Source: Acidobacteria bacterium UBA7540
GTDB lineage: Bacteria; Acidobacteriota; Terriglobia; UBA7540
Assembly: GCA_002478145.1 (NCBI GenBank)
Contig: DLMI01000131.1
Location: 1 to 28,742, forward strand
DNA: 28,742 nt
Reading direction: 5' to 3'
Shown one piece after another: positions 1 through 28,742 of the stretch; position 1 is the stretch's first letter, and the number at the start of each line of letters is the position of its first letter. The position numbers were made by a program, and so were the translations under genes. The notes below the pieces were generated by a model. It made no database searches. It saw only the letters and a list, made by a program, of their open reading frames with translations, and had not been told where the DNA came from.

Positions 1-47
1 ATCCCGGCGCACGAATTTCCATTGTCCACCTCCGGCCCGACCGATAA

Positions 48-341
48 CATACACCGGACTGCCACTGCGTGCAATTGTCCCTGTCAGGTTTGCAGTGCAA
101 GGTGCTTCCGCAGGCCGGACGGGCGGCGATTCGCGATGCGGTTGGGAATTGGAGCACGGTTTCGTACTGGCTCGATCTGGGCAACAATGCAGATAGCGGG
201 CAGTTCATCCTGGGTGAATCTCTCAATGTGCGGAATCGCAAGGCAAAACTCCGCCTGAGGTCTGCGGCGGAGCTCTTTCCTGAGATCGTGGATCCGAATC
301 TCGACAACGACGAAGAATCGAGCTGTAGCTCCGCTGAGGCA
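48..341 (+). pseudogene. 5' part of an interrupted ThiF-like gene (PRTRC-type)
   Basis: In the frame containing position 69 the translation contains YWLDLGNNADSGQFILGE, then ELFPEIVDPN and a SSCSSAEA stretch. From memory this order matches the C-terminal half of the ThiF-family protein of PRTRC plasmid-type systems (WLDLGN, GQ-hydrophobic-LG, acidic linker, SCSxAEA). Homology stops at the AEA codons ending near 341, and the rest of the frame to 428 looks unrelated. The missing continuation (ERQEPF...HALALLARLF) reappears at 3740-3990. The frame is closed upstream by a stop at 45-47, and the residues before about position 110 do not read like ThiF, so the N-terminal part is frameshifted, or lost, or lies outside the window. 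Adenylating activity is not expected. Family recognition is by memory of motifs, not by search. Confidence 0.62.
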
Positions 342-423
342 GGACTCCTCTGGCTGGCCATCGGTTTTTTGCTGCTAGCGTTCTTCCGCAGCCTGGTACA
401 GCCGGCCACTACGCTTGTTGGAC

Positions 424-429
424 TATAAT
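424..429 (+). promoter_or_regulatory. candidate -10 box for the S53 peptidase gene
   Basis: A perfect TATAAT lies 48 bp upstream of the chosen ATG at 478, inside the foreign-looking segment that follows the ThiF break. No good TTGACA-like -35 is visible at 16-18 bp, so this is a weak call. The ribosome binding site AAGGGAAGG at 465-473 is more convincing. Confidence 0.3.
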
Positions 430-477
430 AGCGTCGCAGGTTTGTGGAGCACAGACTCTCGCTTAAGGGAAGGTTCT

Positions 478-3400
478 ATGCGACGCAAAGCAATCCTATT
501 GGTGAAGTGGCTCGCAGTCTTGGGGCTGGTTTTCTCTCTAACCCCGTTTTCGTTCGCCCAATCGGCGGGGAAGGATCGCATCGTGCGGGCGATTGGCGAC
601 TCGTCGCGGGTCACGCTCCAGGGCAATGTCCGCCCCATGTTCCGGCCTGAAAACGACATGGGACCGGTCGAGGGCTCCCTCAAGCTCGAAAACATCTCCC
701 TCATGTTCAAGCTCACGGAGAGCCAGCAGGCCGGCTTGACGGCGCTCCTGGACGAACTACAGAATCCCTCTTCGCCGAACTTTCACAAGTGGCTGACCCC
801 AGAGCAGTTCGCCGACCGTTTCGGATTGAGCCCAAGCGATGAGGAAAAGGTCGTCACTTGGTTGCAGGCGCAGGGTTTCACCGTGACCCAGACGGCTCAC
901 AGCCGCAATTGGGTCTCTTTCTCGGGTACCGCAGCGCAGTTGCAAGCAGCTTTTCAAACGCAGATTCACCACTTCTCGCTCAACGGCGAGACGTACTATG
1001 CTAATGCGACGGAGCCTTCCGTGCCCAGCGCCCTCGCGGACGTGGTCTTGGGCATTCAGGCGCTGGACAATTACCCTCTCAAACCGGGCAGCGTCGTCCG
1101 CAGGGTGAAGTCGAGTCTCAAACCGGACTTCACCTCCTCCATCAGTGGGAATACCTACGTCGCCCCGGGCGACTTTGCCACCATCTACGACGTCAATGCT
1201 CTTTACAGCAGCGGAATCGATGGCACGGGGCAGTCGATCGCGGTGATGGGGCAGACGGACCTCTATAACAACGGGAGCGATATCACCGCTTTCCGCAGTG
1301 CCTCGGGGCTGCCGGCGAACCCCCCAACGGTTTTCCTGGTCCCTGGTTCGTCCGACCCGGGCGTCGTCTCAGCGGATATCGTCGAAGCCAGCCTGGACGT
1401 CGAATGGTCAGGCGCGGTGGCCAAGAACGCCACAATCATCTATGTCAACGGGGGAGGCAACGGAGTCCTTAAAGCGGTCCAGTACGCCATTGCCAATAAC
1501 ACTGCACCGGTCATCAGCATCAGCTATGGCCTCTGCGAAGCGAAGTGGGGTTCCACGGCACTAAATACCTTTGCGAGTCTTGCCCAGGAGGCGAATACAC
1601 AAGGACAGACCATTGTGGCTGACGCCGGCGACTCTGGCGCAGCCGATTGCGATGCCCCTTCGTCCACCGTGACGGTTGCCACGCAGGGCCTGGCTGTAAA
1701 TGCGCCCGCCAGTTTTCCCAACGTTACAGCAATGGGCGGGACGGAATTCAATGAGGGCTCGGGGACGTACTGGGCAGCGGCTACCAACGGGGTGGATGTT
1801 TCCCCTTCGGCCCTTTCCTATATCCCGGAGGTGGTATGGAACGATACGTCGTCACCGTTAAACACCCAACACGATCTGTGGGCAGGGGGGGGCGGAGCTA
1901 GCGGGTACTTCTCCAAGCCGAGTTGGCAGACAGGAACCGGCGTGCCGAACGACAATGCCCGAGACGTTCCAGACCTTTCCCTTAATTCCTCCTTCTTTCA
2001 CGACGGAAGCTTGATGTGTGTCCAGGGGAGCTGCGTCAGCGGATTCCGCGATAGTAATCAGGACCTGATTGCGGCAGGTGGAACCTCTGTGGCGACGCCC
2101 ACTTTTGCGGGGATCGTTGCCCTCATAAACCAGTACATGAACACTCCAAATGGCCAGGGCAACATTAACCACATGCTCTATTCCATGGCGGCGACTACGC
2201 CCGCGGCGTTCCACGACATCACGACCGGCAATAATATGGTGCCCTGTCAGGCCGGAACCACGGATTGTCCCAACGGCGGCGCGATTGGCTATAGCGCCGA
2301 CATCGGCTACGATCAGGCGAGCGGCATCGGCTCCATTGATGCTTTCAACTTGGTCACCGCGTGGGGTTCGTCGGGTGCAGGAAACTTGCCGGCTCCTACC
2401 TTGACCGCACCTGCCAACGGGGCGACGGGGGTCGCTCTCTCGCCTGCCTTCAGTTGGACGGCGGTGACCGGTAACGCCGGTTACCGAATCATGATCGCAG
2501 CCAGTCCGGCCGATCTGCCGACCAACCCCGCAACAAGCACTTGCAGCGCGTGCACGATTGTTGACACGACCAGCACGAATTCGAATTCCTACACTCCGCC
2601 GAGCGCTCTGGCTGTGGGCACCTACTTTTGGCAGGTGCAAGCCCTTGAGCCCTCTTCCAGCAGCGGGACCGCTGCTTGGTCAAACGCTTTTAGCTTCACT
2701 ACGAACGGCCCGACGCTGGCGGCGCCGACGCTGACCGCGCCCGCCAATGGAGCGACGGGGGTCTCGCTCACGCCCACCTTCAGTTGGACACCGGTCACAG
2801 GGAATGCGGGCTATTTAATATTAATTGCTACTACGCAATCCGTGCTGCCCACAAATCCTGCGGTACAGACCTGCTCAGGCTGCGCAACCGGCACGACAAC
2901 CACGGCGACCTCTTACACTCCGCCGAGCGCACCGGCTGCGGGCAATCTGGCCGCGGGCACCTACTATTGGCAGGTGCAAGCCTTGTCTTCTTCCAGCGGG
3001 GTGTACGGGACTTGGTCAAGTGTCTCCAGCTTCACTACCGTCGTTCCGGATTTTTCGCTCAGTGCTTCCCCCAGCACTTTGACGATGAATCCTGGGAGCA
3101 GCGGCACATCCACGCTCACCTTGACACCGGTCAACAACTTTTCCGGCAGCGTGACCTTATCCTGTAGCGTGGGCAGTACGCTGGCGGGAGTCACCTGCTC
3201 GGTCGGGGCCCTCAACAGCAACAACACGGCCACCGTCACGATTACTGCTTCGTCCTCGGCATCGAACTTTCCTGCGCCGCAGAAGAACCGCCCGTTCAAG
3301 GGATGGCCGGCGCCAGCCTTGGCGGCGGCTTGCCTGCTGCTGATGCTCCTAATCATACTACGCCGGCGTGATTCACAATCTCTGCTGTGGAGACCGTGCG

Positions 3401-3582
3401 TGCGGCAGGTCGCGTTCGTTGCCATGCTCGCGTGCTTGCTGGCGATGATGCTAAGCTGCGGAGGCTCAAGTGGGGGAGGTAGCGGCGGGGGCACCACAAC
3501 CTCCGAATCCGGCACCGTCACCGTGCAAGGCACGGGCCCAACCACCAGCCATAGCGTGGCGATTTCCGTGACCGTCGATTAA
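478..3582 (+). CDS. secreted S53 (sedolisin/kumamolisin) serine-carboxyl peptidase with FN3-like repeats and C-terminal membrane segments
   Basis: This is a 1034-residue exported endopeptidase. The ATG at 478 is chosen because AAGGGAAGG precedes it by 4 nt and it gives a clean signal peptide (MRRK, hydrophobic core, AQ cleavage). Residues about 55-200 are the pro-kumamolisin activation domain. The catalytic domain follows, with E303 and D307 (EASLDVE), D385 (GDSG) and S537 (GGTSVATP), the full sedolisin set, and the calcium-site-like GYDQASGIGSIDA. Two homologous FN3-like repeats (nt 2389-2703 and 2719-3045) and an Ig-like NFSGSVTLSC domain follow. Next come two hydrophobic segments (about 943-960 and 978-993), and the second ends in MMLSCGG, which resembles a lipobox. 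A Gly/Ser/Thr-rich tail closes the protein. Such tails are common in acidobacterial S53 proteins. Sedolisins usually work at acid pH; extracellular protein degradation is inferred. The gene lies between the two halves of a ThiF-like gene. Confidence 0.9.
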   Translation: MRRKAILLVKWLAVLGLVFSLTPFSFAQSAGKDRIVRAIGDSSRVTLQGNVRPMFRPENDMGPVEGSLKLENISLMFKLTESQQAGLTALLDELQNPSSPNFHKWLTPEQFADRFGLSPSDEEKVVTWLQAQGFTVTQTAHSRNWVSFSGTAAQLQAAFQTQIHHFSLNGETYYANATEPSVPSALADVVLGIQALDNYPLKPGSVVRRVKSSLKPDFTSSISGNTYVAPGDFATIYDVNALYSSGIDGTGQSIAVMGQTDLYNNGSDITAFRSASGLPANPPTVFLVPGSSDPGVVSADIVEASLDVEWSGAVAKNATIIYVNGGGNGVLKAVQYAIANNTAPVISISYGLCEAKWGSTALNTFASLAQEANTQGQTIVADAGDSGAADCDAPSSTVTVATQGLAVNAPASFPNVTAMGGTEFNEGSGTYWAAATNGVDVSPSALSYIPEVVWNDTSSPLNTQHDLWAGGGGASGYFSKPSWQTGTGVPNDNARDVPDLSLNSSFFHDGSLMCVQGSCVSGFRDSNQDLIAAGGTSVATPTFAGIVALINQYMNTPNGQGNINHMLYSMAATTPAAFHDITTGNNMVPCQAGTTDCPNGGAIGYSADIGYDQASGIGSIDAFNLVTAWGSSGAGNLPAPTLTAPANGATGVALSPAFSWTAVTGNAGYRIMIAASPADLPTNPATSTCSACTIVDTTSTNSNSYTPPSALAVGTYFWQVQALEPSSSSGTAAWSNAFSFTTNGPTLAAPTLTAPANGATGVSLTPTFSWTPVTGNAGYLILIATTQSVLPTNPAVQTCSGCATGTTTTATSYTPPSAPAAGNLAAGTYYWQVQALSSSSGVYGTWSSVSSFTTVVPDFSLSASPSTLTMNPGSSGTSTLTLTPVNNFSGSVTLSCSVGSTLAGVTCSVGALNSNNTATVTITASSSASNFPAPQKNRPFKGWPAPALAAACLLLMLLIILRRRDSQSLLWRPCVRQVAFVAMLACLLAMMLSCGGSSGGGSGGGTTTSESGTVTVQGTGPTTSHSVAISVTVD
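2389..3045 (+). repeat. tandem duplicated FN3-like module inside the S53 gene
   Basis: Two in-frame copies, about 315 and 327 bp, share APTLTAPANGATGV, TFSW/AFSW, VTGNAGY, LPTNPA, SYTPPSA, GTYYWQVQAL and SFTT. DNA identity is also high over stretches (for example the cgcctgccttcagttggac / cgcccaccttcagttggac segments). This points to an internal duplication. Each copy has two CxxC-spaced cysteines (CSAC, CSGC). Confidence 0.85.
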
Positions 3583-3602
3583 ACTGAATTTCCCACCGCG
3601 AA

Positions 3603-3776
3603 GGGGAAAGGCGGCTCCGCAGGGCGGGATTGGAAGACGAGAATCGGCGGTTGAAGCAGATCGTGGCGGACCTGCCGCTGGACAACCAAGCCTTGAAGAC
3701 GGTGCTGGCAAAAAAGTTGACGCGCCCACGGACCGGCTCGAGGCGGTGGCAAAGGAGAGACAAGAGCCGTTTGTAA
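3603..3776 (+). pseudogene. IS3-family transposase OrfA remnant (C-terminal helix only)
   Basis: In the frame of 3630 the translation reads LEDENRRLKQIVADL, then LDNQALKTVLAKK, and runs to a stop at 3774-3776. This is the leucine-zipper-like end of IS3-group OrfA proteins. The helix-turn-helix half is missing upstream, where the S53 gene ends at 3582, and no OrfB with DDE motifs follows. From about 3737 another frame carries the ThiF-like continuation, so the IS remnant abuts that break. No terminal inverted repeats were recognised. Confidence 0.7.
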
Positions 3777-3991
3777 AGTCGACCCTCGCCCAGCACGCAC
3801 TGGCCTTGCTGGCCCGGCTGTTTCGCTGCGGCGAAATCAGCTATCATGGCGGTTTAATCAACCTGGCGACGCGTGCGACATCCGAGCTCATGATCGACCC
3901 GCAGTGCTGGAAACGCACCCGGCGAGTGAACAAGCACTCCACGCCGCTACCTCAGCGGCTGGAGGATGGTTCCAATTGCGGAGCCACCTGA
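3740..3991 (+). pseudogene. 3' part of the interrupted ThiF-like gene (PRTRC-type)
   Basis: The frame reads EAVAKERQEPFVKSTLAQ, then HALALLARLFRCGEISYHGG and LINLATRATSELMIDP, before a stop at 3989-3991. From memory this is the C-terminal end of PRTRC ThiF proteins (RQEPFxNQTLA, HALALLxRLFRxGE, YHGGFxNL). It continues exactly where the fragment ending at 341 stops. Joining them at the shared GAGGC (336-340 and 3740-3744) restores one reading frame. A GTG at 3746 could start a short orphan peptide, but no ribosome binding site is evident. A non-functional remnant is the best reading. Confidence 0.65.
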
Positions 3992-4210
3992 GGACGAGTT
4001 GATGGCCTGGATCCCCGAGTTTGAAAAGAAGCTCGTGGGAAAGAAAAGCGGGAATCTGGAGTTCAAGGTCAAGGCATTACGCGACCGAGAACTACTGCTT
4101 GCTTCGCCGTGCTCCCTTGACTATCATTGCGGGCAATGGAGGGACGGAAAGTGGTCAATTTCAGAGTCTTGCCACACCTAGGTACTTATCGATCGATTGG
4201 GGAACATAGA
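3992..4210. other. gap between the ThiF remnant and the histidine kinase
   Basis: A 71-codon frame starting with ATG at 3966 (EDELMAWIPEFEKKLVGKKSG...) overlaps the end of the ThiF remnant and runs to 4181. I recognise no family, see no ribosome binding site, and regard it as unlikely to be a real gene. Just before the kinase start, GGGGA at 4199-4203 is a plausible ribosome binding site. Confidence 0.35.
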
Positions 4211-7200
4211 GTGGTCGGCAACTCGCAACCCGTGGGGCATCACTCGTCTGTACATGTAATTCTACTCGTTTTCGTTTTTCTTGTCCTACCTGGGGTTGCA
4301 TTGGCCCAGCAGGAGGGGCGCGGCGCATCGGAGACCCTGCCCGTACTCAAAGAAGCTCGCCAGGTCAGAGAACTCTCTTCAGAAAAGGCCACTCTTGGCT
4401 ACCCCATTCAACTGCACGCGGTGGTCACGTACGCCGAGTTCAGCCACGGACACTTGTTCGTCCAGGATGCAACCGCCGGAATCTACGTTGACCCTACCAA
4501 ACTGGCGGTCCAGTTGCGCGCTGGCCAGTACGTGGAGGTTGAGGGCAGAACGGGGCCAGGGTTTTTCGCCTCTGAAATCGTGAATCCTCGCGTGCGCATC
4601 TTGGGCGAAGCTCCGTTGCCAGTGCCACGAAGGGTCTCTGGAGAGGAGTTGGCGTCGGGAGTACAGGATAGCCAGTTTGTTGAAGTGGAAGGCATCGTCA
4701 TGTCTACCGGCGAGAATGATGGACGCTTACTCCTGCACATTGCCTCCAGAGCGGTTGAATTCCCGGTCTACGTCTTGGTCCAAAAGGCTGCCCCGGAAAA
4801 CTTGGTAGGAGCAGCAGTGCGACTGAGGGGAGTGTCCAGCGGCATCTACAATGCTAAGACCCAGTTCATCGGCGCCGCGCTGATGGTCCCTGGCTTCGAC
4901 AATCTCCTCGTGGAGCGCCCCGCACCGACCGACCTTTTCTCGGTTCCTTTGCGTCCCATTCACATCGTTCTGCGACTCACTTCACAGGGAGCATTCAGCC
5001 AGCGCGTGAGGGTTCAGGGAGTAGTCACTCTTCAGCGCCTGCGGAGATCGATTTTCATCAGTGATGGACAGCAGGGCGTGGAAGTCCAAACGGGCCAGAC
5101 AACGGTGCTCAAGCCCGGGGATCGGGTCGAGGTGGTTGGATTTCCTGCGGTGGGCAACTATAGCCCCGTCTTGAAAGATGCGATCTTCAGAAGAATCGGA
5201 ACAGGCCCGCCACCCCAACCTGTGACCGTGACGGCACAACAGGCGCTCGCAGGCAGCTTTGACTCCGAGCTGATTCGAATCCAAGGACGATTGTTGGACT
5301 TCGGTAGGCAAGCGGGCCTACGAACACTTTCTATCAGCACGGACAACCTGAATTTTAGGGCTGAGCTTGAGGAGGCGATAGCAGGGCAAGCTCTGGCCCA
5401 CCTCCGTGTGGGCAGCCTGGTGCAACTGACCGGGATATGCAACATTGGTGTCGATGAGAACAGGGCCCCCGTAGGCTTCGGACTTCTGCTTCGGGCGCCG
5501 GAAGATGTGGCGGTTGTTCAACAGCCTCCGTGGTGGACCCTTGAGCGCGCGCTCTCCCTGCTGGGTTTCACGGGATTGGTCGTCCTCTCGGCGCTAGTCT
5601 GGGTAGTCATGCTTAGACGGCGCGTGCAGAATCAAACCGAGACGATTCGGGCGACATTGGAGTCCACCGCGGAGGGAATCCTGGTTGTTGATGGACGAGG
5701 GAAAATCACCGCTTTCAATGAGAAATTCGGGGAGCTTTGGCGGATTCCGAAGTCCATTCTCGCGTCGAGGGACGAGGACAAAGTGGTCTCCTACGTGTCC
5801 TCCCAATTGAAGGACCCAGAAAGTTTCCATCTGAGAGTGGCCGAGCTTTACGCCCATCCGAACGGGCAAAGTGATGACGTCATTGAACTCAAGGATGGAA
5901 GAATCCTCGAGGGGCAGTCCCATCCCCAGAGAGTTGGAGGGAAGAACGTTGGGAGGGTCTGGGGATTTCGGGACGTTACCGAGCGCACGCGGGCCGAGGA
6001 AGTGCGCTCGAAGCTGGCTGCCATCGTTGAGTCGTCCGACGATGCCATTATCAGCAGGACGTTGGGAGGGACGATTACCAGTTGGAACAAAGGCGCTGAA
6101 GTGATCTTCGGCTATCGGGCCGACGAGGTCATGGGAAAGCCCGTTTCAATGCTTGCGGCCTCCGACTATGTTGACGAATTGGCGGTGATTCTGCACAGGG
6201 TCAGGCAGGGTGAGAAAATCACCCATTTTGAGACCGTACGAGTGCGAAAGGACGGCTGCCGGATTGATGTCTCCCTCACGATCTCTCCGATCCGGAATGC
6301 CGCGGGAGACGTGGTGGGTGCTGCGACTATTGCCCGTGACATCACGGAGCGCAAGCGGGCGGAAGCGGCGCTGATGGAGGAGAGACATTTGCTCCACACC
6401 CTCATGGACAATGTCCCCGACCTGATCTACTTCAAGGATCGCGAGAGCCGCTTTACCCGAATCAATAAGGCGCATGCAAAAGCGTTTGGGCTAAAGGACC
6501 CTACCCAAGCGGTCGGCAAAAACGACTCCGACTTCTTCACTGGTGAACATGCCCAGCAGGCCTATGCCGACGAGCAGGAAATAATCAGGACGGGCCAGCC
6601 GGTGTTGGGCAAGGAGGAGAAAGAAACCTGGCCGAATGGCCATCTGACGTGGGCCTCGACCACGAAGATGCCCCTGCGTGATGCCAACGGGAACATTATC
6701 GGAACCTTCGGCATCTCCCGCGACGTCACCGAGCGCAAGCGGTATGAAGAGTCTCTTCGCGCCAGCGAGCAGCGCTACCGGCTGCTCTTCGAGAGGAACC
6801 TGGCAGGGGTGTATCGCGTCACGGTGGATGGCCATCTTCTGGACTGCAATGACGCTTGCGCACGCATTTTTGGCTACGCGTCAACGTCCGAGATGTTGGA
6901 GCGCAGGGCTGGAGATTTGTATTTTGACGCCACGGCCCGCAACGAGTTTCTCGGTAGATTGAAGGAGCATGGGACTCTAACCAATTTCGAACAGTGTTTG
7001 CAGAGGAAGGACGGGAGCCCTTTGTGGGTCTTGGAGAATGCTACCCTGGTCATGAATGTGGAGGGGGAGATCGCCCACATCGAAGGGAGCCTGATTGATA
7101 TATCCGATCGCCGGCAGGCGGAAGAAGAATTGCGCCGCGCCAAAGAGACTGCGGAAGCTGCCAGCCGGGCGAAGAGTGATTTCCTGGCAGTGATGAGCCA

Positions 7201-9121
7201 TGAGATCCGGACCCCCATGAATGGGATCATTGGCATGACGGAATTGGCCCTCGACACCCCCCTTTCGCGTGAGCAGCGAGAGTACCTGAGCAGCGTAAAA
7301 GAGTCCGCTGACACCCTCCTGACCTTGATCAATGACATCCTGGATTTCTCCAAGATTGAGGCCGGGAGACTTTCGCTCGACATTTGCGAATTCGACCTGC
7401 AAGATGCGCTGAGCAACACCATGCGGGCACTCGCCGCTCGGGCTGATGAGAAGGGACTTGAGTTGACATGGGAGACCCTGCCCGACCTTCCGGCCCGCCT
7501 AGTCGGAGATCCTGGACGGCTGCGACAAGTCCTTCTGAATTTGGTGGGGAATGGCATCAAGTTCACCGAACGCGGGGAAGTGGACTTGCAGGTCGAGATC
7601 GAGTCGCAAGGGGAAGATTGGACCACCCTGCATTTCTGCGTCACCGACACTGGCATCGGCATCCCGTGGGAAAAGCAACAGCGGATTTTTGGGGCCTTCA
7701 TGCAGGCTGATAGCTCCACCACACGTAAATATGGTGGGACCGGCCTGGGCTTGGCTATCTCGTCCCGACTGATAAAGCTGATGGAAGGGCGAATTTGGCT
7801 GGAGAGCGAATCGAACAAAGGAAGCAGGTTCCATTTCACGGCGAAGTTTGGGCTTGTGAAAGGGCCGCAGCCACAGCCCGCTCCCCTGGTAGAGGTCAGC
7901 CTGCAAGGTACGCCTGTGCTAGTCATTGACGATAATGCTACCAACCGGCGTATTTTGGAGGCCATGCTCGAGTCCTGGTTCATGCAGCCCGCGTTGGTGG
8001 CGAGCGGGCAGGAGGGTCTGGTCGAGATGCGGCGCGCAAAGGACATGGGCAAAACTTTTCCTTTGATTCTGCTTGATGCCCAAATGCCGGATATGGACGG
8101 CTTCATGGTCGTTGAGAAGCTCAAGGAAGATCCCACCCTCGCCGGAAGCGCGATCATGATGTTGACCTCTGCTGGACAGCGCGGTGACGCCGCCCGCTGC
8201 CGTGCGCTTGGCATCTCGGCGTATCTCGTCAAACCGATCCGGCAGTCCGAGCTCTTGGAGGCAATTCTGCTCGTTCTTGGCCCGCGCTCCCAGAGAAAGG
8301 ACCACCCTGACCTTGTCACCCGTCACACGATTCGAGAAGAGCGTCGCAAGCTCCGCATCATTGTGGCGGAGGACAACGCGATCAACCGAGAGCTCGTGAC
8401 GCGCCTGCTCCAGAAACGTGGACACACCGTTATGGCAGTCACGACCGGTCGAGAAGCTGTCGACCTATTGGATAAGGACGCGGCGAATTGTGACATCGTA
8501 CTGATGGATGTGGAAATGCCGGACATGGATGGCTTTCAAGCCACAGCTATCATCCGTGAGAAGGAAAAGATCAGCGGTAAGCACATCCCGATCGTTGCCC
8601 TGACAGCATACGCCATGAAAGGTGATCGTGAACGTTGCTTGGCGGCAGGCATGGACGGCTATGTGCCCAAGCCCATCCGACACCAAAACCTGTTTGAAAC
8701 TATCCAAACACTCGTCATGGACGTGCCCAACATTCCCACCCATGCGCCTCCTGAAAAACCTCCGGTGGAGGTTCTGGATGAAGCGCTGCTTATGTCTCGG
8801 GTGGACAACGACCCTCAATTGCTAAGGGACCTCGTGGACCTGTTTCTGGAGGAGTGTCCGCGTCTTGTGGATGAAATCAGGGTCGCGCTGGACAGGAAGG
8901 ATGCAAAGGTCCTGCAAAGAAGCGCGCATAGTCTGAAAGGCTCCACAGGTAACCTTGCTGCGAAGATGGCCTCGGAAGCAGCGCTCAAGCTCGAAAGGCT
9001 CGCTCAGGCTGGGAACTTGGTGGACGCCGAAAATGTGCTGCGGGAGTTGGAGTGTCAACTGGAACGCTTGAAGCCGGCTTTACTCGCCGTTCGGACGGAG
9101 ACAGAGAAAAGAGCGCTCTGA
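4211..9121 (+). CDS. hybrid sensor histidine kinase: periplasmic OB-like repeats, 4 PAS, HisKA-HATPase, 2 REC, HPt
   Basis: This is a membrane phosphorelay kinase of 1636 residues from the GTG at 4211, chosen because GGGGA lies 7 nt upstream and a signal-like segment (VILLVFVFLVLPGVALAQ) follows. The frame stays open upstream to 4127, with an ATG at 4136 as an alternative. The periplasmic part (about residues 60-440) has four OB-like repeats with V-x-V-x-G starts. One membrane segment follows (about 450-470, ending WVVMLRRRV). PAS domains lie at about 475-595, 598-716, 724-846 and 850-968, most ending in DVTER/DITER-type motifs. HisKA has the phospho-acceptor H997 (SHEIRTPMNG). HATPase shows GNGIKF, DTGIGIP and GGTGLGLA. 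The receivers have D1289 (LLDAQMPDMDG) and D1433 (LMDVEMPDMDG), and the HPt has H1573 (SAHSLKG). All phosphotransfer residues are present. The likely partner is the diguanylate cyclase 129 bp downstream. The signal sensed is unknown. Confidence 0.95.
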   Translation: MVGNSQPVGHHSSVHVILLVFVFLVLPGVALAQQEGRGASETLPVLKEARQVRELSSEKATLGYPIQLHAVVTYAEFSHGHLFVQDATAGIYVDPTKLAVQLRAGQYVEVEGRTGPGFFASEIVNPRVRILGEAPLPVPRRVSGEELASGVQDSQFVEVEGIVMSTGENDGRLLLHIASRAVEFPVYVLVQKAAPENLVGAAVRLRGVSSGIYNAKTQFIGAALMVPGFDNLLVERPAPTDLFSVPLRPIHIVLRLTSQGAFSQRVRVQGVVTLQRLRRSIFISDGQQGVEVQTGQTTVLKPGDRVEVVGFPAVGNYSPVLKDAIFRRIGTGPPPQPVTVTAQQALAGSFDSELIRIQGRLLDFGRQAGLRTLSISTDNLNFRAELEEAIAGQALAHLRVGSLVQLTGICNIGVDENRAPVGFGLLLRAPEDVAVVQQPPWWTLERALSLLGFTGLVVLSALVWVVMLRRRVQNQTETIRATLESTAEGILVVDGRGKITAFNEKFGELWRIPKSILASRDEDKVVSYVSSQLKDPESFHLRVAELYAHPNGQSDDVIELKDGRILEGQSHPQRVGGKNVGRVWGFRDVTERTRAEEVRSKLAAIVESSDDAIISRTLGGTITSWNKGAEVIFGYRADEVMGKPVSMLAASDYVDELAVILHRVRQGEKITHFETVRVRKDGCRIDVSLTISPIRNAAGDVVGAATIARDITERKRAEAALMEERHLLHTLMDNVPDLIYFKDRESRFTRINKAHAKAFGLKDPTQAVGKNDSDFFTGEHAQQAYADEQEIIRTGQPVLGKEEKETWPNGHLTWASTTKMPLRDANGNIIGTFGISRDVTERKRYEESLRASEQRYRLLFERNLAGVYRVTVDGHLLDCNDACARIFGYASTSEMLERRAGDLYFDATARNEFLGRLKEHGTLTNFEQCLQRKDGSPLWVLENATLVMNVEGEIAHIEGSLIDISDRRQAEEELRRAKETAEAASRAKSDFLAVMSHEIRTPMNGIIGMTELALDTPLSREQREYLSSVKESADTLLTLINDILDFSKIEAGRLSLDICEFDLQDALSNTMRALAARADEKGLELTWETLPDLPARLVGDPGRLRQVLLNLVGNGIKFTERGEVDLQVEIESQGEDWTTLHFCVTDTGIGIPWEKQQRIFGAFMQADSSTTRKYGGTGLGLAISSRLIKLMEGRIWLESESNKGSRFHFTAKFGLVKGPQPQPAPLVEVSLQGTPVLVIDDNATNRRILEAMLESWFMQPALVASGQEGLVEMRRAKDMGKTFPLILLDAQMPDMDGFMVVEKLKEDPTLAGSAIMMLTSAGQRGDAARCRALGISAYLVKPIRQSELLEAILLVLGPRSQRKDHPDLVTRHTIREERRKLRIIVAEDNAINRELVTRLLQKRGHTVMAVTTGREAVDLLDKDAANCDIVLMDVEMPDMDGFQATAIIREKEKISGKHIPIVALTAYAMKGDRERCLAAGMDGYVPKPIRHQNLFETIQTLVMDVPNIPTHAPPEKPPVEVLDEALLMSRVDNDPQLLRDLVDLFLEECPRLVDEIRVALDRKDAKVLQRSAHSLKGSTGNLAAKMASEAALKLERLAQAGNLVDAENVLRELECQLERLKPALLAVRTETEKRAL

Positions 9122-9131
9122 TTGCCGCGGA

Positions 9132-9165
9132 AACAAGTTAGAACGCCCCCGCAGGCTAACTTGTT
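9132..9165 (+). terminator. inverted repeat between kinase and response regulator
   Basis: AACAAGTTAG (9132-9141) and CTAACTTGTT (9156-9165) form a perfect 10-bp stem with a 14-nt C-rich loop. There is no U-run after it, so it may be an attenuator, an mRNA stability element or an operator rather than a strong intrinsic terminator. Confidence 0.4.
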
Positions 9166-9250
9166 CACCCACGGCGACGGCAACTTCAAAGCCCCAGGGT
9201 TGCGCCGTAACATAGACCCTGTGAAGAACCCAGCGAGGTAACTCAGGAAG

Positions 9251-10198
9251 ATGTCCACCACGAGAATCCTGGTCGCCGAAGATGAAATCACCTTCCGCCA
9301 TATGCTCCAGACTTTCCTTACCAAGTGGGGCTACCAGGTTGTGGTCGCGAGCGATGGGCTGGAAGCGTGGAAGGTGCTTCAGGGGGAGGATAGACCGCGG
9401 CTTGCCCTTCTGGATTGGATGATGCCGAACATGGATGGTGTGGAGATCTGCCGTGCGATTAGGGAAAGCAAGCCAGACCCTTACATTTATCTCCTCCTAT
9501 TGACAAGCCGGGATCAAAAGCAAGACGTGGTGGAAGGCATCGAGGCTGGCGCTGACGACTATCTCATCAAGCCTTTTGATCCGCGGGAATTAAGAGCCCG
9601 GATCCACGCGGGGGAACGCATCATCGAGTTGGAGGACAGGCTGATCCGCGCGCAGGAGGCGCTCCTGGAATTGGCAACTCATGATCCCCTGACGGGTCTA
9701 TTGAATCGCAGGGCATGTCTCGACTCCTTGTTGGCTGAATTAAGTCGGGGATGTCGCTCCGGAAACCCGGTATCCATCGTCATGGCTGACATCGACCACT
9801 TCAAGAGAGTTAACGACACCCACGGACACCTGACCGGGGATGAAGTCCTTTGTGAAGTGGCTCGCCGAATGCAAAGCTCACTGCGGCGCTACGACACCAT
9901 CGGTCGATTTGGTGGGGAAGAGTTCCTCTTGGTTCTCCCCGAATGCAGTCTGGAGGAAGGTGTGAAACTGGCAGAGCGAATATGCCACCTGGTTCGTTCA
10001 GAGCCGGTGCAAGCCAAGAATAAACCCATCGACGTCTCAATCAGCCTGGGGGTGACAGTCGCCAACCAACTTGTTCCGGCGGACCTCGAAGCATTGCTGG
10101 GAACGGCGGACGCCGCTCTTTACCGGGCGAAAGAGGCAGGACGCAATCGAGTTGAATTCTCTGCCAATCCCCGTCCCTCCTCCGGGACCCCCGACTGA
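9251..10198 (+). CDS. response regulator diguanylate cyclase (REC-GGDEF)
   Basis: This 315-residue protein is predicted to make c-di-GMP from two GTP when phosphorylated. The REC domain (residues 1-125) has the acidic pair E-D (VAEDE), phospho-acceptor D55 (LLDWMMPNMDG), switch T/S (LLTSRD) and the lysine in DDYLIKPFD. A short coiled linker precedes the GGDEF domain (about 140-305), which has DPLTGLLNRR, DIDHFKRVND, and the active-site GGEEF at 221-225. RRYD just upstream fits the RxxD inhibitory site, so product feedback is likely. The ATG at 9251 follows GAGGT/AGGAAG sequences. It lies downstream of the hybrid kinase on the same strand, and the HPt of that kinase is the plausible phosphodonor (inference). 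The organisation resembles PleD-like proteins with one receiver. Confidence 0.93.
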   Translation: MSTTRILVAEDEITFRHMLQTFLTKWGYQVVVASDGLEAWKVLQGEDRPRLALLDWMMPNMDGVEICRAIRESKPDPYIYLLLLTSRDQKQDVVEGIEAGADDYLIKPFDPRELRARIHAGERIIELEDRLIRAQEALLELATHDPLTGLLNRRACLDSLLAELSRGCRSGNPVSIVMADIDHFKRVNDTHGHLTGDEVLCEVARRMQSSLRRYDTIGRFGGEEFLLVLPECSLEEGVKLAERICHLVRSEPVQAKNKPIDVSISLGVTVANQLVPADLEALLGTADAALYRAKEAGRNRVEFSANPRPSSGTPD

Positions 10199-10199
10199 A

Positions 10200-10227
10200 T
10201 TGCATGTCGGGAAACTAGCCCATGCAA
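10200..10227. terminator. bidirectional stem-loop between convergent genes
   Basis: TTGCATG (10200-10206) pairs with CATGCAA (10221-10227), flanked by A/T-rich ends, in the 32-bp gap between the converging GGDEF and permease genes. A weak terminator serving both strands is plausible. Confidence 0.4.
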
Positions 10228-10230
10228 AAT

Positions 10231-11982
10231 TCAGCTTTCAAGCTTGAACCGGGTCGACGCCAGGTTGTATAGGCGTCGCCAGACAAGCCGATTGATGGTA
10301 ACGACCATCGCCGCCAAGGAAACTGTGGCCGCGAGGAGCAGGCGGGAGTTGCCACTGTCTGTCGCCTGACTGATCACCGCACCGAGTCCCACAATCGAGA
10401 AGGTTTGCCCTCGGAAATGGAAATACTCCGCGACGATGCTGGCGTTCCATGCTCCGCCAGAGGCGGTGACCAGCCCGGTTATCAAGTAGGGAAAGATTCC
10501 GGGCAAAAGCAATTTGCGCCAGCGCTCGAGGTTGCCCAAGCGGAACACGCCGCACACTTCCTTGAGGTCCGTCGGAATGGCGCTGGCCCCGGCGATAACA
10601 TTGAACAGGATGTACCACTGTGTACCCAGCAGCAAGAGAACAATCGAGCCAATCCCCAGTCCGCCGCCGAGGCGGAGCAGCAGAAGCAGAACGATGGGGA
10701 ACAAAGCCGTAGCGGGTACGGAGGCTGCAATTTGAGCGATCGGTTGGGCGACAGCGCAGAGCTTCGGCCTTAACCCTATATAAAGCCCGACCGGGATCGT
10801 CCAGCATGCCGCCAGCAAGAGAGTCGCCTCGACTCGAAGGAAGGTCGCTCCGGCTCCCCACAGGATTTCTCGTATTTCTGGTCGCGAGAGCGCCGCGAGC
10901 ATGCCGCTCATCTTCCCGACCGCGTACGTGACGCCAAGCAGCGCAACCACCAGCAGGGCGCGTAACGCAAATTTCACCAGCCCACGCCCCAAGTGATACC
11001 GGTGGGGGGATGCTTGGGCTCGAGCAAAGTGCAGGTTCAAGGCCTCACGCAGAGGAAAGACAAACGTGCGGGCGGCAAGATGCAGGACCTTCGAACGGCG
11101 CAGTAGATCGAGAACGGGTGATCGCGGCGTCACCGCAGCTTCGACCTGCTCAAATTTGAACTTCTCCGCCCAAGCGATGGTTGGACGCCAGATGATCTGG
11201 TCAACCAACACGATAACCGCCACCATGGCAGTCAGTCCCCAGATGATCGCTCCAGTATCTCCCGCATTGGCGGCGGATTGGAGGTATGAACCGAGGCCGG
11301 GAAGACGAAGGTCGCGATTTCCCAAGACAAACATCTCGCAGGCCATCAGAAAGAACCAGGCGCCAGCCACCGACATCATGGAATTCCAAATCAGACCGAT
11401 GGCTGCGTAAGGCAGCTCCATTTGCAGGAACCTTTGCCACCAACTCAACCGGTATACCTTCGCCGCTTCACGCATCTCATTCGGAATGCTCTTGAGCGAT
11501 GAGTAAAAGCTGAAGGTCATGTTCCAGACCTGCCCGGTGAAGATCAATACGATGCACCCCAGTTCCACGCCCAATTGCCGAGTGGGGAATAAGGCAACCA
11601 TCGAGACCATCACGCTGGGGAGGAAGCTGAGAACAGGGATAGACTGCAACGTGTCCAGCAGCGGAATCATGAATCGTTCCGCTTTAGCGTTGTAGGCGGC
11701 AATATATCCATAGACGAAAGTGAAAGCCAAGCTGAGGACGTAGGCCATCGCAATGCGAGTGAGCGAGAACAAGGCATACTTCGGCAGTGCTCCGGGATGG
11801 AGTTGAATTTCAGCCTGAGTATTGACGGGGCCAATCCCGTAGCGACTGAACGTGAGCAAGCCATAGAGGATTGCCAGCCCCGCAAGGATGATGGGCAAGT
11901 CTCTCAGAAAAGGCGGGACAGTGGGAGGAAAGATTCCCCAGGGCGGAGGTGCAGACGAAGCTTTTTCAGTTCGCGGCGTCAT
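10231..11982 (-). CDS. fused double-domain ABC importer permease (NitT/TauT-like)
   Basis: This is an inner-membrane permease of 583 residues containing two BPD_transp_1-type halves in one chain. The first half (about 25-275) has an EAA-type coupling loop at about 169-190 (EMREAAKVYRLSWWQRFLQ). The second half (about 335-575) has another at about 482-505 (DLKEVCGVFRLGNLERWRK). Several hydrophobic helices surround each loop. Single-domain permeases of the nitrate/sulfonate/taurine group are usually about 250-280 residues, so this chain supplies both membrane subunits. The start is placed at ATG 11982 ([10 protein letters not shown]) because it overlaps the ATPase stop codon by one base (TGATG), implying translational coupling. 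The frame continues upstream but only inside the ATPase gene. The substrate is unknown and no solute-binding protein gene is nearby. Confidence 0.88.
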   Translation of the reverse strand: MTPRTEKASSAPPPWGIFPPTVPPFLRDLPIILAGLAILYGLLTFSRYGIGPVNTQAEIQLHPGALPKYALFSLTRIAMAYVLSLAFTFVYGYIAAYNAKAERFMIPLLDTLQSIPVLSFLPSVMVSMVALFPTRQLGVELGCIVLIFTGQVWNMTFSFYSSLKSIPNEMREAAKVYRLSWWQRFLQMELPYAAIGLIWNSMMSVAGAWFFLMACEMFVLGNRDLRLPGLGSYLQSAANAGDTGAIIWGLTAMVAVIVLVDQIIWRPTIAWAEKFKFEQVEAAVTPRSPVLDLLRRSKVLHLAARTFVFPLREALNLHFARAQASPHRYHLGRGLVKFALRALLVVALLGVTYAVGKMSGMLAALSRPEIREILWGAGATFLRVEATLLLAACWTIPVGLYIGLRPKLCAVAQPIAQIAASVPATALFPIVLLLLLRLGGGLGIGSIVLLLLGTQWYILFNVIAGASAIPTDLKEVCGVFRLGNLERWRKLLLPGIFPYLITGLVTASGGAWNASIVAEYFHFRGQTFSIVGLGAVISQATDSGNSRLLLAATVSLAAMVVTINRLVWRRLYNLASTRFKLES

Positions 11983-13712
11983 CAGTGATGCAGAACATCT
12001 TCGGGAGAATCTACGGAGCTTGTGCTTTGGTACGACAGAAGTCTGTCGCTCGCGGAATCGTAGGTAAATATCTCGCCATATCGACCCCAATGCAGGGCAG
12101 TCTCGATCTGCCTTTGGGCCTCATCCTCGGAGAAGTGTTCCTCCAGGAGGTCACGAAAGAACTCAAGTGGCATAGCGTGGTCTGACTTACTCTTCAGACT
12201 ATTGTTAATCTGCTGAAGCAGTGAGACATTGGCGAGTGCGGCCTCACGGAATAGGAGCTTTCGCGTGGAAATGTCGGCTTCGGAAAACGCCTTTCCCTTT
12301 GGGGTAATCTCAACATCGCCCTTATCTGATCTGGCGAAGGCAAGCAGCGTCGCCGCCTCGACGATGGGCAGCAAGTCTCCGACATCCATCAACAGTTCTT
12401 CAGCTAAGTGGTACAGGTCCTCCTCGCCGCCGCGGTCATCAAGTATTTCGAGCAGTCCTGCGACTCCGCCCGGCCGGGCATGGGGCAGCATCTGGGAGGG
12501 CGTTCTCGCCAGCCGCTCCGCGGTTGAGGGCGGCGCGGGCTCGAGCTGCGGCTGTGTCATCAGTTTGTAAATGTAGTCGACATAGACGAGGAACTCGGCG
12601 GAAGTGTGTGCCCTTGGCTGCCGGAGCGGAACACGAAAGTCGGCGCGGATTCTTGCCGGGTTACGCCCCAGGACGATTATTCGGTCCGCGAGCAGAACCG
12701 CTTCCTCGATGTTGTGAGTAACCAGGAAAATGCTTCGGGTGGGGATCTTCTTTCCAAGCCACAACTCCATCAGTTCGCCCCGCAGATTCTCCGCCGTCAG
12801 GACGTCAAGAGCCGAAAAGGGTTCGTCCATGAAGAGAATTTCGGGTTCCACCGCCAAAGCGCGTGCGAATCCTACGCGCTGCTTCATGCCTCCCGAGAGT
12901 TCTTTGGGGTACGCGGTCTCAAACCCCTTCAACCCTACTTTGTCAAGGGTTCGGAGCGCGCGATGATGTCGTTCGAAGTGTGCCATACCCCGTGCGAGGA
13001 GTGGAACCTCAACGTTGTCCAGAACCGTGAGCCAGGGAAACAAGGCGAAGCTTTGGAACACGATGGCGACGTTTGGCCGGCACTCATTCAGGGGTTCATC
13101 ATGCCACAGGATTTTGCCGCCGGAGGGTGGTGTGAGTCCGGTGAGGATTCGCAAAAGGGTGGATTTGCCACACCCAGAAGGGCCGAGAAGGGCCACAATC
13201 GAGTCGGGCTCCACAGACAGATTGAGAGGAGCAATAACCTGAATCTGTCTGCCGTCCGGCTGTAGAAAACTCTTCTCAATCTGGAGAGCCGCGATAATGG
13301 GTTTGACCACCGAGGGAGGCCTGGCAATAGCTGCCCCCAATTCTTCCCCAACTGCTTCGGCAGGTTGCTCTCCCGAGAGTTCGTCCATCAAATGCTGCCA
13401 GGCTTCCTCCGGTAGCTCATCAAAGAATTCATGACGCTCTTCAGGCTTGGTCTTGGCAATAATAGCGCGCAGTTCTTCTGCCGGCCGGGAGTGGAGCAGA
13501 ACATAGGAGTGGTAGTAAGGAAAATGCCCAACTAATGTCGCCGCAAAATCCACGGGCAACGCACGAAACAGGATCTGCTGCTCTTCGTAGGGGATGCTCA
13601 TGACCAAGTCTGCTGCGACATCGGGATCGAGACGTTGTAGCAGCGCGACGGCGTGCTGCGAACGTCCTTGGAACAAGAGCTCTTGAAGTTTCTCGGCAGT
13701 CGCTGGGTTCAT
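11982..13712 (-). CDS. ABC transporter ATPase with N-terminal MgtE_N-like and C-terminal AAA-associated domains
   Basis: This 576-residue cytoplasmic ATPase drives the adjacent fused permease. Residues about 20-112 form an MgtE_N-like helical repeat region ([36 protein letters not shown]). The ABC domain follows: Walker [10 protein letters not shown] (177-185), Q-loop FQSFALFPW, signature LSGGM (272-276), Walker B ILFMDE (292-297) and H333. All are intact and of the NitT/TauT/Ssu type. Residues about 405-560 resemble the AAA-associated C-terminal domain found on some of these ATPases ([19 protein letters not shown], winged-helix-like). The start at ATG 13712 is chosen because MgtE_N homology begins soon after and GGGG lies 9-10 nt upstream; earlier in-frame codons read into a repeat region. 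In MgtE channels the N domain senses Mg2+, so metal-dependent gating is an inference. Confidence 0.9.
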
Positions 13713-13771
13713 CGCGTGTACCCCATAACTGACTGTAGCACTAGGCGCCAACTCCATCGCACGGCGCGAAG

Positions 13772-13854
13772 AAAAGCAGATCCTTCGCTTCGCGCAGGAT
13801 GACATGTCCCGCCGCGGCGGGAGCGGAGCGCAGCGTAGCGAAGAATCTGCTTTT
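13772..13854. repeat. REP-like palindrome (copy 1)
   Basis: AAAAGCAGATCCTTCGCTTC... (13772-13793) and its near-perfect reverse complement ending ...AATCTGCTTTT (13833-13854) match at 20 of 22 positions. The interior contains GCAGGATGACATGTCCCGCCGCGGCGGGA, shown here only to place the central GC palindrome (CCCGCCGCGGCGGG). It shares AGAT(N)CTTCGC and ATGACA motifs with copies at 15337-15424 and 16673-16747. Confidence 0.8.
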
Positions 13855-14033
13855 GGTCGCCGCTATGCCGCGCTGTGGAACCTGAACAGCTTCCACGGTC
13901 CCAGGCAAAGTCTTTCTTGGGCGGCAATCATGTTACCAGAAGCAGGGGGCGTTGGGGTCCGATGTTGCCCTGTGGAGCCCAGCGGGTTATCCCTGGGCAG
14001 TCGCCACGGCGACCGTCCCCGCCCGCAAGGGCT

Positions 14034-14122
14034 GGTAGTGGGTCAATTTGATGCTGTAGCGGCGAGTTTATCTCGCCAAATGGCGGCATAAAGCCGCCTC
14101 TACATCAAATTGACCCGCTACC
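14034..14122. repeat. 89-bp palindromic element with two inner hairpins (family A, copy 1)
   Basis: The outer arms GGTAGTGGGTCAATTTGATG (14034-14053) and its reverse complement (14103-14122) match at 19 of 20. Inside are two small hairpins: GGCGAGttTATCTCGCC-like (14061-14077) and GGCGGCataaaGCCGCC (14082-14098). A TGTAGCGGCG motif next to the left arm is shared with the related element at 17077-17182. A MITE or REP-type element is likely. Confidence 0.75.
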
Positions 14123-14207
14123 CAACGGCGGGAGGACTTCCGTTTTGTGCCTTTCTCGCCGATAATAGATCTTGGAAGCTGGAAGACTCACCGCCCTTAT
14201 AAGGAAC

Positions 14208-15311
14208 ATGTCTACTAACCGCCGTCCAGATCCTGAGCAACTGTTGCGCCAACTTCAGGCCGAGGAGCAATACTACAAGCGCGGACGACTCAAGATTTTT
14301 CTCGGATACGCGGGAGGCGTGGGAAAATCATTCCGCATGCTTGACGAGGCGCGGCGCCGGCGGACACGAGCAGAGGATGTGGTAGTGGGTGCGATCCAAC
14401 CCAAGGTCTCAGCCGAAGTCGAAGCCCTGCTGCAAAAAATGCCAATTATCCCCCTCCGTACCATCGGTGGCGTGCCCACGATGGACGTGGAGGCCATCCT
14501 GCGTCGCCACCCCCAAGTCTGCGTGGTTGATGGTCTGGCTTATGACAACCCCCCTGGCAGCCCGCACTCCAAGCGCTGGCAGGATGTAGAGCACCTGCTT
14601 TCGGCGGGCATCTCGGTGATTGCCACGGTCAACCTCCAACATATCGAGGAACGGCGGGAGGAGGTGGAGAGGATCACGGGCAAGCACGTGACGGAGACCG
14701 TTCCGGAAAGCTTCTTGCGCAATGCGGACGAAATCGAAATTGTGGACGCACCGCCCGATTTTGCTCTACAGCGCGACCCCAGCCCTCTGGTTACGGATCA
14801 GGCGCGCGCTACGACCATCCTGCCGCAACAGCTTTCTGGACTGCGGGAGATTGCGCTCCTGCTGGCTGCGGATGTGGTCGACTATCAGCTTGAGGCTTAC
14901 CTGGCGCGTCATGGCATCGAGCAGGTTTGGGGCGCCCATGAGCGCATTCTCGTTTGTGTTTCCCCTTACGCCGACGCTGCCGAGATCATCGCCAGCGGAA
15001 GGCGCAACGCCGAGCGATTCCATGGGGAATTGTTTGTGGCGTACGTTAATCGGCCAGACGTCACATTGGAAGAAAAGACTCTCCTGGAGAGAAACTTATC
15101 GCAGGCGCGGGCTGCCGGCGCGCGCATCGAAGCACTGGATGGCGAGGATCCAACCTACATCATCATGCAGTTTGCGCGGGCCCACGGCATTACTCAGATC
15201 TTTTTGGCGAACCGAATGAGCAACAACTGGTGGGATCGCGTCTTTGGCAGGCCTGTGGAACACCTCATCCGGGCAGCGGAGAATATCGACGTCAGAGTTT
15301 TCCCAGTATAG
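14208..15311 (+). CDS. KdpD N-terminal domain / universal stress protein, degenerate Walker B (paralog 1)
   Basis: This 367-residue soluble protein contains only the N-terminal sensor part of KdpD and a Usp-like domain; membrane helices and kinase are absent. Residues 26-240 match KdpD: Walker A-like GYAGGVGKS (33-41), PQVCVVD, RWQDVEHLL, TVNLQHIE, ETVPE. The usual DELAHTN motif is replaced by DGLAYDN (D108, G109), so the acidic residue after the Walker B aspartate is lost. The segment linking to the Usp domain is also reshaped compared with paralog 2. The Usp-like domain is about 245-367 (ERILVCVSP..., FGRPVEHLIRAAENIDVRVFPV). The ATG at 14208 has AAGGA only 2 nt away, so a TTG at 14172 is a possible alternative. 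A regulatory or ligand-binding role is likely; no kdpFABC genes are present. Confidence 0.85.
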   Translation: MSTNRRPDPEQLLRQLQAEEQYYKRGRLKIFLGYAGGVGKSFRMLDEARRRRTRAEDVVVGAIQPKVSAEVEALLQKMPIIPLRTIGGVPTMDVEAILRRHPQVCVVDGLAYDNPPGSPHSKRWQDVEHLLSAGISVIATVNLQHIEERREEVERITGKHVTETVPESFLRNADEIEIVDAPPDFALQRDPSPLVTDQARATTILPQQLSGLREIALLLAADVVDYQLEAYLARHGIEQVWGAHERILVCVSPYADAAEIIASGRRNAERFHGELFVAYVNRPDVTLEEKTLLERNLSQARAAGARIEALDGEDPTYIIMQFARAHGITQIFLANRMSNNWWDRVFGRPVEHLIRAAENIDVRVFPV

Positions 15312-15449
15312 CAGGCTGATGAAAAAGTGCCCATCATGTCATGCTGAGCGAAGCGAAGCATCTCGCTCTGTTTTGAAGTCAAGAACTTAGATTCTTCTCC
15401 CGCGACTGCGGGATCAGAATGACAGCTTCTGAGTTTTTTCATCAGCCTG
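15312..15449. mobile_element. 138-bp MITE-like element with terminal inverted repeats and 4-bp target duplication
   Basis: The ends CAGGCTGATGAAAAA (15312-15326) and TTTTTCATCAGCCTG (15435-15449) are perfect 15-bp inverted repeats. Both sides are flanked by ATAG (15308-15311 and 15450-15453), a probable target duplication. The interior carries two REP-type units in opposite orientation: TGTCATGCTGAGCGAAG...ATCT (15337-15363) and AGATTCTTC...AGAATGACA (15389-15424). The element has no coding capacity and would need a transposase in trans. Confidence 0.8.
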
Positions 15450-15463
15450 ATAGGATGCCGTAC

Positions 15464-16606
15464 ATGTCCGAGTCCGTCCGTCGAGGCACGCTTAAGATCT
15501 TCCTGGGTTACGCCGCGGGCGTCGGCAAGACTTATCAGATGCTGGACGAAGCCCACAAGTTGAAGAATGAGGGTATTGACGTCGTGCTGGGCTATTTCGA
15601 GCCCCACGGGCGCATGGACACCATTACTAAAGCCGAGGGCCTGGAATTCTTACCCCGCCGCAAGATCGCATACCGAGGAGCCGTGTTTGGGGAAACGGAT
15701 GTCGATGCCATACTGCGTCGCCGTCCCCAAGTCTGCGTCATCGACGAGTTTGCACACACGAATATCCCGGGATCGGAGCGAGAAAAGCGCTGGCAAGACG
15801 TTAAACTCCTGCTGGACGCTGGCATCGACGTGTTGACCACGATGAACGTGCAACATCTGGAGAGCCTTAACGACCAGGTCTGGCAGTTCACGGGCATCCG
15901 CGTGCGTGAAACCATCCCGGATTGGGTAGTCAAGCAAGCCGACGAGGTGGTCATGGTCGACTTGCCTCCTCAGGCCCTGCTCAACCGGCTGATGCGCGGC
16001 GTCGTCTATGCACCCGAAAAGGCGCACCAGGCGATGGAGAATTTCTTTAAGGAGTCGACTCTGGTCGCCCTGCGTGAGTTGGCGATACGCCAGACCGCAC
16101 ATGAGGTTGACGTTCGCCAGTCGGTCCAGGACGACACGGAGGCCGTTAGGCTTGGAGGCGAAGACCATGACTCGCTTTCATCTCAGAGGCCGCGGACGTC
16201 CGACCGAATCCTCATTCTCGTCACAGAAGACCCCTCTTCAGCGGCGCTCATCCGACGCGGCAGGCGGGTGGCCGATTACCTGAAGGCGGACTGTTTCGCG
16301 GTGTGTGTCCTCCGCGACGGCAGCTTGCATAATATTCCGGCAGGCCAGCGCGAGGCCGTAGAAAAGCACATGAAATTCGCCCGGAACTTGCATATCGAGC
16401 CCAGCGTGTTACAGGGCGAAGATGTGGCCCAAACTTTGGTCGACTTTGCCCGCCTTCACAGAATTACACAGATCTTCCTTGCCCGGCCCCAGCAGAAGAG
16501 ATGGCCGATGATTTTTGGCCGCGGTTTGGTGGAACGGGTGGTCCGCTTAGCCCACGATATCCAGGTCACTATTGTGGCCGAGCACCGCCGGCAGCAAGAA
16601 GGCTAG
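15464..16606 (+). CDS. KdpD N-terminal domain / universal stress protein (paralog 2, motifs intact)
   Basis: This 380-residue soluble protein corresponds to the cytoplasmic N-terminal half of KdpD. The KdpD domain (8-215) has Walker A-like GYAAGVGKT (15-23) and the intact signature DEFAHTNIPG (D94, E95, H98, N100), then KRWQDVKLLLDAGIDV, NVQHLESLND and RETIPDWV, with VYAPEKAHQAMENFF before a helical LRELAIRQTA segment. A Usp domain follows (about 245-375). The start at ATG 15464 is preceded by AGGA with an 8-nt spacer; upstream in-frame codons lie in the MITE. In full-length KdpD this part senses the intracellular state and binds nucleotides. Without kinase domains and without kdpFABC nearby it probably signals to another partner (inference). 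Similar truncated KdpD proteins are known in other bacteria. Confidence 0.88.
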   Translation: MSESVRRGTLKIFLGYAAGVGKTYQMLDEAHKLKNEGIDVVLGYFEPHGRMDTITKAEGLEFLPRRKIAYRGAVFGETDVDAILRRRPQVCVIDEFAHTNIPGSEREKRWQDVKLLLDAGIDVLTTMNVQHLESLNDQVWQFTGIRVRETIPDWVVKQADEVVMVDLPPQALLNRLMRGVVYAPEKAHQAMENFFKESTLVALRELAIRQTAHEVDVRQSVQDDTEAVRLGGEDHDSLSSQRPRTSDRILILVTEDPSSAALIRRGRRVADYLKADCFAVCVLRDGSLHNIPAGQREAVEKHMKFARNLHIEPSVLQGEDVAQTLVDFARLHRITQIFLARPQQKRWPMIFGRGLVERVVRLAHDIQVTIVAEHRRQQEG

Positions 16607-16672
16607 GCCAACCACGCCCGCGGCGGGTCTGCAGTTGCTCTTATTGCCCAGTGGGCGACCTACAAACTGCCC

Positions 16673-16747
16673 AGATGCTTCGCGCAGTTTACCCTGAGCC
16701 CGTTCGCTTCGCTCAGGGTAAACTGCGCGAATGGGTTCAGCATGACA
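16673..16747. repeat. REP-like element with a perfect 20-bp stem (truncates the toxin gene)
   Basis: On the minus strand it begins TGTCATGCTGAA and ends GAAGCATCT, the same frame as the REP units at 15337-15424. Inside, TCGCGCAGTTTACCCTGAGC (16680-16699) pairs perfectly with its reverse complement (16711-16730) around an 11-nt loop containing TTCGCTTC. It contains the premature stop of the DUF5615-like remnant. Confidence 0.85.
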
Positions 16748-16796
16748 ATGGCCATGCCAGGGCGACAGGCAACTGGTTGTCAACAAGAAGCTTCAC
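16737..16796 (-). pseudogene. DUF5615 (PIN-like) toxin, truncated to 19 codons
   Basis: Starting at GTG 16796, which overlaps the antitoxin stop as GTGA, the frame reads VKLLVDNQLPVALAW and then PLSC-stop. From memory KLLVDNQLPVALA is the conserved start of DUF5615 PIN-like proteins, the usual partner of DUF433. Normal length is about 110-120 residues. The last codons and the TGA lie inside the REP element, so insertion removed the rest. No continuation is found between 16607 and 16672. The first Asp of the PIN-like active site is present; the others are lost. Confidence 0.72.
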
Positions 16797-17023
16797 GACG
16801 CCTGGAGGACCGTGTGGTCAGTCTGGTGTGCGGCGTATTCGATCGCGGCGATGATGTCTTCCCTGTCAAGCGCCGGGTAATCCGAAAGGCTTTCTTGGAA
16901 GGAAGCGCCCGCCGCCAAGAGGTCAAGGGTGTCGGAGACACGCATCCGTAAGCCGCGAATGCACGGCCGCCCGCCGCATTTCCCCTCTTCCACCGTAATC
17001 CGCTTCAGTCGCTCGTTATTCAT
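16793..17023 (-). CDS. DUF433 family antitoxin-like protein
   Basis: This 76-residue protein carries the DUF433 signature: ITVEEGKCGGRPCIRGLRMRVSDTLDLLAAG followed by SLSDYPALDREDIIAAIEYAA. I give the signature as two segments, with the core CGGRPCIRG at residues 16-24. DUF433 proteins contain a small helix-turn-helix-like fold and commonly act as antitoxins for DUF5615 PIN-like toxins. Here the toxin start overlaps the DUF433 stop by 4 nt, the usual coupled arrangement, but the toxin is truncated, so this is an orphan antitoxin. GGAGGT directly abuts the ATG, an unusually short spacing for a ribosome binding site, so translation may be inefficient. An autoregulatory DNA-binding role is possible. 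Confidence 0.85.
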   Translation of the reverse strand: MNNERLKRITVEEGKCGGRPCIRGLRMRVSDTLDLLAAGASFQESLSDYPALDREDIIAAIEYAAHQTDHTVLQAS

Positions 17024-17517
17024 ACCTCCGAGATTACTTGCTTGGCTCTGGAATGGCGAGGGCGATGAAGCCCCGGTAGCGGGTCAGTCTGCTGTAGCGG
17101 CGCTCTCCGAGCGCCGGAACTCCTTGAGAGTTCAAGACCGGCGGTCGGAGACCGCCGCTACAAGAAACAAGCTGACCGACTAACGAAGTGCCTGCGGCGC
17201 GGACGAGAGGCTACGTGTGTCGGCTATAGAGGAGCGGGCGAGCCGCCGAGTGTGTCAAAATGCCACACTCATACGATCTCCCGTATATTCGCTGTTGTAG
17301 TTCTAAACCCTTTAAAAACAATGAGATAATCTGCCGCGGAGGCAGAACACTGAAAAAAATGAGACCTGTGGGAAAAATGGGAATCTCACGCCCAACTCGC
17401 TACCCCGCCTTGCTGGACGCCTGCTGAAGCGGGCTAAAACGCCGCTGCGTTCCGCGCCTACGCGAACGATGGGCACAACATACGTCTGCTGCGAAAGCGA
17501 AGAACCGGCTTCGTACA
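17024..17517. other. 494-bp intergenic region with a palindromic element
   Basis: It contains the family A element at 17077-17182, annotated separately. The rest (17183-17517) is a mix of AT-rich sequence (around 17270-17360, with TTTAAAAACAATGAGATAAT) and a GC-rich stretch. No gene or RNA was recognised. Confidence 0.55.
17077..17182. repeat. palindromic element (family A, copy 2)
   Basis: The outer arms TAGCGGGTCAG (17077-17087) and CTGACCGACTA (17172-17182) match at 9 of 11. The inner arms TGTAGCGGCG (17093-17102) and CGCCGCTACA (17153-17162) are perfect. Hairpins GGCGCTCtccGAGCGCC and GGCGGTCggaGACCGCC lie between. It shares the GGTAG(C/T)GGGTCA edge and TGTAGCGGCG with 14034-14122, although the centre differs. 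Confidence 0.7.
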
Positions 17518-18561
17518 TCAGACTTCGCTGAAAGCTGAATCGAGGAAGGAAGCCATGTAATAGGCGTCCAGGAATTTGAACGGCGCCTCTCCCGTGGTGT
17601 AGTGGCCGCAGGGCAACACGGCCACCTTGGGGTCAAGCTTGAGACGAACGGATTCAGCGATGATCTTTCGCGAGAACTCAGGCAGGAAAGTCAAGTCGTA
17701 GAGGGCATAAATGAAGAGCGACTTCTTGGGCCAGCGAGCGAACTTTTCCGCATAGGCAATGGGGCTGATGGCCATCCAGGCGCGGCGAAGGCGGTCCAGG
17801 CTCAAATCGGCCTCGAGCCCGGCGCGCACGTGACGCGTGGCTTGACCCGTCCAGACCACCTCGCCGAAAGTCGTTGAACAATGATTGAAAACGTTCACCT
17901 TCAAACGCTCGTCATGCGCGCTGGCCAGGTATGCGTAGCACGAGCCCAGGCTGGTCCCCACAATGCCAAGCTTGCGGCACCCCTGGCTTTCCAACCAATC
18001 CAGGCACGACCGCGTGTCGACCACAGCCTGCCGGGCGGCATCGAGCGTCCGGCCCAGATTCGATGAAACAGCATAATCCGCGCGCTCAATCTCCGGCGGC
18101 TTGCGAAGGTCGTGATAGGGCAAGCTTAAGCGCAGCGCCGAAATCCCAAGCAGGTTGAAGATGCGGCAGAGCGCGTTGTGGCTTTCCAGGTCGGCATTCC
18201 ACTGCGGCAGTACCACCACCGCCCCGCGCCGCCCTGCCGGAAACCAAAGAGCTCGTACGCGGTTGTTATTCGGGACCATAGTCCTGACGGGAGATGTAAA
18301 GAACAGGCAGTCCCCTTCCAGATGAAAATCTGAAGGTGTCTCGTAAGCGTAGAAGGCGTCACTTTGCGCAAGGATTTCTTGGTTCAGCTTGCCAAGGAAT
18401 TCTTCTGCATCGCAGTCCGAGGCGGGAATTTTCCCGTTCACGAACCGCCAGCCTGCGGTCCACTCCAGTCCCCAATCCAAGGGGGACACCACTCGATTCT
18501 TATCCCGCTCTGTCAAACGGGTTTCCCACGCGTAAATCCACTCCTTGTAGCGCTCGCGCAT
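17518..18561 (-). CDS. alpha/beta hydrolase family protein
   Basis: This 347-residue predicted cytoplasmic serine hydrolase has the nucleophile elbow GTSLGS with S204. Its candidate acid is D289 (YALYDLTFLPEFS) and its candidate base is H320 (LPCGHYTTGEAPF), in the canonical order. The region RGAVVVLPQWNADLESHNALCRIFNLLGISALRLSLPYHD is shown by its key parts only: strand VVVLPQW at about 115-121 and LRLSLPYHD near 143-151, typical of the oxyanion region of this fold. No signal peptide is evident. The start is set at ATG 18561; the frame extends to a TTG at 18591 with an AGG upstream, which is an alternative. The substrate cannot be told from sequence. It is a single gene with large gaps on either side. 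Confidence 0.82.
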   Translation of the reverse strand: MRERYKEWIYAWETRLTERDKNRVVSPLDWGLEWTAGWRFVNGKIPASDCDAEEFLGKLNQEILAQSDAFYAYETPSDFHLEGDCLFFTSPVRTMVPNNNRVRALWFPAGRRGAVVVLPQWNADLESHNALCRIFNLLGISALRLSLPYHDLRKPPEIERADYAVSSNLGRTLDAARQAVVDTRSCLDWLESQGCRKLGIVGTSLGSCYAYLASAHDERLKVNVFNHCSTTFGEVVWTGQATRHVRAGLEADLSLDRLRRAWMAISPIAYAEKFARWPKKSLFIYALYDLTFLPEFSRKIIAESVRLKLDPKVAVLPCGHYTTGEAPFKFLDAYYMASFLDSAFSEV

Positions 18562-18760
18562 GGCCCTCAAGGGACAAATCAAAACCTGCAATTATAACCT
18601 GAGGGAGCGTGGAAGATAACGGGTCCCGGAAGGAGGGCAGTGTCGCAATCTGAATGTGGGGCTGCCTCCCCCGCAGGGCGGCACGGGGCGGCCCTACCCA
18701 TGCGGAGCAATTTCAACTTAGGATTTCGGGTTCACGCTTTCCAAGAAAGGGGGATCCCTC

Positions 18761-18794
18761 CCGGCGCAGGGTTCGCCGTGCAGCCCTGCGCCGG
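18761..18794 (-). terminator. GC-rich stem-loop downstream of the sigma/anti-sigma/Spy operon
   Basis: CCGGCGCAGGG (18761-18771) pairs perfectly with CCCTGCGCCGG (18784-18794) around a 12-nt loop, 22 bp past the stop of the Spy-like gene. The minus-strand side lacks a U-run. The plus-strand side is followed by TTTCTT. Terminator function is likely but unproven. Confidence 0.45.
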
Positions 18795-18816
18795 TTTCTT
18801 CACCACTTGGTGGGTC

Positions 18817-19455
18817 CTACTCGCCAGGAGGCGCTTGAGCAGGAGACGGTGGAGCTGGAGGCGGTAGAGCAGGAGGCCCAAACCCCGGTTCGGCGTGGGG
18901 CCCGCGTTCGATAATGATACCCCGGTGCTCAGGTGGACCGGGAGGCCCAAATCGCGGCCCAGTGAGGGTCGTGGCGATCCCCGGCAGGTCGCGAAGCTTC
19001 TTCCACTGATCGACGGTGAGAACCCGGCGAATCGCGAGTAGCATCTGCGCATTCGACTTTTCTAGGTTGGCTCTCGCCTGAGCAACTTTATCGATCTGGG
19101 CGATCACCTGCGATTCGTCGGGCTGATCGGCTTCAATCAGCGGCTCCAGGATCGCTTCCTGCTTTTCCAAAGCGGCGTGGAGATCGATGAGTTGTAGGCG
19201 GTGATCCTGGAAGATCTTCTCTATCTTCTGGACCTGTTCATCGCTGACCCCGATCTTCCGCATCAGTTCCGAGTCTTTCCACCATTTTCCAGGACCACGG
19301 TGACCCATACCGGGTCCACGATCGCCGGGTCGGACCGTTATTATTCGAGGGCCCATTTGGGTGCTTGGCCCCTCGGCCGGTGGAGGGGTATCTTGGGCGA
19401 TGGCCAGCCCGCAGAACGCGATCACCAGTGTCAAGCTTGCTAGGGTTGCCTTCAT
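18817..19455 (-). CDS. Spy/CpxP/CnrX-like periplasmic protein with proline-rich tail
   Basis: This 212-residue exported protein has a signal peptide (MKATLASLTLVIAFCGLAIAQ). A Pro/Gly-rich linker follows, then an all-helical core (about 58-155) with GVSDEQVQKIEKIFQDHR and LTVDQWKKLRDL. The second is the LTxxQ-type motif of the Spy/CpxP/metal-sensor family. The C-terminus from about 165 is rich in Pro, Gly and Ala and probably disordered. Family members act as periplasmic chaperones or metal sensors that feed anti-sigma or two-component systems. The strong site AGGAGA sits 8 nt before the ATG, and the start overlaps the anti-sigma stop by 4 nt (ATGA), so the three genes form one translationally coupled operon. 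A role as the periplasmic input of this sigma switch is an inference. Confidence 0.82.
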   Translation of the reverse strand: MKATLASLTLVIAFCGLAIAQDTPPPAEGPSTQMGPRIITVRPGDRGPGMGHRGPGKWWKDSELMRKIGVSDEQVQKIEKIFQDHRLQLIDLHAALEKQEAILEPLIEADQPDESQVIAQIDKVAQARANLEKSNAQMLLAIRRVLTVDQWKKLRDLPGIATTLTGPRFGPPGPPEHRGIIIERGPHAEPGFGPPALPPPAPPSPAQAPPGE

Positions 19456-19940
19456 TTTATTTCTCTCCTTTTCTTTAAAGTGCTCTTCGTTTGTTCTTTA
19501 TTCGTTAGGATTTCATTCCGCTCCTCGGCGATCAGGACCGCGGGGGCCAGGGCTTCGGGAACCTCACGTGCAAGGTCTCTTTGAACCTCCTGTAACAGGA
19601 CCTTGTCCGCATCCTCCGTGGCTTTATTTTGGGGAGGGTTCGGAGTGCGCGTCAGGAATATGGCCGTGATCAGAACCATTACCATGGCCGCAACCCAAGC
19701 CCAATGTAACGGATACCAATCGGAAACCTGTTCGCGGATGGCGAGCTGCTGCTCTCTCCAGAAATTGTTGTCACGTTGGGCAGCCGCATGAATCGAATCG
19801 CGAAAGCAGGAGATGGTGCTCCGCAATTCCTCCGCCGCGACAGAGCAAGCATGGCAGGTCTCAAAATGACGACTGACGAAATCGTCTCTGGTGCCGAGCA
19901 TCCACTCAGTGATTTGGTCCTCGCTCAGATGGTTATTCAC
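19452..19940 (-). CDS. zinc-finger transmembrane anti-sigma factor
   Basis: This 162-residue membrane anti-sigma factor is predicted to hold the ECF sigma encoded just upstream. Its N-terminal domain has the HxxxCxxC signature H25, C29, C32 (HFETCHAC), as in ZAS-type anti-sigmas. One membrane helix lies at about 78-96 (WVAAMVMVLITAIFLT). The periplasmic part is short, acidic and then basic, ending in KKRREIK. The GTG at 19940 is chosen because GGGAGGT lies 7 nt upstream; it overlaps the sigma gene by 8 nt, whereas the longer frame lies wholly inside sigma. Its stop overlaps the start of the Spy-like gene. Confidence 0.88.
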   Translation of the reverse strand: MNNHLSEDQITEWMLGTRDDFVSRHFETCHACSVAAEELRSTISCFRDSIHAAAQRDNNFWREQQLAIREQVSDWYPLHWAWVAAMVMVLITAIFLTRTPNPPQNKATEDADKVLLQEVQRDLAREVPEALAPAVLIAEERNEILTNKEQTKSTLKKRREIK

Positions 19941-20529
19941 GGGCTCTACCTCCCTTGAGTCGCTGCCGGACCGCGCGAACCGCACGGAACAAGTGAGTCT
20001 TAACCGTTCCCAGCTTCAGAGAAGTCACCTCGGCGATTTCTTCCAGGCTCATTTCCTCGACAAAGCGCAGGATGAAGATCGCCCGCTGCTGGGGAGAGAG
20101 CTTTTCAACTGCCGACCAAACCGTGGCCACCTCCTCTCGTCCAAGGAGGACCCGCTCCTGGGACGCATGGGGGTCCGGCAGCCTCTGCTCGAGGTCCGCA
20201 ACATCCTCGAATGGTGAGGACAATCTATGCCAAAATTCCCTCAGGCGGCTTCGTCGGTGATCGCGAGCCAAGTTCACGGCGATTTTGAGCAGCCAAACGC
20301 CCACACTCGCCTCACCCCTGAAGGAAGCACGCCTCTGATAGGCTTTCAAAAAGCACTCCTGGGTCAATGTCTCCGCGGCGTCGGGGTCTCGGAGCATGCC
20401 GAGCAGAACTCGGTAGATACGTTGCTGGTGCGCCCGTACAAGTGGCGTAAAGTCATCGAGTGCAGTCATCCCGAGGCCTGCTTCCTCCTGAACGGGAATC
20501 AAAACCGCGGCTCGTTCATTCTGCACCAT
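19933..20529 (-). CDS. ECF RNA polymerase sigma factor
   Basis: This 198-residue sigma-70 factor is of the ECF type. Region 2 spans about 25-95 (ETLTQECFLKAYQRRASFRGEASVGVWLLKIAVN, with the canonical DAAETLTQECF helix) and region 4 spans about 135-190 (LSPQQRAIFILRFVEEMSLEEIAEV, GTVKTHLFRAVRAVRQRL). Each quoted segment is a familiar landmark of region 2 or 4. The ATG at 20529 has AGGAG 6 nt upstream. It is first in an overlapping operon with an anti-sigma factor and a Spy-like protein. Upstream on the minus strand, TGTAAAC-N16-CGTCTT resembles ECF promoters, which suggests autoregulation. Confidence 0.92.
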   Translation of the reverse strand: MVQNERAAVLIPVQEEAGLGMTALDDFTPLVRAHQQRIYRVLLGMLRDPDAAETLTQECFLKAYQRRASFRGEASVGVWLLKIAVNLARDHRRSRLREFWHRLSSPFEDVADLEQRLPDPHASQERVLLGREEVATVWSAVEKLSPQQRAIFILRFVEEMSLEEIAEVTSLKLGTVKTHLFRAVRAVRQRLKGGRARE

Positions 20530-20548
20530 GCCCGCTCCTTATTACATC

Positions 20549-20577
20549 AAGACGAGTCAGGTATCAGAAGGTTTACA
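20549..20577 (-). promoter_or_regulatory. candidate ECF-type autoregulatory promoter
   Basis: On the minus strand, TGTAAAC (20577-20571) is followed after exactly 16 bp by CGTCTT (20554-20549), about 20 bp before the sigma ATG. Many ECF sigma factors use an AAC-containing -35 and a CGT-containing -10 with 16-bp spacing and activate their own operon. This is a pattern match only. Confidence 0.45.
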
Positions 20578-20623
20578 TGGAGCAGCCCAAATTCCCAATT
20601 TAAACTCACCTTGTGAGCTTCGC

Positions 20624-20652
20624 TTGACGACTCTTAGCATTACTCGTAGACT
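20624..20652 (+). promoter_or_regulatory. candidate housekeeping promoter for the S55 gene
   Basis: TTGACG (20624-20629), a 17-bp spacer and TAGACT (20647-20652) lie 40 bp before the ATG at 20692, pointing away from the ECF operon. The -35 matches 5 of 6 consensus positions and the -10 matches 4 of 6. Confidence 0.5.
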
Positions 20653-20691
20653 ACAAACTTGCCCGCATAATTGGAGCCGACTTCGAAAACT

Positions 20692-22542
20692 ATGTCATTC
20701 CGAAGCATTCTCGTCGCATTCTCGTTGGCTCTGGCACTGACTCCGGTTGGTTGGTGCCAGAGCAACATCCAACTGTTTCCTATCGCTGATGTCAAGCCGG
20801 GCCTGAAGGGCGTCGGCCTCACAATCTTCGAGGGTGACAAGATTGAAGAGTTTCAGGTCGAGATTCTCGGCGTACTGATGAACGTGCTGGCGCCAAAACA
20901 CGACCTCATCCTGGCGCGACTTTCAGGAGGCCCGCTCGAGAAGACGGGAGTCATCGCCGGGATGAGTGGAAGTCCGGTTTACATTGACGGCAAGCTTGTG
21001 GGCGCGGTGGCTATTTCATTTCCATTTTCGAAAGAACCCCTGGCCGGCATTACGCCCATCAAGGAAATGCTGCAAGTCGTCCCCGAGGCGAAAGGTCAAT
21101 CGCAAGCTCAGGCGGAGATGCCCCTGGATTTTCGCCTGGCTAGAACCGCGACCGGCCTTCGCGAGAGCGCGCGCTTGATTCCCCAGCAAGATTTTGGCCC
21201 GGAAAGCTTCCGGGGATTCTTTCCGGCGCGCCCAGCGGAGCTTTCGCTCCCCGCCCTTCAGTTGCCGCTACGGTTTGGCGGATTCGCCGCCGACGCATTA
21301 GAACCCTACTTGCCGCTGTTTCGCCAAATGGGGTTTGAACCCATGATGGGCGGCGCCCTTTCGGGCGGAGAGAGCTCGACACCGGTAAAGGCAGAATTAG
21401 AGCCCGGTTCGATGATCAGTCTGCTGCTGGTCCGAGGCGATCTCAATTTGAACGCGGACTGTACGGTCACCTACCGGCAAGGGAACGACCTCTATGCATG
21501 CGGGCATCGGGTGCTTTCGGTGGGCCCGGCTCAGATCCCCTTTGCGTCCTCCCATGTTCTGGTCAGCGTACCAAGCATCGCCGCATCCTTCAAGCTGGAT
21601 GCTCCGGGGCAAGTGGTGGGAACGATTCGTCAGGACCGCTTTGACGCCATCTATGGCGTGGTGGGAGAAAAGAACCCGCCGATGATCCCTGTGACCGTCC
21701 AGATCCAAAGCACACTGAATACCCAGGCGGACTACAAGTTCGAGGTTATTCAGGAATCGTTCCTCTCGCCCTTGCTGGTGAATCTTGCTGTCGTCTCAAC
21801 CCTGAGCAACACGGAACGAACCCTCGGTGCATCCACATTGGAAGTCAATGGGAAGATCCGGCTGGGCGGCGGAGAAGCTGTGGACTTCCAAGACGTCTTG
21901 TCGGGCGAGATGGGGACCGCCGCGCTGGCGGGTTCGGTGGTGGCCACCCCCCTCGCCTATCTCCTGGGCAGCGGTTTTCCTGATCTGCGCATTGAGGGCA
22001 TCGACCTCTCGGTAAAATCGAGGAACGAGAGGGGTGTGGCCACGTTGGAGCAGGTTTGGATTACAGAATCCGAGGTGAAACCCGGCGACCACATCGAGGT
22101 CATCGCGCTTTTGCGGCTCCCCGGTGGGCAAACGGTGACCCAGAAGATTCCTGTTGACATCCCTGAAAGCGTGAGCGACAAGGCCTTGATGCTTGCGGTG
22201 GGAGGCGGGTCCAACATCAACGCTTTGCAGTTCCGACTCACGCCGCCGGGGAGCGACGCGCGGGACATTCATCTACTCGTCAAGGCCCTGAATCGTATGC
22301 GCCGGAATAATCGGCTCTACGCGCTACTCATGGCCCCCCAGCGCTCGTTCATAATGCAAGGGGATGAATATCCCTCTCCCCCACCCTCCCTGGTACAGAC
22401 CTTCATGGCGGACCCCGCGGCTGCATCCAGCGTCAACCTCAGCGGCACTTCGGTGGTCGGCGACTTTGAGGCGGCAGCGTCTTCGTTCATGATCCACGGC
22501 CAAAAGACGCTCTTCCTGAAGGTAGTCGGGCCGGGCCTCTAG
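20692..22542 (+). CDS. secreted SpoIVB-type (peptidase S55) domain protein
   Basis: This 616-residue protein has a signal peptide (MSFRSILVAFSLALALTPVGWCQ). The S55-type part has PGLKGVGLTIFEG, VEILGV, DLILARLSGGPLEKTGVIAG and GMSGSPVYIDGKLVGA, with candidate nucleophile S94 in GMSGSP (90-95). A second block (about 240-350) has SLLLVRGDLNLNADCTVTYRQ and YACGHRVL, with candidate base H272. In Bacillus SpoIVB the catalytic histidine comes before the GMSGSP serine; here the order is reversed. The C-terminal 250 residues look beta-rich and of unknown fold. The ATG at 20692 lacks a good ribosome binding site; GGAG lies 16 nt away, and a TTG at 20671 is the upstream limit. Related long proteins occur in other Acidobacteria and Deltaproteobacteria. 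The propeller gene 62 bp downstream is a probable operon partner. Proteolysis is not proven. Confidence 0.8.
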   Translation: MSFRSILVAFSLALALTPVGWCQSNIQLFPIADVKPGLKGVGLTIFEGDKIEEFQVEILGVLMNVLAPKHDLILARLSGGPLEKTGVIAGMSGSPVYIDGKLVGAVAISFPFSKEPLAGITPIKEMLQVVPEAKGQSQAQAEMPLDFRLARTATGLRESARLIPQQDFGPESFRGFFPARPAELSLPALQLPLRFGGFAADALEPYLPLFRQMGFEPMMGGALSGGESSTPVKAELEPGSMISLLLVRGDLNLNADCTVTYRQGNDLYACGHRVLSVGPAQIPFASSHVLVSVPSIAASFKLDAPGQVVGTIRQDRFDAIYGVVGEKNPPMIPVTVQIQSTLNTQADYKFEVIQESFLSPLLVNLAVVSTLSNTERTLGASTLEVNGKIRLGGGEAVDFQDVLSGEMGTAALAGSVVATPLAYLLGSGFPDLRIEGIDLSVKSRNERGVATLEQVWITESEVKPGDHIEVIALLRLPGGQTVTQKIPVDIPESVSDKALMLAVGGGSNINALQFRLTPPGSDARDIHLLVKALNRMRRNNRLYALLMAPQRSFIMQGDEYPSPPPSLVQTFMADPAAASSVNLSGTSVVGDFEAAASSFMIHGQKTLFLKVVGPGL

Positions 22543-22604
22543 CTCTGAGAGCGTCACCGTTTGCAGGCAATCCCACCGAGAGGAGTCACCGGAAAGGTTA
22601 GGGC

Positions 22605-24884
22605 ATGAAACCAAACAAGATATTCCAGCTTCTGATCCTCACGTTGCTTTTCTCCTCGCCCACCAGAGGAGTGGAAACCGCGTTCTGGCAGGTTGGCTCA
22701 TTCGAGGAGTTCTTACAGGGAACACTCTCCAACGTTTCTCTGGACACAGAAGGGGCTCTGCATCTAGCGCCCGGGTCGCGCGTGGTTTTCAGCCCTGAGG
22801 AAGCGCTGGCCCTCTCACTCGCCCGCGACCGGAAGGGCAACCTCTATATCGGCACAGGCCATCAGGGAAAGGTCTTTCGAGTAGATGCAAAGCAAAAATC
22901 CACCCTCCTGTTTACGGCCCGCGAGCCGGATGTTTTTGCCCTGGCCGTGGGCCCCGACGGATCGCTTTACGTGGGAAGCTCGCCGGAAGGCAAAGTCTAT
23001 CGAATTACACCCGACGGGCAATCCAAAGTATTCTACGACCCACGCACCAAGTATATCTGGGCGTTGACACTGGACGCGCAGGGTCGGTTGTATGTAGCCA
23101 CCGGAGACAAGGGTCAGATCTTCCGCGTCGACCCGGCGGGGAAGGCCGAGCTTTTCTTCGACAGCAAACAGACTCACATCATGTGTCTGACTCTCGAAAA
23201 GGACGGGAATCTGCTTGCGGGAAGCGTCCCGAGGGGGCTTATTTACCGCATTACTCCGCAAGGGAAAGCCTTCATTCTTTATGAAGCCACCCTGCCGGAA
23301 ATCCATGACTTGGTGACAGACTCCAGCGGGCGCATCTATGCCGCAGCCCTGGGCGCCGCGAGCGGCAAAGGTTCACCTGAACTTCTGATTCCTCCTCCTC
23401 CCGGCGCAGTCCCAGGCGGAGTCACCACGGTTACGGTCATGGCTTCCAATGAAACTCATGCAGCTACAGCATCTGAAGCGCAAACTCCACCCGGCGAGGA
23501 ATCGACAGCGCCTAGCTTTAACCGTCCGGCTCCTTTGATTTCTGCAATCCCCAACTTTCAGATCCCGCAGGGTCGCGGAGCGCTCATTCAAATACTTCCT
23601 GACTCTACTGCCGAGATAATCTGGAGCTCAAACAGCGAGAGCATTTTCGGCTTGGCGGTGCGCGGTAATCATGTGCTGTTTTCCACGGATTCCAACGGGC
23701 GCATCTTCGACATGGTTCCCGGGCAGGACGCGCAAAGGGTAACTCTTCTCACTGAAACACACGAGTCGCTTGCCACGCGGCTGATGCTGGAAGGATCTGA
23801 CCTTTATGTGGCAACCAGCAATATCGCCAAGCTACTCCGGGTGGAGTCAGAGGTTGCTCCGGAAGGGAGCTACGAGTCCCCCGTCAAGGATACGAAGTTC
23901 ATCTCCCGGTGGGGAGTGCTTGCTTGGCGTGGCGAGGTTCCCGCAGGGACAACGCTTGAGTTCTTTACACGCTCCGGCAATGCTGAGCGTCCGGACCAAA
24001 CCTGGAGCGACTGGGCGGGCCCCTATCGCAACTCCAACGGCAACCCAGTCACCAGCCCTCCCGCCCGTTACATTCAGTGGAAAGCTGTCCTGCATGCAAA
24101 CGGAGCAAACAGCCCCACCCTGGATGATGTCACTGTGTCCTATTTGAACCAGAATCTCGCCCCCCAAATCCGCTCCCTGAACGTGAGCACGGCGGGGGAA
24201 CGAACCAGCCCTACAGGAAGCAGCTCATCCGGTCTGGCCGCCGGAACGACGATTTCCGTTGGCGCCCAGCCTTCTGGAGCTTTTGGGGCTGTGGCGCCTG
24301 GGGGAAGTGTCGGGGGCAAGATTCCAGTGTTGCTGACCTGGCAAGCTGATGACCCCAATAATGACTCATTGGTGTTTTCGCTCTACGTAAAAGCGGCTGA
24401 CGAGCAGGACTGGCACCTCTTGAAAGACAAGCTACGCCAAACGAATTATACGATTGATCCCGGCGCCCTGCCCGATGGCAAGTATGTTGCCAAGCTGGTG
24501 GCCTCTGACGAAGACTCCAACCCTCCTGAAATGGCTCGCAAGTCGGAGTTGCTGAGTGCGCCATTTTGGGTGGACAATACGCCACCCCAGGTTCGAGTGG
24601 TTCGAGAGACCGTGACGGCAGAAGGGGGGGAGGTCGTATTCGAAGTGGAGGATAGCACTTCGCCGCTGCGCAGCGCCGAAACTTCGATCGACGGGAAGGA
24701 ATGGAAGGACCTGCTTTCCGACGACGGCATTGTGGATTCCCGAAAAGAGACCTTTACGGTAAGGCTTTCTAAACTGGTCGCCGGCGAACACGTCGTGTCA
24801 GTGCGGGCCTATGACACAGCAGGAAATGTCGGCGTCGGAAAGGCCGTACTGCACATTGCCCCACCGCAGGGGACAAGCCGGTGA
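22605..24884 (+). CDS. secreted seven-bladed beta-propeller protein with Ig/FN3-like C-terminus
   Basis: This 759-residue protein has a signal peptide (MKPNKIFQLLILTLLFSSPTRG). Its propeller has recurrent motifs of the form G-LY-V-G/A-T...G-K-V-Y-R-I: GNLYIGTGHQGKVFRV, GSLYVGSSPEGKVYRI, GRLYVATGDKGQIFRV, GNLLAGSVPRGLIYRI, GRIYAAAL..., HVLFSTDSNGRIFDM and DLYVATSNIAKLLRV. That makes seven, consistent with NHL/regulator-type propellers. Between residues about 248 and 322 a Pro/Ala/Thr-rich stretch interrupts the fifth unit. After about residue 430 come an extracellular jelly-roll-like region (WSDWAGPYRNSNG) and FN3/Ig-like modules (DDPNNDSLVFSLYV, VDNTPPQVRV). No kinase or output domain is fused. 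The ATG has AAAGG upstream. It probably shares a transcript with the S55 gene; a binding or scaffolding role is inferred. Confidence 0.78.
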   Translation: MKPNKIFQLLILTLLFSSPTRGVETAFWQVGSFEEFLQGTLSNVSLDTEGALHLAPGSRVVFSPEEALALSLARDRKGNLYIGTGHQGKVFRVDAKQKSTLLFTAREPDVFALAVGPDGSLYVGSSPEGKVYRITPDGQSKVFYDPRTKYIWALTLDAQGRLYVATGDKGQIFRVDPAGKAELFFDSKQTHIMCLTLEKDGNLLAGSVPRGLIYRITPQGKAFILYEATLPEIHDLVTDSSGRIYAAALGAASGKGSPELLIPPPPGAVPGGVTTVTVMASNETHAATASEAQTPPGEESTAPSFNRPAPLISAIPNFQIPQGRGALIQILPDSTAEIIWSSNSESIFGLAVRGNHVLFSTDSNGRIFDMVPGQDAQRVTLLTETHESLATRLMLEGSDLYVATSNIAKLLRVESEVAPEGSYESPVKDTKFISRWGVLAWRGEVPAGTTLEFFTRSGNAERPDQTWSDWAGPYRNSNGNPVTSPPARYIQWKAVLHANGANSPTLDDVTVSYLNQNLAPQIRSLNVSTAGERTSPTGSSSSGLAAGTTISVGAQPSGAFGAVAPGGSVGGKIPVLLTWQADDPNNDSLVFSLYVKAADEQDWHLLKDKLRQTNYTIDPGALPDGKYVAKLVASDEDSNPPEMARKSELLSAPFWVDNTPPQVRVVRETVTAEGGEVVFEVEDSTSPLRSAETSIDGKEWKDLLSDDGIVDSRKETFTVRLSKLVAGEHVVSVRAYDTAGNVGVGKAVLHIAPPQGTSR

Positions 24885-25019
24885 ACCGAAGACTGGCACC
24901 CGACTACTCACCTGTTGGGAGCCAGGGCTGGAGGTTTATCAGGCAGGGATGAAGACAACTCTCATATGGGCCACCGCATCACACAATCCGAGTCTGGATG
25001 CGGCTGGAAGTGAGACTCC

Positions 25020-25655
25020 TTGAGCCAACAGAAGACAGCGGCTCCGAAGGCCGCTTCCGAGACTCAACTGGTTGCGCGTGCACAGCACGGAGATGAGGAA
25101 GCATTCGCCGCGCTCTTCGAAATGCACAAGCGGCGTGTTTACTCACTCTGTTTGAGGATGACCGGCAACACCGCGGAAGCGGAGGACTTGACCCAAGAAG
25201 CTTTCCTTCAGCTTTACCGCAAGATTTCCACCTTTCGCGGTGAATCCGCTTTCTCCACCTGGCTGCACCGGCTGGCTGTCAATGTGGTGCTGATGCACTT
25301 GAGAAAGAAGGTGCCGCAACAGATTTCGCTGGACGAGGTGGACTCTTCACAGGATGAGCCGGTCAAGCGTGATTACGGCGACAATGACCGGAGGTTGATG
25401 GGTTCGATCGACCGGATCAGCCTTGCGCGAGCCATCGCCGACCTTCCACCCGGCTACAGGATGGTGTTTGTTCTGCACGACATTGAAGGCTACGAGCATA
25501 ACGAGATTGCGGAAATCATGAATTGTTCCGTCGGTAATTCTAAATCGCAACTTCACAAGGCACGGATGAAACTGCGCGACTGGCTGCGTCAGAATGAGGG
25601 GCTCATGACTCCGGGTGAGCCGGTTGTCTCCGATCAAGCTCCGACCGAAAGGTGA
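25020..25655 (+). CDS. ECF RNA polymerase sigma factor (RpoE-like)
   Basis: This 211-residue ECF sigma-70 factor has region 2 at about 25-95 (AEDLTQEAFLQLYRKISTFRGE, FSTWLHRLAVN) and region 4 at about 135-190 (LPPGYRMVFVLHDIEGYEHNEIAEIMNCSVGNSKSQLHKAR). These are the helix-turn-helix landmarks of the group. Both regions appear complete. The TTG at 25020 is used because it precedes the whole conserved part and no ATG or GTG with a better site is close; the ribosome binding site is weak. It is followed after 7 bp by a cysteine-histidine anti-sigma factor and then a DUF4097 protein. It is distinct in sequence from the sigma factor at 19933-20529. Confidence 0.9.
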   Translation: MSQQKTAAPKAASETQLVARAQHGDEEAFAALFEMHKRRVYSLCLRMTGNTAEAEDLTQEAFLQLYRKISTFRGESAFSTWLHRLAVNVVLMHLRKKVPQQISLDEVDSSQDEPVKRDYGDNDRRLMGSIDRISLARAIADLPPGYRMVFVLHDIEGYEHNEIAEIMNCSVGNSKSQLHKARMKLRDWLRQNEGLMTPGEPVVSDQAPTER

Positions 25656-25662
25656 AGGGGAA

Positions 25663-26355
25663 ATGAAAGAGACTCGGTACGACAGGTCCCCAGCATGTTA
25701 CCAATTTGAGCTGGAACTCGAGGCCTACATGGAGGGCGAAAACGGGCCCTTCGTGCCGGCTCACGCTCGTGAGTGCACGTTTTGCCGGGTTATCGTCGAG
25801 GACCTTGAAGCGCTCCGGTCGGCGGCTCTGGCGATGCCGCTGGAAGAACCCTCTCCCGCAGTTTGGTCAAACATCCGTGCTCAACTGGTTGCAGCAGGAG
25901 CGTTCGCCGAAAGGGTAAGTCTTTGGAATTGGGTCGGGCAACTGGACTTCCTTCGTCGCCCCGTTCCTGTTACGGCCTTTGCCTGCTTGCTCCTTCTTGG
26001 GTGCTTGGTGACGGTTCCCCGGACTTATCTTGAACAGGACGCTACCTCCGGGCTCAGTGCCTTGCCTGCCAGAACCGCCATCCGGTCCATGGCCTTCATT
26101 GGAGACAGCGACGCCCTGGAGCGCGCGGTTCAGGAGTTGGAAGAAACGTTCCGAGCGCGTGAGGGTTCTCTCGCGCCTGATCTCAAGGCCACATACGACA
26201 ACAGCTTGAATTCGCTTGACGCTTCAATTCGGGAATGCAGCGATTCACTACAGCGTGAGCCCGACAACTCACTTGCTCACGAATACTTGCTTGCGGCATA
26301 TTCCCAAAAAGCTCAGGTTCTATCTTCCGCATTGGAATTCGACGAAGGCCGCTAG
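25663..26355 (+). CDS. transmembrane anti-sigma factor with helical periplasmic domain
   Basis: This 230-residue protein carries the HxxxCxxC motif H34, C38, C41 (HARECTFC) in its cytoplasmic part and one membrane helix at about 103-121 (PVTAFACLLLLGCLVTV). The C-terminal periplasmic domain (about 140-230) is mainly helical and acidic, with SLDASIRECSDSLQREPDN and a tetratricopeptide-like LAHEYLLAAYSQKAQVL ending. The ATG at 25663 has AGGGG just upstream and starts 7 bp after the sigma stop; the longer frame lies inside sigma. It is expected to restrain the preceding sigma factor until an envelope signal arrives. Confidence 0.85.
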   Translation: MKETRYDRSPACYQFELELEAYMEGENGPFVPAHARECTFCRVIVEDLEALRSAALAMPLEEPSPAVWSNIRAQLVAAGAFAERVSLWNWVGQLDFLRRPVPVTAFACLLLLGCLVTVPRTYLEQDATSGLSALPARTAIRSMAFIGDSDALERAVQELEETFRAREGSLAPDLKATYDNSLNSLDASIRECSDSLQREPDNSLAHEYLLAAYSQKAQVLSSALEFDEGR

Positions 26356-26379
26356 GCCGGCCCAGGGGGGGACCCAACA

Positions 26380-27282
26380 GTGCCTGATCAAAGTCAGCCA
26401 ACAACGAAGAAGCGTGGGGTTACCCCTTACGTCCAAGGGCTAGTCCTGTATTTGCTGGTGCTCTCAGGAGCCTTGCTTGCTGCCGACAGCAAACGGTCAG
26501 AGAAGACCTTCGAAGCTACGCCTAATCCCCGCATTACGCTTACGAACATGACGGGCCAAATCCTGGTCAGGGGATGGGACAAGACGCAAGTGCACGTTGT
26601 TTATAGCGTTGTGTCCCCTCACGTGGAGGTAGACACCGAGGTTATCCCACCCAACCAGCCCGCCGACAAGATTCACCTTGCCACACACCTCTTGGACCCC
26701 CTGGTTTCCGGAAAGGATCAGACGGCCGATTACAGCTTGGACGTTCCCATGGGAACCAATCTTGAAATCCGGAACCCGCAAGGAAGCGTGCGGATTGAGA
26801 AGCTACAGGGAGACGACACCTCGGTGGAATCGGTCGGAGGCGCCATTCTCGTCTCAGATTTCACTGGCCACCTTTTTCTGCGATCGGTGGGTGGAAATAT
26901 CGAACTGATTCGCCCCTCCGGGTGGGTGGAAGCGTATTCGATTACGGGAGACCTCCACTTCCTCTCTCCCACTACCTCCAAACTGCGTGCCACCACGACC
27001 TCCGGACGGATCTTTTTTGAGGGCGATTTTCCGGATGGTGGTGACTACTCACTGTCGGCCTATAGCGGCGATATGGATATACTCTGCCCACCCTCCGCGT
27101 CTTTCGAACTTAACGCTAAGACAGTGCGGGGCAAACTGGAAAACGAAATGCCCATGACCATCCGACACCGGTCAGCCACCCCGCTGTCCTCCGCCAACAG
27201 CCTCTTTGGTACTCACCTTACCGGCAAAGCCACTGTGAATCTGAAGTCGTTCAGTGGGACAATCCGGATTCGACAGCGTTAG
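26380..27282 (+). CDS. DUF4097 family putative adhesin-type protein, exported
   Basis: This 300-residue protein has an N-terminal hydrophobic segment (LVLYLLVLSGALLAAD). A beta-helix-like region of repeated short strands follows (ITLTNMTGQILVRGW, LEIRNPQGSVRIEKL, SVESVGGAILVSDFTGHLFLRSVGGNIEL, TTSGRIFFEG, AYSGDMDI, SFSGTIRIRQR). This pattern of G-x-I/V repeats is the DUF4097/DUF4098 signature. Start GTG 26380 follows a GGGGGG run. It is the third gene of the ECF sigma/anti-sigma operon, a common association in Acidobacteria, so it is probably part of the envelope response controlled or sensed by the sigma pair. Its biochemical role is unknown. Confidence 0.8.
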   Translation: MPDQSQPTTKKRGVTPYVQGLVLYLLVLSGALLAADSKRSEKTFEATPNPRITLTNMTGQILVRGWDKTQVHVVYSVVSPHVEVDTEVIPPNQPADKIHLATHLLDPLVSGKDQTADYSLDVPMGTNLEIRNPQGSVRIEKLQGDDTSVESVGGAILVSDFTGHLFLRSVGGNIELIRPSGWVEAYSITGDLHFLSPTTSKLRATTTSGRIFFEGDFPDGGDYSLSAYSGDMDILCPPSASFELNAKTVRGKLENEMPMTIRHRSATPLSSANSLFGTHLTGKATVNLKSFSGTIRIRQR

Positions 27283-27286
27283 TGAG

Positions 27287-27382
27287 AACAAGTCGAGAAG
27301 TCGAGGAGTCGAGAAGTTGGAGTCAATTCTTCGACTTTTCGACTTTTCGACTCTTCGACTTTCTTCGACTCTTCAACTTGTT
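27287..27382. repeat. long imperfect hairpin made of GTCGA-rich short repeats
   Basis: The left arm (27287-27316, AACAAGTCGAGAAGTCGAGG...) and right arm (27353-27382, ...CGACTCTTCAACTTGTT) are imperfect reverse complements. Both are built of repeated GTCGA(G/A)AA(G) units; the loop adds CGACTTTT twice. It sits just past the DUF4097 stop and may act as terminator, or be a repeat of the REP type. Its right end overlaps the candidate aroK -35 box. Confidence 0.75.
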
Positions 27383-27407
27383 TTCCTGCCAGCCACAACA
27401 CTATAAT
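27378..27407 (+). promoter_or_regulatory. candidate aroK promoter
   Basis: TTGTTT (27378-27383), an 18-bp spacer and a perfect TATAAT (27402-27407) lie directly upstream of the shikimate kinase start. The -35 is on the edge of the GTCGA hairpin. A start of transcription near 27414 would leave a leader of about 20 nt for the ATG at 27434. Confidence 0.55.
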
Positions 27408-27433
27408 TCGTTGTGGAAGTTCAATTCGAGCGA

Positions 27434-27946
27434 ATGAGCCGGCACCGACGCAAACAGATCTATCTCCTGGGGTTCATGGGCAGTGGCAAATCCACCGTCG
27501 GCGAACTTCTTTCCCGGGAATTGCGATGGCCTTTCATCGACCTCGATGCCGTTATCGAGGCTGGACAGGGCGTGAGTATACGCGAGATATTTGAAAGATC
27601 GGGCGAGCCATTCTTTCGCCAACTCGAACGCGCCGCTTTGACCGAGGTCTTGAAAACTCAGCCGGCAGTGATCGCCCTGGGAGGCGGGACTTTCGCGTAC
27701 GAGCCCAACCTGGAGTTGATACGTGAGACAGGCGGGGCCACCATCTGGCTCGATTGCCCCGTCGAAATCTTGCGACAGCGGTGCGCCGCCATGCAGAATC
27801 GCCCGCTCTTTCGTGATCCCGATTCTTTCGTGCATTTGCTCGATCTTCGGCTTCCCTACTATCGTCTGGCAGAATTCAGGGTCTCCACGGAAGGCCGGGG
27901 ACCACGGGAAGTAGCCGAACAAATCTTACGCCTGAGGGTCTTCTGA
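27434..27946 (+). CDS. aroK: shikimate kinase
   Basis: This 170-residue cytoplasmic enzyme phosphorylates shikimate at the 3-hydroxyl with ATP in the pathway to chorismate. It has the P-loop GFMGSGKST, the shikimate- and Mg-binding DLDAVIE, the GGGT motif (LGGGTFAYE), the lid arginine in RPLF and the usual C-terminal RxxYxxLA-like element (LRLPYYRLAEF). Length matches the family (about 170). The ATG at 27434 gives MSRHRRKQIYLLGFMG; a GTG at 27413 would add seven residues but coincides with the expected transcription start. The adjacent secreted protein gene begins at or overlaps its stop. Confidence 0.95.
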   Translation: MSRHRRKQIYLLGFMGSGKSTVGELLSRELRWPFIDLDAVIEAGQGVSIREIFERSGEPFFRQLERAALTEVLKTQPAVIALGGGTFAYEPNLELIRETGGATIWLDCPVEILRQRCAAMQNRPLFRDPDSFVHLLDLRLPYYRLAEFRVSTEGRGPREVAEQILRLRVF

Positions 27947-28692
27947 GCCGAAAAAAACTCGCCCTGTATCCTTCGATGATCCTGCTCCCGCCGCTCTTGG
28001 CGGGTATCCTCGCCTGCAGCGTGGCAACCTTGGGTCAGGAGACGCCGGGAAATCCACGCCTGGTGAATGTGGATGACGAAGGCGTTTTCGTAATCTCCCT
28101 GGGCGGACGCCCCGTGGGCACCGAGAGGTTCAAGATTCACTCCTCCCAGGGCAAGGTTGAAGCTCAAGGGGAGATCCGTCTCCAACTTGAACAGAATGGG
28201 AAGACGGTGAGTGTGCAGAGCTTCCCTGACCTGGTCCTGGACCCTCAACTCCGTCCCGTTGCTTACACGTGGAATCAAAAGGGGCCGCAATCCTCGCGGC
28301 TGGAGGTGGACTTCAGCGGCAAACCTGCCAGGGTTCGCTACAAGACGATCAGCGGCAATGAAGATAACAGGGACTTCGCACTTCCGCCCGATGTCGTGGT
28401 TCTGGATGACAATGTAGTCCACCATTACCAGTTGATAATTGCTCGCTACCAGGCCATGGGAGGAGGCAAACAGACCTTTCGCGTCTTTGTTCCGCAGGAA
28501 GCCTTGCCAAGCCTTCTAACCGTGGAAGACATGGGAAATGCCGCAACCGCCATCGATGGAGTCACGGCCAATCTCCGACATCTCGTAATAACCACCGATA
28601 TCACCCACATTGATCTTTGGGTTGACGACCAGCAACACATTGAACGGTTCTCTGTTCCTGAGGCGCAACTCGAAGCCATCCGCAAGAGGTAA
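27943..28692 (+). CDS. secreted protein of unknown function
   Basis: The frame ends at 28692. From the ATG at 27976 it has 238 residues, but this gives a signal peptide without positive residues (MILLPPLLAGILACSV). From a CTG at 27943, which overlaps the aroK stop (CTGA), the N-terminus becomes SRKKLALYPSM plus that hydrophobic segment, a more typical signal peptide; a non-canonical CTG start is possible but unproven. The mature part is beta-rich, with VFVISLGGRPVGTERF and LRPVAYTW, and resembles proteins with a DUF3108/6134-style fold in which a single beta-sheet sheath is formed; I do not recognise a defined family. No catalytic motif is obvious. It may share the aroK transcript. Confidence 0.7.
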   Translation: MSRKKLALYPSMILLPPLLAGILACSVATLGQETPGNPRLVNVDDEGVFVISLGGRPVGTERFKIHSSQGKVEAQGEIRLQLEQNGKTVSVQSFPDLVLDPQLRPVAYTWNQKGPQSSRLEVDFSGKPARVRYKTISGNEDNRDFALPPDVVVLDDNVVHHYQLIIARYQAMGGGKQTFRVFVPQEALPSLLTVEDMGNAATAIDGVTANLRHLVITTDITHIDLWVDDQQHIERFSVPEAQLEAIRKR

Positions 28693-28742
28693 CTGTTCTC
28701 GCTCTACTCCGTCGTAATGATCCCTCGAAATGCGCGCACAAA

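Follow-up and report, generated by a model that had tools for sequence, protein, structure and literature searches.

In a contig of Acidobacteria bacterium UBA7540 (DLMI01000131.1, assembly GCA_002478145.1), analysed over 28,742 nucleotides of the forward strand (the window), a PRTRC thiF gene is interrupted by about 3.4 kb of other DNA, as the initial annotation had proposed. We suggest that this was probably a single gene into which a mosaic patch was inserted at codon 204, by illegitimate recombination at the four bases GGCA.

The thiF pieces and the DNA between them

The assignment of both flanks to the PRTRC ThiF family is supported by profile searches, in which the left piece fits positions 118-195 of the TIGR03736 profile (E 1.2e-16, 60.8 bits) and the right piece the adjoining positions 193-245 (E 4.9e-9, 35.9 bits). 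The curated cut-off of 144.75 bits is reached by neither piece, which is usual for fragments. Judged from their positions on the profile, the pieces are best classed as fragments of the family and not as full members, and the interrupted thiF is no working gene. The features are, in window coordinates:

13-54, minus strand: 42 bases with 86% identity to L002 6437-6397 (nucleotide match)
109-341, plus strand: PRTRC thiF, codons 128-204 in P0002 numbering (profile, nucleotide and tblastn matches)
336-340, plus strand: left copy of GAGGC, within thiF (sequence)
338-341, plus strand: GGCA, left copy of the four-base overlap consistent with the homologs (homolog comparison)
342-380, plus strand: 39-bp piece of the small ORF X (nucleotide match to L070 and L005)
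397-477, plus strand: the S53 gene's own upstream DNA (nucleotide match to a relative in L165)
478-3582, plus strand: intact gene of an S53 peptidase of the sedolisin/kumamolisin type, with a lipo-invert tail (domain and protein matches)
3606-3748, plus strand: internal piece of an IS3-family element, from the end of orfA into the beginning of orfB, with neither element end (alignment and reading)
3740-3744, plus strand: right copy of GAGGC, within the start of the IS3 orfB, residues EA of EAV (IS3 alignments)
3748-3751, plus strand: GGCA, right copy of the four-base overlap consistent with the homologs (homolog comparison)
3749-3990, plus strand: 3′ part of PRTRC thiF, from codon 204-206 to the stop (profile, tblastn)
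3991-4089, plus strand: downstream DNA in which colinearity with L001 and L002 continues (nucleotide matches)
4127-9121, plus strand: hybrid histidine kinase gene, the right border of the thiF remnant (ORF, profile search)

The window starts inside the thiF gene, and the nucleotide match to the thiF genes of L001, L002 and L005 begins at position 109. Left of about this position (codon 128) there is no clear ThiF match, and a search for thiF in positions 1-108 showed no clear frame; Pfam returned SH3_6 alone for the left-end peptide (E 0.16) and no match for the downstream ORF. The two pieces abut at codon 204: in a tblastn search with P0002 the left match stops at residue 204 and the right match begins at residue 204, and this codon (GCA) is present twice, at 339-341 and 3749-3751. 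The joined translation has up to 83% identity with the listed homologs. Relatives with an uninterrupted, stop-free thiF were also found, for example L001 (residues 1-283) and L003 (residues 1-273). The host is a soil bacterium and its thiF is of the plasmid type.

The intact S53 gene and the IS3 debris, both noticed before between the thiF pieces, are confirmed by matches. The S53 unit with its own upstream DNA comprises positions 397-3582, and its homology to L165 runs from 397 through 3580; the stretch 397-619, at whose first base the match begins, is 87.9% identical to the corresponding stretch of the S53 relative in that locus. The predicted protein (gene searched as 481-3579) contains the pro-kumamolisin activation domain PF09286 (125.6 bits, cut-off 23.5) and aligns with kumamolisin (1t1e) and tripeptidyl-peptidase 1 (3edy). 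Its Glu and both Asp align with those of 1t1e, and the Ser of the GTS motif aligns with 3edy, the 1t1e chain having Ala at this position. We take Glu, Asp, Asp and Ser to be the catalytic residues of S53 peptidases. All four are present in an open reading frame, and the gene is intact. By eye the N-terminus resembles a signal peptide. The closest relative, P0121, is 90% identical over the full length, and both P0121 and P0122, likewise at 90%, are from metagenomic sources. At the 83 PRTRC thiF loci no tblastn match to the S53 protein was found at E 1e-6. Viral contigs were considered as well and gave seven pattern-matching stretches with no relative among them. Window positions 341-480 found a match in 5 of 200 genomes of the family of G077 at E 0.01; these matches were short, at best 0.005, and gave no useful information. 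The upstream region of the S53 gene has a match in G618.

The IS3 fragment was delimited by alignment at 3631-3748 and by reading at 3606-3630, which gives a length of about 120-145 bp. The aligned part matches IS3-like copies in L109 (78% nucleotide identity), L112 and L114, from whose transposase frames the family name was read; Pfam found no match for the short peptide. No element end is included, and at the junction the homology stops within the transposase reading frames. To the left of the S53 unit, positions 342-380 are 87% identical to L070 2901-2939 (E 1.5e-6) and 85% to L005 998-1036, which are parts of X. The insert, taken before as a single segment, is a mosaic of 39 bp of X, the S53 unit and an internal IS3 fragment, each piece with relatives of its own.

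One thiF gene or two

The small ORF X encodes a hydrophobic peptide of 42 amino acids; in all three copies found (L070, L005, L142) it follows closely downstream of thiF and reads in the same direction. Against a single gene it speaks that the 39 bp to the right of the left junction match this ORF. As the same left junction would result from an internal deletion in a thiF copy, the halves may stem from different copies, and the X piece keeps this explanation alive, though we consider it less likely. The left half would then belong to a thiF–X copy which lost codon 205 to mid-X and carries the S53 gene and the IS3 debris behind X, and the right half would be a displaced second 3′ end. In fact such an order exists in L005, where a second thiF 3′ fragment (codons 219-265, E 5.5e-4) directly follows X; L005 1143-1259 aligns to window 3808-3924 with a score of 78 (shuffle maximum 36). 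In L070 the sequence beyond X resumes as DNA downstream of thiF. Displaced 3′ fragments downstream of thiF were found at 7 of 83 relative thiF loci, one of them weak (L006, L008, L009, L012, L037, L072 and L005), and at five of the seven a related nucleotidyltransferase gene lies between thiF and the fragment.

Nevertheless, the breakpoints of the two halves coincide to within about 9 nt at codon 204, for which rough arithmetic gives a chance of about 1% with independent breaks in an 850-bp gene. In addition, decay has not clearly gone further in the right half than in the left; the displaced fragment of L005, by contrast, has only 43% identity. At columns with at least 97% conservation the left half deviates at 3 of 27 positions (homolog mean 0.53; 3 of 120 homologs reach three) and the right half at 4 of 26 (homolog mean 0.38; none of 120 reaches four), one of the latter being L205K at the junction itself. 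Such a similar excess of changes at conserved sites is what one would expect of a single gene inactivated in one event.

Some identity comparisons speak against a single gene. The nearest nucleotide match is L002 for the left half (85.8%) and L001 for the right half (81%, over a stretch including downstream DNA), and the best listed protein is P0016 on the left (92%) and P0019 on the right (89.5%), with none best on both sides. Left and right identity among the 120 listed proteins (correlation −0.5) does not discriminate between one gene and two, because proteins entered this list by their summed identity to the two halves. The SSAEA motif of the window occurs in 13 listed proteins; two of these, P0099 and P0107, have 90% identity on the left and 68% on the right with a C-terminus of the type seen in the X loci, a pattern compatible with one gene as well as with two copies.

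For a single thiF, which is also disrupted towards its 5′ end, we infer the order of events, the donor and the recombination route as follows. The patchwork, composed of the X remnant, the S53 gene with its upstream region and the IS3 fragment, most likely came together at another place, which may have been a sister PRTRC copy, before it entered thiF; its joining would have been a matter of illegitimate recombination and not of IS transposition, and the S53 gene would have stayed intact while the thiF halves decayed.

The junctions

The initial annotation had removed 341-3744, a 3404-bp insert. The pentamer GAGGC is present at 336-340 and 3740-3744, and this deletion keeps one frame. However, the splice leaves two residues too many when compared with the 120 listed homologs: the distance from SC to ERQ is six residues in 120 of 120 (106 counted with one pattern, 7 with another that includes the E, and 7 by eye) and eight in that splice. 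A gap-free join requires the removal of 3410 bp (342-3751), with the overlap GGCA, for which a 4-bp duplication and microhomology both fit. The IS3 homology covering the right GAGGC extends to 3748 (L109), 3749 (L112) or 3747 (L114), and thus the right fragment as annotated begins with the IS3 residues EAV. A common 5-mer is found around two random points in 22% of trials; with the register fixed, 1.9% of random pairs share four or more bases in a row. As noticed before, there are no clear inverted repeats at the insert ends: with three choices of ends and 1000 random pairs each, the score was equalled or exceeded by 177-201 pairs at 60 nt and by 642-666 pairs at 30 nt.

Several junctions within 4 kb could suggest that the assembly joined pieces of different molecules. 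We regard such an artefact as very improbable: assemblers normally need longer overlaps than the 4-5 bases found at the junctions, and open reading frames run through 109-341, 3749-3990 and the S53 gene. Still harder to credit is one transposon-like segment with GAGGC as a 5-bp target duplication, for although the pentamer stands on both sides and the frame is restored, its right copy is IS3 sequence, the residue count is off by two, inverted repeats do not exceed chance and the insert pieces have separate relatives.

Comparison with known systems

PRTRC genes are named on plasmids and an integrative element of the ICE type (PMC7466150, PMC3826726), and the PRTRC passages of these two papers do not mention an insertion into thiF. 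In the literature searched, PRTRC appears in no title or abstract. The window alone represents one decayed gene and says little on function; it is ordinary gene decay at a possibly recurrent insertion site. Tentatively, the 3′ half of thiF in Acidobacteriota could be a recurrent landing site for cargo, where the incoming DNA supplies its own thiF 3′ end, keeping the gene whole and displacing the old end; the window would then be a decayed case with a secreted protease as cargo. If displaced 3′ fragments with cargo prove common in further genomes, thiF would offer a handle for tracing the cargo that PRTRC plasmids and islands carry.

The loci with displaced fragments resemble the window in having a second thiF 3′ piece downstream, but in L006, L008, L009, L012 and L037 the match of the upstream thiF extends from residue 1 to residue 261 or 262, whereas that of the window stops at codon 204. 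With IS3-family transposases the window shares the end of orfA and the start of orfB and differs in having no element end. Compared with PRTRC ThiF (TIGR03736), both halves fit adjoining parts of the profile, but the gene is interrupted, matches the family clearly only from codon 128 onward and its pieces score below the cut-off. Finally, the peptidase is similar to the S53/pro-kumamolisin peptidases of Acidobacteriota in its PF09286 domain, in its alignment to kumamolisin and tripeptidyl-peptidase 1 and in its likeness to P0121; it differs from them in the placement of its gene between the two pieces of thiF.

The thiF pieces and their junction

The first 4.1 kb of the window contain two PRTRC ThiF gene pieces which flank an S53 peptidase gene. 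By hmmscan the left piece (69–425 searched) matches positions 118–195 of TIGR03736 and the right piece (3740–3988 searched) positions 193–245, which bears out the initial annotation of both fragments as PRTRC ThiF. With the joined translation as query 1933 related proteins were found, many of which carry the name PRTRC ThiF in a source; the homolog comparisons made here use the best 120 of these. A genome scan with the ThiF homolog P0005 yielded 80 loci, mostly titled as Acidobacteriota, some of which are partial or broken. Relatives of PRTRC ThiF are also present on IMG/VR viral contigs of 64–178 kb (L132, L133, L134).

In tblastn searches with the ThiF homolog P0002 (283 aa) the left match stops at residue 204 (window 341) and the right match restarts at residue 204 (window 3749). 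The left alignment with locus L002 from a relative stops at window 340 (L002 2390), and on the right window 3761 corresponds to L002 2401. According to this register window positions 341 and 3751 are the same thiF position and both sides overlap by GGCA; a run of four or more matching bases at fixed register occurs in 1.9% of random trials. The right-side thiF similarity is certain only from codon 206, and codon 205 is Lys in the window and Leu in the homologs shown.

Removal of 341–3744, as initially proposed, does preserve the reading frame but leaves two residues too many compared with the 120 listed homologs: the spacing from SC to the ERQ position is six residues in these proteins (106 proteins fit one pattern, 7 more fit another pattern which counts the E, six of these shown, and 7 were counted by eye) and eight in that splice. 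GAGGC (336–340 and 3740–3744) had been regarded as a thiF-side repeat and possible 5-bp target duplication. The right copy, in fact, falls within the homology to three IS3-like copies, which match window 3631–3748 (L109), 3631–3749 (L112), and 3624–3747 (L114). GAGGCGGTG (3740–3748) is where the IS3 orfB starts (residues EAV), and the right GAGGC therefore does not belong to thiF. When two points were picked at random, a common 5-mer lay near them in 22% of trials.

A mosaic insert without element ends

338–341 and 3748–3751: GGCA overlap, from the register of the P0002 and L002 alignments
381–396 and 3583–3605: short stretches between the insert pieces, no assignment
478–3582: S53 peptidase gene, intact, with activation domain (PF09286) and lipo-invert C-terminal domain

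Instead of one inserted segment, as first suggested, the insert is a mosaic of an X piece, an S53 unit, and an internal IS3 fragment, with sharp borders and without element ends. The IS3 fragment is internal at either end, and inverted repeats above chance were not found at the insert ends, in agreement with the initial annotation. The insert was probably joined to thiF by illegitimate recombination via 4 bp of common sequence.

Window 342–380 matches L070 2901–2939 (39 bp, 87%, E 1.5e-6) and L005 998–1036 (85%), and the matching stretch in both loci is part of X, a hydrophobic ORF of 42 aa downstream of thiF. The thiF 3′ end precedes X in all three copies, the case of L142 being based on 91% identity to L070 2675–3003. 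A search of eight genomes (E up to 1) gave two copies of X in G001, one in G003, and two more weak matches in G077 (E 0.3 and 0.44); at E 1e-4 X is found in 2 of 40 genomes of the order.

The lipo-invert domain of the S53 protein scores above cut-off, and its nearest solved structures are kumamolisin and tripeptidyl-peptidase 1. The closest relatives come from metagenome contigs; P0121 matches at 90% over the full length. The taxon of the window is judged from its relatives: within the order of G001 identities reach 71% for the S53 protein and 72% for the product of the ABC gene of the window, the latter matched in 9 of the 40 genomes with E 1e-100 as threshold. Genome G618 encodes an S53 relative which is shorter and 70% identical across residues 1–632. 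Its DNA and that of the window match from position 397 onward (87.9% identity in 397–619) and again at 3505–3580 (76%). Neither thiF nor X was matched at E 1e-4 beside the S53 relatives of G618, G617, and G642 (stretches of 15.4, 19.0, and 8.7 kb). The C-terminal part of the S53 gene has internal repeats with ∼330-bp spacing (2387–3038).

One thiF gene or two

We consider it fairly probable that both halves are one thiF gene, because they abut and show similar relaxation at conserved columns. Under independent breaks in an 850-bp gene with a tolerance of 9 nt, abutting halves have by our own arithmetic a chance near 1%. Conserved columns deviate at 3 of 27 in the left half and at 4 of 26 in the right half, the latter including L205K at the junction itself; the 120 listed homologs have on average 0.53 (left) and 0.38 (right) deviating columns, and three of them show as many as 3 in the left half, whereas 4 in the right half is reached by none.

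That two thiF copies supplied the halves is possible, but less probable. The X piece natively sits behind thiF, and in L005 the order is thiF, X, and then a second, diverged thiF 3′ fragment. The L070 DNA past X is again thiF-downstream DNA (score 97 to L001 and 68 to the window, shuffle maximum 34). By nucleotide sequence L002 is nearest to the left half and L001 to the right half, and none of the 120 listed proteins is best on both. If the donor was a sister PRTRC copy, the presence of X at the left end of the insert would be accounted for; G001 (fen_180) has three thiF matches.

Neighbors of thiF and displaced 3′ fragments in relatives

The thiF of L070 (1589–2767) starts at about codon 127 and is preceded by an open frame, which we take to resemble an outer-membrane receptor; the thiF match of the window starts nearby, at codon 128. 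The thiF of L002 (1780–2628) has an internal stop and looks mosaic, with codons ∼225–239 like the X-type thiF of L070 and L005 and later codons of the X-less type. About 3.8 kb past it, L002 6437–6397 is 86% identical on the opposite strand to 42 bases of the window (13–54). Two adjacent genes of the window (14172–15311 and 15419–16606) each match the KdpD sensor domain (PF02702).

A DUF6094-type methyltransferase gene lies 1.6–7.7 kb downstream of thiF in 10 loci (L002, L005, L070, and seven others) and upstream in seven more; it was not found in 66 of 83 loci within the DNA stretches searched. Between X and this gene L070 carries a DarT/DarG toxin–antitoxin pair (3297–6519, minus strand) and L005 Phd/YefM and ParE.

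The 83 thiF loci, of which 76 extend 1.5 kb or more downstream of the gene, were surveyed by searching the own ThiF of each locus against its rest. A second thiF 3′ fragment was found downstream in six loci (L006, L008, L009, L012, L037, L072). Because the loci were chosen by likeness to P0005 or P0002, this share does not give the frequency among PRTRC loci in general. L005 is a seventh locus, detected with P0002 (43%, E 5.5e-4). The fragments are short (∼34–39 codons) in L008, L009, and L012, and that of L072 is weak (44%) and contains a stop. In all six except L072 a homologous nucleotidyltransferase gene, interrupted by masked bases in L008, lies between thiF and the fragment, preceded by a 77-aa ORF in the four loci where this is seen. 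L008, L009, and L012 are 97–99% identical across this region, and the five nucleotidyltransferase-bearing cases are probably one event. The nucleotidyltransferase scores above the cut-offs of DUF6036, DUF2204, and an aminoglycoside-adenylyltransferase model, and below that of AbiEii.
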